Of a stretch of DNA of 64,000 nucleotides, positions 1 to 64,000 are shown one piece after another; within the stretch, counting starts at the first letter, position 1, and each line of letters begins with the position of its first letter. This DNA comes from Flavimobilis marinus (GTDB lineage Bacteria > Actinomycetota > Actinomycetes > Actinomycetales > Cellulomonadaceae). The notes below the pieces were generated by a model. It ran no database searches, was not told the origin of the DNA, and saw nothing but the letters and a program-made list of their open reading frames with translations. The stretch lies in contig NZ_FONZ01000004.1 of NCBI RefSeq assembly GCF_900113055.1, forward strand, positions 62,001-126,000. Direction: 5' to 3'. Made by a program: the position numbers and the translations under genes.

Positions 1-358
1 CGGTCTGCGCGTCGAGCGACGGGTCGCCCTTGGTCGCGACGGCGTAGAGGTAGGTGTTGGTCGCCCCGAAGGTGACCTCTTGGTACGTCTCGTGGTGCGC
101 GCCGACGGCGGCGACGCCGTCGAGAGCGGCCACGGCCTCGAGGTCGCGCTCGGCCAGGCCCTCGGCGGTCATGTCCGCGTCGATGACGAGGTCAGCCTTG
201 CCCCACGCGGCGCTCAGCGCGTCGTAGGTCCCGCGCTGGATGGCGTTCCCGGCCAGCAGGGTGGCGGCGACGAAGGCGGCGCCGAGGGCGATCGCGATGC
301 CGGCGGCGGTGAGTCTGCCGACGGAGCGGCGCATCTGGGCCAGGGTGAGGCGGATCAT
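1..358 (-). CDS. ABC transporter permease (FtsX/MacB type), partial
   Basis: Only the N-terminal 119 codons are in the window; the gene runs off the left edge. The protein opens with a short cytoplasmic stretch ([12 protein letters not shown]) and one hydrophobic helix at about residues 14-38, followed by the start of an extracytoplasmic MacB-like domain. The ATG overlaps the stop of the upstream ATPase gene as ATGA (355-358), so the two are translationally coupled and should form one exporter. This arrangement is that of FtsX-family permeases in lipoprotein or peptide exporters; the substrate cannot be inferred. Confidence 0.85.
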
Positions 359-1137
359 CGGGTGGCCTCGGTGGGGGCCTCGACGGTGCGCAGGGCGTCG
401 AGGCCGGCCAGGACGGCTTCGGGGGTGGGGTCGGAGATGTCGCCGGCGATGCGGCCGTCGGCGATGAGCACGACGCGGTCGGCGTAGGCGGCGGCGGCGG
501 GGTCGTGGGTGACCATGATGATGGTGCGCCCGAGCTCGCGCACGGAGCGGCGCAGGAAGCTGAGGACCTCGGCGCCGGAGCGGGAGTCGAGGTTGCCGGT
601 GGGTTCGTCGGCGAAGACGACCTCGGGCTGGGCGATCAGGGCGCGGGCGATGGCCACGCGTTGCTGCTGGCCGCCGGAGAGCTCGGAGGGGCGGTGGGTG
701 AGGCGGTCGCGCAGGCCGAGGGTGTCGACGAGGGTGGCCAGCCACGCGCGGTCGACCTTGGCGTTGCCCAGGTCCAGGGGCAGGACGATGTTCTGCTCGG
801 CGGTGAACATGGGCAGGAGGTTGAAGGACTGGAAGACGAAGCCGACGCGGGTGCGGCGCAGCTCGGTGACGGCGTTGTCGCCCAGGGCGGTGATCTCGGT
901 CTCGCCGAGGAACGCTTGGCCGCTGGTGGCGGTGTCGAGGCCGGCGAGCAGGTGCATGAGGGTGGACTTGCCCGAGCCGGAGGGGCCCATGATGGCGGTG
1001 AAGCGTCCGGCCGCGAAGTCCACGTCGACGTTGTCCAGGGCGATGACGGCGGCTTCGCCGGTGCCGTAGACCTTGGTCAGGGCGCGGGCGCGCACGGCGG
1101 TCCCGGTCGCGGTGGGCTGGTAGACGGTGGTGTCCAT
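355..1137 (-). CDS. ABC transporter ATP-binding protein (MacB/LolD type)
   Basis: A 260-residue nucleotide-binding subunit that should power the FtsX-type permease encoded just downstream. Walker [10 protein letters not shown] lies at about residues 51-59, the signature [15 protein letters not shown] and Walker [13 protein letters not shown] follow, and the sequence has the LolD/MacB-like DEPTGNLDS hallmark. The start at 1137 is chosen because AAGGA sits 5 nt upstream; an in-frame upstream extension to 1176 has no ribosome site. A possible -10 (TAGCGT) lies at 1184-1189 on the minus strand. Confidence 0.9.
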
Positions 1138-1276
1138 GAGGGTCCTTCGATCGACGTCGTGCACGGTCCTGCGCACGTTCTCGACGCTACGGACCGAGGC
1201 CAGCTGCTCGCATCGGGCTCCGGGCGGGTCCTGCGCGCGCTGGTGTCATCCCGTGGTCGTACACCGCCCGGGCCGA

Positions 1277-1303
1277 CCTCACACTCTGGCCTCCTGCCTC
1301 GTC
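1277..1303 (+). promoter_or_regulatory. candidate ECF41-dependent promoter
   Basis: CCTCACA (1277-1283), a spacer of exactly 16 nt and CGTC (1300-1303) match the ECF41 promoter pattern TGTCACA-N16-CGTC as I recall it from the literature, with 5/7 at -35 and 4/4 at -10. It ends 34 nt before the ATG of the oxidoreductase gene that is co-transcribed with the ECF41 sigma gene. Autoregulation is inferred. Confidence 0.55.
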
Positions 1304-1337
1304 ATACGGGTGAGAAGGACACCCACGAGGAGGAACC

Positions 1338-2552
1338 ATGACCGATCGTGCACGGCCGACCAGGGGCAACCCGGGCGGCTCGCAGACCGTGCTCGTGCTC
1401 GGCGCGGGGTACGCCGGGATCATGACGGCGAACGGCGTCAGAGCTGCCCTGCGTCCCGACGAGGCGGCGTCCGTGCGCGTCGTGCTCGTGGCGCCGGGGG
1501 CACAGTTCGTGGAGCGGGTCCGGCTGCACCAGCTGATCGCGGGGTCGGTGGGCGGGGTGACGCGGGCGCTCGATGACCTGCTCCATCCGGAGGTCGAGGT
1601 CGTCGACGGGTACGCGACGCGCATCGACCCAGACGCACGGGAGGTCGAGGTCGATCGCTCGACCGTGCTGGGCTACTCCGTCCTCGTCTACGCCGTCGGC
1701 AGCGGAGCCCGTCCCGCGGCCGTGGACCCCCACGCCCGCGTGGTCGCGTGCGCCGAGGATTCCGCCTTGGCCCGCCAGGACCTCGCCGGGCTCGCGCCGG
1801 GACGTGCTGTCGTCGTGGTCGGCGCGGGGATGACCGGGGTCGAGACGGCGAGCGAGGTGGCCCAGGCGCGCCCCGACCTGCAGGTGACCCTCGTCAGCGC
1901 CGGCGTCCTGCTCCCCGGCAGCCCGGCACGTGCCCGCGGGCGGGTGGAGCGCACCATCCGCGAGCTCGGCGTCGCGCTGCGGACGTCCGCCACGGTGGTG
2001 GCTGTCGGGCGGGACGCCGTCACCCTGGCCGACGGGACCGTCGTGCCGGCCCACCTCTGCCTGTGGGCCGGCCCGCTCACGACGCCCGAGCTCGCGGCGT
2101 CGAGCGGGCTCCCGGTCGACGGCCGCGGCCGGCTACTGGTCGACGGCGCGCTGCGGACGCTCGGGCATCCGGACATCGTGGGCGCCGGGGATGCCGTGTC
2201 GCTGCCGGACGTCGTCGGGGGGCACCTGCGCCCTTCGTGCGCGTCCGCTCTGGCGCTCGGCCGTCGGGCCCAGGACACGGTGCTGGCGCTCGTGCGCCAC
2301 GAGCCGGTGGTCGCACGTCCGGTCGGCTATCTGGTGCAGTGCCTCAGCCTCGGTCGTGCGGGCGGGTACGTTCAGCTCGTGAAGCCTGACGACACGCCAT
2401 TGCCGCTCGCCCTGCACGGGCGCCCTGCCGCGCTCGTGAAGGAGCAGATCACCCGCATGGCGGTGGCGGCGGTCGAGCGCGAGCGGCGACGCCCCGGGTC
2501 GTACGTCGTGCCGCCAGGGCCGCGTCCCCAGCGCGCGCGAGCCGGGGCATGA
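1338..2552 (+). CDS. FAD/NAD(P)-dependent oxidoreductase, NDH-2-like (ECF41 partner)
   Basis: A 404-residue two-dinucleotide-fold flavoprotein. The FAD site GAGYAG lies near residues 22-27, a second NAD(P)-binding GAGMTG near 157-162 and the GAGDAV motif near 281. This is the Pyr_redox_2 / type II NADH dehydrogenase-like layout, but there is no clear C-terminal membrane anchor, so a soluble or peripheral oxidoreductase is likely. GAGGAGGAACC precedes the ATG. It overlaps the sigma gene by ATGA. ECF41 sigma factors are known to sit beside carboxymuconolactone decarboxylases, oxidoreductases or epimerases, so this gene is the probable regulatory target. Its substrate is unknown. Confidence 0.85.
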
Positions 2553-3520
2553 CCGTCACCGACAACCTCGGCCCTGGTGGCGCGGTGCACCGCCACCTGA
2601 TCGGGGTCGCGTACCGGCTCCTGGGTTCCGTCCACGACGCGGAGGACGCCGTCCAGGACGCTCTCGAGCGCTGGTCCGCCCTCCCGGAGCAGGGCGACGT
2701 GCGCGAACCGGTGGCATGGCTCACGACGGTCGTGAGCCGGCTGAGCGTCGACCGGCTCCGTTCGGCGCGCGCCCGGCGCGAGTCGTACGCGGGCATCTGG
2801 CTCCCCGAGCCGGTGCTCGGTGACGCGGTCGCCCCTCGAGGCGCGGGACGTGCGGCTGCTCCCGAGGATGTCGTCACCCTGGACGAGTCCGTGTCCTTCG
2901 CGCTCCTGACCGCGATGGAACAGCTCACCCCCGCGGAGCGCACGGCGCTGATCCTGCACGACGTCTTCGCGCTGACCTTCGTCGAGGTCGCGGCGATCCT
3001 GGACCGGACGCCCGAGGCATGCCGACAGCTCGCCACGTCGGCTCGGCGCCACCTGCGCGGCCGCCCGCGCTTCGCCGTCGACGGTCCGGAGCGGGACCGG
3101 GCGGTCCGGGCCTTCGCCGACGCGTGCCGGACGGGTGACGTGGACGCGCTCACCCGGGTGCTGGCGCCCGATGTCATCACCCGGTCGGACGGCGGAGGCC
3201 ACGTGCACGCGGCTCGGCGAGCCGTCGTCGGTGCAGAGCAGGTGGCGCGGTTCCTCCTCGGGGTCCTCGGCGGGCAGGCACGGCACGGGAGGTCGCCCGA
3301 GGTCGCGTTCGAGCCGGTCAACGGCCGCCGCGGTCTAGTCCTGCGCGAGGACGGCGCGATCACGGCGGTCGTCGACGTCGCCGTCGCGGCCGGTCTGGTT
3401 GCGGAGATCGCGATCGTCCTCAACCCGGACAAGCTTCCCTCCGGCACCGCGGCGTCGAAGTCGGGGCCCCCCGCCCCCGGCGCGCTTCAGGATCCGGGAC
3501 GGACCAGCCCGGACTCGTAG
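2549..3520 (+). CDS. ECF41-family RNA polymerase sigma factor with SnoaL-like C-terminal domain
   Basis: A 323-residue alternative sigma factor. Sigma region 2 (AYRLLGSVHDAEDAVQDAL) and region 4 (residues about 120-170) are followed by a SnoaL/NTF2-like extension. The ECF41 signatures are all visible: WLPEP in the linker (about 84-88), DGGG at about 212-216 and NPDKL at about 292-296. In this family the extension replaces a separate anti-sigma factor and tunes activity; no anti-sigma gene is adjacent here. The ATG overlaps the oxidoreductase stop (ATGA). The 3' end overlaps the convergent response-regulator gene by 34 nt. Confidence 0.92.
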   Translation: MTVTDNLGPGGAVHRHLIGVAYRLLGSVHDAEDAVQDALERWSALPEQGDVREPVAWLTTVVSRLSVDRLRSARARRESYAGIWLPEPVLGDAVAPRGAGRAAAPEDVVTLDESVSFALLTAMEQLTPAERTALILHDVFALTFVEVAAILDRTPEACRQLATSARRHLRGRPRFAVDGPERDRAVRAFADACRTGDVDALTRVLAPDVITRSDGGGHVHAARRAVVGAEQVARFLLGVLGGQARHGRSPEVAFEPVNGRRGLVLREDGAITAVVDVAVAAGLVAEIAIVLNPDKLPSGTAASKSGPPAPGALQDPGRTSPDS

Positions 3521-4200
3521 GCGGTCACCACCGCTTGCACCCGGTCGCGCGCGCCGAGCTTGGCGAGCACGCGGCCCACGTGGGTCTTGACGGTCGCCTC
3601 GGCGACGAACAGGTCCGTGCCGATCTCGGTGTTCGAGCGACCTCGGGCCATGAGCACGAGGACCTCGCGCTCGCGCTCGGTGAGGCTGCCGAGGCGGGCG
3701 TCGTCGGCCGGGTCGGCGGGGGCGTCGCCCGTGAGCGCGGTGGACATGTGCTCGAGCAGCCGGCGCGTGCTCGACGGCGCGATCACGGCGTCCCCGCGGT
3801 GCACCGTCCGGATCGCGCCCAGCATCTCCTCGGGCGGGGCATCCTTGAGCAGGAAGCCGCTCGCTCCCGCCCGGATGGCCTCGAGCACGTACTCGTCGAG
3901 GTCGAAGGTCGTCAGCACGATGATCCGTGACTGGGCGCCGGCGGCACTGGGGCGGGCCCACGCCTCCGCCAGGCGCGCGGTCGCCGTGAGCCCGTCGGTG
4001 CCGGGCATCCGCACGTCCATGAGCACGACGTCGGGGCGCAGCGGCGTCAGCAGCCGCACGGCCTCGTCGCCGTCCCCGGCCTCGGCCACCACGTGCAGGT
4101 CGGGCTGAGAGTCGATCACCATCCGGAAGCCGGCGCGCACGAGCTGCTGGTCGTCGACCAGGGCCACACGGATCTGGTCAGGTGCGGGGAGGTCGGTCAT
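3487..4200 (-). CDS. NarL/LuxR-family response regulator
   Basis: A 237-residue response regulator. The receiver domain spans roughly residues 10-130, with phosphoacceptor Asp62 in VVLMDVRMPG, and a GerE/LuxR helix-turn-helix lies at about 168-222 (LTEREREVLVLMARGRSNTEIG). The start MTDLPAPDQ at 4200 overlaps the kinase stop as ATGA, so the pair is coupled. Its partner is the DesK-like kinase encoded immediately upstream. Regulons of such actinobacterial pairs are often local ABC exporters; the MacB-like exporter about 2.5 kb away is a candidate only. Confidence 0.93.
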   Translation of the reverse strand: MTDLPAPDQIRVALVDDQQLVRAGFRMVIDSQPDLHVVAEAGDGDEAVRLLTPLRPDVVLMDVRMPGTDGLTATARLAEAWARPSAAGAQSRIIVLTTFDLDEYVLEAIRAGASGFLLKDAPPEEMLGAIRTVHRGDAVIAPSSTRRLLEHMSTALTGDAPADPADDARLGSLTEREREVLVLMARGRSNTEIGTDLFVAEATVKTHVGRVLAKLGARDRVQAVVTAYESGLVRPGS

Positions 4201-5435
4201 CGCTCGCTCCGGTCGGGGAGGGGAAGGGTGAGGCGCACGCGGAACCCGCCGCCGGGGCGCGGGCCGGAGACCAGGGTGCCACCGAACATGGCCGCGCGCT
4301 CCGACATCCCGAGCACGCCGTGCCCGGCCCCGTCCGAGGTCGCAGCGGCGCCGCGGCCGTCGTCGGCGACCTCGAGGACCACGCTCGCCGCGTTCCACTG
4401 CTGCAGCACGGTTACCGCCGGGTCAGGACCGGCGTGCTTGAGGACGTTGGTCAGGGACTCCTGGCACACGCGGTACAGCGCGAGCCCGACGCCGGGCGGC
4501 AGCGGGCGCGCGGTGCCCATGCGGACGAGGGAGACGCGCAGGCCGCTCTCACGCATCTGCTCGAGGAGCTGTTCGATGTCCCCGCTCGCGGGCTGCGGGG
4601 CACGCTCGGGGGACCTCGTCCCGCCCGTGGTCGACCCGCTCGCGCCGTCGGCGTCGTCATCGGTCTGGTCCGTGCGCAGGACGCCGAGGAGTCGCCGCAT
4701 GTCGGCGAGGGCGTCACGCCCGGTCTCGGCGATCGTCCCGAGCGCGTGCGCTGCGGCGTCCGGGTTCGCGGCGGCCGCGTACCTGCCGCCGTCGGCCTGC
4801 GCGATCATCACCGACAGCGAGTGGGCGACGATGTCGTGCATCTCCCGTGCGATGCGGGTGCGCTCCGCCGCGGCGGCGAGGCGCGCGAGCTGCTCGTGCT
4901 CGGTCTCAAGCTGGCGGGCGCGGTCCTCGAGCGCCTGCACGGTGGTCAGCCGGGAGCGGCGCGCGAAGGCGAACGCCCATACGGTGAGCACGAGCATGGT
5001 GCCGAAGAAGGCGTAGCTCACCGCCTCGCCCAGCCCGCCGTTCGACTGACCCGTCACCTGGGCCGAGCCGATCCCGACGCCGAGGAGCGCGCCGAGGAGC
5101 GCGAGGCGCCGGGCCCAGCGCGGGCCGCGGACGGTGACCGAGTGCAGGGCCCAGCAGACGGCGACGATCGCGGGCGTGAGGATGATGTGCGCCATGGGCG
5201 TGAAGGCCGCGGCGATCGCGTAGACGGAGACGGCGGAGGCCACCGGGTTGGTGCGGCGGAAGGCCAGCGGCGCGAGGAGCGCGACCGATGCCACAGCGGC
5301 AGGCAGGGCGCCGAGGTAGATCCCCGCGGTGCTGGCCAGCATGAGCCCGACGAGCAGGGCAACCGTGCCGTCCACGGTCCGCGGGTGCTCGCGCAGCCAT
5401 CGGCGCGTCCCTGTCGTCTCCTCCACGCCGTTCAC
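4197..5435 (-). CDS. two-component sensor histidine kinase (HisKA_3 type)
   Basis: A 412-residue membrane kinase. About five hydrophobic segments occupy residues 20-160, a short coiled region follows, and the dimerisation/phosphoacceptor box RIAREMHDIVAHSLSVM is near residue 195, characteristic of HisKA_3 kinases paired with LuxR-type regulators. The C-terminal ATPase domain shows DDGRGAAATSDGAGHGVLGM. The start is GTG at 5435 with no obvious ribosome site; GTG at 5426 is possible. No extracytoplasmic sensor domain is visible, so it probably senses within the membrane. Confidence 0.9.
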   Translation of the reverse strand: MNGVEETTGTRRWLREHPRTVDGTVALLVGLMLASTAGIYLGALPAAVASVALLAPLAFRRTNPVASAVSVYAIAAAFTPMAHIILTPAIVAVCWALHSVTVRGPRWARRLALLGALLGVGIGSAQVTGQSNGGLGEAVSYAFFGTMLVLTVWAFAFARRSRLTTVQALEDRARQLETEHEQLARLAAAAERTRIAREMHDIVAHSLSVMIAQADGGRYAAAANPDAAAHALGTIAETGRDALADMRRLLGVLRTDQTDDDADGASGSTTGGTRSPERAPQPASGDIEQLLEQMRESGLRVSLVRMGTARPLPPGVGLALYRVCQESLTNVLKHAGPDPAVTVLQQWNAASVVLEVADDGRGAAATSDGAGHGVLGMSERAAMFGGTLVSGPRPGGGFRVRLTLPLPDRSER

Positions 5436-5532
5436 CCTAGGTCGCCGCCCCGGGCCCGCGCGTCATCCCCCGGGACCATTGTGAGGAGGGCGACGTCAGC
5501 CTTGCGCGTCAAGGACGTGCCAAGAGGACGCC

Positions 5533-6234
5533 ATGACCTACCATGGCGACATGACCCATGTGCTCTTGGCAGAAGACGACCCGGCGATCGCCGAACCGTT
5601 GGCGCGTGCGCTCACCCGCGAGGGCTACGACGTCGTGGTCCAGGGCACGGGACAGGGAGCGATCGACAACGTCGGCTCCGCGGACCTGGTCGTGCTCGAC
5701 CTCGGTCTCCCGGACATGGACGGGCTGGACGTCGCCCGGGCGATCCGCAGCCAGGGTCTGACGACGCCGATCCTCGTGCTGACCGCACGGGCGGACGAGG
5801 TGGACCTCGTCGTCGGGCTCGACGCTGGCGCCGACGACTACGTCACCAAGCCGTTCCGGCTCGCTGAGCTCCTGGCCCGGGTGCGCGCGCTGCTGCGCCG
5901 CACGCACGGCGAGGTCGAGGTGGACGAGGAGCTGCGCGCCCAGGACGTGCGCGTCGACGTGGCCGCCCACCGCGCGTTCCAGGGTGAGCGCGAGCTGCAC
6001 CTGACGACCAAGGAGTTCGAGCTGCTGCGCGTGCTCGTGGGCAGCGCCGGGAGCGTCGTCGTGCGCGACACGCTCATGCGCGAAGTGTGGGGCTCGGAGC
6101 TCGTGGGCTCGACCAAGACGCTCGACATGCACGTGTCGTGGCTGCGCCGCAAGCTCGGCGACGACGCAAACGCCCCGCGCTACATCTCGACCGTGCGCGG
6201 CCTCGGCTTCCGGTTCGAGACCGGCGTCGGCTGA
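5533..6234 (+). CDS. OmpR/PhoB-family response regulator
   Basis: A 233-residue regulator with a receiver domain (acidic pair EDD near residue 14-16, phosphoacceptor Asp56 in LVVLDLGLP, conserved Lys in VTKPF) and a winged-helix DNA-binding domain from about 135 onward. AAGAGGA lies 4 nt before the ATG at 5533; the ATG six codons later (MTHVLLAEDD) matches family starts but lacks a site. It is followed after 6 nt by its kinase. The 97-nt gap to the divergent kinase gene contains CCTTG-N5-CAAGG (5500-5514), a possible small operator. Confidence 0.93.
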   Translation: MTYHGDMTHVLLAEDDPAIAEPLARALTREGYDVVVQGTGQGAIDNVGSADLVVLDLGLPDMDGLDVARAIRSQGLTTPILVLTARADEVDLVVGLDAGADDYVTKPFRLAELLARVRALLRRTHGEVEVDEELRAQDVRVDVAAHRAFQGERELHLTTKEFELLRVLVGSAGSVVVRDTLMREVWGSELVGSTKTLDMHVSWLRRKLGDDANAPRYISTVRGLGFRFETGVG

Positions 6235-6240
6235 CCCTCG

Positions 6241-7572
6241 ATGCGTCGCCGGGTGATCCTGGCGACCGTCTCGGCGGTCGCGGTCGCTGTCCTCCTGCTC
6301 GGCTTCCCGCTCGCGTTCCTCGGCGCGCAGCTCGTCAAGAACAACGAGCTGCGCGAGCTCCAGATCCGCGCGCAGAACATCTCTCGCACGATCGAGGGAC
6401 GTCTCACCCGGGACGACCAGGTCACCGTGGAGTCGCTCGAGCCCCACGTCGGCGGGGAGGGGCGGCTGTCGGCGTACATCCAGGTCGTCACGCCCACGGG
6501 TGAGCGCATCACCGCGGGCGAGGAGATCACGGGGCAGACCCAGGAGGTCGCGAACCTGACGGACAGCAACGCGCTCGTCTACGTCCAGGTGTCGCAGTGG
6601 GACCTGTACCTGCGCAGCGCGCAGATCGTCGTGCTGGTGATCGTGGCGTCGGTCGTGGCCGTGGGCGCGGGCATCCTCGTGGCCATCTGGCAGGCGAACC
6701 GGCTGTCCGCGCCGCTGCTGTACCTCGCTGCCTCGGCGGAGCAGCTCGGCTCCGGCCAGGTCCGACCGCACGTCGAGGCGTCGGGCGTGGAGGAGATCGA
6801 CCTCGTCGCCGCGGAGCTCGCGCGGTCCTCGGACCGGATGGCCTCGCGGCTGGCCGTCGAGCGGCAGTTCGCCTCGGACGCCTCGCACCAGCTGCGGACG
6901 CCGCTGACGGCCCTGACCATGCGGATCGAGGAGATGGCCCTGGCCGCGCCGGACAACCCGGAGGTCCAGGAGGAGGCGCGCATCTCGCTCGAGCAGATCG
7001 AACGGCTGGTCGTCGTCGTCGACGACCTCCTCAGCCGGTCGCGGCGCGCCCTCGGCGGCACCAACGAGGCGCTCGTCCTGCTCGACGTCGTCGCGCAGCA
7101 GGCCGAGGAGTGGGGGCCGACGTTCGAGCAGGCCGGCCGCCGGCTGGTGGTCGACATCGACGAGAGCACCCGGGTGCTCGCCTCGCCGGGCGGGCTCGCC
7201 CAGGTGCTCGCGACCCTCATCGAGAACTCGCTCAAGCACGGCGGCGGGACCACGACCGTGCGCTCGCGCGGGGGGACGAGCGGCGCCGTCGTCGTCGAGG
7301 TGGCCGACGAGGGCGACGGCGTGCCCGACGAGCTCGCCCCCCACATCTTCGAGCGCGAGGTCACGTCCGGCGCGGGGACCGGCCTCGGGCTGGCGCTCGC
7401 CCGCGACCTCGCCGCCGCCGACGGCGGGCGCCTCGAGCTCGCCCAGCGCCGCCCCGCGGTGTTCGCGCTGTTCCTCTCGGGCGTCCCGAAGAGCCTCGAC
7501 CCGTCGGTCGTGCTGCCGGTGGGCAGCGTGGTGTCCAGCGGGTGGGGCCGACGACGGCGCCCGCCGGCCTGA
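6241..7572 (+). CDS. HAMP-containing sensor histidine kinase
   Basis: A 443-residue kinase encoded directly after its OmpR-type regulator. There are two transmembrane helices (about 5-28 and 125-148) flanking a small extracytoplasmic sensor of about 95 residues, then HAMP, HisKA with His216 in FASDASHQLRTPL, and a HATPase domain (IENSLKHGG, ADEGDGVP, GTGLGLALARD). The C-terminal tail is arginine-rich. The signal is unknown. It ends 10 nt from the convergent gtrA-like gene, with no room for a conventional terminator. Confidence 0.93.
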   Translation: MRRRVILATVSAVAVAVLLLGFPLAFLGAQLVKNNELRELQIRAQNISRTIEGRLTRDDQVTVESLEPHVGGEGRLSAYIQVVTPTGERITAGEEITGQTQEVANLTDSNALVYVQVSQWDLYLRSAQIVVLVIVASVVAVGAGILVAIWQANRLSAPLLYLAASAEQLGSGQVRPHVEASGVEEIDLVAAELARSSDRMASRLAVERQFASDASHQLRTPLTALTMRIEEMALAAPDNPEVQEEARISLEQIERLVVVVDDLLSRSRRALGGTNEALVLLDVVAQQAEEWGPTFEQAGRRLVVDIDESTRVLASPGGLAQVLATLIENSLKHGGGTTTVRSRGGTSGAVVVEVADEGDGVPDELAPHIFEREVTSGAGTGLGLALARDLAAADGGRLELAQRRPAVFALFLSGVPKSLDPSVVLPVGSVVSSGWGRRRRPPA

Positions 7573-7582
7573 CAGATCCTGC

Positions 7583-8095
7583 TCAGCCGCGCGGTGCGGG
7601 AGCCTGCTCGGCGGGTGCCGTGAAGACCCAGTGGCGGTAGGCGAGGTACCGGAACACCATCCCGAGCACGAGGCCGACGCCGTTCGCGCTGATGTTGTCC
7701 GCGAGGGGCGAGCGCAGGTCCAGCACGTAGTGCGAGAACGCCAGGCAGGCCACGGCGATGCCCATCCCCCCGATGTTCACCACCGCGAAGCCCGCGAGCT
7801 CGCGCACGTGGTTGGCGGTGCGTCGCGCGGCGAAGGTCCAGTACCGGTTGCCGAGCCACGACACGAGGGTCGCGACCGCGACCGAGATCACCTTCGCCGT
7901 CAGCGGCTTGTGCTCGAGGAGGTCGCCCGGGCCGAACCGCAGCAGGTTGAACAGACCGAGGTCGACGACGAACGCGACGGCCCCCACCGACCCGAAGCGC
8001 GCGAGCTCGGCCAGGCGCGCCGCCAGGCGCACGGCCCGCCCGGACGTCGGTGTCGGCCGCTCGCCCTCGAGCGTCGGGGGTGCGCTGCTGGTCAT
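7583..8095 (-). CDS. GtrA family membrane protein
   Basis: A 170-residue protein with four predicted helices beginning near residue 32 (LARFGSVGAVAFVVDLGLFNLLRF), and the conserved FAARRTANHVRELAGFAVVNIGG region. GtrA proteins help move or present polyprenyl-phosphate-linked sugars for cell-surface glycosylation. A DPM-like glycosyltransferase at 13 kb is a plausible functional companion. The ATG at 8095 has no ribosome site but lies exactly 6 nt after a TACCCT -10, so a leaderless mRNA is likely. It diverges from purK. Confidence 0.9.
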   Translation of the reverse strand: MTSSAPPTLEGERPTPTSGRAVRLAARLAELARFGSVGAVAFVVDLGLFNLLRFGPGDLLEHKPLTAKVISVAVATLVSWLGNRYWTFAARRTANHVRELAGFAVVNIGGMGIAVACLAFSHYVLDLRSPLADNISANGVGLVLGMVFRYLAYRHWVFTAPAEQAPAPRG

Positions 8096-8101
8096 GCACC
8101 G

Positions 8102-8107
8102 AGGGTA
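8102..8107 (-). promoter_or_regulatory. -10 element of leaderless gtrA-like gene
   Basis: TACCCT on the minus strand, followed by 6 nt and the ATG at 8095. It faces away from the purK -10 only 15 bp to the right. Confidence 0.6.
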
Positions 8108-8122
8108 GCGCCGGGAAGCGTC

Positions 8123-8128
8123 TACCCT
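8123..8128 (+). promoter_or_regulatory. -10 element of leaderless purK
   Basis: TACCCT followed by 8 nt and GTG at 8137. No ribosome binding site is present, so initiation at the mRNA 5' end is inferred. Confidence 0.6.
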
Positions 8129-8136
8129 GGGTGCCC

Positions 8137-9357
8137 GTGGGAGAACTCGTGGTGGCAGTGGTCGGTGGCGGACAGCTCGCGCGCATGATGGCGCCAGCCG
8201 CAGCGGAGCTGGGCGTGACGCTCCGCGTGCTCGTCGAGGGCGCGGGGGCGTCCGCGGGGCAGGTGGTCGTCGACGCCCCGCACGGTGCGTCCGCCGACGC
8301 CGCGGCTGTGTCCGCCGTCGCGCTGGGCGACGCCGAGCGCCGGCCCGCGGACGTGCTCACGTTCGAGCACGAGCACGTCCCGCACGCGTTGCTGCACCAG
8401 GTCTCCGACGCCGGTGTGCCCGTGCGCCCCGGGCCGCACGCGCTCGAGGCGGCCCAGGACAAGATCGTCATGCGTCGCCGGCTCACCGAGCTCGGCGTGG
8501 CCTGCCCGGCGTGGGCGGCGCTGCCCCGCGACCCCGAGGCGGCGCGCGCGGCGCTGGACGCGTTCGTCGCCGCGCACGGCGGCGCGGCCGTCGTGAAGAC
8601 CGCGCGGGGTGGCTACGACGGCAAGGGTGTGCGGGTGGTGCGGGGGAGCGCCGACGTGGGCGAGTGGATCGCCTCGGCCGCCCTCGACGGGCCGGCCCTG
8701 CTCGTCGAGGAGAAGGTGCCGTTCGTGCGCGAGCTCGCCGCGGTGGTCGCACGGCGGCCCTCCGGCGAGGTCGCCGCCTACCCGGTCGTGGAGTCCGTGC
8801 AGCGCGACGGCGTCTGCGCCGAGGTGCTCGCTCCCGCGCCCGGCCTGGACCCCGCGCTGGCCGCGCACGCCCAGGCGGTCGCCGAGCAGATCGCGACGGC
8901 GCTGGACCTCACCGGTGTGCTCGCCGTCGAGCTGTTCGAGGTCGACGGCGCCGTGCTCGTCAATGAGCTCGCCATGCGACCGCACAACTCGGGGCACTGG
9001 ACCATCACCGGAGCGGTCACGAGCCAGTTCGCCCAGCACCTGCGTGCGGTGCTCGACCTGCCGCTCGGTTCGACCTCCCCGGTGGCACGGTGGACCGTCA
9101 TGGTGAACGTCCTCGGGTCGCGGCTCACGGCGCTCACCGACGCCCTGCCCGACGTGCTGGCCGACCCCGCCGTCCAGGTCAACCTGTACGGCAAGGAGAT
9201 CCGCCCGGGGCGCAAGCTCGGGCACGTCACCGTGAGCGGCAGCGACCTGGCCGAGGTCCGCGCCCGGGCCAACCGTGCCGCCGCGCTGCTGCGGGGCGAG
9301 GACGCCGACGACGGGGTAGCAGCACCGACGGCAGACGCCACGAGGAGGAACGCATGA
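8137..9357 (+). CDS. purK: 5-(carboxyamino)imidazole ribonucleotide synthase (PurK)
   Basis: ATP-grasp enzyme of 406 residues that makes N5-CAIR from AIR, bicarbonate and ATP in purine synthesis. The N-terminal GGGQLARMM motif, the ATP-grasp core ([22 protein letters not shown]) and the metal/ATP site [17 protein letters not shown] are all visible. GTG at 8137 is preferred because it sits 8 nt after a -10; GTG at 8131 would be only 2 nt from it. The stop overlaps purE by ATGA, so the pathway pair is coupled. Confidence 0.95.
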
Positions 9358-9887
9358 GCGACACAGCGACGGGCGGGCGGCCGGTGGTCGGCATCGTCAT
9401 GGGGTCGGACTCCGACTGGCGCGTCATGCACGCGGCTGCCGACGTGCTCGAGGAGCTCGGCGTCGCCGTCGAGGTCGACGTGGTCTCGGCGCACCGCATG
9501 CCCACCGAGATGATCGACTACGGCCGCACGGCCGCGGACCGTGGCCTGCGCGTCCTCGTCGCCGGTGCGGGCGGCGCCGCCCACCTGCCGGGCATGCTCG
9601 CCGCGGTGACCCCGCTGCCCGTGATCGGCGTCCCGGTGGCCCTCCAGCACCTCGACGGCATGGACTCGCTCCTGTCGATCGTGCAGATGCCGGCCGGCGT
9701 GCCGGTCGCGACGGTCTCGATCGACGGGGCCAAGAACGCCGGGCTGCTCGCGGCGCGAGTCCTCGGCGCTGGCGAGGGCGACGAGGCGGCGGCGCTGCGC
9801 GCGCGGATGAGCGCGTACCAGGACGGCCTGCGCGACCAGGCCGCGGCCAAGGGCCGCGCGCTGCGGGAGGCGCGGGAGCGGGGCTGA
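9354..9887 (+). CDS. purE: N5-CAIR mutase (PurE)
   Basis: A 177-residue class I PurE that rearranges N5-CAIR to CAIR, the step after PurK. The motifs [10 protein letters not shown] (about 14-23), SAHRMP (about 49-54) and [13 protein letters not shown] are diagnostic. GAGGAACGC precedes the ATG, which overlaps the purK stop. The gene ends 1 nt from the convergent LCP gene, leaving no intergenic terminator. Confidence 0.96.
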
Positions 9888-9888
9888 C

Positions 9889-11265
9889 CTACTCCTCGCC
9901 GACCTTCCCCGCGGGCAGCGAGCCCGCCATGATGTCGGCGAAGAACCCGGGCGCCTCGTCGGGGTCGAGCAGGACGGTCGAGCCGACCCCGCCGGGGCGG
10001 TAGTCGAGGCTGGCGATCGGCGGGGCGCCCGTGATGCCCTCCGGGCCGCCCGCCGCGCGGAAGGCGAGGGCGAGCCGGCCCATGTCGATGATGCCGGTGT
10101 CGTCGTCGACCGCCACCGAGGACAGCCCGGCGTCGATCAGCGAGACCTGCTTCGCGGGGTTGACGAGGACGCCCGGGCTCGCGACCTGCTTGACCAGCTT
10201 GCTGACCAGCTGGCGCTGGCGCTCGGCGCGTCCGATGTCACCCTCGGGGTCCGCGTAGCGCATCCGGATGAAGGCGAGCGCCTTCTTGCCCTTCACGGTG
10301 TGGCAGCCCGACTTCCACTTCAAGCCGGATCGCTTGTCGTTGACGTCGTAGTCCAGGCAGAGCTCGACGCCGCCGACGGCGTTGACGACCCCCTGCACCC
10401 CGCCGAGACCGATCTCGACGTAGTGGTCGATCGTGAACCCGGTGAGGCCTTCGACGCTCGCGACGAGCAGCTCGGGACCGCCCCAGGCGTAGGCCGCGTT
10501 GAGCTTCGCGGGACCGTGACCCGGCACGTCGGTGTAGGCGTCGCGGGGGAGGCTGATCAGGGCGGTGGGGCCGCTCTCCGGCTCGTGCAGCAGCATGATC
10601 GTGTCGGTGCGCGCACCCTCGGTCCCGTCCTCGTTGATCGCGCCGTCGTCGCGGGAGTCCGAGCCGGCGAGGAGGTAGGTGGTCCCTGCGGTGTCGGCCG
10701 CTCCGGAGAGGGCCGTGACGTGCGTGATCTTGCCGTCGGCCCACAGCAGCAGGCCGATCGGCCACGCGAGGACGAGCAGGAGCACGAGGCTCAGGACCAG
10801 GGCGACGATGCGTCCCCGCCGGAGACGGAGGCGCCCCGGCCTCCCCGGGGTGCCGGGTCCGTGGGGTCCGGACCCGCCGGGAGGACGGGGGCCGCCGCTG
10901 GGCGGCGTGCCCGCGCCGGCGCGCACACCGGGGGCGGCGGGGGCCGCGGCCGGTCGGGCAGCGCCCGCGGTGCGGACCCGCGGGGTCCCGTGCGGCGGGG
11001 TCGCGGCCCGCGCTGCCGCGGGAGGCGCGGAGCCGACCCGGCGCGGAGCAGCAGCGGGGCGCGGCGTCCCCGGGGGCTGCGGGGTGCTCGGACGCGCGGA
11101 GCTGGTCCGTGGGGGGATCCGACCAGCGCCGGGGCTGCGGGGCGCGCCGCTGGGCTCCGCCGCCTGGCCGACCGGCACGGCACCTTCGGTCGTCCTCGGT
11201 CGCTGCGCGGGCGTGTGCTGCGGGGTGAAGCTCGGCGGCGTCGTCCGACGCGGTTCGTCTGCCAT
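9889..11265 (-). CDS. LytR-CpsA-Psr (LCP) family glycopolymer ligase
   Basis: A 458-residue membrane-anchored enzyme expected to transfer undecaprenyl-linked glycopolymers to peptidoglycan. The first 150 residues are a proline/arginine/alanine-rich cytoplasmic region, a single helix follows (about 155-180), and the extracellular LCP domain shows YLLAGSDSRDD, RTDTIMLLHE, LISLPRDAYTDVPGHG, KLNAAYAWGG and GRAERQRQ. The ATG at 11265 comes 2 nt after the stop of the preceding LCP gene; a GTG four codons earlier is possible. The long disordered N-terminus is typical of actinobacterial members. Confidence 0.93.
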   Translation of the reverse strand: MADEPRRTTPPSFTPQHTPAQRPRTTEGAVPVGQAAEPSGAPRSPGAGRIPPRTSSARPSTPQPPGTPRPAAAPRRVGSAPPAAARAATPPHGTPRVRTAGAARPAAAPAAPGVRAGAGTPPSGGPRPPGGSGPHGPGTPGRPGRLRLRRGRIVALVLSLVLLLVLAWPIGLLLWADGKITHVTALSGAADTAGTTYLLAGSDSRDDGAINEDGTEGARTDTIMLLHEPESGPTALISLPRDAYTDVPGHGPAKLNAAYAWGGPELLVASVEGLTGFTIDHYVEIGLGGVQGVVNAVGGVELCLDYDVNDKRSGLKWKSGCHTVKGKKALAFIRMRYADPEGDIGRAERQRQLVSKLVKQVASPGVLVNPAKQVSLIDAGLSSVAVDDDTGIIDMGRLALAFRAAGGPEGITGAPPIASLDYRPGGVGSTVLLDPDEAPGFFADIMAGSLPAGKVGEE

Positions 11266-11267
11266 GC

Positions 11268-12542
11268 TCAGCCGCACTCCGCCGTGACGTCGGCGCCGGT
11301 GAAGGCCTCGCGACCTGCGCTCTTGGTCTCGGTGGGCTCGGGCTCGGTCGTCTCGGTCGGCTCGGTCGTGCTGTCGGTCGGCTCGTCCGACGGCTCGACC
11401 GTGTCCTCGGGCTCAGTGGGAGCCTCCGGATCGGTGGGAGCCTCGGGCTCGGTGGGAGCCTCGGGCTCGGGCACGAGCGGGTCGTCGGAGGCCATGTTCG
11501 CCCAGACCGCCATCGCCTCCTCGGTCCAGACCACCTCGTTGGTGTCCGCGGGGTTCGGGACCCAGGGGATGGTCATGAACGTGATGTCCTTCGCGCGCAG
11601 GCTCCGCATGCTGTAGGCGAGGCCCGCGAGGTTCGGCACGCTCGCGAGCTCGGGGTTGGTCGTCAGCGAGGACGTGCCGGCGTCGAGGAAGCTGTACAGC
11701 TTGGGCAGGTCGGTGACCAGGCTCTGGCTGAGGGCCTCGTTCACCATGGCGGACATCAGCTGCTGCTGCCGGCCGATGCGGTTGGTGTCGGACCCGTCGC
11801 CGACGCCGACGCCGGTGCGAGCGCGGGCGAAGCCGAGCGCGTCCTTGCCGTCGAGCGTCTGGAAGCCGGCGGTGAGCTTGAGGTCGGCCTTGGGCGCGTC
11901 GATGTCGTTCGGCACGCAGATCGGGACGCCGCCAAGGGCGTCGACCATGTTCTCGAAGCCGGCGAAGTCCACGACCGCGTAGTGGTCGATGTACACGCCC
12001 GTGAGCGCCTCGACCGTCTTGATGGTGCAGGCGGCCGCGGAGGCGACGTCGCCTCCCACGGACCAGCCCAGCGAGAACGCCGAGTTGAAGCGCCCGGCGG
12101 TCGCGGCGCTGGTGGCGCCTCCGGTGCCGGTGCACGAGGGGATCTGCACGAACGAGTCGCGCGGGATCGACACCAGCTCCGCGCGCGACCGGTCGGCCGA
12201 CACGTGGAGCACGATCGTCGTGTCCGAGCGCATGCCTCCGACCCCGTCGTCCACCACGTCGCCGTCGCCGCGCGAGTCCGAGCCCATCAGCAGGATGTTC
12301 AGGTCCTTGCCGGCGTTGGGGTCGTCGGGGTCGGCCACCTTCTCGGGGCGGTCGCCGCCGAGCAGCTGCGTGACCTCACCGGTTCCGATGTTGCCCTGGA
12401 GCCGGGCGGTCGCGGAGGTGAGCCCGACGCCGACGAAGGTCAGGACGCCGACGACGGAGAGCGCGACGGCGCGGACGGCGCGGTGGTTGCGCGTGGTCCG
12501 GGCGTGGCGAGGCACGTCGGTGCGCATGGGTGAGGCAGTCAC
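11268..12542 (-). CDS. LytR-CpsA-Psr (LCP) family protein with acidic repeat tail
   Basis: A 424-residue second LCP enzyme, upstream in the same operon. After an N-terminal helix (about 22-45) the catalytic domain carries LNILLMGSDSRGDG, RSDTTIVLHVS, LVSIPRDSFVQIP and NRIGRQQQL. Three cysteines (QIPSC, AAACT, VPICV) could form extracytoplasmic disulfides. The last 70 residues are a Pro/Glu/Thr repeat. The start is GTG 12542, 8 nt after a TACTAT -10, so likely leaderless; a TTG three codons upstream falls on the -10 itself and is unlikely. Confidence 0.92.
   Translation of the reverse strand: MTASPMRTDVPRHARTTRNHRAVRAVALSVVGVLTFVGVGLTSATARLQGNIGTGEVTQLLGGDRPEKVADPDDPNAGKDLNILLMGSDSRGDGDVVDDGVGGMRSDTTIVLHVSADRSRAELVSIPRDSFVQIPSCTGTGGATSAATAGRFNSAFSLGWSVGGDVASAAACTIKTVEALTGVYIDHYAVVDFAGFENMVDALGGVPICVPNDIDAPKADLKLTAGFQTLDGKDALGFARARTGVGVGDGSDTNRIGRQQQLMSAMVNEALSQSLVTDLPKLYSFLDAGTSSLTTNPELASVPNLAGLAYSMRSLRAKDITFMTIPWVPNPADTNEVVWTEEAMAVWANMASDDPLVPEPEAPTEPEAPTDPEAPTEPEDTVEPSDEPTDSTTEPTETTEPEPTETKSAGREAFTGADVTAECG
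11415..11468 (-). repeat. 18-nt tandem repeat in LCP C-terminal tail
   Basis: Three consecutive 18-nt units (11415-11432, 11433-11450, 11451-11468; the last two identical) encode EPEAPT-type hexapeptides. The in-frame unit length allows copy-number change without frameshift. Confidence 0.85.
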
Positions 12543-12550
12543 GAGGGTCA

Positions 12551-12556
12551 ATAGTA
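12551..12556 (-). promoter_or_regulatory. -10 element of leaderless LCP operon
   Basis: TACTAT on the minus strand, then 8 nt, then GTG at 12542. No purine-rich ribosome site lies upstream of the GTG. Confidence 0.6.
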
Positions 12557-12621
12557 GGGAGCGTCGTGCGCTCAGCGATGCAAGCCGCGGGGTGAGGCGG
12601 TGGAGGACTTGTGCAGGTGGC

Positions 12622-12987
12622 TCAGGCGCCGGGACCGGCGCGCCGCTCGTCCTCGAGGCGCGCCTCCGTGAGCGTCAGCTCGCGGGTGAGCGCGGTGATC
12701 TTCGCCGACAGCTGATTCATGCGTCGGTGGCTGGTCGAGATGTAGCTGAGGAACGCGATCACGAGCGCGTACAGCAGGAGGTCGGCCCCACGCCCGACGC
12801 CGAGCCGGTTCGCCACGGCCGACAGCCACTGCGGGACCATCACCGACACGGCGGCGGCCAGCACGAACCCGAGGAGCATCAGGCGCCGGATGGCCTGGTG
12901 GCGAGCGTCGGCCGTGGACCGGTTGAGGAGCAGCGCGACGACGCCGATGCCGACGAGCAGCACGACCTGGATCCACATGACGTCCAC
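12622..12987 (-). CDS. DUF2304 family membrane protein
   Basis: A 121-residue protein with three hydrophobic helices (about 4-22, 33-52 and 63-85) and a charged, probably coiled-coil C-terminus (MNQLSAKITALTRELTLTEARLEDE). DUF2304 proteins are typically encoded beside dolichyl-phosphate-mannose-synthase-like GT2 enzymes and may tether or regulate them. The GTG at 12987 is chosen because AGGAG lies 5 nt upstream; that site overlaps the TAG stop of the GT2 gene, so the two are coupled. ATG at 12978 is the alternative. Confidence 0.88.
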   Translation of the reverse strand: MDVMWIQVVLLVGIGVVALLLNRSTADARHQAIRRLMLLGFVLAAAVSVMVPQWLSAVANRLGVGRGADLLLYALVIAFLSYISTSHRRMNQLSAKITALTRELTLTEARLEDERRAGPGA

Positions 12988-12995
12988 GGGAGCTC

Positions 12996-13685
12996 CTAGC
13001 GGAAGACGAGGTCGACGAGGATGTTGACCGAGTTGAGCAGCGACTGCCCCTTGCCGCGCGAGTAGTCGGTGTACAGCACGTGCACGGGGTGCTCCCGCCA
13101 CGGCAGGTGCGTGCGCTGCAGGTGCAGGACGATCTCGCTGGCGTGCGCCATGCGGTCCTGGGTGAGGTGGACGCCGCGCGCGGCGTCGGACCGGATCACC
13201 CGGAGCCCGTTGTGGGCGTCGGTGAGCCGCAGCCCGGTGCTCTGGTTGGTGAACCACACGGCCAGCTTGAGCACGACGCGCTTGAGCAGACCGGCACGGG
13301 TGCGGTCGTCGAGGAAGCGCGACCCGAAGACGATCGCGACGTCCTCGGCTCGGGCGAGCTCGACCATCGCGACGGCGTCGGTCACCTGGTGCTGGCCGTC
13401 CGCGTCGAACGTCACGACGTACCGCGCACCGGCGCCGACGACGTACTCGATCCCGGTCTGCAGCGCGGCGCCCTGGCCGAGGTTGACCGGGTGGCGCAGC
13501 ACGCGGGCACCAGCGGCCTGGGCGGCTGCGGCCGAGCCGTCCGTGCTGCCGTCGTCGACGCACACGACGTGCCGGAAGCGTTCCCGGGCGCCGCGCACGA
13601 CGTCGCCGATGACCTCGGCCTCGTTGAAGAGGGGGACCACCAGCCACGCGTCGTCGATCAGGGGCAGGCCGGTCATGGCAGCCAT
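12996..13685 (-). CDS. GT2 glycosyltransferase, DPM1-like (polyprenyl-phosphate sugar synthase)
   Basis: A 229-residue GT-A enzyme. VVPLFNEAEVIGDVV opens the fold, VVCVDDGSTDGS and VVTFDADGQHQ give the nucleotide-binding and metal (DAD) sites, and VFGSRFL matches DPM1-like enzymes. It likely loads a sugar onto polyprenyl phosphate for the GtrA/DUF2304-associated glycosylation route. No membrane helix is visible, so membrane association may come through the DUF2304 partner. The start (ATG 13685 or 13676) is uncertain because neither has a ribosome site. Confidence 0.9.
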   Translation of the reverse strand: MAAMTGLPLIDDAWLVVPLFNEAEVIGDVVRGARERFRHVVCVDDGSTDGSAAAAQAAGARVLRHPVNLGQGAALQTGIEYVVGAGARYVVTFDADGQHQVTDAVAMVELARAEDVAIVFGSRFLDDRTRAGLLKRVVLKLAVWFTNQSTGLRLTDAHNGLRVIRSDAARGVHLTQDRMAHASEIVLHLQRTHLPWREHPVHVLYTDYSRGKGQSLLNSVNILVDLVFR

Positions 13686-13763
13686 TCTTGCACCGCCGCG
13701 ACCCGGTCCGGTGGGGGCTCCGGGCGCGACCATCGTCCCGGCGGCGCTGTCGCGGGTGCGCGC

Positions 13764-13769
13764 TAGGCT
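13764..13769 (+). promoter_or_regulatory. -10 element of the 13.8-23.1 kb polysaccharide operon
   Basis: TAGGCT about 51 nt upstream of the ATG at 13821, which in turn has GGAAGGGGA (13808-13816) as ribosome site. The next eight genes overlap or nearly touch, so this may drive the whole cluster. Confidence 0.45.
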
Positions 13770-13820
13770 TGCGCTGACCTGCCGCCGGACCCGAGCCGTC
13801 GGCCCACGGAAGGGGACCCG

Positions 13821-14420
13821 ATGGCAGTGCGTGTGGCACCAGGGGCGGACGTCTCGCCCGAGGCGCAGCTCGGTGACGGCACCGCGATCTGGCACCTGGC
13901 ACAGGTGCGGGAGGACGTGCGGATGGGCGCGGGGTGCGTCGTCGGTCGCGGCGCGTACATCGGCACCGGCGTCGTCATGGGCCAGCACTGCAAGGTGCAG
14001 AACTACGCCCTGGTGTACGAGCCCGCGCGGCTGGGGGACGGCGTGTTCGTCGGCCCTGCGGCAGTGCTCACCAACGACACCCACCCGCGCGCGGTCAACC
14101 CGGACGGCTCGCTCAAGGACGCGAGCGACTGGCACGCCGTCGGCGTCACCATCGGTGACGGCGCGGCGATCGGGGCTCGCGCCGTGTGCGTGGCCCCCGT
14201 GACGATCGGCGCCTGGGCCACCGTGGCCGCGGGCGCCGTGGTGACGCGGGACGTCCCGGCCCACGCCCTCGTCGTCGGCGTGCCGGCGCGGCAGGTGGGA
14301 TGGGTCGGCAAGGCCGGCCAGAGGCTCGATGACCAGGGGGACGGCACCTTCCGGTGCCCCGTGACCGGCGCTCGCTACGAGCTCACCGGGACGACCATGA
14401 CCGAGGTGGAGACCGCATGA
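13821..14420 (+). CDS. wbpD: UDP-3-amino-sugar uronate N-acetyltransferase, WbpD/WlbB-like
   Basis: A 199-residue left-handed beta-helix acyltransferase. Hexapeptide repeats run from about residue 5 to 160 (AQLGDGTAIWHLAQV, VVGRGAYIG, VTIGDGAAIGARAVC, VTIGAWATVAAGAVV), with the WbpD-typical VQNYALVYEPARLGDGVFVGP and LTNDTHPRA segments. WbpD acetylates the 3-amino group of UDP-GlcNAc3NA. It is the first gene of a dehydrogenase/aminotransferase/acetyltransferase trio. The ATG follows a strong GGAAGGGGA site, and the stop overlaps the next start by ATGA. Confidence 0.88.
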   Translation: MAVRVAPGADVSPEAQLGDGTAIWHLAQVREDVRMGAGCVVGRGAYIGTGVVMGQHCKVQNYALVYEPARLGDGVFVGPAAVLTNDTHPRAVNPDGSLKDASDWHAVGVTIGDGAAIGARAVCVAPVTIGAWATVAAGAVVTRDVPAHALVVGVPARQVGWVGKAGQRLDDQGDGTFRCPVTGARYELTGTTMTEVETA

Positions 14421-15535
14421 ACGAGTTCATCGCACCAGCCAGGCCGATCATCGGCGACGACGAGCGCGCCGCGGTGGACCGCGTGCTGCGCAGCGGGATG
14501 ATCGCCCAGGGCCCGGAGGTCGCGGCGTTCGAGCAGGAGTTCTCCGCCGAGCTCGCGGGCGGCCGGACCTGCGTGGCCGTCAACAGCGGCACGTCCGGCC
14601 TGCACCTGGGGCTGCTCGCGGCGGGGATCGGCCCGGGCGACGAGGTCGTCGTCCCGTCCTTCACGTTCGCCGCGACGGCCAACTCGGTCGCGCTGACCGG
14701 CGCCACCCCGGTGTTCGCGGACATCGACCCGCAGACGTTCTGCCTGACACCGGACGCCGCGCGCGAGGTCCTGACGGAGCGGACCAAGGCGGTCATGCCC
14801 GTGCACCTGTACGGCCACCCGTTCGACGCCCCGGGCTTCGCCGCGCTCGCGGCCGAGCGGGACGTGATGATCTTCGAGGACGCCGCGCAGGCGCACGGGG
14901 CGAGCCTCGACGGACGCATGGTCGGCACCTTCGGGACCTTCGCGATGTTCAGCCTGTACCCGACCAAGAACATGACCTCGGGCGAGGGCGGCATGGTCGC
15001 GTGCGTCGACGACGACGTCGCGCGCGCCGTCCGCCTGCTGCGCAACCAGGGCATGGAGCGCCAGTACGCGAACGAGGTCGTGGGCTTCAACGCCCGGATG
15101 ACCGACGTGCACGCGGCGATCGGCCGCGTCCAGCTGGGCAAGCTGCCGGCATGGACCGCGCAGCGTCAGGCCAACGCGGCCACGCTCGACGCCGGCCTCG
15201 CCGCGGCCGCCGGGGTCGTCACCCCCGCGGTGGCGCCGGGCGCCGTGCACGTCTACCACCAGTACACGATCCGCCTCGCGGGCTCGACGGGCGCGGAGCG
15301 CGACCGCTTCGTGGCCGCGCTCAAGGAGGAGCACGCGGTGGGCGCGGGCGTCTACTACCCGATCCCCAACCACCGGCTCGCCAGCCTCGAGCACTTCGCC
15401 CCGGGCCTCGACCTGCCCGAGACCGAGCGCGCCGCCGCGGAGGTCGTCTCCCTGCCGGTGCACCCGTCGCTGACGGAGGCCGACCTCACCAGGATCGTCG
15501 ACGCCGTCGTCGCCGTGGCCGGGGCAGGCGCCTGA
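14417..15535 (+). CDS. wbpE: DegT/DnrJ/EryC1/StrS sugar aminotransferase, WbpE-like
   Basis: A 372-residue PLP-dependent aminotransferase. VNSGTSGLHLGLLA, DEVVVPSFTFAATANS, EDAAQAHGA and the PLP lysine in LYPTKNMTSGEGG are all conserved; RNQGM and NARMTDVHAAIGRVQL complete the family pattern. With WbpB and WbpD it would convert a 3-keto UDP-sugar uronate to the 3-amino derivative. The start overlaps wbpD (ATGA) and the stop overlaps the dehydrogenase gene (TGATG). The exact substrate rests on the neighbours. Confidence 0.9.
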   Translation: MNEFIAPARPIIGDDERAAVDRVLRSGMIAQGPEVAAFEQEFSAELAGGRTCVAVNSGTSGLHLGLLAAGIGPGDEVVVPSFTFAATANSVALTGATPVFADIDPQTFCLTPDAAREVLTERTKAVMPVHLYGHPFDAPGFAALAAERDVMIFEDAAQAHGASLDGRMVGTFGTFAMFSLYPTKNMTSGEGGMVACVDDDVARAVRLLRNQGMERQYANEVVGFNARMTDVHAAIGRVQLGKLPAWTAQRQANAATLDAGLAAAAGVVTPAVAPGAVHVYHQYTIRLAGSTGAERDRFVAALKEEHAVGAGVYYPIPNHRLASLEHFAPGLDLPETERAAAEVVSLPVHPSLTEADLTRIVDAVVAVAGAGA

Positions 15536-16524
15536 TGGCCGCGCTGCGGGCGGGCCTGATCGGCCTCGGTGCCATGGGGCGCCACCACGCGCGCGTTCTG
15601 CGGGAGATGGACGGCGTCGACCTCGTCGCTGTCGCGGACCCGGGGGGAGACCCGTTCCGCGTCGCGGGCCCGCTCGAGGTGCTCCGCGACGTCGAGGCGC
15701 TGATCGCGGCGGGCATCGACATGGCCGTCGTCGCCGTGCCGACCGCCTTCCACGAGCCGGTGGCCGTCGCGCTCGCGGAGGCCGGCGTGCACACGCTCGT
15801 CGAGAAGCCCATCGCCCTGGACGTCCCGGCGGGGGAGCGCGTGCGCGACGCGTTCGGCCGCGCGGGCCTCGTGGGCTGCATCGGCCACATCGAGCGCTTC
15901 AACCCGGCCATCCAGGAGGTCCGCCGCCGCGTGGCCGCCGGTGAGCTCGGCGAGGTCTACCAGATCGTCACCCGGCGCCAGGGTCCGTTCCCGGCCCGGA
16001 TCGCCGACGTGGGCGTGATCAAGGACCTCGCGACGCACGACATCGACTCGACCGCGTGGGTCGCGGGTGCCGCGTACGACTCGGTCTCCGCGCAGACCGC
16101 CTTCCGCTCCGGTCGGTCGCACGAGGACATGGTGCTCGCGACCGGACGCCTGGCCGACGGGGTGATCGTCAACCACGTGGTGAACTGGCTGTCCCCGATG
16201 AAGGAGCGCATCACGATCGTCACCGGGGAGCGTGGCGCGCTCACCGCGGACACCTCGAGCGGCGACGTGACGTTCTACGCCAACGGCACCGTCGCCACCG
16301 AGTGGGAGTCGGTGGCCTCGTTCCGCGGCGTGAGCGAGGGTGACGTGATCCGGTACGCGATCGCCAAGCGCGAGCCGCTGCGCAACGAGCTCGAGGCGTT
16401 CCGGGACGCCGTGCTCGGCGAGGAGAACCGGACCGTCACGATGGCCGAGGGCCTGACGACCCTGCGCGTCGCCGAGGCCATGCTGGCGAGCGCGGCCGAC
16501 CGCGGGCGCACCGTCAGCCTGTGA
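15535..16524 (+). CDS. wbpB: Gfo/Idh/MocA oxidoreductase, WbpB/WlbA-like
   Basis: A 329-residue NAD-dependent sugar dehydrogenase. The Rossmann motif GLIGLGAMGRHHARVL starts at residue 7, the family EKPIALD motif is near residue 93, and the catalytic-site histidine helix DLATHDIDS follows. WbpB oxidises C3 of UDP-GlcNAcA ahead of WbpE. The trio still needs a UDP-GlcNAc 6-dehydrogenase, and a suitable enzyme is encoded at 40.9 kb rather than here. The ATG shares its first base with the upstream stop. Confidence 0.9.
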   Translation: MAALRAGLIGLGAMGRHHARVLREMDGVDLVAVADPGGDPFRVAGPLEVLRDVEALIAAGIDMAVVAVPTAFHEPVAVALAEAGVHTLVEKPIALDVPAGERVRDAFGRAGLVGCIGHIERFNPAIQEVRRRVAAGELGEVYQIVTRRQGPFPARIADVGVIKDLATHDIDSTAWVAGAAYDSVSAQTAFRSGRSHEDMVLATGRLADGVIVNHVVNWLSPMKERITIVTGERGALTADTSSGDVTFYANGTVATEWESVASFRGVSEGDVIRYAIAKREPLRNELEAFRDAVLGEENRTVTMAEGLTTLRVAEAMLASAADRGRTVSL

Positions 16525-16534
16525 GCCGCGCCCT

Positions 16535-17797
16535 GTGAGCCGGGTCGTCGTCGCGACGCGGCTGTTCGCCCCCGAGCCGGCAGCCGCGTCGTTCCGCCTC
16601 GCCGCGCTCGTCGACGCGCTCGTGGCGCAGGGCGACGACGTCACCGTGCTCACGACCCGGCCGCGGCCGGGCAGCGAGGCGGGGGCGGCGACGCCCGCGG
16701 ATCCACCCGTGGCAGGCGGCGCGCGGGTCCGGCGCTGGCCCGTGCTGCGCGACGCGAGCGGGTACGTGCGCGGGTACCTGCCCTACCTCAGCTTCGACTT
16801 CCCGCTCGCGCTGCGGCTGCTGGTGACCCGCCGGCCGGACGTGGTCGTCGTCGAGCCGCCGCCTACCACGGGCATGGTCGTCCGCGCGGTGTGCGCGCTG
16901 CGCCGCGCGCCGTACGTCTACTACGCGGCCGACGTGTGGTCGGACGCGGTGGTCAGCGACGGCGGGTCGGCCCTCGTGCGCGGGGTGCTCGGGTGGCTCG
17001 AGTCGGGTGCGCTGCGCGGGGCCCGGGGCGTGCTGGCCGTGCTGCCGGCGGTCGCCGACCGCGTCCGCGCGCTCGCCGGACGGCCGGTCGACCTCGAGGT
17101 CGTGCCGCACGGGATCGACACGGCGGTGTTCACGCGCCAGCCGGTAGACACCGACACGGACGCTGACCGGCCCGACGAGGCGCCGCCCCGGTACCTCGTT
17201 TACACGGGCACGACGTCCTCCTGGCACGGCGCCGACGTGTTCGTCCGTGCCCTGGCCGCCGTGCGCGCGCACGTGGACGTCGACCTCGTGCTGCTCGGGC
17301 ACGGCAGCCAGTGGGAGGAGATCGGCGCGCTCGCGGACGAGCTCGTACCCGGGCACGTGCACCGCCGGCCCATGGTCCCGCCCGCGGAGGCCGCGCGCTG
17401 GCTCCGGCACGCGGAGGCCGCCGTCGTGAGCCTGAAGCCGGGCCAGAACTACGACATGGCGTTCCCGACCAAGCTGCTCGCCGCCGTGGCGTGCGGCACG
17501 CCGGTGGTGTTCAGCGGCGTCGGGCCCGCACGCGACCTCATGGCCGCCCACGATCTCGGTCGCGCGGTCGCGTTCGACGCCGACGACGTCGCGGCGGCCC
17601 TGGTCGACCTGCTCGCCTCGGCGGAGGTCACCGATCCGACGACGCGCGCGACACGCCGCGACGCGCTCGCGGAGTGGGCGGCCGAGCACGTCTCGCTCCA
17701 GGGATCGGGAGCCCAGGCCGCACGCGCCGTGCGACGATGGGCGCTCCAGCGGCCCGGCGGGCCGACGGCCCAGGACAGCGAGGACCAGACCGCGTGA
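16535..17797 (+). CDS. GT4-family glycosyltransferase (WbuB-like)
   Basis: A 420-residue GT-B enzyme. The N-terminal acceptor domain begins VVVATRLFAPEPAAASFRLAALVDAL, with YYAADVWSD in the middle; the C-terminal donor domain shows YTGTTSSWHGADVF, VLLGHGSQ and the donor-site segment LKPGQNYDMAFPTKLLAAVACGTPVVFSGVGPA. These resemble WbuB-type transferases. The GTG is 10 nt after the wbpB stop and the stop overlaps the ABC transporter start (GTGA). Acceptor and donor sugars are not predictable. Confidence 0.9.
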   Translation: MSRVVVATRLFAPEPAAASFRLAALVDALVAQGDDVTVLTTRPRPGSEAGAATPADPPVAGGARVRRWPVLRDASGYVRGYLPYLSFDFPLALRLLVTRRPDVVVVEPPPTTGMVVRAVCALRRAPYVYYAADVWSDAVVSDGGSALVRGVLGWLESGALRGARGVLAVLPAVADRVRALAGRPVDLEVVPHGIDTAVFTRQPVDTDTDADRPDEAPPRYLVYTGTTSSWHGADVFVRALAAVRAHVDVDLVLLGHGSQWEEIGALADELVPGHVHRRPMVPPAEAARWLRHAEAAVVSLKPGQNYDMAFPTKLLAAVACGTPVVFSGVGPARDLMAAHDLGRAVAFDADDVAAALVDLLASAEVTDPTTRATRRDALAEWAAEHVSLQGSGAQAARAVRRWALQRPGGPTAQDSEDQTA

Positions 17798-19596
17798 AGC
17801 TCATCTGGCGCACGATGGCGAACCTGCTCCCGCTGCTGCCGGGGCGGGCGCGGCGCTTCCTGAGCATCTACATGCTGGCGAGCTCGGCCCTCGCGCTGCT
17901 CGACATCGCCGCACTCGGCCTGCTCGCGCTCACCCTCGCGCCGATGGTCGCGGGCAACCCGGTCTCGCTCCCCGTGATCGGCCCGGTCGGGGAGGACTCC
18001 TACGTCTGGATCGTCGTCGCGGTCTCGACGCTGATCGTGGTCAAGGGGCTGCTCGCGGTGGCGCTGCACTGGGTGGTCACGCGGCGCTTCGCCGCGTACG
18101 AGCTCGAGATCGGCAACCGGCTGTTCGACGCCTACATCCGCGCGCCCTGGACGGACCGGCTCAGCCGGAACACGTCGCAGCTCGTGCGGCTCGCCGACGT
18201 CGGCATCGCGAACGCGACGGCAGGCTTCCTGCTTCCCGTCGCTGGCCTGCCCTCGCTGGGCGCCACGTTCCTCAGCGTGCTGGTGGTGCTCGTCATCGCC
18301 CAGCCGGTCACCGCCGCGCTCACGCTCGGGTACCTCGGTCTGATCGGCGCCCTGATGTACTTCTGGGTCTCGCGCAAGTCGATCGTCGCGGGCCGCGTGA
18401 ACCGCGACTACTCCTTCAAGGTCGCGCGGCTCATGACGGAGATGGTCGGGGCGCTCAAGGAGATCACGCTGCGCGACAAGGCGGGCGAGGTCGCCGCCGT
18501 CGTGCAGGAGAACCGCCGCAGCACCACCCGGGCCCGGGCCAACCTGTCCTTCCTCGCGGCGGTCCCGCGGTACGTGATCGAGTCGGCGATCGTCGGGGGC
18601 TTCGTGCTCGTGGGCGGCGTCGCCTACGCCACCGGAGGGGCGGGGCCGGCGTTCAGCGCCGTCGCCCTGTTCGCCGTCGCGGGCTTCCGCATGGTCCCCG
18701 CGATCACGAGCTTCCAGTCGGTGATCGCCACGACGTCCGCCAACATCCCCAACGTCGAGGCCGTGATCACGGACATCCACGCGGCCGCGGGCTACCTCGC
18801 GCACGCCGAGACCGTGGGCCGCGAGCCGCTCGACGGCGAACCGCGCAACCTGACCCTGCGCGGCGTCGCGTTCACGTACCCGAGCGGCGGCGAGCCCGCC
18901 GTGCGGGACATCGACCTGGACCTGCCGTTCGGGACGACGCTCGCGCTGGTCGGGGTCTCGGGCGCGGGCAAGTCGACGCTCGTGGACATCCTGCTCGGCC
19001 TGCTCGTGCCCAGCGAGGGCACGATCGACATCGACGGCAAGCCGCTCGCCGACGTGCTCGCCGCCTGGCGTCGCCGGGTGGGCTACGTGCCGCAGGACGT
19101 CTCGCTGTTCGACGCGAGCGTCGCCCAGAACGTCGCCCTGACGTGGGGCGACGACATCGACCGGGACAAGGTCCGGGACTGCCTCGCCCGCGCCCAGCTG
19201 CTCGACGTCGTGGAGAACCGGGCCGGTGGGCTCGACGCCCGCATCGGCGACCGCGGCATGGCGCTGTCCGGCGGTCAGCGGCAGCGGCTCGGGATCGCTC
19301 GCGCGCTCTACTCGGACCCCCTCGTCCTCGTGCTCGACGAGGCGACCAGCGCGCTCGACACGCAGACGGAGGCCAGCGTCGCCGGGGCGATCGCGCAGCT
19401 GCGCGGCGAGGTCACGGTGATCTCGGTCGCGCACCGCCTGTCCACCATCCGCGCGAGCGACCAGGTGTGCTTCATGGCCGACGGGACGATCGCCGCTCGC
19501 GGGACGTTCGACGAGCTGGTCGCGGCCGTGCCGGACTTCGCGACGCAGGCCAGCCTGGCCGGCCTCGTCGCACGCGACACGGAGGAGGAACGATGA
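17794..19596 (+). CDS. ABC transporter, fused membrane and ATPase domains (lipid-linked glycan flippase-like)
   Basis: A 600-residue half-transporter of the MsbA/PglK type. Six helices fill residues 20-330; the ATPase carries Walker A GVSGAGKST (about 387-395), the Q-loop YVPQDVSLF, signature LSGGQRQRLGIARAL (about 490) and Walker B LVLVLDEATSALD with VAHRLSTI. No separate O-antigen polymerase, Wzx or Wzm/Wzt genes occur in this operon, so this homodimeric exporter may flip the finished lipid-linked glycan. It overlaps both neighbours by 4 nt. Export of another lipid remains possible. Confidence 0.88.
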   Translation: MKLIWRTMANLLPLLPGRARRFLSIYMLASSALALLDIAALGLLALTLAPMVAGNPVSLPVIGPVGEDSYVWIVVAVSTLIVVKGLLAVALHWVVTRRFAAYELEIGNRLFDAYIRAPWTDRLSRNTSQLVRLADVGIANATAGFLLPVAGLPSLGATFLSVLVVLVIAQPVTAALTLGYLGLIGALMYFWVSRKSIVAGRVNRDYSFKVARLMTEMVGALKEITLRDKAGEVAAVVQENRRSTTRARANLSFLAAVPRYVIESAIVGGFVLVGGVAYATGGAGPAFSAVALFAVAGFRMVPAITSFQSVIATTSANIPNVEAVITDIHAAAGYLAHAETVGREPLDGEPRNLTLRGVAFTYPSGGEPAVRDIDLDLPFGTTLALVGVSGAGKSTLVDILLGLLVPSEGTIDIDGKPLADVLAAWRRRVGYVPQDVSLFDASVAQNVALTWGDDIDRDKVRDCLARAQLLDVVENRAGGLDARIGDRGMALSGGQRQRLGIARALYSDPLVLVLDEATSALDTQTEASVAGAIAQLRGEVTVISVAHRLSTIRASDQVCFMADGTIAARGTFDELVAAVPDFATQASLAGLVARDTEEER

Positions 19597-20723
19597 CGGA
19601 CAGCACGACGACGAGCGTGACGACCAGCGACCGCTCCCGCCGCGACGTGCTCCTCGACGTCGTGATCGCGGTGCACTCGCCCACGCGCCGGGTCGATCGC
19701 GCCGTCGCGTCGGTGCTCGCGTGCCCGCAAGCTCGTGCGATCGTCGTGTGCCACGGCGTCGGGATCGCGACCATCGCGGACCAGCTGCGGGCGGGCGACG
19801 TCGACCCGCACGACCCCCGCGTCCGCCTGCTCGGCTTCCAGGACGGCCAGCGCAGCCCGACCGGACCGTTCACCTACGGGCTCGAGGCCGCGACGTCGCG
19901 CTGGGTCGCGCTGCTGGGGTCGGACGACACCTTCGCCCGCCGCGCGCTCGACCGGATGCTCACGGTCGGGGAGACCCGGGGCAGCGACGCCGTCGTCGCC
20001 CCGCTGCGCCAGGGCGGGCGCCGGCTGAAGAACCCGCTCGTGCGACCCACGACCTCCTGGCGCACCCGCCCGCTCGACCCCGTCCGCGACCGGCTCGCCT
20101 CGCGGAGCGCGCCGCTCGGGATCCTGCGCCGGACGACCGTCGAGCGGCTCGGTCTGCGCCTGACCGAGGGCCTGCGCACGGGCGAGGACCTCGCGTTCAG
20201 CGCCCGACTGTGGTTCTCGGGCGCCCGGATCGACCACGTGCCGAGCGACCCGCCGTACGACATCGGCACGGACGCCCCCGACCGGGTGACGTCGGCCGAG
20301 CGCGCGCTTGCGGACGAGCTCGGCGGCGTCCGGGGGCTGGCTGCCCAGCCGTGGGTGGCCGACCTGCCCGCGCCCGCGCGCCGCGCGCTTGCCGTGACGA
20401 TGCTGCGCGTGCACGTCCTCGGTGCGCTCGCCCGCCGCGTGGACGGCGCGCGCTGGGCCGATGACGAGCCCGCGCTGCTGGGGGACGTCGCGCGTGCGTG
20501 GGTCGCGCTCGCACCCGGTGCCCCCGCCCCGCTCTCCCGTGCCGATCGGGACGCGCTCGACGTCGTCCTCGCTGCGCCTGCGCCGACGGCTGCGGACCTG
20601 GTCGCGGCCGCCCGTCGGCGGGCCGCTGCCGGTCGGCTCGCGACGGTGCTGCCACGTTCGCTCGCGCGCGTGCTCGACCGCGAGGGCACGCTGCGGCGCT
20701 ACGTCCGGTACCGACTGCCGTGA
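19593..20723 (+). CDS. GT2-family glycosyltransferase
   Basis: A 376-residue GT-A-like enzyme. The N-terminal fold starts DVVIAVHSPTRRVDRAVASVLAC, the metal-binding equivalent is LLGSDDTF, and a conserved SAPLGILRRTTVERLGLRL...GEDLAFSARLWF segment follows, ending in a long helical C-terminal region. It is clearly paralogous to the GT2 at 39543-40793 over most of its length (GSDD, SAPLG.(L/V).RR.T, GED.AFS.RLW). GAGGAGGAACG precedes the ATG, which overlaps the ABC gene stop. Confidence 0.87.
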   Translation: MTDSTTTSVTTSDRSRRDVLLDVVIAVHSPTRRVDRAVASVLACPQARAIVVCHGVGIATIADQLRAGDVDPHDPRVRLLGFQDGQRSPTGPFTYGLEAATSRWVALLGSDDTFARRALDRMLTVGETRGSDAVVAPLRQGGRRLKNPLVRPTTSWRTRPLDPVRDRLASRSAPLGILRRTTVERLGLRLTEGLRTGEDLAFSARLWFSGARIDHVPSDPPYDIGTDAPDRVTSAERALADELGGVRGLAAQPWVADLPAPARRALAVTMLRVHVLGALARRVDGARWADDEPALLGDVARAWVALAPGAPAPLSRADRDALDVVLAAPAPTAADLVAAARRRAAAGRLATVLPRSLARVLDREGTLRRYVRYRLP

Positions 20724-21982
20724 GCGGCGTCGTCGCCGGCCTGCGGCAGGGCTTGCTGCGGACGGTCGCCGGGGTCCGGCGGGCCGTGCCCGCACCCGTG
20801 AACCGCGCGCTCGACGCGCTCGTCCGTGCGCTGCCCGAGCCGCTCGTGCTCGCCCTGAACCCGGGCCAGCTTCGGTACTCCAGGGCAGACATCCCCGTGC
20901 CGCCGCCCGCGCCCTCCACGCCCATGCGGCTGTACGTCGCGCCTGCCAACTTTGCCGGGCAGGGGTTCCGGTGGGCGCGAGCCGCTGAGCGGCTGCCCGG
21001 CGTGGGCGCCGTGAGCATGGCGTTCCAGCGCCCCGAGGACTTCCGCTTCCCCGTGGACGACGCCGTCCCCGTCGCCGTGTACGCGACCTCGCCCTCCTGG
21101 CAGCGTCGGCAGCGGGCGTACGTCGATGGTTTCAGCCATGTGGTGATCGAGGCAGGGCGCCCGCTGTTCGGATCGCGCTCGGACGCCTTCGACGAGGCCC
21201 TCGCGCTGCGTGCGCGCGGGACTCGTGTCGCACTGCTCTTCCACGGGAGCGACATCCGGCTGCCGAGCCGGCACGTCGACGCGACGCCGTGGTCGCCGTT
21301 CGCGGACTGGGACCTCGCGCCGCGGCTCGAGGAAGGGGCGACCCGGAACGCGGCCGGCGTCGCCCGGGTACGGGCGCAGGCGCCGGAGGTCCCCGTCCTC
21401 GCCTCGACGCCCGACCTCCTGCTCGACGTGCCCGACGCGACCTGGCTGCCCGTCGTCGTCGTCCCTGAGGCGTGGCGGAGCGACGTGCCGCCGCTCGCGC
21501 GGGCTGTCCCCGTCGTCGTGCACGCGCCGAGCAACCCCGTGGTCAAGGGCTCGGACCTGATAGCCCCCGCGCTCGAGCGGCTGCACGCCGAGGGGGTGGT
21601 CGAGTACCGCCGGATCGCGGGCGTGCCGGCCGCCCAGATGCCCGCGCTCTACCGCGACGCGGACGTCGTCCTCGACCAGTTCCGGATCGGCAACTATGGC
21701 GTGGCTGCGTGCGAGGCCATGGCCGCGGGGCGGCTCGTCGTGTCGCACGTGACGGCGCAGGTGCGCGACCACGTCCGAGCTTCGAGCGGCAAGGACCTGC
21801 CCGTGGTGGAGGCGACGCCCGACACGATCGAGGCGGTGCTGCGCGACGTCGTGGCGCAGCGCGACCACTACGTGGGCGTCGCCCAGCAGGGCCCGGGATT
21901 CGTCGCGGACCTGCACGACGGCGCGACGTCCGCGCGCGTGCTCGCCCCGTTCCTCGGCGTCGAGCCGCACCTGGCAGGATGA
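20720..21982 (+). CDS. glycosyltransferase, GT-B fold
   Basis: A 420-residue protein. After about 70 residues of basic/helical leader the GT-B pattern appears: RLYVAPANFAGQGFRWARAAE, LFHGSDIRLPSRH in the middle, and a C-terminal donor half with VVHAPSNPVVKGSD, YRRIAGVPAAQMPALYRDADVVLDQFRIGNYGVAACEAMAAGRLVV. The E in CEAMAAG matches the GT4 donor-site glutamate. GTG is chosen because it overlaps the preceding stop (GTGA). The acceptor and sugar are unknown. Confidence 0.85.
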   Translation: MSGVVAGLRQGLLRTVAGVRRAVPAPVNRALDALVRALPEPLVLALNPGQLRYSRADIPVPPPAPSTPMRLYVAPANFAGQGFRWARAAERLPGVGAVSMAFQRPEDFRFPVDDAVPVAVYATSPSWQRRQRAYVDGFSHVVIEAGRPLFGSRSDAFDEALALRARGTRVALLFHGSDIRLPSRHVDATPWSPFADWDLAPRLEEGATRNAAGVARVRAQAPEVPVLASTPDLLLDVPDATWLPVVVVPEAWRSDVPPLARAVPVVVHAPSNPVVKGSDLIAPALERLHAEGVVEYRRIAGVPAAQMPALYRDADVVLDQFRIGNYGVAACEAMAAGRLVVSHVTAQVRDHVRASSGKDLPVVEATPDTIEAVLRDVVAQRDHYVGVAQQGPGFVADLHDGATSARVLAPFLGVEPHLAG

Positions 21983-21986
21983 ACCC

Positions 21987-23111
21987 GTGGCTCCCCGACT
22001 GCTGATCCTGTCCTTCTCGTCGATCGCCGGCGACGCCCGCGTGCTCAAGCAGGTGCGCCTGTTCGCGGAGCGCTACGAGGTGACCACGTGCGGGTTCGGG
22101 CCCGCGCCCGAGGGCGTCGTCGAGCACCTCGAGCTTGCTCCGGAGAGTGCAGGCCTGATGCCCGACGGCCGCACCGTCACGCTGCGGCAGTACCGGCGGG
22201 CGTACGGATCGATCCCCGCGGTCGCCGCTGCGCGGGTCGCGCTGGCCGGGCGCCGCTTCGACGTCGTGCTGGCCAACGACGTCGAGGCCGTCGGTGTGGC
22301 CCTCGAGGTGGGCGCACCCGTGCACGCCGACCTGCACGAGTACTCCCCGCGCCTGCACGAGGAGAACCGCCTCTGGATGCTCCTGATCGCGCCGTTCTTC
22401 CGGTGGATGTGCCGGAAGCACGTGTCTCGTGCCGTGTCGGTGACGACGGTCGGGGAGGGGTTGGCGCGGGAGTACGCGCGCGAGTTCGGGTTCCAGGCCG
22501 GGGTCGTGACGAACGCGACGCCCTACGCCGACCTCGAGCCGGGCGATGTCGGGCGACCGCTGCGGCTCGTGCACTCGGGCGCGGGGCTGCGCAACCGTGA
22601 CCTCATGCTCATGCTCGACGCGGTCGACCGGTGCGCGGCCGACGTCACCCTCGACCTGCTGATCACACCGAACCACCCGGCGTACATCGACGAGCTCCGC
22701 GAGCGTGCGGCGCAGATCCCCGGCGTGCGAGTCCTCGACCCCGTCCCGTACGCGGAGCTCATCGCGACGCTCAACGGCTACGACGTCGGCGTCTTCGTCC
22801 TGCCTCCGTCGACCTTCAGCTACGCGAACGCCCTGCCCAACAAGCTGTTCGACTACGTGCAGGCGCGGCTCGGGATCGTCGTCGGCCCGTCGTGGGAGAC
22901 GGCCGGCTACGTCGAGCGCTACGGTCTCGGGCTCGTGACGCAGGACTTCACGTCCCAGGGGCTGGCGCGCACGCTCGACGAGCTCACGCCCGAGCGGGTC
23001 GCGCGGTGGAAGGCGGCGTCGCACGCGGCTGCTGAGGAGCTGTCCGCCGGTGAGCAGGTGCTCGGGTGGGCGCGGGCCGTGGACGCCCTGGTTGGCGGTT
23101 CCGCCCGCTAG
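21987..23111 (+). CDS. glycosyltransferase, GT4-like
   Basis: A 374-residue GT-B protein and the last gene of the operon. It begins LLILSFSSIAGDARVLKQVRLFAERYEVTTCGFG, a typical GT4 acceptor half, and the donor half includes LVHSGAGLRNRDLMLML, VRVLDPVPYAELIATLNGYDVGVFVLPPSTFSYANALPNKLFDYVQARLGIVVGPS. The GTG is 4 nt after the previous stop, and CAGGAT ending 6 nt before it could be a weak internal leaderless promoter. Dense inverted repeats follow directly after the stop. Confidence 0.86.
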   Translation: MAPRLLILSFSSIAGDARVLKQVRLFAERYEVTTCGFGPAPEGVVEHLELAPESAGLMPDGRTVTLRQYRRAYGSIPAVAAARVALAGRRFDVVLANDVEAVGVALEVGAPVHADLHEYSPRLHEENRLWMLLIAPFFRWMCRKHVSRAVSVTTVGEGLAREYAREFGFQAGVVTNATPYADLEPGDVGRPLRLVHSGAGLRNRDLMLMLDAVDRCAADVTLDLLITPNHPAYIDELRERAAQIPGVRVLDPVPYAELIATLNGYDVGVFVLPPSTFSYANALPNKLFDYVQARLGIVVGPSWETAGYVERYGLGLVTQDFTSQGLARTLDELTPERVARWKAASHAAAEELSAGEQVLGWARAVDALVGGSAR

Positions 23112-23142
23112 GCGGGTCGGCGGGCTCCGCCCGCCAGGCGGG
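23101..23142 (+). terminator. nested GC-rich hairpins at the operon end
   Basis: GGCGGGC-TCC-GCCCGCC (23119-23135) is a perfect 7-bp hairpin. Overlapping alternatives are CCCGC-TAG-GCGGG (23104-23116) and CCCGCC-A-GGCGGG (23130-23142). The first overlaps the last codons of the glycosyltransferase gene. No U-tract follows, as is common in high-GC actinomycetes. Confidence 0.55.
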
Positions 23143-23374
23143 CCGCTGGACTGTGCCCGGTGTCCGATGCTCCCGGTGGTCCGGGCCTGCGCGAGCCGCG
23201 ACTCCCAGGGTGCGGCGTGAGCGGGCCTACCCAGGGCCCGTGGACAGGTCCGGCCAGGCCGTTCGCCGCTCAAGCCGGGGGGAGGGCGTGCCGATGGCTC
23301 GGTGAGGGGACGGCCGTCGATCGCCGGACAGGAGCCGCCCCCGACGCCCTCCGCATGACGAGAGGAGTCCGACG
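23143..23374. other. non-coding stretch upstream of the microprotein candidate
   Basis: About 230 nt after the hairpins with no convincing codon pattern or long hairpin. GATGCT near 23164-23169 is the only TANNNT-like -10 resemblance I see, and it is weak. It may be the leader of the small ORF at 23375. Confidence 0.4.
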
Positions 23375-23431
23375 ATGAGCTTCATGGCGCTGCTGATGAT
23401 CCTGCTCGCCTTCTTCGGCATCTCGCTCTGA
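23375..23431 (+). CDS. 18-residue hydrophobic microprotein candidate
   Basis: ATG opens the 18-codon frame MSFMALLMILLAFFGISL ending TGA at 23429-23431. GAGAGGAG starts 15 nt upstream and ends 7 nt before the ATG, one of the best ribosome sites in the window. Nearly every residue is hydrophobic, enough for one short transmembrane helix without charged flanks. It stands alone between a glycan operon and an HNH gene. A membrane micropeptide, a leader peptide or chance are all possible; I know no matching family. Confidence 0.45.
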   Translation: MSFMALLMILLAFFGISL

Positions 23432-23574
23432 CGACGGGCTGAGCGGGCCTGCGCTGGTCTGGGTCGACCTGAGCCGACGTGAGCTCGGACGGGCGACTCG
23501 GTGTGTGGGGCTTGGGGCTTGGTGCTTCGTGCGGTAGTGCCTGATGCGTGGGGCTTTGTCCTGTGTGAGGACGG

Positions 23575-23603
23575 CTAGGCGTGTCAGGGGTCACGCCTAG
23601 CGT
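23575..23603 (+). promoter_or_regulatory. promoter and inverted-repeat operator of the HNH gene
   Basis: CTAGGCGTG (23575-23583), an 8-nt loop and CACGCCTAG (23592-23600) form a perfect 9-bp dyad. Its right arm supplies the TAG of the -10 TAGCGT (23598-23603), which is 6 nt before the ATG at 23610. The left arm sits where the -35 should be, so a bound dimer would block the promoter. Confidence 0.5.
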
Positions 23604-23609
23604 GAACTC

Positions 23610-25481
23610 ATGGTCACGATCGGCGGTGAGAAGGCGCAGCGCGCAGTGCTCGTCCGGGCGCGCCTGTTGGCCGCCCGGGGCACGGGGAGCTGCACGGTCG
23701 TCGATCCGCCCTCACCGGAGGTGCTCGTAGCGCCGGACGCGCCCGACGTGCCGGAAGAGCCCTGGGACATGGACGGGACGTCGTGCTGGGAGCCCCCGGA
23801 GGAGTGGTTCGAGCAATCCTCCGCGCGGCTGCCAGACGCATCTGATCTGGCCGGGATGGATCGAGAGTTTGAGAAGTCCGGGTCGCCAGAGCTCCCTGGC
23901 GCGGCACGCCCGAGCGGTGTCCCGGAGCGTGCGTGGACGGGCGGCATGGACGGGCGTCCGGCAGCCGACCGCTCGTTTGACCTCGCCGCCGCCGAGCCCG
24001 GCGCCGCGCTGGTGTCCGCCCTGCTGGAAGCCGACCTCGACGGCCTCGACGACTATGACGTGGTCGAGGCGGTCGCGGCCTGGGACCGCGTCGTCTCCTG
24101 GGCGCAGGCGCAGCAACTGGAGGCCGTCGCGGTGCTCGCGGACCGAGAGTCCATGAACCCGCCGTGGCCGGCGACTGCGGGCCGTGTCGCGCGCCCGAAC
24201 GTCACAGGCGAGGAGCTGGCCCTGCGGCTGGGCCGGACACGACGCGCGGCGAACGTCATGGTGGACATGGCCCGTGCGTTGGTCGGTCCGCTCGCGCCGA
24301 CGGGCGAGCTCCTCGAGCGCGGCCGGCTCGACCTGGCACAGGTGCGCGCTATCCACGACGGTCTGGCCGGAGTTCCGGACGCCGGGTGCGCGGACGTCCA
24401 GGACCTCGTGCTGGATCGTGCGCCGGAGCGCTCGCCGGGGCAACTGGCCAAGGACGTCTCGCGTGCTTTGATCGCGCTGGACCCGGCGGGCGCGAGTGCG
24501 CGGGTGGAGCAGGCGTGCCGCGGCAGGCGCGTGGACCGGCCGCGGGCGCTCGCCCACGGCATGGCTGGCATGTGGGCCGTGCTCCCCGCGGACCGAGCGA
24601 TCACGATCGACGCCGATCTTGACTCGCACGCGCGGGGCCTCCGTGCGGCGGGCGATGGGCGGACGTTGGACCAGCTGCGCGCGGACCTCTTCGTCGACGC
24701 GCTGACCGGTGCGGCGCACGGGGACACGCCCGCACCTGGTGGCACGGATATCGGCGCGCCGAGCGGCGGCGGGTCCCTCGTCAGCGGCCCCGTGAGAGGG
24801 CCTGCGGCCAGAGGCGCCAGCGGCGCGGCAGCGGCGCCCCCGCCGAGGAGTCCGCGACGACGGGACGGCTGGACCCCGCGCCGCGCCCAGGTGAACGTCA
24901 CGGTGCCGTTGACGACTCTGCTCGGCCTCACCGAGGAGCCGGGGGAGCTCGCCGGGTACGGCCCGATCGACGCTGGCACGGCGCGACGACTGGCTGCAGA
25001 CGGGACCTGGCGTCGGATCGTCACGGACCCGACGGCCGGCACGGTCCTCGACGTGGGCAGAACGACGTACCGGCCGCCCGCGGACCTCGACGCCCACGTG
25101 CGCCACCGCGACCAGTCGTGTGCGCGGCCGGGCTGTGGCGCCTCGGCGTTCGGCTGCGACCTCGACCACACGGTCGACTTTCACCGGGGCGGGGGTCGCG
25201 GCACGACCAGTCACGACAACCTCGGGCCGCTGTGTCCGCGCGACCACCAGATCAAGACGGACGGTGGCTTCTCTCTCGAGCAGCCGTCCGCCGGGACGTT
25301 CCGCTGGACGACGCCGACCGGCCACAGCTACGAGCACACGCCGGGGAGACCACCGCCGCTTCCTGCCCCGGAGGTGCGCCCGCGAGAGTCGGAGGCGGGA
25401 ATGGGCGAGTCGGAGGTGCGCCCGCGAGAGTCGGAGGTGGGCCAGGGCGAGCCCCAAGCGGGTGAACCTCCCGATGGGTGA
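23610..25481 (+). CDS. DUF222 / HNH endonuclease-domain protein (13E12 type)
   Basis: A 623-residue protein. Residues 1-110 are low-complexity and acidic, a DUF222 domain spans roughly 130-440, and a C-terminal HNH nuclease domain shows HVRHRDQSCARPGCGASAFGCDLDHTVDFHRGG, then HDNLGPLCPRDHQIKT. The HNH catalytic histidine (DLDHTV), the Asn (HDNLGPLC) and CxxxC-type zinc ligands are intact. Such proteins are multicopy and often mobile in actinomycetes (REP13E12 of mycobacteria), but their role is unsettled. The start appears leaderless. A direct repeat (EVRPRESE) ends the protein. Confidence 0.87.
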   Translation: MVTIGGEKAQRAVLVRARLLAARGTGSCTVVDPPSPEVLVAPDAPDVPEEPWDMDGTSCWEPPEEWFEQSSARLPDASDLAGMDREFEKSGSPELPGAARPSGVPERAWTGGMDGRPAADRSFDLAAAEPGAALVSALLEADLDGLDDYDVVEAVAAWDRVVSWAQAQQLEAVAVLADRESMNPPWPATAGRVARPNVTGEELALRLGRTRRAANVMVDMARALVGPLAPTGELLERGRLDLAQVRAIHDGLAGVPDAGCADVQDLVLDRAPERSPGQLAKDVSRALIALDPAGASARVEQACRGRRVDRPRALAHGMAGMWAVLPADRAITIDADLDSHARGLRAAGDGRTLDQLRADLFVDALTGAAHGDTPAPGGTDIGAPSGGGSLVSGPVRGPAARGASGAAAAPPPRSPRRRDGWTPRRAQVNVTVPLTTLLGLTEEPGELAGYGPIDAGTARRLAADGTWRRIVTDPTAGTVLDVGRTTYRPPADLDAHVRHRDQSCARPGCGASAFGCDLDHTVDFHRGGGRGTTSHDNLGPLCPRDHQIKTDGGFSLEQPSAGTFRWTTPTGHSYEHTPGRPPPLPAPEVRPRESEAGMGESEVRPRESEVGQGEPQAGEPPDG

Positions 25482-25511
25482 GGTATCGAAGCGCGCGCTG
25501 CGCGGCTTCGC

Positions 25512-25541
25512 GCATCGTGGCGACCTGCATCGTGGCGACCT
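25512..25541. repeat. 15-bp exact tandem duplication
   Basis: GCATCGTGGCGACCT occurs twice head-to-tail (25512-25526 and 25527-25541) in the 96-nt gap between the convergent HNH and rocD genes. A GAAGC...GCTTC hairpin just before it (about 25486-25507) may terminate the HNH transcript. Confidence 0.8.
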
Positions 25542-25577
25542 GCGCGGACACGTCACGCCGCGAGGTGCGCTGGGACG

Positions 25578-26807
25578 TCACCCCTCGACGGAGTCCATGC
25601 CGGTGCGCCTGGCTGCCTTGCGCAGCACGTCGCCGAGCACGTCGAGTCCCAGGGTGAGGTCCTCCTCCGAGATCGTCAGCGGCGGGGCGAGCCGAATCGT
25701 GTCGCCGTGGGTGTCCTTCGCGAGGACCCCGCGCGCGGCCAGCTGCTCGCACAGGCCGCGCCCGCTGAGCCCGGGGACCGCGACGTCGAGGCCGGCCCAC
25801 AGGCCCGTGGTGCGCACCGAGGACAGGAGACCCTCGGCGACGAGCGCGTCCAGGTGTGCCGTCATGACCACCCCGAGCGTCCGGGCCCGTTCCTGCAGCG
25901 TCCCAGGCTCGAGCAGGTCGACCACGGCGAGCCCGACGGCGCACGCGAGCGGGTTCCCGCCGAACGTCGAGCCGTGCGTCCCAGGGGTGAACACCCCGAG
26001 CACGTCGCGTCGGCCGACGACGGCCGAGACCGGGAGGATTCCGCCGCCGAGCGCCTTGCCGAGGGTCGTGAGGTCGCCCTGGACCCCGGAGAGCTCCTGG
26101 GCGAGAGTCGTGCCCGTGCGCCCGAGCCCGGACTGCACCTCGTCGAGGACGAGCAGCACGTCGGCATCGGTGCAGAGCGCGCGGAGCCGCGTCAGGTAGT
26201 CGGCGGGCGGGATGAGCACCCCGGATTCGCCCTGCACCGGCTCGACGAGCATAGCGACGGTCGTCGCGTCGATGGCGGCGGCGACGGCGTCGGCGTCCCC
26301 GTAGGGCACGATGCGGAACCCCGGTGTGAAGGGACCGAACCCGTCGCGCGCCTCCGGGTCGGTGCTCATGGAGACGATCGTCGTCGTGCGCCCGTGGAAC
26401 GCGCCCTCGGCGACGATGATCGTCGCCTGCTCGGCGGGCACGCCCTTGACCTCGTAGCCCCACTTGCGCGCGGCCTTGATCGCGGTCTCGACGGCCTCGG
26501 CGCCGGTGTTCATCGGCAGCAGCATGTCGGTGCCCGTGAGACGGGTGACGCCGAGGGCGAAGGGGGCGAGCTGGTCGTGGTCGAACGCCCGCGACGTCAG
26601 CGTGATCCGCCCGAGCTGTCGCGTGGCCGCCTCGACGAGGGCCGGGTGGCGGTGCCCGAAGTTCAGCGCCGAGTAGCCAGCGAGGAAGTCCAGGTAGCGC
26701 CGGCCCTGGACGTCGGTCACCCAGCTGCCCTCGCCCTCGACCAGCACGACGTCCAGCGGGTGGTAGTTCTGCGCGAGCACCGCGCGCGTGTCTCGGTCGA
26801 CGGTCAT
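25578..26807 (-). CDS. rocD: ornithine--oxo-acid transaminase (RocD)
   Basis: A 409-residue class III PLP aminotransferase converting ornithine and 2-oxoglutarate to glutamate-5-semialdehyde and glutamate. YLDFLAGYSALNFGHRHP, LPMNTGAEAVETAIKAARKWGYEVKG, LVLDEVQSGLGRTG and the PLP lysine in DLTTLGKALGGGILPVSA are the typical ornithine aminotransferase blocks. AAGGAGG precedes the ATG and a TAGTGT -10 lies at 26826-26831, giving a very short leader. No arginase or proline genes are adjacent, so the pathway link (arginine catabolism or proline synthesis) is inferred. Confidence 0.93.
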   Translation of the reverse strand: MTVDRDTRAVLAQNYHPLDVVLVEGEGSWVTDVQGRRYLDFLAGYSALNFGHRHPALVEAATRQLGRITLTSRAFDHDQLAPFALGVTRLTGTDMLLPMNTGAEAVETAIKAARKWGYEVKGVPAEQATIIVAEGAFHGRTTTIVSMSTDPEARDGFGPFTPGFRIVPYGDADAVAAAIDATTVAMLVEPVQGESGVLIPPADYLTRLRALCTDADVLLVLDEVQSGLGRTGTTLAQELSGVQGDLTTLGKALGGGILPVSAVVGRRDVLGVFTPGTHGSTFGGNPLACAVGLAVVDLLEPGTLQERARTLGVVMTAHLDALVAEGLLSSVRTTGLWAGLDVAVPGLSGRGLCEQLAARGVLAKDTHGDTIRLAPPLTISEEDLTLGLDVLGDVLRKAARRTGMDSVEG

Positions 26808-27002
26808 GGGAGCCTCCTTGCGGCGACACTACGTGGCGTGGAGGCTCCCGCGACAGGGGGCGCGGACAGCGAGTCTGGTGGCGAGCGCGGCCGCTGCGGG
26901 CTGCGGCGCGGACGCCGCCACGCCCGAGCAGGTCGACGGATGCCCAGCCACGTGCTGCGCGAGGCATGATGCGAGCGGGAACGAGCGAGAGGGAGTCGAG
27001 CC

Positions 27003-28073
27003 ATGGCAGTCGTCGACGACGGCATCTACGTGGACGGGGTGCGTGCGCCGGGAAGGTCGGCGCTGGGCGTCGCGGAGCCCGACGCCGGTGCACCGGGCGT
27101 GGAGGATCTGGCGTGGATCGGCCTGCTCAGGCCGACGCACGGCGAGCTGGCCGCGGTGGCCCAGCGGTTCGACCTGCACCCCCTGGCGGTCGAGGACGCG
27201 CACAAGGGGCACCAGCGGGCCAAGCTCGAGCGGTACGGGCACACGCTGTTCGTGGTCCTGCGACCCGCCTGGTACCACGACGCCGAGGAGAGCGTGGAGT
27301 TCGGCGAGGTGCACCTGTTCGTCGGCCCCTCGTTCGTGGTGACCGTGCGTCACGCGGAGCTGCCCGACCTCACGGGTGTCCGCCGCCGGCTGGAAGCTCG
27401 CCCCGACCTCCTGGCGCGAGGGTCCGAGGCCGTGCTGGCGGCGGTGACGGACGAGATCGTCGACGCGTACGCCCCGGTCGTGACCGGGCTCCAGGGAGAC
27501 ATCGACGAGATCGAGGACGACCTGTTCGACGGGGTCGTCAACCCGGGTTCGTCCAAGCGGATCTACCAGCTGCTCGGCGAGGTGATCGCTTTCCAGCGCG
27601 CCATCGGGCCGCTCCCCGACATGCTCGACGCCCTCCTGCGCGGCGCGGCGAAGTACGGCACGGAGGACGAGGTCCAGCACGAGCTGCGCAACGTGCTCGA
27701 CCACGCGATCCGTATCACCGAACGGGCGCACACCTTTCGCACGCTGCTGGAGAACGCCCTGACCCTGCACTCGACGCTCGTCACGCAGGAGCAGAACGAC
27801 GCCATGCGCCGACTCGCGGCCGCCAGCCTCGCGCAAGGTGAGGAGAGCCGGCGACTCACGCAGGCCTCGATCGACCAGGCCGAGCAGATGAAGAAGATCT
27901 CCTCGTGGGCCGCGATCCTGTTCGCCCCGACGCTCGTGGCCTCGGTGTACGGCATGAACTTCGACCACATGCCGGAGCTGGCGTGGGCCTGGGGGTACCC
28001 GTTCTCGCTCGCCCTGATGGTGGCTCTGGGCGTGACGCTGTGGACGGTGTTCAAGCGCAAGCGCTGGTTGTGA
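27003..28073 (+). CDS. corA: CorA-family magnesium/cobalt transporter
   Basis: A 356-residue divalent-cation channel. The N-terminal alpha/beta domain and long helical region run to about residue 295; two C-terminal helices follow, with the selectivity motif GMNFDHMPEL at the loop after the first and a basic tail (FKRKRWL) on the cytoplasmic side. This is the canonical CorA layout and length. GAGAGGGAG precedes the ATG. Divergent from rocD; the 195-nt gap holds CATGAT (near 26965) as a possible -10. Confidence 0.94.
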   Translation: MAVVDDGIYVDGVRAPGRSALGVAEPDAGAPGVEDLAWIGLLRPTHGELAAVAQRFDLHPLAVEDAHKGHQRAKLERYGHTLFVVLRPAWYHDAEESVEFGEVHLFVGPSFVVTVRHAELPDLTGVRRRLEARPDLLARGSEAVLAAVTDEIVDAYAPVVTGLQGDIDEIEDDLFDGVVNPGSSKRIYQLLGEVIAFQRAIGPLPDMLDALLRGAAKYGTEDEVQHELRNVLDHAIRITERAHTFRTLLENALTLHSTLVTQEQNDAMRRLAAASLAQGEESRRLTQASIDQAEQMKKISSWAAILFAPTLVASVYGMNFDHMPELAWAWGYPFSLALMVALGVTLWTVFKRKRWL

Positions 28074-28103
28074 CCGGACCGGGCGCCGGTGCGGCTGGCG
28101 TCG

Positions 28104-28135
28104 GTGCGGCTGGCGACCGGTGCCGCCAGCCGCAC
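28104..28135. terminator. bidirectional hairpin between corA and the GH1 gene
   Basis: GTGCGGCTGGCG (28104-28115), an 8-nt loop and CGCCAGCCGCAC (28124-28135) form a perfect 12-bp stem. A preceding partial copy of the left arm (from 28089) is a direct repeat. It lies between convergent genes and can serve both. Confidence 0.75.
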
Positions 28136-28159
28136 GCGTGCGTACAGCCGCGTGAAGCC

Positions 28160-29656
28160 TCAGTCCTTCGCGGTGTGCTCACCGATCAGCCCGGCGTACC
28201 AGTGCGCGCTGGCCTTGGGCGTGCGCTCCTGGGTCTCGTAGTTGACGCGGACGATGCCGAAGCGCTTGGTGTAGCCGCGCGCCCACTCGAAGTTGTCGAG
28301 GAACGACCACACGTAGTAGCCGCGCACCGGCGCGCCTTCCCGCACGGCGTGGGCCACGGCCTCGATGTGGTCGCGCAGGTAGGAGATGCGGTCGTCGTCC
28401 TGCACCGAGCCGTCCGGCTGGACGTGGTCGGGGAACGCCGAGCCGTTCTCGGTGACGTAGAGGTCGAGCCCAGGGTGCTCGCGGTGCATGCGCAGCAGCA
28501 GCTCGGACATGCCGCGGGCGTCGATCGACCAGCCCATGTCCGTGTACGGACCGGGCTGGGCGGGGAACTCGATGTCCTCGCACGCCGGCCACGCGCTGAC
28601 GGCCCCGTCACCGTGCCCGTCGGCTTCCTCGCGGAGACCCACACCGTCGTAGGCGCGCACGACGGTCGGGCTGTAGTAGTTCACCCCGACGAAGTCGAGC
28701 GGCTGGTGGATGGCCGCGAGGTCGCCGTCGTGCACGAACGACCAGTCGGTGACCGACGACGTCGCGTCGAGGATGTCCTGCGGGTACGTCCCGTCGAGCA
28801 TCGGGTCGAGGAAGACGCGGTTCTGCAGCCCGTCGATGCGGTGCGCGGCAGCCACGTCGGCCGGGGAGTCGGCGTCGGCCGGGCGCACCCAGGCGAGGTT
28901 GAGCGTCACGCCGACCTGGGCGTCGGGCCGCTCGGCACGGATCGCCGTGGTGGCGAGGCCGTGCGCGAGGTTGAGGTGGTGCACGGCGGCGAGGGCGTCC
29001 GCGTGGTCCGTGCGCCCTGGGGCGTGCACACCGCTGCCGTACCCGAGGTAGGCGGAGCACCACGGCTCGTTGAGCGTGATGAAGCTGTCGATGCGGTCGC
29101 CGAGCCGCGCGGCGACCAGCCCGGCGTACTCGGCGAACCGCTCCGCGGTCGCGCGGGCGGGCCAGCCGCCCGCGTCCTCGAGCGCCTGGGGCAGGTCCCA
29201 GTGGTAGAGGGTCGCCGCCGGAGTGATGCCGGCGGCCAGGAGCTCGTCGAGGAGCCGGGAGTAGAAGTCGAGCCCTTCTTCGCTGACCGGGCCGAGGGAG
29301 TCGGCCGTGACGTGCGGGGTGATGCGCGGCCACGCGATCGAGAACCGGTAGGCCTGCAGCCCGAGGTCCTTCATCAGCGCGACGTCCTCGCGGTAGCGCA
29401 GGAAGTGGTCGTCGGCGACGTCGCCGTGGTCGCCGTCGTGCACCCGTCCGGGCGTGTGGCTGTAGGTGTCCCAGATCGACGGGGTTCGGCCACCCGCGGT
29501 CACCGACCCCTCGATCTGGTACGACGCCGTGGCCGTGCCCCAGACGAAGTCCGGCGGGAGCGAGCTGAGGGAGGCTGGCAGCGCATCGGGAGCGAGGCCG
29601 GGGGAAACGGCGTCGGGGGCGAGGGTCGCGGCGGGCTGGTCGAGGAAGGTGCTCAT
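28160..29656 (-). CDS. GH1 beta-glucosidase
   Basis: A 498-residue cytoplasmic glycoside hydrolase family 1 enzyme that should cleave imported cellobiose or other beta-glucosides. [16 protein letters not shown] opens the barrel (about 37-52), the acid/base is in [14 protein letters not shown], the nucleophile is in [12 protein letters not shown], and the C-terminal [25 protein letters not shown] block is complete. There is no signal peptide. It follows the two sugar permease genes after a 113-nt gap and is the last gene of the LacI-controlled operon. The start lacks a strong ribosome site. Confidence 0.95.
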
Positions 29657-29769
29657 GGTGGTGGGGCGCGAGGCCCGGCTCCGTCTCTGGTCGAGGATGG
29701 GGGTCGAATGTGGTGCGGGGAATGAGGGGAAGGTGCGGCGGGACGCCGGGGAGGGGCAGCGCGAGTCGC

Positions 29770-30699
29770 TCAGCCCTTGACCGCCCCGGCGATGATCCCA
29801 CCGACGATCTGCCGGCCGAAGAGCAGGAACACGATGATCACCGGCACGGTGCCCACGAGGGTGCCCGCCATGATGATCGCGGTGTCCGGGACGTAGCCGC
29901 TGCCGAGGTTGTTCAGCGCGACCTGCACGGTCGGGTTGGACGAGTTCAGCGTGATGACCGGCCAGAAGAAGTCGTTCCACGCCGTCATGAACGTCAGCAT
30001 GCCGAGCACGGCCATCCCGGGCCGGGCGATCGGCAGGACGATCGACCAGAACGTGCGCAGGGACGTCGCGCCGTCGACGCGGGCGGCCTCGATGAGCTCG
30101 TCGGGCAGCGACTGGATGAGGTACTGCCGCATGAAGAACACGCCGAACGCCGTGACGAGCGTCGGCAGGATGACCGACAGCAGGTTGCCGGTCAGGTTGA
30201 ACTCCGCCATCACCATGTACAGCGGGACGACGCCGAGCGTGGTCGGGATCATCATCGTGCCGAGTGTCAGCGTGAACAGGAACTTCTTGCCCTTGAACCG
30301 CAGCTTCGCGAACGCGAACCCCGCCAGCGTGCACAGCAGCAGCGTCGCGACGGTGACGACGCCGGAGACGAGGAACGAGTTCGCGATCGCCTTGGCGATG
30401 TTCTGCTGCTCGAGCGCCGTGGTGATGTTGTCCCACAGGTAGGGGCCCGGGGTCAGCGGCGGAGGTGACTGGACCATCTCGGACATCGGCCGGCTGGCCG
30501 CGACGATCATGTAGTAGAACGGCGCGATGAACAGCGCGGCGGTGACGAGGAGCATCACGTACGTGCCCCAGCCGGCGTCGTGGTTGCCGCGGCCGCGACG
30601 GCGGCGCCGGGCGGGCGCGGGGTAGAGGGCGCCGCGCGAGGCGGCGCTGCGGGCAGCCGCGTCGGGGACGACGACGCCGGTGGCGGCGACGGTGCTCAT
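29770..30699 (-). CDS. carbohydrate ABC transporter permease (CUT1, MalG/CebG-like)
   Basis: A 309-residue inner-membrane subunit. An N-terminal arginine-rich tail ([11 protein letters not shown]) precedes six helices starting near residue 47, and the EAA loop [30 protein letters not shown] binds the shared ATPase. CUT1 systems of this sort rely on a genome-encoded MsiK-type ATPase; none is in the operon. GGAGG precedes the ATG at 30699, which overlaps the upstream permease stop (ATGA). Confidence 0.93.
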
Positions 30700-31697
30700 T
30701 CGGATCCTCCGTCGGACAGGCGCTCGCGGGTGCGCAGGCGCATGATCAGGGCGTTGATCAGGACGAGGACCACGATCAGCAGGAACGTCACCCATGCGAC
30801 GGCCGCCGCACGGCCGAGCGACCCGAACTCCCAGCCCTGCTGGTACATGAACAGACCGAGCGTCTGGTACTGGTTCACGGCGCCGCCGTTGGGCGTACCG
30901 CCGCCGAACAGCAGCGGCTCGCCGAACAGCTGCGTGGCGCCGATGGTCGAGACGACGATCGTGAACAGGATCGTGGGGCGCAGGCCGGGCAGGGTGATGT
31001 GCACGAACTGCTGCCAGCGGTTGGCGCCGTCGATCTGCGCGGCCTCGTAGCGGTCCTGGGGGATCGACTGCATCCCCGCCAGGTAGATCAGGGCGTTGTA
31101 GCCGGTCCAGCGCCAGGTCACGATCACGGCGATCGCGATCTGTGCGCTGATGTCGCCGTTGCGCCAGTCGATCGCGTCGAGCCCGACGAGCGAGAGGGTC
31201 CAGTTGGCGAAGCCACCGTCACGGCCGAACAGCTGCGCGAACACGAGGGTGGAGGCGGCGACCGACGTCGCGTACGGCATGATCATCGACACCCGGAACA
31301 GGGTGCGTCCGCGCATGTTGTAGTTCAGCAGGTGCGCCAGCCCGAGGGCCAGCATGAGCTGGGGGACGGTCGAGAGGATGCCGATCGTGATCGTCTTGAA
31401 CAGGGCGTTGTAGAACGCCTCGTTGGTGAAGAGCCAGACGAAGTTGTCGAGCCCGACCCATGTCATCTCCGAGTTGAGCCGGAACTCGAACAGGCTCACC
31501 CAGGCGGTGTACAGCAGGGGGAAGAGGCCGAAGGCCGCGAAGACGAGGAAGAACGGCGCGATGTAGACGTAGGGCGCCGACTTCGCCTCCCAGCGGAAGA
31601 GCAGGCCGCGCAGCCCGCGGTGGCGCGGCGGGGGAGCCGGCCGGCCGGGATCGGCTGAGGCGGCCGGCGGGTTGGGCGCCGAGACGGTGGCGGTCAT
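30696..31697 (-). CDS. sugar ABC transporter permease (CUT1, MalF/CebF-like)
   Basis: A 333-residue permease partner of the MalG-like subunit. A Pro-rich N-terminal tail of about 45 residues precedes the first helix ([30 protein letters not shown]), and the EAA motif is [34 protein letters not shown] lies upstream of the ATG at 31697. The 121-nt gap to the binding-protein gene contains only GC-rich sequence with no clear hairpin that I can support, so read-through from the binding-protein promoter is likely. Confidence 0.93.
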
Positions 31698-31818
31698 GAC
31701 GGGCCTCTCGATGAGGGGGTGGGCGGGGAGACGGGCCGGGGCCGGCGGCGGGGCCGCGGCGGCGGTGGGGGCGACAGCGGTGGGGACGGCCGGCGAGCGC
31801 CCGTCCCCACCGCGCCGG

Positions 31819-33123
31819 TCAGCCGAGCTGGTTGGTGATCTTCGAGATGCCGTTGGCCCAGGCATCCTCGGGGCTGACACCGTTGACCTCGACGGACAGC
31901 AGCGCCTGGGTGAGCGCGTTCTTGGCGACGCCGTCACCCACGCCCAGGATCTGGGTCGGGGCGGACTGGGCAGACGCGGAGAAGATCTCGCCGGTCGGGG
32001 CGTCGTTGAAGTACTCGTCGGTGGAGTCGGCGACGTCGTCGAACGCCTCGGTGTTGGACGGGAAGTTGCCGCCGACCTCGAACACCTTGGCCTGCTGCTC
32101 GGCGTCGGTCAGCCACGCGATGAGCTTGGCCGCCTCTTCCTTGTTCTTCGAGGCCTCGGGGATGCCGAGGTAGGCGCCGCCCCAGTTGCCGCCCTGGCCG
32201 CCCGGGAGCTCGGTGATGTTCCACTGGCCGGAGCCGGCGTCACCGGCCTTGCCCTTGATGTAGCCGATCATCCAGGACGGGCAGGCGATGGTCGCGAACG
32301 TGCCGGAGCCGAAGCCCGCGTCCCAGCTCGGGTCCTTGAACTGCTCGAGCTTCGCCGTGAGGCCCGACTGCCCGGCGGCCGCGGACTTCATGAACGCGTC
32401 CTTGACGGCGGCGTTGTTCTCGACGACGAGCTCGCCCGCGGCGTTGTAGTAGATCTCCGACTCGGTGGAGACGATGGCGTTGTAGAGCCCGCCCGCGGAG
32501 TCGAAGAACGCGCTGCCCTCGGGCGCGTTCGCCTTGTACTCCTCGGCGAGCGCGATCACGTCGTCCCAGGAGCCGAGGCGCTGCTTGAGCTCCTCGGGGT
32601 CGGAGGGCAGACCAGCGGCGTCGTACAGGTCGGTGCGGTAGCACAGGCCCATCGGGCCGATGTCGGTGCCCAGGCCGAGGACCTTGCCGTCGGTGGTCGT
32701 GGCGGCGTCCGCCTTCCAGTCGACGTAGTCGCCGACGCGGTCCGCGGCGACGGTCTGGGACAGGTCCGTCCAGAGGTCGGCCTGGTTCGTGACGACGTCG
32801 GCGATGCGCGCGACCTCGATGCCCTGGATGTCGGCGGTGCCGGATCCCGAGTTCAGCTTGGTCTGCAGCGCGGGCCAGTACTTGTCCTCACCCTGGGTGG
32901 ACTCGTACTGGATCGTGATGCCCTCGTTCTCGGCCTCGTACTGGTCGAACAGGCCCGCCTCGTCGAGCCCGAAGGTGCCGAAGAGCGACACCGTCAGGAC
33001 CGTCTCACCGTTCGCGCCCGTGGTCGGGTCGCTGGCCTCGGACGAACCCGAGCAGGCGGTCAACGTCAGGGCGCCCGCCATGATGACGGCGGTCGCTCCT
33101 GCGGATCTACGTGCTGTGAACAT
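31819..33123 (-). CDS. extracellular sugar-binding lipoprotein (CUT1 / CebE-like)
   Basis: A 434-residue solute-binding protein. The signal peptide carries a lipobox LTLTAC with the lipidated Cys near residue 24, followed by a Ser/Gly linker. The mature part has SBP_bac_1 features (VSLFGTFGLDEAGLFDQYEAEN, GTFATIACPSWMIGYIKG, GAYLGIPEASKNKEEAAKLIAWL). GAGGAGGAACG precedes the ATG at 33123. With the two permeases and the intracellular GH1 it matches the Streptomyces cebEFG-bglC layout, so cellobiose or cello-oligosaccharide is the likely ligand by inference. Confidence 0.93.
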   Translation of the reverse strand: MFTARRSAGATAVIMAGALTLTACSGSSEASDPTTGANGETVLTVSLFGTFGLDEAGLFDQYEAENEGITIQYESTQGEDKYWPALQTKLNSGSGTADIQGIEVARIADVVTNQADLWTDLSQTVAADRVGDYVDWKADAATTTDGKVLGLGTDIGPMGLCYRTDLYDAAGLPSDPEELKQRLGSWDDVIALAEEYKANAPEGSAFFDSAGGLYNAIVSTESEIYYNAAGELVVENNAAVKDAFMKSAAAGQSGLTAKLEQFKDPSWDAGFGSGTFATIACPSWMIGYIKGKAGDAGSGQWNITELPGGQGGNWGGAYLGIPEASKNKEEAAKLIAWLTDAEQQAKVFEVGGNFPSNTEAFDDVADSTDEYFNDAPTGEIFSASAQSAPTQILGVGDGVAKNALTQALLSVEVNGVSPEDAWANGISKITNQLG

Positions 33124-33263
33124 CGTTCCTCCTCGCGGCCCGGGGGCCGGCTGGCTCGCAGGATCGGTCGACATCGAGCGATCCCCACCGGTCCGCTCTG
33201 ACCGGTGTGCCCCACCCGGCAGCCGGTGCTGGGTGGGTTGTCGACGCGGGGTCGACAGGTGAT

Positions 33264-33293
33264 GAACGCTGAGAAAGCGCTTTCATTCCGTTC
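33264..33293 (-). promoter_or_regulatory. LacI-family operator for the beta-glucoside operon
   Basis: A perfect 12-bp dyad GAAAGCGCTTTC (33273-33284) is nested inside outer arms GAACG (33264-33268) and CGTTC (33289-33293) with exactly the same centre. The GCGC core is shared with CebR/CelR sites (TGGGAGCGCTCCCA), but the flanks differ. It lies over the predicted transcription start. Confidence 0.75.
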
Positions 33294-33296
33294 ACG

Positions 33297-33326
33297 ACTC
33301 TGCGTCATCTCGTCCGGCTCTGTCAA
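33297..33326 (-). promoter_or_regulatory. promoter of the beta-glucoside operon
   Basis: On the minus strand a consensus -35 TTGACA (33321-33326) is followed after 18 nt by CAGAGT (33297-33302). Transcription would start near 33290, inside the dyad operator. The leader to the ATG at 33123 is about 165 nt. Confidence 0.5.
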
Positions 33327-33468
33327 GAGGCGTCCGTTCTGCGGAGGAGGGGACAGCCGTCGCCGACGACGCGCACGGGCGTGAGCGGGTACCTCCAGCG
33401 CGGGCGCGCGCCATGCCTAGCGCCGGTGCCGCGCGGCTCCGGGCGCGCCCGGGAAGAGCCGGCCTGGC
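33327..33468. other. non-coding gap between lacI-type gene and operon promoter
   Basis: GC-rich spacer. The perfect 14-bp palindrome CCGGGCGCGCCCGG (33439-33452) just after the regulator stop is a plausible terminator. Nothing else is supportable. Confidence 0.5.
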
Positions 33469-34491
33469 TCAGGCGGAGTCGCGCACCACGAGCTCGGTCG
33501 CGAGCGTCACCGACGTCACGGGCAGGCCGTCGAGGGCGTCCAGCAGCATCCGGGTCATCTGCCGCCCCATGGCCTCGAGCGGCTGCCGGACGGTGGTGAG
33601 CGGGGGGTGGGCCTGTGCCGCGAGCGGGACGTCGTCGAACCCGACGACCGCGACGTCGTCGGGCACGCTGCGGCCGGCCTCGCGCAGGGCGCGCAGGGCG
33701 CCGAGCGCCATCAGGTCGTTCGCGGCGAAGATGCCGTCGATGCCGGGGTCGCGAGCGAGCAGCCCGCGTGCGACCTCATAGCCGCTGTCGGGGGAGAAGT
33801 CCCCGGCGACCACGAGCTCGTCGGACAGGGGTAGGCCATGCTCGGCGAGCTCGGCGCGGAAGCCGAGCAGGCGGTCGCCGGAGGCCGTCATGTCCGGCGG
33901 GCCGGCGATCGTCGCGACGTGGCGGCAGCCGCGCTCGATCAGGACGTGCGCGGCCGAGCGTCCGCCTGCGACGTTGTCGGGGGACACGAACGGCAGCGCG
34001 GGACGTCGGCCCGGAGGTCGACCCGCGAGCACCACGGGGATCCCCAGCCGCTCGAGCCGGCCGGGCAGGTGCTCGTTCGCGTGCACCGACAGGAACATCG
34101 CGCCGCCGAGGTGCCCGCCCGCGGCGTACTCCTCGAACCGCGCGCGGTCGTCGTCGGTCGACACGATCGCGAACATCAGCTGGCGGCGGTGGTCGGAGGC
34201 GGCCGCCTGTGCGCCCCGCAGCACCCCGGCGAAGAACGGGTCGGCGAAGAACCGCTCCCGGGTCTCGGAGACCACGAACGCGATCGCGTCGCTGCGCCCG
34301 CCGGCGAGCTCACGGGCGGCCTGGCGGGCGACGTAGGAGAGCTCGGTCGCGGCGTCCCGCACGGCCTGCTGGGCGCGCTCGCTGACCTTGCTCGACCCCG
34401 CCAGGACCCGGCTCGCGGTGGCGCGGGACACCCCGGCGCGCGCGGCGACGTCGTCGAGCGTCGCGGCGTGCGTGCGTGCGGGGCGCACCAT
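33469..34491 (-). CDS. LacI-family transcriptional regulator (CebR-like)
   Basis: A 340-residue repressor. The N-terminal helix-turn-helix is TLDDVAARAGVSRATASRVLAGSSKVSERAQQAVRDAATEL (about 11-51), the hinge YVARQAARELAGGRS follows, and a periplasmic-binding-protein-like effector domain fills the rest. It ends 345 nt upstream of the binding-protein gene in the same orientation, with a dyad operator in between, so it very likely represses that operon. The start is at 34491 with a GGGACGAGA site; TACTGT in the upstream gap is a possible -10. Confidence 0.94.
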   Translation of the reverse strand: MVRPARTHAATLDDVAARAGVSRATASRVLAGSSKVSERAQQAVRDAATELSYVARQAARELAGGRSDAIAFVVSETRERFFADPFFAGVLRGAQAAASDHRRQLMFAIVSTDDDRARFEEYAAGGHLGGAMFLSVHANEHLPGRLERLGIPVVLAGRPPGRRPALPFVSPDNVAGGRSAAHVLIERGCRHVATIAGPPDMTASGDRLLGFRAELAEHGLPLSDELVVAGDFSPDSGYEVARGLLARDPGIDGIFAANDLMALGALRALREAGRSVPDDVAVVGFDDVPLAAQAHPPLTTVRQPLEAMGRQMTRMLLDALDGLPVTSVTLATELVVRDSA

Positions 34492-34607
34492 GTCTCGTCC
34501 CTTTCCCAGCGCCCGCCCGGACCGGGAGGGTTCGGCACACAGTATGCCCGCCCGGCCCGGCGGGGTGTCGGACGCGCCCGCCCGCCGTCGCGGCCCGGTG
34601 CCGAGCG

Positions 34608-36044
34608 TCAGCCGACGATCGGCGAGCCCTCCGGCAGCCGGATGAGTCGCTGCCGCTCGCGCAGCGCGAGCGCGGTGCCGAGCGTGACCGGCCCCAGCCG
34701 ACCCGCCAGCATCAGCATGATGATGATGCCTTGGTGCCACGGCGCGAGCTCCGCGGTGATGCCGGTGGACAGACCGACGGTCGCGAACGCGGACACGACC
34801 TCGAACAGCACCTCGTCCGAGGTGAACGGCGACGTGCTGGTGATCGTGATCGCCGCCACCGCGATGGTCGCCATGCTCAGGAGCACCACTGCGAGGGCCT
34901 GGCGCTGCACGGCGGGGGCGAGCCGTCGGCCGAACAGCACCGAGTCCGGGTCGCCGCGGAGCTCGGCCCACATGACGACGAACAGGACCATGAAGGTGGT
35001 GACCTTGATGCCGCCCGCGGTGCTGCCGCTGCCGCCGCCGATGAACATCAGGACGTCCGTGCCGAGCCACGTGCCGTTGTTCATGGCGCCCGTGTCCACG
35101 GAGTTGAAGCCGGCGGTCCGCGGCATCACGCCCTGGAAGAACCCCGCCAGGATCTTGCCGCGCGCGTCGAGGGGGCCGAGCGTGGCGGGGTTGGTCCACT
35201 CGGCGATCGTCACGAAGGCGCCCCCGACGACGAGGAGGACGGCGCTCGCGGCGAGGGTGATCTTGGTGTGCAGGCTCCAGCTCTTCGGCCGGCGCCGCGA
35301 GCGGGTGAGCTCGAGGATGACGGGGAACCCGATCCCGCCGACCACGACGGCGACGGCGATCGGCACGCAGATCCACGGGTCGGTCGCGAAGCTCGAGAGG
35401 CTGTCGCTGAACAGCGCGAAGCCAGCGTTGTTGAAGGCGGACACCGCGTGGAACAGGCCGAGCCACAGTGCACGGAGCGGCTCTTCGCCGTAGGACACGA
35501 CGTAGCGGCCGGCCAGGACGAGCGTCGTGGCCCCCTCGACCACCGCAGTCACGATCCCGATGCCGACGAGGGTCGTCCGGACGTCGCCAAGACCGACGCT
35601 GCGGGTCGCGGACGCGCTGACCATCCGGGTCTGGAGGTTCAGCCTCCGCGACAGGAGCAGGCCGAGCAGGGAGGCGAGGGTCATCACACCGAACCCGCCG
35701 ACCTGGATCAGCGCCATGATCACGACCTGGCCGAACGTCGTCCACTGTGTCGCGGTGTCGAGGACCGTCAGGCCCGTCACGCACACGGCCGACGTCGCAG
35801 TGAACACAGCCTCGAGGATCGTGGGCCGGTGCGCGGTGGTGCTGGCCGCAGGAAGGAGCAGGAGGGTCGCCCCGAGGACGACGGCGACGACGAAGCCTGC
35901 GGCGACGATCTGCCCGGGCCTGCGGCGGGCTCCCGGCCGGTACGTCTGCCCGCGTCCGCCCGGTCGCGGTGGGGCGACGGGAGTGCGGGTGGACAGGAAG
36001 GGCGCGGTGCGCAGGCGCAGCAGCAGGGGTGACGCGGCGGACAT
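34608..36044 (-). CDS. TrkH/KtrB-family potassium uptake channel subunit
   Basis: A 478-residue membrane protein. After a 45-residue basic N-terminus come eight main helices with the four selectivity-filter loops visible: AVCVTGLTVLD, AFNNAGFALF, MPRTAGFNSVD and GSGSTAGGIKVTT. It forms the K+-translocating dimer; the usual cytoplasmic NAD/ATP-binding partner (TrkA/KtrA) is not encoded nearby. The ATG at 36044 has GGAG 8 nt upstream. It lies directly downstream of a KdpE-type regulator, with a direct repeat in the intergenic region. Confidence 0.92.
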   Translation of the reverse strand: MSAASPLLLRLRTAPFLSTRTPVAPPRPGGRGQTYRPGARRRPGQIVAAGFVVAVVLGATLLLLPAASTTAHRPTILEAVFTATSAVCVTGLTVLDTATQWTTFGQVVIMALIQVGGFGVMTLASLLGLLLSRRLNLQTRMVSASATRSVGLGDVRTTLVGIGIVTAVVEGATTLVLAGRYVVSYGEEPLRALWLGLFHAVSAFNNAGFALFSDSLSSFATDPWICVPIAVAVVVGGIGFPVILELTRSRRRPKSWSLHTKITLAASAVLLVVGGAFVTIAEWTNPATLGPLDARGKILAGFFQGVMPRTAGFNSVDTGAMNNGTWLGTDVLMFIGGGSGSTAGGIKVTTFMVLFVVMWAELRGDPDSVLFGRRLAPAVQRQALAVVLLSMATIAVAAITITSTSPFTSDEVLFEVVSAFATVGLSTGITAELAPWHQGIIIMLMLAGRLGPVTLGTALALRERQRLIRLPEGSPIVG

Positions 36045-36100
36045 CGGGGTGGCTCCAGGACGGGTCCCGGTCCCGGGGTCGGGGCGGGCAACGAGTCGCC

Positions 36101-36106
36101 ACGCTA
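36101..36106 (-). promoter_or_regulatory. -10 element of the trkH promoter
   Basis: TAGCGT on the minus strand, about 57 nt upstream of the ATG. It lies 47 nt downstream of the CCGTNAAGG direct repeat. Confidence 0.45.
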
Positions 36107-36153
36107 GGCGTCGCGGACTCGCCGTCGGGCCGAAAAGGTCCCCCGGGCGAAGA

Positions 36154-36173
36154 CCTTGACGGTTCCTTAACGG
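36154..36173 (-). promoter_or_regulatory. 11-nt-period direct repeat, candidate KdpE box
   Basis: On the coding strand CCGTTAAGG (36165-36173) and CCGTCAAGG (36154-36162) repeat with an 11-nt step, the spacing expected for an OmpR-family dimer bound head-to-tail. It overlaps the kdpE-type stop codon and sits at about -60 to -80 relative to the predicted trkH start, an activator position. Confidence 0.5.
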
Positions 36174-36931
36174 TCGTCGAAGAGGTAGCCGCGCCCCGGC
36201 ATCGTGATGAGGTGGCGAGGGGCCGCGGGGTCGTCCTCGAGCTTGCGGCGCAGCTGCGCGGCGTACACCCGCAGGTAGTTCGTCTCCGTCCGGTAGGCCG
36301 GGCCCCACACGTCGTGCAGGAGCTGCTCGCGGCCCACGAGGTGCCCGCGGTGCCGCACCAGGATCTCCAGCAGGGACCACTCCGTCGGCGTGAGCCGCAC
36401 CTCGACCCCGTCGCGGTGCACACGCTTGCGCGCGAGGTCGATCGTGAGGGCGCCGGCGCGGACGGGCACGGCGTCCGTGCCGGGGGTCGCACGCCGGACC
36501 GCGGCCCGGAGCCGGGCCAGGAGCTCCTCGGACCCGAACGGCTTGGTGATGAAGTCGTCGGCGCCCGCGTCCAGCGCCGCGACCTTGTCGGGCTCGTGCC
36601 AGCGGGCGGACAGCACCACGACCGGGGTCGCGGCCAGCGCGCGCAGACGCGGGATGACGGTGAGCCCGTCGGCGTCCGGCAGCCCGAGGTCGAGCAGGAT
36701 GACGTCGACCGGCGCGCGGGCGGCCTCGAGCGCCTCGGCGGCGGTCGTCGCGGTCCGCACGTCCCAGCCGTGGGTGCGCAGGTTGATCGTCACGGCCCCG
36801 AGGAGACTCGCGTCGTCGTCGACCACGAGGACGCTCGGCGCGACCACGGCGGACGCCTCCCGCCCGGCGGCGTCCGGTCCGCTGTGGTCCGCTCCGCCGG
36901 CACCCGCGCCGAGGTCGGCCCGGGCGCTCAT
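36167..36931 (-). CDS. kdpE: KdpE-like OmpR-family response regulator
   Basis: A 254-residue regulator. The receiver domain starts near residue 33 (VLVVDDDASLLGAVTINLRTHGWDV) with phosphoacceptor Asp in VILLDLGLPDADGL, and the winged helix ends in EDDPAAPRHLITMPGRGYLFDD. The KdpE-type GLPDADGL and LSARWHEPDKVAALDAGADDFITKPFG blocks are well conserved. Its ATG overlaps the kinase stop. In most bacteria KdpE activates kdpFABC; here the adjacent transporter is TrkH instead. Confidence 0.9.
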   Translation of the reverse strand: MSARADLGAGAGGADHSGPDAAGREASAVVAPSVLVVDDDASLLGAVTINLRTHGWDVRTATTAAEALEAARAPVDVILLDLGLPDADGLTVIPRLRALAATPVVVLSARWHEPDKVAALDAGADDFITKPFGSEELLARLRAAVRRATPGTDAVPVRAGALTIDLARKRVHRDGVEVRLTPTEWSLLEILVRHRGHLVGREQLLHDVWGPAYRTETNYLRVYAAQLRRKLEDDPAAPRHLITMPGRGYLFDDR

Positions 36932-38325
36932 CGTGCGTCCGCCCGGGGCACGCGCACGACGGCGGTCAGGCCGCCGCCCTCGGTGTCGCGCAGCGAGACC
37001 TCCGCGTCGATCGCCTCCGCGAGGCCGCGCACCACGGCGAGCCCCAGCCCCATGCCGGCCGGGTGGTCGGCGCCTGCCCCGAGCCGCTCGAACGCCTGAA
37101 AGACGCGCTCGCGGTCCGCGGGTGCGATGCCGGGTCCGTCGTCGACGACGGTGACGACGAGCGCGTCGTCGCCGGCGCGTGCCGCGACGAGGGGGCGCGC
37201 TCCGGGACCCGCGTGCCGCGCGGCGTTGCTCGCGAGGTTGGCCACGACGCGCTCGAGCAGCACGGCGTCGGTCCACGCGAGCGGCAGGGACTCGGGCAGG
37301 TCCAGCTGCACGCGGTCGGCGAGGCCGTCGAGCGCGAGCGGGAGGATCTCGTCGAGGCTCACCGGCACCAGCTGGGCGCGCACCGCGCCGGCCCGCAGGC
37401 GGGAGAGGTCGAGCAGGTTGCCCACGAGGCGCTCGAGGCGCCCGGTCGACACCTCGACGGTCCGGGTGAGGGCCACCCGGTCCTCGGGGGCGAGCAGGTG
37501 GTCGTGGCGCAGGCCGTCGACCGCGGCGCGGATCGCCGCTAGCGGGGTGCGCAGGTCGTGGGACGCGGTGGTGAGGATCGCCGTGCGGGTGGCGTCGGCC
37601 TGCTCGAGCTCGAGCGCGCGGGCCGCCCGCGCGCGCAGCCGGCGGCCCTCGAGGACGAGCGATGCCTGGGCCGTGAAGCGGTCGAGCAGCCGAGCGTCAC
37701 CCAGCCCGGTGGGGCCGGTGACGCGGATGCGCAGCCGCCCGGCGACCGCCGACCACGTCGAGCCGTCGGCGGGGCCCGGGTGCTCGTGCACGGTCACCCA
37801 GGTGTCCGTCGCGACGTCGCGCTCCTCGACCCGGACGCCGTGCCCCGGTGCGTGCCGCGCGAGGACGGCCGCGACGTCGGCGGGTGCGTCGCCCCCGTCG
37901 AGGACGGCGCGCGACAGGTCGGCGAGCAGCTCGGCCTCCGCCCGGGCGCGCCGGGCCTGGCCCGAGCGTCGCTCGGCGACGTCGACGACCGAGGCCACCG
38001 CGACCGCGACGAGCACGAACACGACGAGCGCCAGCGCGTCCTCGCCGTCCGCGACGACGAGCTCGCGCGTGGGCTCGGTGAAGAAGTAGTTCAGCAGGGA
38101 GGAGGCGAGCAGCGCGGCGGCGAGCGAGGGCAGGAGGCCGCCGACGATCGCCGTGGCGACGACGAGCGTGAAGAAGAACATCAGGTCGCTCGCGAGCGAG
38201 AGGTTGTCGCGCTCGAGCAGCAGGACGCCGGTCAACGCCGGCGGACCGAGGACGGCCAGGGCCCACCCGCCGGCGGTGCGGGCACGGGACAGCCCGTGGT
38301 CGCGCCCATGGTCGGGTCGGGTCAT
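36928..38325 (-). CDS. short KdpD-like sensor histidine kinase (DUF4118-HisKA-HATPase)
   Basis: A 465-residue kinase that corresponds only to the C-terminal half of KdpD. The DUF4118 four-helix membrane region runs from about residue 22 to 120, then a GAF-like segment, HisKA (TTASHDLRTPLAAIRAAVDGL) and HATPase (LASNAARHAG, DDGPGIAPADRERVFQAFER, GMGLGLAVVRGL). The roughly 400-residue cytoplasmic KdpD-specific and USP domains of E. coli KdpD are absent. ACGAGGAG lies before the ATG, so this is a genuine start rather than a truncation by frameshift. Confidence 0.88.
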   Translation of the reverse strand: MTRPDHGRDHGLSRARTAGGWALAVLGPPALTGVLLLERDNLSLASDLMFFFTLVVATAIVGGLLPSLAAALLASSLLNYFFTEPTRELVVADGEDALALVVFVLVAVAVASVVDVAERRSGQARRARAEAELLADLSRAVLDGGDAPADVAAVLARHAPGHGVRVEERDVATDTWVTVHEHPGPADGSTWSAVAGRLRIRVTGPTGLGDARLLDRFTAQASLVLEGRRLRARAARALELEQADATRTAILTTASHDLRTPLAAIRAAVDGLRHDHLLAPEDRVALTRTVEVSTGRLERLVGNLLDLSRLRAGAVRAQLVPVSLDEILPLALDGLADRVQLDLPESLPLAWTDAVLLERVVANLASNAARHAGPGARPLVAARAGDDALVVTVVDDGPGIAPADRERVFQAFERLGAGADHPAGMGLGLAVVRGLAEAIDAEVSLRDTEGGGLTAVVRVPRADAR

Positions 38326-38370
38326 GACGCTCCTCGTCGTGCACGGGCCGGGCACGACAGCCCTGGTGAC

Positions 38371-38396
38371 GGTCGCGCGGCGGCCACCGCGCGACC
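38371..38396. promoter_or_regulatory. 10-bp perfect inverted repeat in divergent intergenic region
   Basis: GGTCGCGCGG (38371-38380), loop of 6 and CCGCGCGACC (38387-38396). It lies between two divergent genes, so it is not a terminator, and it covers the -35 region of the rightward promoter. Confidence 0.6.
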
Positions 38397-38400
38397 AATC

Positions 38401-38406
38401 TACGCT
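38401..38406 (+). promoter_or_regulatory. -10 element of leaderless GT4 gene
   Basis: TACGCT, then 6 nt, then GTG at 38413, with no ribosome site. Confidence 0.6.
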
Positions 38407-38412
38407 GGGCGC

Positions 38413-39546
38413 GTGAAGATCCTCGTGGTGACGACGTGGTTCCCTGGCGCCCACGACCCGGCGACGGGAGCGTTCGTGGCCAAGGACGTGCTCGCGCTCG
38501 CGGCCGAGAACGACGTGCGGGTGCTCCACCTCGTCGCACCGCGGCTGCACGACGGCGGGCCCGAGCGCACGGAGCACGGCGGGGTGCCGGTCCGACGCCT
38601 CGTCATGCACCCGGGCCGGCCGGCGCACCTCGCGCGCGCCCACGCCGCCGTCGCGGCGGAGAGCGGCTGGGCCGACGTCGTGCACACGATGGCGTTCTCG
38701 ACGCTGCTGCCGTTCCTGGGTCGCGCGCGGCCAGACCGCCCGTGGCTGCACACCGAGCACTGGCAGGGTGTGACGTCGCGGCGCCACCTGGCTCTCCCGC
38801 TGCGTCTCGCGATGCCGGTCCTGGAGCGCCTCCTGCTGCGTCCCGACGTCGTCACGGCCGTCTCCGAGTACGCGACGGCGCCCATCCGGGCTCTGCGCGG
38901 CTCCCGGCCGACCGCCGTCGTGCCGTGCATCGCCGCGACGCCCGCCGTGCCGCCCGCGCGCCGCGACCGCGACGGCGACCGCGACGCCACGCTGCGGCTG
39001 GTCGCGGTCGGGTTCCTCAACCCCATGAAGGATCCCTGCGTCGCCGTCCGCACGGTGGCCGAGCTCGCGGCGCGCGGCGTCGACGTCCACCTCACCTGGG
39101 TCGGCGACGGGCCGCTGCGCGCCGAGACCGAGGCCCTGGCGCGCGAGCTGGACGTGCACGAGCGGCTCACCATCACCGGCTCCGTCGCGCCCGCCGACGT
39201 CGGCGCCCACCTCGCAGCGGCCGACCTGTTCTTCCTGCCCACGCGCCGCGAGACCTTCGGCGTCGCGATCGCCGAGGCCATCGCGCACGGGCGACCCGTC
39301 GTGGTCGGCGCGACGGGGGCGCAGCGCGAGTACGTCGCCCCGCGCGTGGGTGCGCTCGTCGAAGTCCAGGACCCCGCCGCGTACGCCGACGCGATCCTCC
39401 GGGTGGACGCGGACACGCGCGACCTGACCGCCGCCGACGTCGCCGGGAGCATCGGCGGGGCCTTCGCCGCGGAACGCGTGGTCGCGGGCTACGAGCGCGC
39501 CTACCGCGAAGCCGTCGCGGGGCCCTCGCGCCCGGGGCGGTCATGA
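38413..39546 (+). CDS. GT4-family glycosyltransferase
   Basis: A 377-residue GT-B enzyme. VKILVVTTWFPGAHDPATGAFVAKDVLALA starts the acceptor half, HTEHWQGVTSRRHLALPLRLAMPVLERLLLRPDVVTAVSEY is typical GT4, and the donor half shows VAVGFLNPMKDPCVAVRT, WVGDGPLR and FLPTRRETFGVAIAEAIAHGRPVVVGATGAQREYV. The ETFGVAIAEA segment gives the donor-binding glutamates. It is probably translated from a leaderless mRNA and overlaps the next gene by ATGA. Confidence 0.92.
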   Translation: MKILVVTTWFPGAHDPATGAFVAKDVLALAAENDVRVLHLVAPRLHDGGPERTEHGGVPVRRLVMHPGRPAHLARAHAAVAAESGWADVVHTMAFSTLLPFLGRARPDRPWLHTEHWQGVTSRRHLALPLRLAMPVLERLLLRPDVVTAVSEYATAPIRALRGSRPTAVVPCIAATPAVPPARRDRDGDRDATLRLVAVGFLNPMKDPCVAVRTVAELAARGVDVHLTWVGDGPLRAETEALARELDVHERLTITGSVAPADVGAHLAAADLFFLPTRRETFGVAIAEAIAHGRPVVVGATGAQREYVAPRVGALVEVQDPAAYADAILRVDADTRDLTAADVAGSIGGAFAAERVVAGYERAYREAVAGPSRPGRS

Positions 39547-40793
39547 GCCGCCGCGGCGGCGAGCGGGACGAGGGTTCGTCGCCGTCGGGCGCGGGCCGCG
39601 CGCAGGAGGTGTCGCCGGCCGGCACCGAGCCCGTCGTCGACGTCGTCGTCGCCGTGCACACCACGGCGCGACCGATCGCCCGTGCCGTCGGCTCGGTGCT
39701 CGCCACGGCGGCACCGGTGCGCATCACCGTCGTGTGCCACCACGTCGCCCCGGCCGAGGTGGACGCGCTGCTGGACGACGTCCGGGCGCGGCTGCGCGAC
39801 ACCCCGCACCAGCTCCGGCTCCTCGCCCTCGACGACGGCACGCGCAGCCCGTCGGGCCCCTTCAATCTCGGGCTCGACCGGACGACCGCGCCGTTCGTCG
39901 CGATCATGGGCTCGGACGACGCCCTGGAGCCTGGCGCGGTGGACTCGTGGCTGGCCCGCCAGCGCGAGCACGACGCGGACGCCGTGGTGCCGCGCCTGCG
40001 GCACGGGCGGGTCGAGGGGGCGGCACTCGTGCGCACGGCCGCCGGCGCGCTGGCGCGGCTCGGACTGGTCGGCTCCGACGCGGTGCCCACGCCCCCGGCA
40101 CGTCCGGGCCGACGCCGCGTGTCGGGCGTCCGCGACCGCCTCGCCTACCGCAGCGCCCCCCTCGGGCTCGTGCGCCGGGCGACCCTCGAGGCGCTCGAGC
40201 TGCGGATGGTGCCCGGGCTCGGCGTCGGCGAGGATGTGGCGTTCTCGACGCGGCTGTGGCTCGAGTCGCGGGTGGTGCTCGACCGCCACGGGCCCGCGTA
40301 CCTGATCGGCCCCGACGCCGCGGACCGCGTGACGTTCGCGCACAAGCCCGCCGCGGCCGAGCTCGCGTGCGTCACGGACCTCGTCGCCCAGCCGTGGTTC
40401 GTCCGGCTGCCAGTGGTGGCACGGCGCGGGGTGGCGGTGAAGCTCGCGCGGATCCACGTGTGCGGGGCCGTGCACAACCGGCCCGACCCGGCGCGCTGGA
40501 CGTCCGCCGACCTCGACGCGTTCGTCGCGACCGTGACGGCGCTCGACGCAGCCGCACCCGGGTACGCGGTCGTGCTGTCCCGCGCGGACCGGGACCTGCT
40601 CGACGCGCTCGCCCAGCATGGAGGGGCGGCGCGGGCGCCCGGCGCCGCGGCGACGGAGCTCCTCGCGCTGTCCCGGCGCCGCCGTCGCCACGGCACACCG
40701 GTCACCCTGCTCCCGCGTGACCCGCGGCAGGTGCTCGCCCGGGAGGCGCCGTTGCGCGTCATGGTGGCGTCGGTGCTGGCGCGTCTCGGCTGA
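39543..40793 (+). CDS. GT2-family glycosyltransferase, paralogue of the 19.6 kb gene
   Basis: A 416-residue GT-A-like enzyme with a 30-residue disordered N-terminus. VVDVVVAVHTTARPIARAVGSVLAT, FNLGLDRTTAPFVAIMGSDDALEPGAV and RSAPLGLVRRATLEALELRM with GEDVAFSTRLWL align block by block with the GT2 at 19593-20723, including the helical C-terminus (ALLPRDPRQVLAREAPLR region). Both copies directly follow another glycan gene in an overlapping arrangement. The ATG overlaps the GT4 stop. Confidence 0.87.
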   Translation: MSRRGGERDEGSSPSGAGRAQEVSPAGTEPVVDVVVAVHTTARPIARAVGSVLATAAPVRITVVCHHVAPAEVDALLDDVRARLRDTPHQLRLLALDDGTRSPSGPFNLGLDRTTAPFVAIMGSDDALEPGAVDSWLARQREHDADAVVPRLRHGRVEGAALVRTAAGALARLGLVGSDAVPTPPARPGRRRVSGVRDRLAYRSAPLGLVRRATLEALELRMVPGLGVGEDVAFSTRLWLESRVVLDRHGPAYLIGPDAADRVTFAHKPAAAELACVTDLVAQPWFVRLPVVARRGVAVKLARIHVCGAVHNRPDPARWTSADLDAFVATVTALDAAAPGYAVVLSRADRDLLDALAQHGGAARAPGAAATELLALSRRRRRHGTPVTLLPRDPRQVLAREAPLRVMVASVLARLG

Positions 40794-40884
40794 CGCGGCT
40801 CGCCGTGCTCGCGGGCTGGACCTCGGTCGCGCCCGTCGCCGGCAGCCCCTCGTGTCCGGCCCCCGGAGCGTTCGACCCCCTCGA

Positions 40885-40890
40885 TATGCT
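40885..40890 (+). promoter_or_regulatory. -10 element of the UDP-HexNAc dehydrogenase gene
   Basis: TATGCT about 50 nt before the ATG at 40941; AAAGGA (40927-40932) is the ribosome site. The 147-nt gap after the GT2 gene holds nothing else evident. Confidence 0.45.
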
Positions 40891-40940
40891 GGCCCAGGCC
40901 CGCGGGACGCGGCGCCAGCCCCGAGCAAAGGACTCCTCGC

Positions 40941-42233
40941 ATGCGCATCGCCGTCGTCGCCCTCGGCAAGATCGGCCTGCCGCTCGCGGTCCAGTTCGCC
41001 GACGCCGGGCACGAGGTCGTGGGGGTCGACGTCAACCCGGCGACCGTGGCCACCGTGAACGACGGCCGCGAGCCCTTCCCGGGCGAGGCGCACCTCGCCG
41101 AGAAGCTCGCCGCGCTCGTCCCCGCCGGCCGGCTGCGCGCGACGACGGACTACGCCGACGCGATCCCGGGTGCCGACGCCGTCGTGCTCGTCGTGCCGCT
41201 GTTCGTGGACGAGGAGACCGCGCAGCCCGACTTCGGGTGGATGGACGCCGCGACCCGCTCGCTGGCCGCGCACCTGACGCCGGGCACCCTGGTCTCGTAC
41301 GAGACCACCCTGCCCGTGGGGACGACGCGCGAGCGCTGGAAGCCGCTGCTCGAGGAGGTCTCCGGCCTGCGCGAGGGGACCGACTTCGACCTCGTCTTCT
41401 CGCCCGAGCGCGTGCTCACCGGCCGCGTCTTCGCGGACCTGCGGCGCTACCCCAAGCTCGTCGGCGGGCTCAGTGCGCAGGGCGCGGCGCGTGCGGTCGA
41501 CTTCTACGAGGCCGTCCTCACGTTCGACGAGCGACCCGACCTCCCGCGTCCCAACGGCGTGTGGGACCTGGGCTCGGCGGAGGCCGCGGAGATGGCCAAG
41601 CTCGCCGAGACCACGTACCGCGACGTCAACATCGGGCTGGCGAACCAGTTCGGGGCGTTCGCGGAGCGCGCGGGCATCGACATCTACGCCGTGATCGACG
41701 CGTGCAACTCCCAGCCCTACAGCCACATCCACCGCCCGGGCATCGCCGTCGGCGGGCACTGCATCCCCGTCTACCCGCGCCTGTACCTGTCCGTGGACCC
41801 CGACGCGTCGATCGTGCGCGAGGCCCGCGCCGTGAACGCGGCCATGCCCGAGCACGTCGTCGGTCGCGCGGCCGAGGTCCTCGGCGACCTCGCCGGACTG
41901 CGCGCCGTCGTGCTGGGCGCGGCCTACCGCGGCGGCGTGAAGGAGACGGCGTTCTCGGGCGTGTTCGCGACGGTCGCGGCGCTCGAGTCCCGCGGTGCGC
42001 GCGTCACCGTGCACGACCCGCTGTACGACGACGCCGAGCTCGCCGCGCTGGGGTGGACGGCACACCGGCGGGGCGACGAGGTCGACGTGGCGGTCGTGCA
42101 GACGGACCACGCGGAGTACCGGGAGCTCGCACCGGCCGACCTGCCGGGGATCCGGCTCCTGGTCGACGGTCGCCGGGTGACGGACCCGGCGCGCTGGACC
42201 GGCGTGCCACGGATCGTCGTCGGGCAGGGCTGA
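40941..42233 (+). CDS. UDP-N-acetylhexosamine 6-dehydrogenase (WbpA/WecC family)
   Basis: A 430-residue NAD-dependent nucleotide-sugar dehydrogenase. The Rossmann motif ALGKIGLPLAVQFADAGHEVVGVD starts at residue 7, SPERVLTGR is the substrate loop, and the catalytic Cys lies in GGHCIPVYPRLYL. The GGHCIP(V/I) form is that of UDP-GlcNAc/UDP-ManNAc dehydrogenases; UDP-glucose dehydrogenases have GGSCFPKD. It is therefore a good candidate for the UDP-GlcNAcA needed by WbpB/E/D at 14-16 kb. It has its own promoter and a good ribosome site. Confidence 0.9.
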   Translation: MRIAVVALGKIGLPLAVQFADAGHEVVGVDVNPATVATVNDGREPFPGEAHLAEKLAALVPAGRLRATTDYADAIPGADAVVLVVPLFVDEETAQPDFGWMDAATRSLAAHLTPGTLVSYETTLPVGTTRERWKPLLEEVSGLREGTDFDLVFSPERVLTGRVFADLRRYPKLVGGLSAQGAARAVDFYEAVLTFDERPDLPRPNGVWDLGSAEAAEMAKLAETTYRDVNIGLANQFGAFAERAGIDIYAVIDACNSQPYSHIHRPGIAVGGHCIPVYPRLYLSVDPDASIVREARAVNAAMPEHVVGRAAEVLGDLAGLRAVVLGAAYRGGVKETAFSGVFATVAALESRGARVTVHDPLYDDAELAALGWTAHRRGDEVDVAVVQTDHAEYRELAPADLPGIRLLVDGRRVTDPARWTGVPRIVVGQG

Positions 42234-42240
42234 GCCCGAC

Positions 42241-44220
42241 GTGACCTGGACGGCGATGCTCGGCCCCACGCTCCTCCTCGCGACGGCCGTGGTGCTCCCG
42301 GGGACGGTGGTGCTGCGCCTGCTCGGCGTGCGCGGCGTCCTCGCGCTCGGCGGTGGGCCCGCCGTGTCGGTCGCGGTCTACGCCGTGCTCGCGATCGTGG
42401 CGAACCTCGCCGGGATCGCGTGGGCGTGGCCCCCGGTGCTCGCGGGCTGGGTCCTCGTCGCCGTCGTGGCCGCCGTGCTCGGTCGCTGGGCGCGGGGGTG
42501 CCTCGGGGCCCTCGCGGAGCCGTCTCCGCGAGGCCGCACCGCAAGCCTGCTCGCGCTCACCTTCGTCGTGGCCGCGGCGCTGCTGGCCGTCCCGATCGCC
42601 GTCGGCATGGGCTCGCCGGGCGCGCTGCACCAGCACTGGGACTCCGTGTTCCACGCCAACGGGGTGCAGGCGATCCGGGACACCGGCAACGCCTCGACGC
42701 TGGGCGCCATGGCACCCCTGTTCGGCGACATCGGGCCGCGCTTCTACTATCCGGCGGCGTGGCACGGCCTCGTCGCGCTCGTGCCCGCGAGCGTGGCCGT
42801 CGCCGCCAACGCGTCCACGTTCGTCCTCGGTGTCCTCGCGTGGCTGCTGGGCATGGGAGCCCTGGGCCGCGTCGTCCTGAGGACCTGGACGGGCGCGGGC
42901 CTCACGCTCGTCGTGGCCGCCGGCTTCGGTGCCTTCCCGGCGGTGATCCTCGCGACCCTCGCGCAGTGGCCGTTCGGCGCGGCCATCGCTCTCGTCCCCG
43001 GTGCGCTCGCCCTGCTGATCGCCGGCACCCGCGGCGCGCACGGCCGCGGGCGCGTGGTCGCCGTGCTCGCCGTCGCCGTGGCCGTCGGGGGTGTGGTCCT
43101 CGCGCACGGCTCAGGGCTGTTCTCGTTCCTCCTGGTCGCCGGCCCCTATGTCGTCGTCGCGGCCGTGCGGTGGGGTCGCACCCAGTGGAGCGGCGGACGC
43201 CGGCGCGCCGTGCTCGCCCTCGCCGTCGGGAGCGGGCTGGTGCTGCTGGCCGCGCTCGTCGTCGTCCTGACCAGCCCCACGGTGCAGAACATGCTGCGGT
43301 TCGAGCGGAACGTCAACGCGTTCTACCCCGTCACGGCCTACCGCACGCTGACGGACCTGCCGTTGGCGGTGCCGTTCGTCGGCAACCTCCCGATCGCCGC
43401 ACTGACGATCCTCGGCGTGCTCGCCGTCCTGCGCAGCCCCGCCCGGCGCGAGCAGCTGCGCTGGCTCGTCGTCGCGTGGGGGGTTGTCATCGCGATGGTG
43501 GCGCTCGCGGCCGGGCCGGAGAACCCGCTGCGCATGCTCGCCGGGTTCTGGTACACGCAGTCGGCACGGATCGCCGCCGTGTACCCGGTGGTCGCCGCGC
43601 CGCTCGGCGCGCTCGGGCTGCTCGCAGCAGCGGCGTGGCTGCGCGCGCGGTTGCGCGAGGGACGTCTCCCACGCCTCGCGCCCCTCGGGGCCCGGCCCCT
43701 CCCGACCGTCGCCGCCCTGCTCGCCGGGATCGTCGTCGTCGCCACCGCGGGTTGGTACGCCCCGGCCAAGGCGGGCCGCTTCGCCGAGGCCTACGAGCCC
43801 GGACGGATCGCCTGGGGCACCATGCTGTCCGAGGAGGAGATCGCCCTCGTCCGCCGCCTCGAGACGACGACGCCCCCGGACTCGGTGATCCTCGGCGACC
43901 CGCACAACGGCGCGCCCTTCGCGTACTCGGTCGCGCACCGCCGGGCCGCCCTGCCGCAGCTCGGCACGTCCGGGATGTCCGAGTCCCAGGCCGTGCTCGC
44001 TGACCGCTTCTTCGCCCTGGGCGAGGACCCGGCCGTGTGCGACGCGGTACGCGACCTGGGCGTGACCCACTTCTACCTCGACACCGCGACCGTCGCCGAC
44101 GGCGCGAAGGTGAGCCCCTCGGCCCCCGGCCTGCAGCGGCTGCCCGCCACCGGCGTCGAGGAGGTCGACTCGGGCGGGACCGCGACCCTCTACCGCGTGA
44201 CGGGCTGCGGGCAGGGCTGA
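42241..44220 (+). CDS. polytopic membrane protein, DUF6541-like
   Basis: A 659-residue protein with roughly a dozen hydrophobic helices (about 1-500) and a soluble C-terminal domain of about 140 residues rich in conserved-looking loops (GDPHNGAPFAYSVAHRRAALPQLG). Long extracytoplasmic loop FHANGVQAIRDTGNAST...YYPAAWHGL sits between helices, a GT-C-like layout. DUF6541 proteins are actinobacterial and often near glycan genes; a lipid-linked-sugar transferase or polymerase role is possible but unproven. The GTG start is 7 nt after the dehydrogenase stop. Confidence 0.72.
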   Translation: MTWTAMLGPTLLLATAVVLPGTVVLRLLGVRGVLALGGGPAVSVAVYAVLAIVANLAGIAWAWPPVLAGWVLVAVVAAVLGRWARGCLGALAEPSPRGRTASLLALTFVVAAALLAVPIAVGMGSPGALHQHWDSVFHANGVQAIRDTGNASTLGAMAPLFGDIGPRFYYPAAWHGLVALVPASVAVAANASTFVLGVLAWLLGMGALGRVVLRTWTGAGLTLVVAAGFGAFPAVILATLAQWPFGAAIALVPGALALLIAGTRGAHGRGRVVAVLAVAVAVGGVVLAHGSGLFSFLLVAGPYVVVAAVRWGRTQWSGGRRRAVLALAVGSGLVLLAALVVVLTSPTVQNMLRFERNVNAFYPVTAYRTLTDLPLAVPFVGNLPIAALTILGVLAVLRSPARREQLRWLVVAWGVVIAMVALAAGPENPLRMLAGFWYTQSARIAAVYPVVAAPLGALGLLAAAAWLRARLREGRLPRLAPLGARPLPTVAALLAGIVVVATAGWYAPAKAGRFAEAYEPGRIAWGTMLSEEEIALVRRLETTTPPDSVILGDPHNGAPFAYSVAHRRAALPQLGTSGMSESQAVLADRFFALGEDPAVCDAVRDLGVTHFYLDTATVADGAKVSPSAPGLQRLPATGVEEVDSGGTATLYRVTGCGQG

Positions 44221-44233
44221 GGGAGACGCCCGG

Positions 44234-45061
44234 TCACGAACGGCGCCGGTAGATCGCCATGGTGACGGGGGCGAGCAGCGCCGTGAGGCTTGCCGAGGCG
44301 ATCAGGGCCCACGAGACCTGCGCGAGCGTCGCCGTGCCTGCCATCAGCCCGCGCACCGCGGTCGTCAGGTGGGACACGGGGTTGACGTCGACCCACGCAC
44401 GCAGGAGGTCCGGCATGGTCGCGGGGTCCACGAAGATGTTCGACGCGAACGTCAACGGCATGAGGATGAGCATCGACACGCCCATGACGGCGTTGGGGCT
44501 GCGCATCACGAGCCCGAGGATCACGAACGCCCAGCTGATCGCGAACGCGAACACGAGCAGCAGGCCGACGGCGGCGAGCACGCCCGTGACGCCGCCCGCG
44601 GGGCGGAAGCCGAGCGCCAGGCCGAGCCCGATCGTGATGGCCGACGCGACCGAGTAGCGCACCGTGTCGCCCAGCAGCGCCCCCACGATCGGCGCGGGCC
44701 GCCACACGGGCAAGGACCGGAACCGGTCGAACACCCCCTTGGTGATGTCCGTGTTGAGCGTGAAGCCCGTGTACACGGTCACCACGAGGACCGTCTGGAC
44801 GACGATGCCCGGGAGCAGGAACTGCAGGTAGGTGCCCGTGTCCCCGGCGATGGCCCCGCCGAACAGGTACGTGAACATGAGCGTGAAGATCACCGGGGTG
44901 AGCGTGACGTCGAACAGCTGCTCGGGGACGTGCTTGATCTTCAGCAGCGCCCGGTAGGCGAAGGTCATGGTGGCGCTCAGCGCGGAGGGTCGGGTCGGGC
45001 GCTCGGGCACCGCGACGGCGGCACGGAGCGCGTTGGTGCGTCGGGCGTCGAGGGTGGTCAT
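44234..45061 (-). CDS. ABC-2 type exporter permease (DrrB-like)
   Basis: A 275-residue permease with six helices starting near residue 55 ([21 protein letters not shown]), a conserved [20 protein letters not shown] cytoplasmic loop and the family [39 protein letters not shown] segment. Together with the DrrA-like ATPase it forms a drug or lipid exporter, as in daunorubicin resistance and phthiocerol lipid export. GGAGGAACG precedes the ATG, which overlaps the ATPase stop. Confidence 0.92.
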
Positions 45062-46056
45062 CGTCGTTCCTCCGGGGCTGTGGCTCTGGCGGCGTCGGCC
45101 TCGTCCGTCGCTGCGGGCTCGCCCGTGAGCGCGAGGAACACCTCGTCGAGGGTCGGCTGACCGAGCGAGAGCTCGGGCACGTCGATGCCGGCGTCGAGCA
45201 GCGCGGGCAGCACGTGCGCCGCGGCCTCGGTGCGGTCGTCGGCCACCCGGGCCTCGAGCGCCGCGGCGTCCGGCAGCAGGGTCACGGGCGTCCCGAGCAC
45301 CCGCTCCACGACGGCGGCGGCCTGCGCGCGACGGGTCGGGTCTGCCAGGCGCATCCGCACGGTGCCGGTGCCGACCGACGCCTTGAGCTGCGGCGCGGTG
45401 CCCTCCGCGATGACCCGCCCGTGATCGATCACGGCGATCCGGTCGGCGAGCTGGTCGGCCTCGTCCAGGTACTGGGTGGTCAGCAGCACGCTCGCGCCCT
45501 CGGAGACCAGGAGGCGCACGATGTCCCACACCTGGTTGCGGCTGCGGGGGTCGAGGCCCGTCGTCGGCTCGTCGAGGAACAGCACGGACGGGCTCATGAC
45601 GAGGGAGGCGGCCAGGTCGATGCGGCGACGCATGCCGCCCGAGTACGCCTTGACCTGCTTGTCCCGGGCCTCGCCGAGCTCGAACGCCTCGAGCAGCGCG
45701 ACGCCGCGCGCGCGAGCCTGCGGCGGCCGGAACCCGTACAGGCGGGCGATGACGACGAGGTTCTCGAGCCCCGTGAGGTCCTCGTCGACGGACGCGTATT
45801 GGCCCGTGAGCCCGACGACGGTGCGGACGTCGTGGGCGTCGGCGACGACGTCGTAGCCCAGGACGCGCGCGTGCCCGGCGTCCGGACGGAGCAGCGTGGC
45901 GAGCATCCGCACGACCGTGGTCTTGCCTGCGCCGTTCGGCCCCAGCAGCGCGTAGACGGACCCGGCGGGGATGGCGAGGTCGACGCCGTCGACCGCCGTG
46001 GTGTCACCGAAGTGCTTGACCAGTCCCGACGCCTCGACGGCGAGCGTGCCGGTCAT
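45058..46056 (-). CDS. daunorubicin-resistance-type ABC ATPase (DrrA-like)
   Basis: A 332-residue ATPase. Walker [10 protein letters not shown] is near residues 37-45, signature [15 protein letters not shown] and Walker [17 protein letters not shown] follow, and the last 100 residues form the DrrA-specific C-terminal domain ([31 protein letters not shown]). Its ATG overlaps the VOC-protein stop and its stop overlaps the permease start, so all three genes form one coupled unit. Confidence 0.94.
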
Positions 46057-46451
46057 GCCGGCTCCATGGCCATGTGCATGACCTCCCACACGAACCCGTC
46101 GGGGTCGGTGAACGAGCGGCTGTACATGGGGCCGTCGGCCAGGGGGTCGCCCCACGCGCCTCCGCCGAGGGCGAGCGCGCGGGCGGAGAGGTCGTCGACC
46201 TCGGTGGGGCTCTCGGCGGACAGGCAGTAGATCGCGCGGGTGCCGTGCGCCTGCTCCGCGACCGGGCCGACGACGAAGTCCGCGAAGCGCGCCGGGGTCA
46301 GCAGCATCAGGTAGATGGTGGGGGAGACCACCACGGCGACGCTGTCCGGTCCGGTGTAGGCCTCCTCGATGCCGAAGCCGAGGCCCTCCCAGAATGCCCG
46401 GGACCGAGCGAGGTCGGTGACCGGGAGGTTGACGAAGATCATGCGGTCCAT
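46053..46451 (-). CDS. VOC-superfamily (glyoxalase/bleomycin-resistance-like) protein
   Basis: A 132-residue protein with two beta-alpha-beta-beta-beta units ([23 protein letters not shown] and [17 protein letters not shown]). Metal-binding candidates are present in the DPDGFVWEV strand. GAGGAG precedes the ATG. First gene of the operon with the DrrAB-like exporter, which suggests a resistance or detoxification theme, but the substrate cannot be assigned. Confidence 0.87.
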
Positions 46452-46597
46452 GGCGGGCTCCTCAGCGGCGGGTCGTGGTCGAGACGTGGGCGCGGTCGTG
46501 CGCCGTCACGAGGTCTGACTCGGCGCGCGGGCGGAACTCATCGGGGTCGGGCGGTTCGTCCGGATCGTCGGGTCTTCACTCTCGCCGGGGTGAGGCG

Positions 46598-46603
46598 TAG
46601 CGT
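46598..46603 (+). promoter_or_regulatory. -10 element of leaderless ECF sigma gene
   Basis: TAGCGT, 8 nt, ATG at 46612; no ribosome site. Confidence 0.55.
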
Positions 46604-46611
46604 CGGGGCGT

Positions 46612-47661
46612 ATGGGCGATCTCGAGAGCAACGAGGGGTTCGCGGCCCTCGTGGAGCCGCACCGGCGCGAGCTGCTCGCGCACTGCTACCGCATGCTCGG
46701 CTCCGTCCAGGACGCCGAGGACATGGTCCAGGAGACGTTCCTGCGCGCCTGGCGGGCCCAGGACGGGTTCGAGGGCCGCGCGTCGCTGCGGACGTGGCTC
46801 TACCGGATCGCGACCAACGTGTGCCTGACGGCGCTCGCGAGCAGCCCGCGCCGCCCGCTCCCGACGGGCCTGGGTCAGCCGCCCTCGGACCCGACCGGCC
46901 AGCTCGAGTCCCGGCCCGAGCTGCCGTGGCTCGAGCCGCTGCCGGACGAGCTGGTGTGGGGCAGACACGAGCCGGCGCCCGACGAGGAGGTCGTCAGCCG
47001 TGAGAGCGTGCGGCTCGCGTTCGTCGCGGCGCTGCAGCACCTCACCGCGCAGCAGCGCGCGGTGCTGATCCTGCGGGACGTGCTCGCGTGGTCCGCGGTC
47101 GAGGTCGCGGCGGCGCTCGACCTCTCGGTCGCGGCGGCGAACTCGAGCCTGCAGCGCGCGCGGGCGCACCTGGCGTCGGTGCGGGCCGGCCGGGCCGAGC
47201 GCGGCAGCGACCCGGTGGCGGGTGGCGGGCTGGTCGCCGAGTTCGCGCGCGCCTTCGAGAGCTACGACGTCGCGCGGATCGCCGAGCTCCTGACCGCCGA
47301 CGCGGTGTGGGAGATGCCGCCGTTCACGGGCTGGTACTCGGGCTCGGCCGAGATCGCGCGGCTCATCGAGACGCAGTGCCCGGCGTCGGGCCCCGGCGAC
47401 ATACGGATGGTGCGGACTGCCGCGAACGGCCAGCCGGTCCTGGCGCTGTACATGCGCGGCGACGACGGGGTGCACCGCGCGTTCCAGCTGCAGCAGCTGA
47501 CGGTGCGCGACGGGCGGGTCGCACACGTGGCCTGCTACTTCGACACCGCGCTGTTCGACGCGTTCGGGCTGCCGGCCGTCCTTCCGCCCGCAGGGTCAGC
47601 CGATCTGCTCCTGCGTCACGAGGCGGGCGCGGAGCGCGGGGTCCTCGCGCAGCCGGGCTGA
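46612..47661 (+). CDS. ECF sigma factor with SnoaL-like domain (TIGR02960/SigG, ECF56 type)
   Basis: A 349-residue sigma-70 family factor. Region 2 is [48 protein letters not shown], and region 4 is [44 protein letters not shown]. The C-terminal 130 residues are an NTF2/SnoaL fold ([28 protein letters not shown]). The DGGG and NPDKL motifs of ECF41 are absent, separating it from the sigma gene at 2.5 kb. The 3' end overlaps the convergent TIGR03089 gene by 66 nt. Confidence 0.91.
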
Positions 47662-48396
47662 GTGGTCGGCGCCGCTCAGCACGACCGACGCGTCCGCAGC
47701 CCAGGCGCCCAGGCACTCCTGCAGCGCCGTCGCGAGCGGCGCGGGTGTCGCCTGGTCGGCGGACGCGCCCGTCGTCACGAGCGTCCGGGCGCCGGCGACG
47801 TGCCCGGTGGCGGCGGCCCACGCGAGCAGCTCGCCGTAGGTGACGCGGCTCTCCGCTGCGTCGTCGCCGTCCGCGCCGCTGCCGACAGCCCGGAGCGCCT
47901 GCTCGTCGTCACTCACGGGCGGCAGGTACCCGATCTGGTCGCCGAACGACATCACGGCGGCGGCGGCGTCCACCACCCCCGCGGGCAGCGGCTCCGCGCC
48001 GTCCCACCGGCGGGCGAGCCCGGGCAGCGCGACGGCGGCCACGAGCGGGACGCGCCCGGCCCACGCCGCCGGACGGTGCGTGAGGACGACCTCGGGCGCG
48101 GGTACCGCGACCGTGTCGTCGGGGTCGCTACCGACGCTGACCTCTGCCCCTGCGCACCACGCGCCGAGCGCCCACACGGCCGCGCGCCAGTGCACGGGCA
48201 GGTCGAGGAGCACCCGGGTGCCGGGCTCGACGTCGAGCTCCTCGACGAGCATGTTGGTGCACTTGGTTATCCAGTTGAGGAGCACGGCCCCCGACAGCTC
48301 GATGCGCTCGCCGTCGGGCCCGTACCAGGTCAGACGAGGTCGACCGGGATCGAGGGACAGGGGAGCGAGGGCGGCGACGATCGGTGAGGAGGCCAT
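47596..48396 (-). CDS. TIGR03089 family protein (acyl-CoA synthetase-like fragment fold)
   Basis: A 266-residue actinobacterial protein resembling the N-terminal half of AMP-binding enzymes: [66 protein letters not shown]. The adenylation P-loop and later motifs are not present, so catalysis by the usual route is doubtful. Family function is unknown. It is likely leaderless (TAGGCT, 6 nt, ATG) and its 3' end lies inside the convergent sigma gene. Confidence 0.85.
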
Positions 48397-48402
48397 GGGA
48401 CG

Positions 48403-48408
48403 AGCCTA
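48403..48408 (-). promoter_or_regulatory. -10 element of leaderless TIGR03089 gene
   Basis: TAGGCT on the minus strand, 6 nt before ATG at 48396. It is back-to-back with the whiB promoter region. Confidence 0.6.
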
Positions 48409-48445
48409 CGAGAGGCGCACAGCGAGATTTCCTAACACATCCGGC

Positions 48446-48474
48446 TTGACTATCGCGGATGACACGCGTGTAAT
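48446..48474 (+). promoter_or_regulatory. strong housekeeping-type whiB promoter
   Basis: TTGACT (48446-48451), 17-nt spacer, TGTAAT (48469-48474): near-consensus at both boxes and the best sigma-70-type promoter in the window. A GACAC, the core recognised by WhiA in Streptomyces, sits in the spacer. Confidence 0.7.
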
Positions 48475-48489
48475 TCCCCTAACGGAATT
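48472..48489 (+). promoter_or_regulatory. inverted repeat over the whiB transcription start
   Basis: AATTCC (48472-48477), CCTAAC, GGAATT (48484-48489). The dyad spans the end of the -10 and the expected start point, a repressor-like position. CCTAAC occurs again upstream at about 48431-48436. Confidence 0.45.
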
Positions 48490-48596
48490 CGTGATGCTCG
48501 TGATCATCGCTGCGGCGCACACCGACCTTCGCCACGGAACTACACGACACGACGCAGAAGCACCACGCCGACGCAGTCGCAACAGAGGGGCACAGC

Positions 48597-48920
48597 ATGT
48601 GGAACCTGCTCGATGACGACGGGGCCTTCCCCTCGGACGTGAGCCGACCCGTGGATGGTGTCGCGGCCGTGCTGCCGCTGTTCGGCGAGGACGCCGAGAC
48701 CGCGATGAGCTGGCAGGAGCGCGCGCTGTGCGCCCAGACCGACCCCGAGGCGTTCTTCCCCGAGAAGGGCGGCTCGACGCGCGAGGCGAAGAAGGTCTGC
48801 ACGAGCTGCGACGTCCGCTCCGAGTGCCTCGAGTACGCGCTCGCCAACGACGAGCGGTTCGGCATCTGGGGCGGCCTGTCGGAGCGCGAGCGTCGCAAGC
48901 TGAAGCGCCAGGTCGTCTGA
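48597..48920 (+). CDS. whiB2: WhiB-family iron-sulfur transcription regulator (WhiB2/WhmD-like)
   Basis: A 107-residue Wbl protein. The four iron-sulfur ligands are Cys45, Cys68, Cys71 and Cys77 (ALC, VCTSC, SEC), followed by the GIWGG turn (89-93) and the basic tail SERERRKLKRQVV. WhiB2/WhmD controls septation and sporulation-type division in actinomycetes through contact with the principal sigma factor. The identity as WhiB2 is supported by the downstream DUF3499-manB block, which neighbours whiB2 in mycobacteria. AGAGGGG precedes the ATG; there is no AT-hook, arguing against WhiB7. Confidence 0.93.
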   Translation: MWNLLDDDGAFPSDVSRPVDGVAAVLPLFGEDAETAMSWQERALCAQTDPEAFFPEKGGSTREAKKVCTSCDVRSECLEYALANDERFGIWGGLSERERRKLKRQVV

Positions 48921-48950
48921 CGCGTCGCCGGCCCTGGCCGTGCGAGCTCC

Positions 48951-51900
48951 ATGACTGAGCCCACCCCGACCCTGTCCCCGCGCAGCGCCGCACCGGACGT
49001 CACGGTGATCGTCGTGACGCGAGGCATGACGCCGTTCCTCCCGCACACGGTCGACGCCCTGACCGCGCAGGACACGGCTCCCGCGCGCGTCGTCGTCGTC
49101 GACGTCTCCGCCCAGACCGCGGTGCGTGCCGATGACCTGCCTGCGCTCGGGCGGCTGCGCTCCGACGGCGTGCGGGTCGACCTCGTGCCGGCGCCGCGTT
49201 CGACCAGCTTCGGCGGCGCGATCGAGCACGCGCGCGCCGAGCTCGACCTCGACTCCACCTGGTTGTGGCTGCTGCACGACGACTCCGCCCCGGAGCCCGC
49301 CGCCCTGCGGGCGCTCGTCCGGGCGGTCGAGCACAAGCCCTCGGTCGCGCTCGCGGGCGCGAAGCAGCGCGACTGGTGGGAGCCGGCGCGCTTGCTCGAG
49401 GTGGGCGTCCGCACCACTCCCGCCGGACGCCGCATGACCGGCATCGAGCTCGGTGAGGTCGACCAGGGGCAGCACGACGCCCGCGAGGACGTCCTCGCCG
49501 TCGGCCTCGCGGGGGCTCTCGTCCGCACCGCCGCATGGACGGCTCTGGGGGGCACGGATCCCGCGGTGGGCCCGTTCGGCGACAGCCTCGAGCTCAGCCG
49601 GCGCGCCCGGCGCGCGGGCTACCGCGTAATCGTCGTCCCGGGCGCGGCGGTGCGCCACGCGCAGGCGGGCCTGCGCGGCCTCCGCGACGACGAGGTCGAC
49701 GTCGAGGCGATGGACGCCCCGCGGGTGGACCCTGCGGAGGGGACCTACGGCGCACGCCGGGCAGCGACCTTGCACCTGCGCCTCGCCGGGACACACCCGC
49801 TGCTCGTGCCCCTGCACACGGTGGCGATGCTCGTGCTCGCCCCGCTCCGCGCGGGGTGGCACCTCCTGCTCAAGCGACCTCGCGGCGCGCGCGGCGAGGT
49901 TGGCGCTGCGGTCCGCGTCCTGCTGCGTCCTCGAGCCATGTGGCGGGCGCGCCGGCTCTCCCGGCGCACCGCGCAGCAGCCCCGCTCGAGCCTGCGACCG
50001 CTCGAGGCCGGCTGGCGCGACGTCTGGGCGGAGCAGCGGGACCTGCGCCTGGCGCGCGCCGAGGTCCGACGACACGCGGTCGCGACCGACCCGCTCGAAC
50101 GTGCCGAGCGCGCGGCGGCTCGGCGCCGACGGTGGGCAGCCACGGGCGGTGTCGTGATCGCGCTGGTCGCGCTCTCGGTGTGGTGGTTCGGTGCGGTGCT
50201 CGGTGCCCTCGCAGACGGCGGTCGGCTCGTCTCGGGGGCGCTGGCCCCGAGCGGCGCAGGCGCGAGCGACCTCGCCCGCCTCGTGCTCGACGGAGCGGGT
50301 CCGACCGCGGACGGTCATGCGACCTTCGGGCATCCCCTGCTCCTGGTCCTCGTCCCGCTCGCCGCCTTGGCCGCCGGATCCCTCCAGACCGCGCTGCACG
50401 TCCTGCTGGTCGCCGCGCCCGTGCTCGCGGGCCTGGGCGCGTGGAACGCGACGGCGATGGTGACCCGGTCGCTCGCGCTGCGCGCCATGGGCGCGCTCGC
50501 CTGGGCGACGGCGCCCGTCCTGGCGGCCGCCGTCGCGGCCGGTCACCTGGGCGGGGTGCTGGTGCACGTCGCCCTGCCGTGGGCCGTGTGGGGCCTGGTC
50601 CGCTCGGTGCGCGCGCCCGCGCACGCGCTCCGCCCCGGCGGGTCGCTCGCCGCCGCGGGCCTGGCCGGGCTCATGCTCGCCGTCGTGGTGGCAGGCGCGC
50701 CGGTCCTGCTCCCCGCCGTGGTCGTGCTCGTCGTCCTGGTCGCGGTGCTGGTGCGCGGAGCGCGCTGGCGGCTGCTCGCGACCCTGGTCCCGACCGCCGT
50801 CGCGCTCGTCCCTGCGGTCCTGCACGTGGCCGACGCCGGATGGGCCGGCTGGGAGACGCTGCTGCGGGACCCGACGCGTCCGGCGACGACGCCGGCGCCC
50901 CCGTGGCAGCTCGCGCTCGGCTGGCCCGGACCCCAGCACACCGACCTCCTCGAGCAGGTCGGCGTGCTCGGGCTCGGGGTGGTCGTCGTCCTGGTCGGCG
51001 TCACCGGGCTGCTGCGCGGCGGCGCCCTCGGGCGGCTCGCCCGGGCGGCCTGGGTGCTGGTGACCTTCGGTGTCGCGTCCGCGGTGGCTGCGACGCTCGT
51101 CGCCGGCGCGGCGCCGGGCGCCAGCGTGTCGTTCGTGCTGCTCGCCGCGGGTGCGGCCGCCGTCGCGGCCCTCGACGGCAGCGCGACGCGTGCGGCCGCG
51201 CACGCGTTCGGGTGGCGCCAGGTGGGGCTCGTGGCCCTCGGCGGGCTCGGGACCGCGGCGATCGTGGTGTCGCTGGCGACCGTGGGCCCGCGCGAGTCGC
51301 TCGCGGCAGGGTCGGGCGACGGGCTGCACGTCCTCGCGCACGACGCCCTGCCCGCCGTCGGGCGCCAGCTCCAGGAATCCCCCCGTGAGGCGCGGGTACT
51401 CGTGCTCGAGCCGGGGGAGGTGCTCCGATACCAGCGCTGGCACGAGGCCGGCCCCGAGCTCGTCGACCGGCTGGCGCTCACTCCCGGTCCGAGCGTTCCC
51501 GACCCTGCGCTCGGTCCGCTCGTGGCAGCGCTCGCGGCCGGCGTGGACCAGGACCCTGCCGTCCTCGACGGGCTCGGGACCGGGGCGGTCGTGGTCACGG
51601 GACCGGACGACGCGACCCGACGGGAGCTCGTGGCGCGGCTCGACACGACCGGGGTGCTCGAGCGCGTGACCGACGGCGACTTCGGCGTCCTGTGGCGTGT
51701 CGCCGGCGCGCCGTCCTGGGCGACCCTCGTGGCCGGTGAGGCCCGCACCCCCGTCCCCGCCGCGGACCACGCCGTCGCCGTCCCGCTCGGGAGCCTCGAC
51801 GTCGCGCCCGGCGGCACGCTCGTGCTCGCCGACGCCCCCGACCCGCGCTGGCGCGCGACGCTCGACGGTGAACGTCTCGCGCCGACGGAGGTGGCGGGAG

Positions 51901-52052
51901 CGCAAGCGTTCGTGGTGCCCGCCGCGACGGGCGACCTCCGGGTGTGGTTCGCGCCGGCGCCGACCTGGTGGCACGTCCTGGTCCTGGCGACGACGGCGGT
52001 CTACGCCCTGCTCGTGATCCCGGTACGACGACGTGGAGGTGGGTGGCGGTGA
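48951..52052 (+). CDS. large GT2 membrane glycosyltransferase
   Basis: A 1033-residue protein. Residues 10-260 are a GT2 domain (VTVIVVTRGMTPFLPHTVDALTAQD, LWLLHDDSAPEPAALRALV with the DD metal site, PFGDSLELSRRARRAGYRVIVVPGAAVRHAQAG). From about residue 270 a membrane segment and a basic stretch lead to a polytopic domain of some ten or more helices (about 395-790), ending with a soluble domain and a last helix. The layout resembles actinobacterial cell-wall glycosyltransferases, but the target is unknown. Thirty nt after whiB, so probably co-transcribed. Confidence 0.85.
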   Translation: MTEPTPTLSPRSAAPDVTVIVVTRGMTPFLPHTVDALTAQDTAPARVVVVDVSAQTAVRADDLPALGRLRSDGVRVDLVPAPRSTSFGGAIEHARAELDLDSTWLWLLHDDSAPEPAALRALVRAVEHKPSVALAGAKQRDWWEPARLLEVGVRTTPAGRRMTGIELGEVDQGQHDAREDVLAVGLAGALVRTAAWTALGGTDPAVGPFGDSLELSRRARRAGYRVIVVPGAAVRHAQAGLRGLRDDEVDVEAMDAPRVDPAEGTYGARRAATLHLRLAGTHPLLVPLHTVAMLVLAPLRAGWHLLLKRPRGARGEVGAAVRVLLRPRAMWRARRLSRRTAQQPRSSLRPLEAGWRDVWAEQRDLRLARAEVRRHAVATDPLERAERAAARRRRWAATGGVVIALVALSVWWFGAVLGALADGGRLVSGALAPSGAGASDLARLVLDGAGPTADGHATFGHPLLLVLVPLAALAAGSLQTALHVLLVAAPVLAGLGAWNATAMVTRSLALRAMGALAWATAPVLAAAVAAGHLGGVLVHVALPWAVWGLVRSVRAPAHALRPGGSLAAAGLAGLMLAVVVAGAPVLLPAVVVLVVLVAVLVRGARWRLLATLVPTAVALVPAVLHVADAGWAGWETLLRDPTRPATTPAPPWQLALGWPGPQHTDLLEQVGVLGLGVVVVLVGVTGLLRGGALGRLARAAWVLVTFGVASAVAATLVAGAAPGASVSFVLLAAGAAAVAALDGSATRAAAHAFGWRQVGLVALGGLGTAAIVVSLATVGPRESLAAGSGDGLHVLAHDALPAVGRQLQESPREARVLVLEPGEVLRYQRWHEAGPELVDRLALTPGPSVPDPALGPLVAALAAGVDQDPAVLDGLGTGAVVVTGPDDATRRELVARLDTTGVLERVTDGDFGVLWRVAGAPSWATLVAGEARTPVPAADHAVAVPLGSLDVAPGGTLVLADAPDPRWRATLDGERLAPTEVAGAQAFVVPAATGDLRVWFAPAPTWWHVLVLATTAVYALLVIPVRRRGGGWR

Positions 52053-53686
52053 TCGCACGCGTGCTCGCAGGGGCCGTCCTGGTCGGTCTCGCCGGGGGGA
52101 CGGTGTGGGCGGGATCGACGCTCGACCGCGCCGAGCCCACCGACGCGCCGCCGCTGACCGTGACCACGGCGCCCGAGGAGGTCGCGGCCGTCTGCGCCGC
52201 ACCCGTGCAGCTCGCCGACCCGGACGTCGCGGGCGACCCCGAGTTCGGCTCCTCCCCGGTGGGCACGACGTCGGGCGTCGTCGCCGACGCGGCACCCGGG
52301 GCGGCCGCGCTGCGGACCCTGGACGGTGAGCCCGTCACGACCCCGCCCGGAGACCTCGCCGCCGCCGTCCCCGGACCGACGGCACTGTGGTCGACGCCTG
52401 CGGATGGCGTCGTGGCCAGCGCCGGCACCGCGTGGTCGGTGACCACCGACGGCGACCTCCGGGGTCTGGCCGCGGCGCCGTGCCAGACGCCGACGACGGA
52501 GCAGTGGCTCGTCGGCGGCGGCACGGAGCTCGGGACCAGCACCCGACTGGTGCTCCAGAACCCGCACGGGACGCCCGCCACCGTCGAGATCGAGGTCTGG
52601 GGACCCACCGGCCGGCTGGAGCTTGCCGGCCCCGCGACGTTCTCCGTGCCGGCCGGCGGGCAGACCTCGACTCTGCTCGAAGGACTGGCCGCCGAGCAGC
52701 GGCGGCTGACCGTCCGAGTCACCAGCACGGGTGCCATGGTGGCGTCGTACCTGCAGGTGAACAGTCTCGACGGGCTCCGGCCGACCGGCGTCGAGCTGAT
52801 CCCGGCGGCGTCCGCGCCCGCGACGCGGCAGGTCGTGACCGGTCTCGTCGTCGACGGCTCCGAGCCCGGCGCCGGCGGCGCTTCCGTCCGCGTGCACGTC
52901 CCCACGGACGGAGACCCCGCCACGGACGGTGACCCCGCCACGGACGGTGACCCCGCCACGGACGGTGACCCCGCCACGGTCGACGTGTTCCTGCTCGGCC
53001 CTCAGGGCAGGGTCGCGCTGCCCGGCGCCGAGACGGTCGACGTCGTGCCGGGGGAGGTGACGGACCTCTCGCTCGCCGGGCTGCCCGCGGGCACGTACAC
53101 CGCGGTCCTCGAGTCGGCGGTCCCGTTCCTCGCCGCGGGCACCTATCCGCGGACCGACCCGGCGTCGGGTGCGGTCGACGTCGCCCACGTCGCGGCCGCG
53201 GCACCTGCCGGCTCCGGCCGGCTCGCGGTCCCGGCGAAGGCAGGGGTGAGCATCGCGCTCACCGCGGTGCCCGACGACGTGGCGGCGCTGCCCGCGACGG
53301 TCGTTGGCGTGGGCGGAGGTCCGCAGCCGACGCCGGACGGCTCGGCCGAGCCGGAAGACGCGGCCGAGCCGGAAGACGCGGCCGAGCCGGACGGCCTCCC
53401 CCCGACGCAGGTGACCCTGACGTTCCTGGGTGCGGGCGGTGCCACGCTCGAGACCCGCGCGGTCACCGCGTCCGCTGGCACGGTCGTGGTCGCGCCCGGA
53501 CCCGCCGGGACGACCGCCGTACGGCTCGACTCGCAGCCACCCGCGGGGGTCCTGCTGACGTGGACGGGGAACCTGTCGACCGGGCCTGGCCTCGTCTCCG
53601 CGCTGCCCGGGACCGAGTCCGCGGACGTCACCGTCTCGGTGACCGTCGCTGCGCGTCCTGACCTGGGTCTGGGCGTCGACCGCTGA
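52049..53686 (+). CDS. DUF5719 family secreted or membrane-anchored protein
   Basis: A 545-residue protein with an N-terminal hydrophobic helix (about 3-22) and a beta-rich extracytoplasmic body (GTSTRLVLQNPHGTPATVEIEVWGPTGRLEL). Two low-complexity inserts interrupt it: TDGDPA repeats near 285-310 and EPEDA repeats near 430. GTG 52049 is chosen because it overlaps the GT stop (GTGA) with GGAGG at 9 nt. DUF5719 genes accompany the large GT in related actinomycetes; function is unknown, perhaps assisting that enzyme outside the membrane. Confidence 0.8.
   Translation: MIARVLAGAVLVGLAGGTVWAGSTLDRAEPTDAPPLTVTTAPEEVAAVCAAPVQLADPDVAGDPEFGSSPVGTTSGVVADAAPGAAALRTLDGEPVTTPPGDLAAAVPGPTALWSTPADGVVASAGTAWSVTTDGDLRGLAAAPCQTPTTEQWLVGGGTELGTSTRLVLQNPHGTPATVEIEVWGPTGRLELAGPATFSVPAGGQTSTLLEGLAAEQRRLTVRVTSTGAMVASYLQVNSLDGLRPTGVELIPAASAPATRQVVTGLVVDGSEPGAGGASVRVHVPTDGDPATDGDPATDGDPATDGDPATVDVFLLGPQGRVALPGAETVDVVPGEVTDLSLAGLPAGTYTAVLESAVPFLAAGTYPRTDPASGAVDVAHVAAAAPAGSGRLAVPAKAGVSIALTAVPDDVAALPATVVGVGGGPQPTPDGSAEPEDAAEPEDAAEPDGLPPTQVTLTFLGAGGATLETRAVTASAGTVVVAPGPAGTTAVRLDSQPPAGVLLTWTGNLSTGPGLVSALPGTESADVTVSVTVAARPDLGLGVDR
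52903..52980 (+). repeat. 18-nt tandem repeat in DUF5719 gene
   Basis: Three exact copies of gaccccgccacggacggt (52913-52930, 52931-52948, 52949-52966), plus partial copies at both ends. It encodes (DPATDG)n and keeps the frame. Confidence 0.9.
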
Positions 53687-53722
53687 GGGCAGGCCGCCGC
53701 TCGGCCGCCGCTCAGCCACCGC

Positions 53723-54154
53723 TCAGCCGCCGTGGTAACCGGGATCGACCTCGTCGGGGTCGCGGCCCATCATGTGCGCGACCTGCTCGACGAGCACGGT
53801 GCGCAGGAGGTCCTGCAGGTCCTCGGCGTCGTGCGCCCGGCCCTCGACCGGGCGGCGGTACACGACGATCCGTGCGGGCATGCCGCTCTCCGCGGGGAAG
53901 TAACGCCCCATGGGCACGCCGCGCTCCTCCCACGGCGCGGGGTCCGACGGCGGCACGTCCTCCACCGCGAACTCGGTGCCCTTGAGCTGGCGGGCCCACC
54001 GACGCTCCAGGCGCTCCACGGTCGACACGACGAGGTCGTCGAACCTCTCGGCCCGGGTCATGGCCGCGGGCAGGTGCGCGGGGATGAGCGGACCGCGCAG
54101 CCCGCGGCCGCGGCGGTCACGCCGGCGTACGCCGGATCCCGGCTGGTCGGTCAC
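53723..54154 (-). CDS. Zincin-like (metallopeptidase family) protein with altered HExxH
   Basis: About 143 residues, with a GTG at 54154 as the likely start (an upstream in-frame extension to 54211 has no support). The C-terminal half matches the Zincin_1 pattern RIVVYRRPVEG...DLLRTVLVEQVAHMMGRDPDEVDPGY, but the expected HExxH reads EQVAH: the first His and the catalytic Glu are replaced. It diverges from the DUF3499 gene, as Rv3259 does from Rv3258c beside pmmA. A weak TTCAAT lies 6 nt before the GTG. Likely not an active peptidase as drawn. Confidence 0.82.
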   Translation of the reverse strand: MTDQPGSGVRRRDRRGRGLRGPLIPAHLPAAMTRAERFDDLVVSTVERLERRWARQLKGTEFAVEDVPPSDPAPWEERGVPMGRYFPAESGMPARIVVYRRPVEGRAHDAEDLQDLLRTVLVEQVAHMMGRDPDEVDPGYHGG

Positions 54155-54212
54155 GGGGCCATTGAACACCACGGCGGCGGCGTGTGCAGCGTCGGGGCTT
54201 GCGCGGGCCACG

Positions 54213-54218
54213 TAGCAT
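54213..54218 (+). promoter_or_regulatory. -10 element of leaderless DUF3499 gene
   Basis: TAGCAT, 8 nt, GTG at 54227. Confidence 0.55.
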
Positions 54219-54226
54219 CAGGGACT

Positions 54227-54604
54227 GTGAGAGCCGTCCGTCAGTGTTCCCGAACCGCATGCGTCCGCCCGTCCGTGGCCACGCTGACGTACGTGTACTC
54301 GGACTCGACGGCCGTGCTCGGCCCCCTGGCGACCGCCGCAGAGCCGCACAGCTACGACCTGTGCAGCGAGCACGCCGACCGCCTCACCGCGCCGCGCGGC
54401 TGGGAGGTCGTGCGGCTCTCGACCGAGTTCCTGCCCACCGGGCCCAGCGAGGACGACCTGCTCGCGCTCGCCGACGCCGTCCGCGAGGCCGGCCGGCCCG
54501 CCCAGCCGGGGGTCCGCGGTCGGCACCGGGCGGAGCCCGCGCCGGTGCAGGTGGGCGAGGTGGCGCGCAAGGGTCACCTGCGCGTGCTGCGCGGGGAGGG
54601 CTGA
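54227..54604 (+). CDS. DUF3499 family protein
   Basis: A 125-residue actinobacterial protein. It begins VRAVRQCSRTACVRPSVATLTYVYSDSTAVLGPL and contains YDLCSEHADRL; the Cys7/Cys12 and Cys/His set suggests a small zinc-binding fold. The rest (GWEVVRLSTEFLPTGPSEDDLLALADAVREAGRP) is charged. Family function is unknown, but its place between the Zincin-like gene and manB is conserved in actinomycetes. It appears leaderless and is followed after 5 nt by the zinc-ribbon gene. Confidence 0.88.
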   Translation: MRAVRQCSRTACVRPSVATLTYVYSDSTAVLGPLATAAEPHSYDLCSEHADRLTAPRGWEVVRLSTEFLPTGPSEDDLLALADAVREAGRPAQPGVRGRHRAEPAPVQVGEVARKGHLRVLRGEG

Positions 54605-54609
54605 GGACC

Positions 54610-54876
54610 GTGGCCGAGCCGCAGCGTCGTCGTCGCGCGCCGAAGAAGCCCGACGAGCCGCTGGGCTCGTTGAGCCAGCCCGCGCCCGTCCCCGACCATG
54701 CCCGGGCGTGCGTGGCCTGCGCCTCGCGCGAGCTCACGCGGGTCTCCATGACGCTGGGCGACGGCACCCCGGTGATGTTCGTGTCCTGCCAGGGCTGCGA
54801 GCACCGCACGTGGGTGGCCGAGGACGGCGAGCACCTCGACGCCGCGGGCGTCCTGCGGCGCGCCGGCAAGCAGTGA
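54610..54876 (+). CDS. small zinc-ribbon protein
   Basis: An 88-residue protein. A basic N-terminus (RRRRAPKKPDEP) precedes a ribbon with CVACAS at about 35-40 and CQGCEH at about 57-62, the two CxxC knuckles of a zinc ribbon, around beta strands TRVSMTLGDGTPVMFVS and RTWVAED. I do not recognise a named function; RNA or DNA contact is conceivable. GAGG before the GTG and the 5-nt distance to DUF3499 suggest co-translation. Confidence 0.75.
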   Translation: MAEPQRRRRAPKKPDEPLGSLSQPAPVPDHARACVACASRELTRVSMTLGDGTPVMFVSCQGCEHRTWVAEDGEHLDAAGVLRRAGKQ

Positions 54877-54917
54877 TCGCTCGCGCGGGAAGCACCCGGG
54901 CGTGGCTCGCGAGCCAC

Positions 54918-54923
54918 TAGGCT
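54918..54923 (+). promoter_or_regulatory. -10 element of leaderless manB
   Basis: TAGGCT, 6 nt, GTG at 54930, with no ribosome site. Confidence 0.6.
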
Positions 54924-54929
54924 GGCGCC

Positions 54930-56399
54930 GTGAGCACCGACATCGTTGACCTGTCCGGCATCATCAAGGCGTACGACGTCCGGGGAGTCGTCCCCGACAC
55001 GTTCGACGCGACCATCGCCCGCGCCATCGGCGCCGCTTTCGCGACCGTCGTGGTGCTGCCCGAGGCCGCTCCGGGCTCGCGCCCGACCGCCGTCGTCGGG
55101 CACGACATGCGCGACACGGGCCCCGAGCTGGTCGCCGCGTTCGCCGCCGGCCTGACCGCGGCCGGCGTCGACGTCGTGTCGATCGGCCTGTGCTCGACCG
55201 ACGGTCTCTACCACGCGTCCGGCGCCCACGACGTGCCCGGCGCCATGTTCACGGCGAGCCACAACCCGGCCGAGTACAACGGCATCAAGCTGTGCCGCAA
55301 GGGCGCCCGCCCCGTCGGGCAGGACTCGGGTCTCGCCGAGGTCCGGGACCTCGCCGGGGCCTACCTCGGCGGAGCGCAGCAGCCCGTCACGGCGACCGCG
55401 CCGGGGAGCCTGACCGAGCGGTCGACCCTCAGCGACTACGCCTCGTTCCTGCGCTCGTTGGTCGACCTGCGCGGCATCCGCCCGCTCAAGGTCGTCGTCG
55501 ACGCCGGCAACGGAATGGGCGGCTACACCGTGCCCGCCGTGCTCGGCTCCGCCGCCGGTCTCGATGCCCTGCCGCTCGACGTCGTCCCCCTGTACTTCGA
55601 GCTCGACGGGACGTTCCCCAACCACGAGGCCAACCCGCTCGAGCCGGAGAACCTCCGGGACCTGCAGGCCGCCGTCGTCGAGCACGGTGCGGACCTGGGC
55701 CTGGCGTTCGACGGCGACGCGGACCGCTGCTTCGTCATCGACGAGCGCGGGGAGCCCGTGAGCCCGTCGGCCATCACGGCGCTCGTCGGGCTGCGCGAGG
55801 TCGCTCGTGAGCGCGCCCTCGACGACAGCCGGACGCCCGTCGTGATCCACAACCTCATCACCTCCCGCGTCGTGCCGGACCTGCTGGGGGCAGCCGGCGC
55901 GCGCACGGTGCGCACCCGCGTGGGGCACTCGTTCATCAAGGCGCAGATGGCCGAGCAGGACGCCGTGTTCGGCGGCGAGCACAGCGCGCACTACTACTTC
56001 CGCGACTTCTTCTTCGCGGACACCGGCATGCTCGCCGCGATGCACGTGCTGGCAGCCCTCGGGGAGCAGCCGCACCCGCTGTCAGCGCTGGCGGAGATGT
56101 ACGAGCCGTACTTCGCCTCCGGGGAGATCAACTCGCGCACCGCCGACGTGCCGGCGGCGCGCGCTCGGGTCGTCGAGGCCTACGTGACGCAGCAGGGCGC
56201 GGGACCCGTCGTCGTGGACGAGCTCGACGGGCTCACCGTGTCGCACTGGGACGAGACCCCGCAGTGGTGGTTCAACCTGCGGGCCTCGAACACCGAGCCG
56301 CTGCTGCGCCTGAACGTCGAGGCCGCGGACGAGGACATCATGGTCAAGGTGCGCGACGACGTGCTCGCGCTGGTGCGAGCGGAGGACGAGGACGCATGA
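54930..56399 (+). CDS. manB: phosphomannomutase / phosphoglucomutase (ManB/PmmA)
   Basis: A 489-residue alpha-D-phosphohexomutase interconverting mannose-6-P and mannose-1-P, the precursor of GDP-mannose. The phosphoserine loop FTASHNPAEYNGIK is near residues 107-120, the Mg site AFDGDADRCFVID near 258-270, the sugar loop GEHSAHYYF and the phosphate-binding RASNTEPLLRLNVEA near the C-terminus are all intact. All four domains are present. Its stop overlaps the Trm112-like gene (ATGA). It should supply mannose for cell-envelope glycans. Confidence 0.95.
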   Translation: MSTDIVDLSGIIKAYDVRGVVPDTFDATIARAIGAAFATVVVLPEAAPGSRPTAVVGHDMRDTGPELVAAFAAGLTAAGVDVVSIGLCSTDGLYHASGAHDVPGAMFTASHNPAEYNGIKLCRKGARPVGQDSGLAEVRDLAGAYLGGAQQPVTATAPGSLTERSTLSDYASFLRSLVDLRGIRPLKVVVDAGNGMGGYTVPAVLGSAAGLDALPLDVVPLYFELDGTFPNHEANPLEPENLRDLQAAVVEHGADLGLAFDGDADRCFVIDERGEPVSPSAITALVGLREVARERALDDSRTPVVIHNLITSRVVPDLLGAAGARTVRTRVGHSFIKAQMAEQDAVFGGEHSAHYYFRDFFFADTGMLAAMHVLAALGEQPHPLSALAEMYEPYFASGEINSRTADVPAARARVVEAYVTQQGAGPVVVDELDGLTVSHWDETPQWWFNLRASNTEPLLRLNVEAADEDIMVKVRDDVLALVRAEDEDA

Positions 56400-56617
56400 G
56401 CCTGCACGACCACCCCAGCCACCCCAGCCAGCTCTCTGTCGAGCCGTGGGTGCGCGACATCCTGCGCTGCCCGGTGACCGGCGCGACGCTGGTCGACGGC
56501 ACGGGCCCGGACGGCACCCCCGAGCTCTGGTCCACGGACCCCGAGCGACCGCTCGCGTATCCGGTCCGGGACGGCATCCCGGTGCTGCTGGAGGCAGACG
56601 CCCGCGCGCTGAGCTGA
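56396..56617 (+). CDS. Trm112-like protein
   Basis: A 73-residue protein of the Trm112/UPF0434 type. WVRDILRCPVTGATL and YPVRDGIPVLLEADAR are the family blocks. Only one of the usual zinc cysteines (RCPVTG) is seen, as in many bacterial versions. Family members act as small chaperones or activators of methyltransferases, but the partner is unknown here. The ATG overlaps the manB stop, and the stop codon lies within an exact 17-bp tandem duplication. Confidence 0.87.
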   Translation: MSLHDHPSHPSQLSVEPWVRDILRCPVTGATLVDGTGPDGTPELWSTDPERPLAYPVRDGIPVLLEADARALS

Positions 56618-56639
56618 GCGCGGCGCTGAGCTGAGCGCG
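56606..56639 (+). repeat. 17-bp exact tandem duplication at the Trm112 stop
   Basis: GCGCTGAGCTGAGCGCG is repeated head-to-tail (56606-56622, 56623-56639). Each copy can form a GCGCT/AGCGC hairpin, so it may act as a terminator. The stop TGA (56615-56617) lies in copy one. Confidence 0.85.
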
Positions 56640-56659
56640 CCTGCGGCCGGGTCGCGTCC

Positions 56660-56665
56660 TACACT
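56660..56665 (+). promoter_or_regulatory. -10 element of the CDF transporter gene
   Basis: TACACT 50 nt before the ATG at 56716; GGCAGGAG is the ribosome site. Confidence 0.45.
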
Positions 56666-56715
56666 GGGCGCTGCCCGGCGGCGGACGCCGGGGCGGACAC
56701 GACGGCAGGAGTCTC

Positions 56716-57645
56716 ATGGCCAGCAGCGGTGGCACCAAGGCGATCGTCGCGGCACTCGTCGCGAATCTCGGCATCGCGGTGACGAAGTTCGTCGCCTACC
56801 TCCTGACGCACTCGTCGTCGATGCTCGCGGAGTCGGTGCACTCGCTCGCCGACTCGGGCAACCAGGCGCTGCTGCTCGTCGGCGGCCGGCGTGCACGGCG
56901 CGAGGCGACGCCCGAGCACCCGTTCGGCTACGGCCGCTCCCGCTACATCTACGCGTTCATCGTGTCGATCGTGCTGTTCACGCTCGGCGGCCTGTTCGCC
57001 CTGTACGAGGCGTACCACAAATGGCAGGACCCGCACGGGATCGAGTCGTGGCACTGGGTGCCGATCGTCGTGCTGGTCGCCGCGATCGGGATGGAGACGT
57101 TCTCCTTCCGCACTGCGATCGTCGAGTCCAACCACGTGCGCGGCTCGCGCAGCTGGAAGGAGTTCGTGCGCACGGAGAAGTCGCCCGAGCTCCCGGTCGT
57201 GCTGCTCGAGGACCTCGGCGCGCTCGTCGGTCTGATCCTCGCGCTCGTCGGCGTGTCCCTGACGCTGCTCACGGGCAACGGCCTCTGGGACGCGGCAGGC
57301 ACTGCCGCGATCGGCGTGCTGCTCGTCGTGATCGCGATCATCCTGGCCATCGAGATCCAGTCGCTGCTCATCGGTGAGGCCGCGCTCCCGGAGCACGTCG
57401 CGGCTGTCCAGCAGGCGATCGTCGGCGACGGGGTCGCCTCCCTCATCCACCTGCGCACCATGCACCTGGGGCCGGACGAGATCCTCGTCGCGGCGAAGAT
57501 CGAGCTCGACGCCGCGACCTCGGCCGCGGACGTCGCGGCCGCCGTCAACGGCGCCGAGGAGCGCATCCGGGCGGCCGTGCCGGTCCGGACGACCATCTAC
57601 CTCGAGCCGGACCTGCGGCAGTCGCCCGGGGTGCCGGCGCGCTAG
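56716..57645 (+). CDS. cation diffusion facilitator (CDF) transporter
   Basis: A 309-residue metal exporter. Six helices begin near residue 8; helix 2 carries AESVHSLADSGNQALLLVGGRRARREATPEHPFGYGRSRYIYAF with the HxxxD metal site, helix 5 region carries LLEDLGALVGLILALVGV in which the second Asp pair is partly replaced (EDLGA). The cytoplasmic C-terminal domain includes LIHLRTMHLGPDEILVAAKIEL. Probable substrates are Zn, Fe, Mn or Co; not predictable here. GCAGGAG precedes the ATG. Confidence 0.92.
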   Translation: MASSGGTKAIVAALVANLGIAVTKFVAYLLTHSSSMLAESVHSLADSGNQALLLVGGRRARREATPEHPFGYGRSRYIYAFIVSIVLFTLGGLFALYEAYHKWQDPHGIESWHWVPIVVLVAAIGMETFSFRTAIVESNHVRGSRSWKEFVRTEKSPELPVVLLEDLGALVGLILALVGVSLTLLTGNGLWDAAGTAAIGVLLVVIAIILAIEIQSLLIGEAALPEHVAAVQQAIVGDGVASLIHLRTMHLGPDEILVAAKIELDAATSAADVAAAVNGAEERIRAAVPVRTTIYLEPDLRQSPGVPAR

Positions 57646-57666
57646 CGGGGAGCGCGCGCCCGCGCC

Positions 57667-58902
57667 TCACCAGTCGATGCGGTAGTACTCCAGGACGTAG
57701 TGCTTGGAGCGCTCACGCACGAAGACTCCACGGGTGAGGCTGCCGGTACCGGACGTGGTGTTCCCGTCGAGGACCCGGAGCGTCTTCTTCCCCGCCTTGA
57801 TGACCATCCCGACGTGGGAGGGCTGCCGGCTGCTGGTGAAGCTGAACAGGGCCAGGTCTCCGGGCCGGGGCTTGGAGACGCGACGAGCCTCCGCGCGCAG
57901 CGCCGGGACGAAGTCGGAGAAGCGCGTGCGGAAGGGGACTGCGCCCTCATGGCCCGAGGCCGAGGCCATCCAGCTCTGGAAGATCGCGCACCACGCGGTG
58001 GACGCACCCGCCCACGCGTTGAACTTGCTGCCGCGCACGCTCGGCTCTCGGTAGTTGCGCTGGGAGAGGCCGGCCGCGAGCGCCTCGGTGTACTCGCCCG
58101 TGCCATAGGCGACCGAGTACCCCGCCGACGGGCTGTAGTAGAGGGTGCCGCCGCGGAACCGCTGCACGCAGCCGTCCTCGAGGAGACCGCAGCGCTGGTC
58201 GTGCACGGGAACACCGAGGCGCCCGGTCGGGCCGCCGAGCTTGCGGTACTTCTTGAGGATCTTGCCCTCGACCAGCCATGTGCGGGTGCCCGCGCGCTTG
58301 TCGACGCGCACCAGCATGCCGCGCGCGTGGTCGCGGTAGACGGCATCGACGCCGCGGACGGAGCGGACGCCGGTCCGGGCGGCGCCGAGCTGGCCCGCCT
58401 GCCAGAGCATGCGCGTGCGCTCGTTCAGGTGGCGGTCGGCGACGCGGCGGCGCACCGTGATCCGCTCGGAGTACGACGCGGCGACGGCGTTCTTGGACGA
58501 GACCTTCAGGCGGTACGTGATCGACCGGGTCGGGCGGTCTCGTGCGGTGAACATGCCGTTGGCGTTCGTGGTGACCCGCTCGACCACGGACCAGGACGGG
58601 TCGTGGATGGTCTTCTTCATGAGGACGACCTCGACGCCGCGACCGGCGGGGGTGCGTGCCTCACCGAGGTAGACGCGGCCGCGGAAGTGCACGGTCTCGT
58701 TCGGGCGGACGACGTCGGTGCTGGGCCAGGCGCGCAGCGACGACGCCGTCGGGGTTGCCGCAGGCAGGACGACCGCGTTCCCGGGTGACGCCGCGGTGGG
58801 TGGGGCTCCCGACGCCGGGGCCGTCAGCCCCAGGAGCGCCAGGCTCAGTACTGAGACGATGCCGGTGCGCGTGAGCGCCCCGGCGCGGTGGATCCGGGTC
58901 AT
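57667..58902 (-). CDS. secreted LGFP-CHAP domain protein (putative peptidoglycan amidase)
   Basis: A 411-residue exported protein. Signal peptide at about 1-33, an Ig-like beta domain (about 55-140), then an LGFP-like unit YRKLGGPTGRLGVPVHDQRCGLLEDGCVQRFRGGTLYYSP and a C-terminal CHAP-type domain with Cys305 (AWCAIFQSW), His363 (SHVGMV) and Asn in DGNT. CHAP enzymes cut peptidoglycan amide bonds; the LGFP unit is a wall-binding repeat in actinomycetes. GAGGGGAAC precedes the ATG. It has a divergent paralogue to the right. Confidence 0.87.
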   Translation of the reverse strand: MTRIHRAGALTRTGIVSVLSLALLGLTAPASGAPPTAASPGNAVVLPAATPTASSLRAWPSTDVVRPNETVHFRGRVYLGEARTPAGRGVEVVLMKKTIHDPSWSVVERVTTNANGMFTARDRPTRSITYRLKVSSKNAVAASYSERITVRRRVADRHLNERTRMLWQAGQLGAARTGVRSVRGVDAVYRDHARGMLVRVDKRAGTRTWLVEGKILKKYRKLGGPTGRLGVPVHDQRCGLLEDGCVQRFRGGTLYYSPSAGYSVAYGTGEYTEALAAGLSQRNYREPSVRGSKFNAWAGASTAWCAIFQSWMASASGHEGAVPFRTRFSDFVPALRAEARRVSKPRPGDLALFSFTSSRQPSHVGMVIKAGKKTLRVLDGNTTSGTGSLTRGVFVRERSKHYVLEYYRIDW

Positions 58903-58961
58903 GCAGTTCCCCTCGTCCTCATCGGCCTGGGTGCTGGGACCTATGCCGTCGTGGTCCCGCG

Positions 58962-58985
58962 AGCCTAGTTCGACATATCGGATAT
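58962..58985. promoter_or_regulatory. shared regulatory region of the divergent CHAP genes
   Basis: ATATC-G-GATAT (58975-58985) is an AT-rich dyad in a very GC-rich background. On the minus strand it lies just upstream of a TAGGCT -10 (58962-58967) for the left gene, and it is within the 147-nt gap to the right gene. Candidate operator for both. Confidence 0.45.
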
Positions 58986-59049
58986 TGCACGAGCGCAGGT
59001 CAGGGGGCTGCGCGCCGGTCCGGGGTTGCCCATCCGTGCGTCGGCGCGC

Positions 59050-60387
59050 ATGCTCGCAACCATGGTTCTCCGGTTCGTCCCGATCGTCCAGGTGCTCGTC
59101 ACCGCCACGAGCGCCCTGGCGCTCGTGCTCCCCGCTGCGCTGCCTGCCCCGGTCGGTGGCCTGGGCGCCGCACAGCACGCGAGCGCGACGGGCGTGCACG
59201 CGGGAGGTGCGCCACGCGGGGGTGCCGTCAGCGCGCGCGGGGACCTTGGCGGCGCGAGCCCGACCGCGTCCGCCCGGCCGCGGCTCTCGATCTCCGTGAG
59301 CAGGGCCGATGTCCGCAAGGGGGAGCGCATCTGGATCGCGGGCCGCCTGTCCGCGCCGGGCGCGGTCGCCGGTCGCACCGTCCACGTGGATCGGCGCAAG
59401 GTCGGGACGCCGACCTGGAAGCGGTACACCTCCGACCGCGCGAACGGCTCCGGCAAGTACGTGGTGACCGTGCGGCCCACCGCCGTCTACGAGTACCGGG
59501 CGCGGGTCACGGCGGCGTCGGGGTCTGCCGCGGCCACGAGCGCGTCCCGCACGGTCCGGTTCTCGACGGGCACGCGCACCCTGGCCGCGCGCGCGGCGCT
59601 GCTCGGGTCCAAGGTCGGCCGCGCGACCGGCCGCGCCACCTCTCTCAGCCGGGCCCAGGTGCGGCGCGCGGATCGCGCGGGTCTGCGTTCCGTGACGTCG
59701 CGCTCGTACGAGCGCGGCCTGCTGGTCAAGGTGCGGACCTCGAGCGCCACGCGCACGTGGCTCGTGAGCGGGGACATCCGACGGGCCTACGAGGCCGCCG
59801 GGGGCCCGGCGGGCCGGTACGGGGTGCCGCTGCACGACGCGAAGTGCGGGCTGCTCGAGAAGGGCTGCGTGCAGCGGTTCTCCCGCGGGACGCTGTACGA
59901 GAGCGCGGACCGGAGCCGGGCCACGGCGACGACCGTCACGGGCCGCCGAGGCGAGGTGATCGCAGCGGCACGGTCGCAGGTCGGCTATCGCTACCGGTAC
60001 GCCGACGCCAGTGCGCAGCGCACGAAGTTCAACACGTGGATGGGCAACCGGAACGCGTGGTGCAGCTTCCTGCAGTCCTGGGCGTCGGCTGCCTCGGGCA
60101 ACGGGGCGCTCATCCCCAAGGAGCCGCGGTTCAGCTCGTTCGTCTCGACCGTGCGGGCGCAGATGCGGACGGGGAGCCGGCCCAAGGTCGGGGCGCTGGT
60201 GTTCTTCAACACCTACGCGCCGGCCGGGCGCATCACCCACGTCGGCCTGGTGACGGCGGTCGGGCGCAGCACGATCACCGTGATCGACGGCAACACCACG
60301 GGCAACCTCCCGGCCAGCACGCGCGGCGTGCTGGAACGCGAGTGGCCTCGCTCGCGGGCGCTCCTGTACGCATACCCGGAGTACTGA
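59050..60387 (+). CDS. secreted LGFP-CHAP domain protein, paralogue
   Basis: A 445-residue exported protein. Signal peptide at about 1-35, a disordered Ala/Gly linker, an Ig-like domain (about 75-165), the LGFP-like unit YEAAGGPAGRYGVPLHDAKCGLLEKGCVQRFSRGTLYES and a CHAP-type domain with Cys338 (AWCSFLQSW), His397 (THVGLV) and DGNT. Domain order and the CGLLE.GCVQRF loop match the divergent neighbour. The start is uncertain: ATG 59050, ATG 59062 or TTG 59026, none with a clear ribosome site. Confidence 0.85.
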   Translation: MLATMVLRFVPIVQVLVTATSALALVLPAALPAPVGGLGAAQHASATGVHAGGAPRGGAVSARGDLGGASPTASARPRLSISVSRADVRKGERIWIAGRLSAPGAVAGRTVHVDRRKVGTPTWKRYTSDRANGSGKYVVTVRPTAVYEYRARVTAASGSAAATSASRTVRFSTGTRTLAARAALLGSKVGRATGRATSLSRAQVRRADRAGLRSVTSRSYERGLLVKVRTSSATRTWLVSGDIRRAYEAAGGPAGRYGVPLHDAKCGLLEKGCVQRFSRGTLYESADRSRATATTVTGRRGEVIAAARSQVGYRYRYADASAQRTKFNTWMGNRNAWCSFLQSWASAASGNGALIPKEPRFSSFVSTVRAQMRTGSRPKVGALVFFNTYAPAGRITHVGLVTAVGRSTITVIDGNTTGNLPASTRGVLEREWPRSRALLYAYPEY

Positions 60388-60447
60388 CGCGGGCGTCCGG
60401 CGCCGCACCGCGGGCCGCGCCGGACCTGGGCGCCGCCGCGGGACGGC

Positions 60448-60453
60448 TATCCT
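60448..60453 (+). promoter_or_regulatory. -10 element of leaderless galactofuranose operon
   Basis: TATCCT, 6 nt, GTG at 60460. It drives the genes that overlap up to the right edge. Confidence 0.6.
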
Positions 60454-60459
60454 GCACGG

Positions 60460-64000
<3,541 letters not shown>

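Follow-up and report, generated by a model that had tools for sequence, protein, structure and literature searches.

A probable pump-less Kdp regulon in Flavimobilis marinus: a short KdpD and a KdpE-like regulator that probably drive an adjacent ktrB

Among the closest described counterparts of the locus is the KdpD/KdpE-kdpFABC system of E. coli and other bacteria, with which it shares a DUF4118-HisKA-HATPase kinase, an OmpR-type KdpE and K+ import as the proposed target, but from which it differs in having no KdpA and no N-terminal serine kinase/Usp part, the proposed target here being ktrB. The sensory roles of the two halves of KdpD are a matter of long-standing debate. In the available text of Silberberg et al. 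(2024, PMC11018627), the N-terminal domain of KdpD is shown to act as an atypical serine kinase on Ser162 of KdpB, and K+ sensing is placed in the TM/GAF domains; the remark of the initial annotation that the missing half is thought to sense K+ or bind nucleotides is, as regards K+, at odds with this assignment. The survey in that text was confined to species in which a Kdp pump is annotated; it also described short KdpD/Usp chains that lack the kinase half, and split systems in which a KdpD/Usp chain accompanies a TM/GAF/DHpCA chain. The short kinase analyzed here has the make-up of that histidine-kinase chain, whereas the serine-kinase chain and the Kdp pump of the split systems have no counterpart, KdpA and PF02702 being absent. 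According to the available text of PMC2714519, an E. coli KdpD derivative missing the N-terminal region together with the first two TM segments remains responsive to K+ limitation, and truncated KdpDs respond to K+ limitation but cannot repress once K+ is higher. A leakier switch would accordingly be expected at the present locus.

The E. coli KdpE site consists of two 6-bp direct half-sites 5 bp apart (PMC3264566, available text) and has the same 11-nt period as the repeat described below, the box sequence here being unlike TTTATA/TTTACA of E. coli. The comparison with KtrAB is similarly divided: the transporter aligns to solved KtrB, but no ktrA lies alongside and a two-component system is found upstream. 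The available text of PMC10117811 describes KdpDE as not previously analyzed in a Streptomyces model. Among the matches listed in a search of titles and abstract openings, no paper described control of ktrB or trkH by a KdpDE pair in actinomycetes, most subscription papers being outside the coverage of the search.

Table 1. Positions of the features of the locus in the window and of a second short pair in relative G005
Feature	Position	Strand	Basis
N-terminally short KdpD-type sensor kinase, 465 aa	36928-38325	-	translation, Pfam, tree position among full-length KdpDs
DUF4118 membrane domain of kinase, residues 21-127	37945-38265	-	Pfam
HisKA domain of kinase with ASHDLRTPL, residues 247-313	37387-37587	-	Pfam, translation
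HATPase_c domain of kinase, residues 353-461	36943-37269	-	Pfam
KdpE-like response regulator, 254 aa	36167-36931	-	translation, Pfam, NCBIfam, solved structures
Putative KdpE box CCGTTAAGGAACCGTCAAGG, 11-nt direct repeat	36154-36173	-	matrix from kdpA-upstream regions of relatives
Candidate -10 TAGCGT of ktrB, 47 nt after box	36101-36106	-	position; same hexamer ~48 nt after box in Sanguibacter suaedae
KtrB/TrkH-type K+ uptake protein, 478 aa	34608-36044	-	translation, Pfam, solved-structure match
G005 (L065) ktrB	5536-6879	-	
G005 (L065) kinase	7251-8273	+	
G005 (L065) regulator	8273-8944	+	

The window, i.e., the whole 64 kb stretch of DNA that was analyzed, carries the locus on its minus strand (Table 1), where transcription runs in the order kinase, regulator, K+ uptake gene. 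KdpD and KdpE homologues had been annotated upstream of a K+ transporter gene and not of kdpFABC, and this gene order was confirmed. The ATG of the regulator overlaps the kinase stop codon (ATGA). A divergent open frame, glycosyltransferase-like by eye, lies just upstream of the kinase start. A palindrome, GGTCGCGCGG-TGGCCG-CCGCGCGACC, was observed at 38371-38396 (minus strand), between TAGATT and the kinase start; of four relatives compared, it was present only in the near-identical G003. No riboswitch before ktrB was found with Rfam within 33000-40500; the sole match, to Guanidine-III at E 0.83 (20.1 of 36 bits), lies outside this interval and was set aside as a ktrB riboswitch for that reason.

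The kinase had been described as lacking the whole N-terminal KdpD/Usp half and keeping DUF4118, HisKA and HATPase, a description that held in full. DUF4118 was matched at 4.6e-24 and both HisKA and HATPase_c were found (Pfam); PF02702 was absent from the protein at E values up to 0.1, and no Usp domain precedes the membrane part, just 20 residues standing before DUF4118. The NCBIfam KdpD equivalog model gave 130.7 bits against a cut-off of 1123, matching with its C-terminal part only. The region between membrane and kinase parts, at the position of GAF, is present and alignable to full-length KdpDs; a profile search with it matched one chain only, an adenylate cyclase at a weak E of 0.11, which we take to be a GAF protein. 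The kinase falls inside the full-length KdpDs in a midpoint-rooted tree of joined kinase and regulator sequences, in line with a shared ancestry with the C-terminal halves of KdpDs.

The regulator combines Response_reg and Trans_reg_C (Pfam), i.e., a receiver and an OmpR-type DNA-binding domain. KdpE was its best NCBIfam model (210.4 bits, below the cut-off of 325) and its best solved match (4kfc, E 1.5e-56). The recognition-helix string YLRVYxAQLRRKLE was found in 8/8 short and 25/26 full rows, and the receiver Asp and Lys motifs are present at all eight short loci. The window encodes another OmpR-type regulator at 5560-6219 (41% identical).

The annotation of the neighboring gene as trkH stands at the level of family, the transporter matching TrkH in Pfam and scoring 315.7 with NCBIfam TIGR00933, slightly below the cut-off of 331.15. 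Its closer identity was revised: TrkH is the family name, and the best solved match was KtrB (E 7.5e-94, aligned over residues 40-476), so the transporter is called KtrB-like here. The pore-loop glycines were judged by eye. A second KtrB, 46% identical to that of the window, is encoded on C7 with a TrkA_N gene immediately downstream; this gene is one of four TrkA_N matches in the genome, none of which is on the window's contig.

The source genome (2.9 Mb, 11 contigs, 99.84% complete) was checked for kdpFABC and a full-length KdpD, as had been suggested with the initial annotation, by searching for KdpA and the KdpD N-terminal domain (PF02702); neither gave a match genome-wide, and the complete kdpFABC-kdpDE locus elsewhere that would have counted against the original proposal was not found. 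The single DUF4118 match in the whole genome is this kinase. A diadenylate cyclase domain is present.

The joint absence of pump and N-terminal domain was followed in relatives. Strong PF02702 matches (~300 bits or more) were found in 42/43 KdpA-bearing and 0/56 KdpA-lacking genomes among 99 related genomes, whose relatedness means that p-values from this and the following tables overstate. The KdpA-bearing exception is G004. A 26.2-bit PF02702 match in G057, which has no KdpA, was just over the cut-off and was counted absent; the tally of matches over the cut-off is 43. In a class-level sample (n = 197), PF02702 was found in 91/93 genomes with KdpA above 100 bits and in 12/104 without, or, with any KdpA over the cut-off, in 93/96 and 10/101. 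A strict coupling thus holds for strong matches in the 99 related genomes and fails at class level (12/104), the association across the class being strong but short of absolute. The control genome, Deinobacterium chartae, has PF02702 and no KdpA. The actinomycete genomes with PF02702 and no KdpA above 100 bits are G119, G137, G154, G167, G170, G190, G196, G227, G247, G259, G284 and G285; these may reflect further substrates of the KdpD serine kinase or, alternatively, assemblies that are incomplete. Loss of the pump removes KdpB, the substrate of the serine kinase, and would thereby explain the joint loss of the N-terminal half. The strong link between PF02702 and KdpA puts the tandem-kinase model to an evolutionary test, which a survey of pump-bearing species alone cannot provide.

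The kinase-KdpE-ktrB module, with ktrB downstream in the same direction, was found in G003, G053, G037, Sanguibacter suaedae, Actinotalea sp. K2 and A. solisilvae, and with ktrB convergent in G012; together with the window (G000) these make eight short-kinase/ktrB loci, of which G003 is near-identical to the window and therefore not independent. KdpA is absent from all eight genomes, an 18.3-bit sub-threshold match in S. suaedae falling inside its ktrB and being counted absent. PF02702 is absent genome-wide in G000, G003, G012, G037 and G053, and around the locus, the part checked, in the other three; the locus stretches of the seven relatives contain no matches to the KdpD N-terminal domain, KdpA or KdpB. 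The histidine and ATP-binding boxes are intact by eye in 7/8 short kinases. The frame of the A. solisilvae kinase (L170:5001-6376) is broken before the ATP-binding domain, through gene decay or assembly error. In the kinases of G037 and G012 the middle region that links DUF4118 to HisKA is missing as well.

The tree was built from 41 joined kinase and regulator rows with a midpoint root, the A. solisilvae row having a wrong-frame tail. Seven of the eight short loci form one clade (100/100). G012 stands apart as sister of G036 (100/99), a genome of the same genus with a full locus. The full-length KdpDs of G016 and G090 branch outside both short lineages; with a root on the side of the other short kinases, where the midpoint puts it, the short forms would therefore seem to have arisen by loss on at least two occasions. 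By this comparison the N-terminal half looks to have been lost twice separately, both times in genomes without KdpA. Such natural KdpDs, without both the serine-kinase/Usp half and KdpA in two lineages, and in G012 with a full-length sister in G036, turn the question of domain function into a comparison of variants.

The initial annotation had pointed to an 11-nt-period direct repeat, CCGTNAAGG, over the kdpE stop. The repeat is real: CCGTTAAGG-AA-CCGTCAAGG overlaps the regulator stop codon at 36167-36169, and the same direct repeat occurs upstream of kdpA in relatives. The pattern CGTYARGRNNNCGTYARGR has two occurrences in the 2.9 Mb genome, one of them here, and the reversed-pattern control none; the second occurrence was set aside as coding sequence by eye. 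Regions preceding kdpA, the expected position of kdpF, were collected from relatives, covering 36 of 45 kdpA places. At most four mismatches to the window repeat were found in 23/36 of these regions against 0.7% of 720 resampled sequences. In a motif-free count of 6-mers, CGTCAA ranked first, occurring in 23/36 regions against 2.8 expected. Spacings between CGTCA cores upstream of kdpA were 11 nt (34 pairs), 32 nt (33), 21 nt (18) and 43 nt (14), with ~0.04 pairs expected per spacing.

A box matrix was seeded with the half-site of the originally annotated repeat and built from 44 sites in 23 of the 36 kdpA-upstream regions. A site of at least 14 bits was found in 30/36 regions, 23 of the 36 being the training set, and a second site 32 nt upstream in 21 of those 30. 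Upstream of kdpA two box pairs 32 nt apart thus form a four-half-site array (0, 11, 32, 43); the window's ktrB has no such array. With the matrix from other genomes, the ktrB site of the window ranked first in 64 kb at 28.0 bits, the next site scoring 15.3. A box precedes ktrB in all eight short-KdpD/KdpE loci of the lineage beside ktrB, at 21.1-28.2 bits (G000 and G003 28.0, G053 28.2, G037 23.9, G012 24.5, S. suaedae 27.8, the two Actinotalea loci 21.1 and 23.3). It was the best site in each of six relatives' loci scanned whole, the runner-up scoring at most 8.7 bits. In Kdp systems of this family the box can serve as a concrete marker of the regulon.

The ktrB genes were split by identity to the window protein into ktrB-2 and the other kind, ktrB-1, a division that is blurred near 48-49%. 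Sites of at least 12 bits were found upstream of 13/37 ktrB-2 genes scanned and of 0/21 ktrB-1 genes; in a resampled background (n = 740), 99% of regions fell below 11.8 bits and the maximum was 15.2. The regions of G051 and G023 are common to kdp and ktrB and were in both training and ktrB sets; without both, 11/35 ktrB-2 regions pass 12 bits. The remaining 24/37 ktrB-2 upstream regions have no site of at least 12 bits, including those of G050, where ktrB adjoins kdpFABCDE, and G005, where the neighbor of ktrB is a short kinase from another clade and the best box scores only 11.5 bits. No box was found before the kinase in the regions scanned, and there is thus no sign of autoregulation.

The repeat had also been placed at an activator distance from a TAGCGT -10 of trkH. 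The hexamer itself is confirmed: its first base lies 47 nt past the repeat, with the ktrB ATG a further 62 nt on; the distance is not that usual upstream of kdpA, where TAG[AG][AC]C lies 26-27 nt downstream of the site in 21/30 regions, and no -35 was established. In G012 and G036, TAGACC follows the ktrB box at 26 nt, as upstream of kdpA. Elsewhere the -10-like hexamer after the ktrB box is TAGCGT at 47 nt (G000, G003), GATAGT at 47 nt (G053) and TAGCGT at ~48 nt (S. suaedae), and no clear -10 was recognized after the box in G037 and the Actinotalea loci. The shift of ~21 nt corresponds to two turns of the helix and would leave the regulator on the same DNA face.

Taken together, the locus is probably a pump-less Kdp regulon in which a short KdpD and a KdpE-like regulator drive ktrB. 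That a simplified Kdp sensor-regulator controls the adjacent K+ importer, as originally proposed, is supported by comparison of sequences: the box is common with regions upstream of kdpA, the module is conserved, and KdpA and PF02702 are missing. The same proposal had called the system rewired, for which retained appears the better word. In four related genomes (G036, G050, G051, G023) a ktrB of the window's kind stands beside a kdpAB-kdpDE locus, in G036 with its own box, so ktrB probably belonged to the regulon before the pump was lost and has outlasted it. In the proposed mechanism, KdpD would have lost the PF02702 and Usp half while keeping the DUF4118 sensor, the GAF-position region and the histidine kinase. 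Low K+ or a related ionic stress would lead to autophosphorylation of the kinase at ASHDLRTPL, and the phosphoryl group would pass to the regulator aspartate. The regulator would then bind the 11-nt repeat over its own stop codon and activate ktrB from the TAGCGT promoter, and KtrB would import K+, perhaps with a KtrA from a separate locus. From these comparisons we infer the signal, the phosphotransfer step, binding and activation, the KtrA partner and the reason for the N-terminal loss.

The module may be real and KdpE-like binding may control ktrB, yet the signal could be osmotic pressure, Na+, pH or envelope state instead of K+. Half of KdpD is gone, the G037 and G012 kinases have in addition lost the region between DUF4118 and HisKA, and no study of such a pair was among the matches listed; on the other side, what follows the box in the chosen sets examined is a K+ importer (kdpFABC, ktrB), and N-terminally trimmed E. 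coli KdpD still answers K+ limitation in the available text of PMC2714519. A signal other than K+ is considered unlikely. Far less probable is a decaying remnant, in which deletion of kdpFABC and the KdpD N-terminus has left a kdpDE that regulates nothing, ktrB being expressed constitutively or by read-through. The loss of kdpFABC together with the KdpD N-terminus, a box position unlike that of kdpA-upstream promoters and the broken frame in A. solisilvae would fit such decay, but the catalytic boxes of the other seven kinases and the receiver motifs at all eight loci are intact, and gene order and box are kept across a deep clade. That the repeat is a chance occurrence or the site of another OmpR-type regulator (MtrA- or PhoP-like) is hardly credible, because, even though OmpR-family sites in general are direct repeats of ~11 nt and the window encodes a further regulator of this type, the same half-site, spacing and strand recur upstream of kdpA in 30/36 regions and at none of the 21 ktrB genes of the other kind.

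Beyond the probable pump-less regulon of ktrB, seven other short DUF4118 kinases were recovered as a separate clade (100/97). Like the pair in the window, those in actinomycetes beside KimA-like or Kup genes combine a short kinase and a KdpE-like regulator with an adjoining K+ importer, but their kinases belong to this separate clade and their transporters are unrelated. Pairs of this clade were observed at L086:4168-6192, L082:7613-9565, L084:7616-9538 and 3585-5444, and L081:7846-10077. They adjoin AA_permease_2 permeases in four loci, one of which also has a Kup-type gene; the one AA_permease_2 neighbor compared with solved structures matched KimA (6s3k, E 1.3e-122). At the other short-kinase loci L083, L085, L088 and L089, no K+ importer was recognized by eye among the predicted neighbors. 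The short pairs beside KimA-like and Kup importers suggest a portable K+ regulator. The wider proposal has in our judgment an even chance of being right: the KdpD membrane-kinase half with KdpE would be a portable K+ regulator that unrelated importers (KtrB, KimA-like, Kup) have repeatedly acquired, the serine kinase being a KdpFABC-specific add-on discarded independently more than once with loss of the pump. In G005 a full kdp locus was observed together with a separate short DUF4118-type pair (L065, Table 1) that is divergent from a ktrB of the window's kind.
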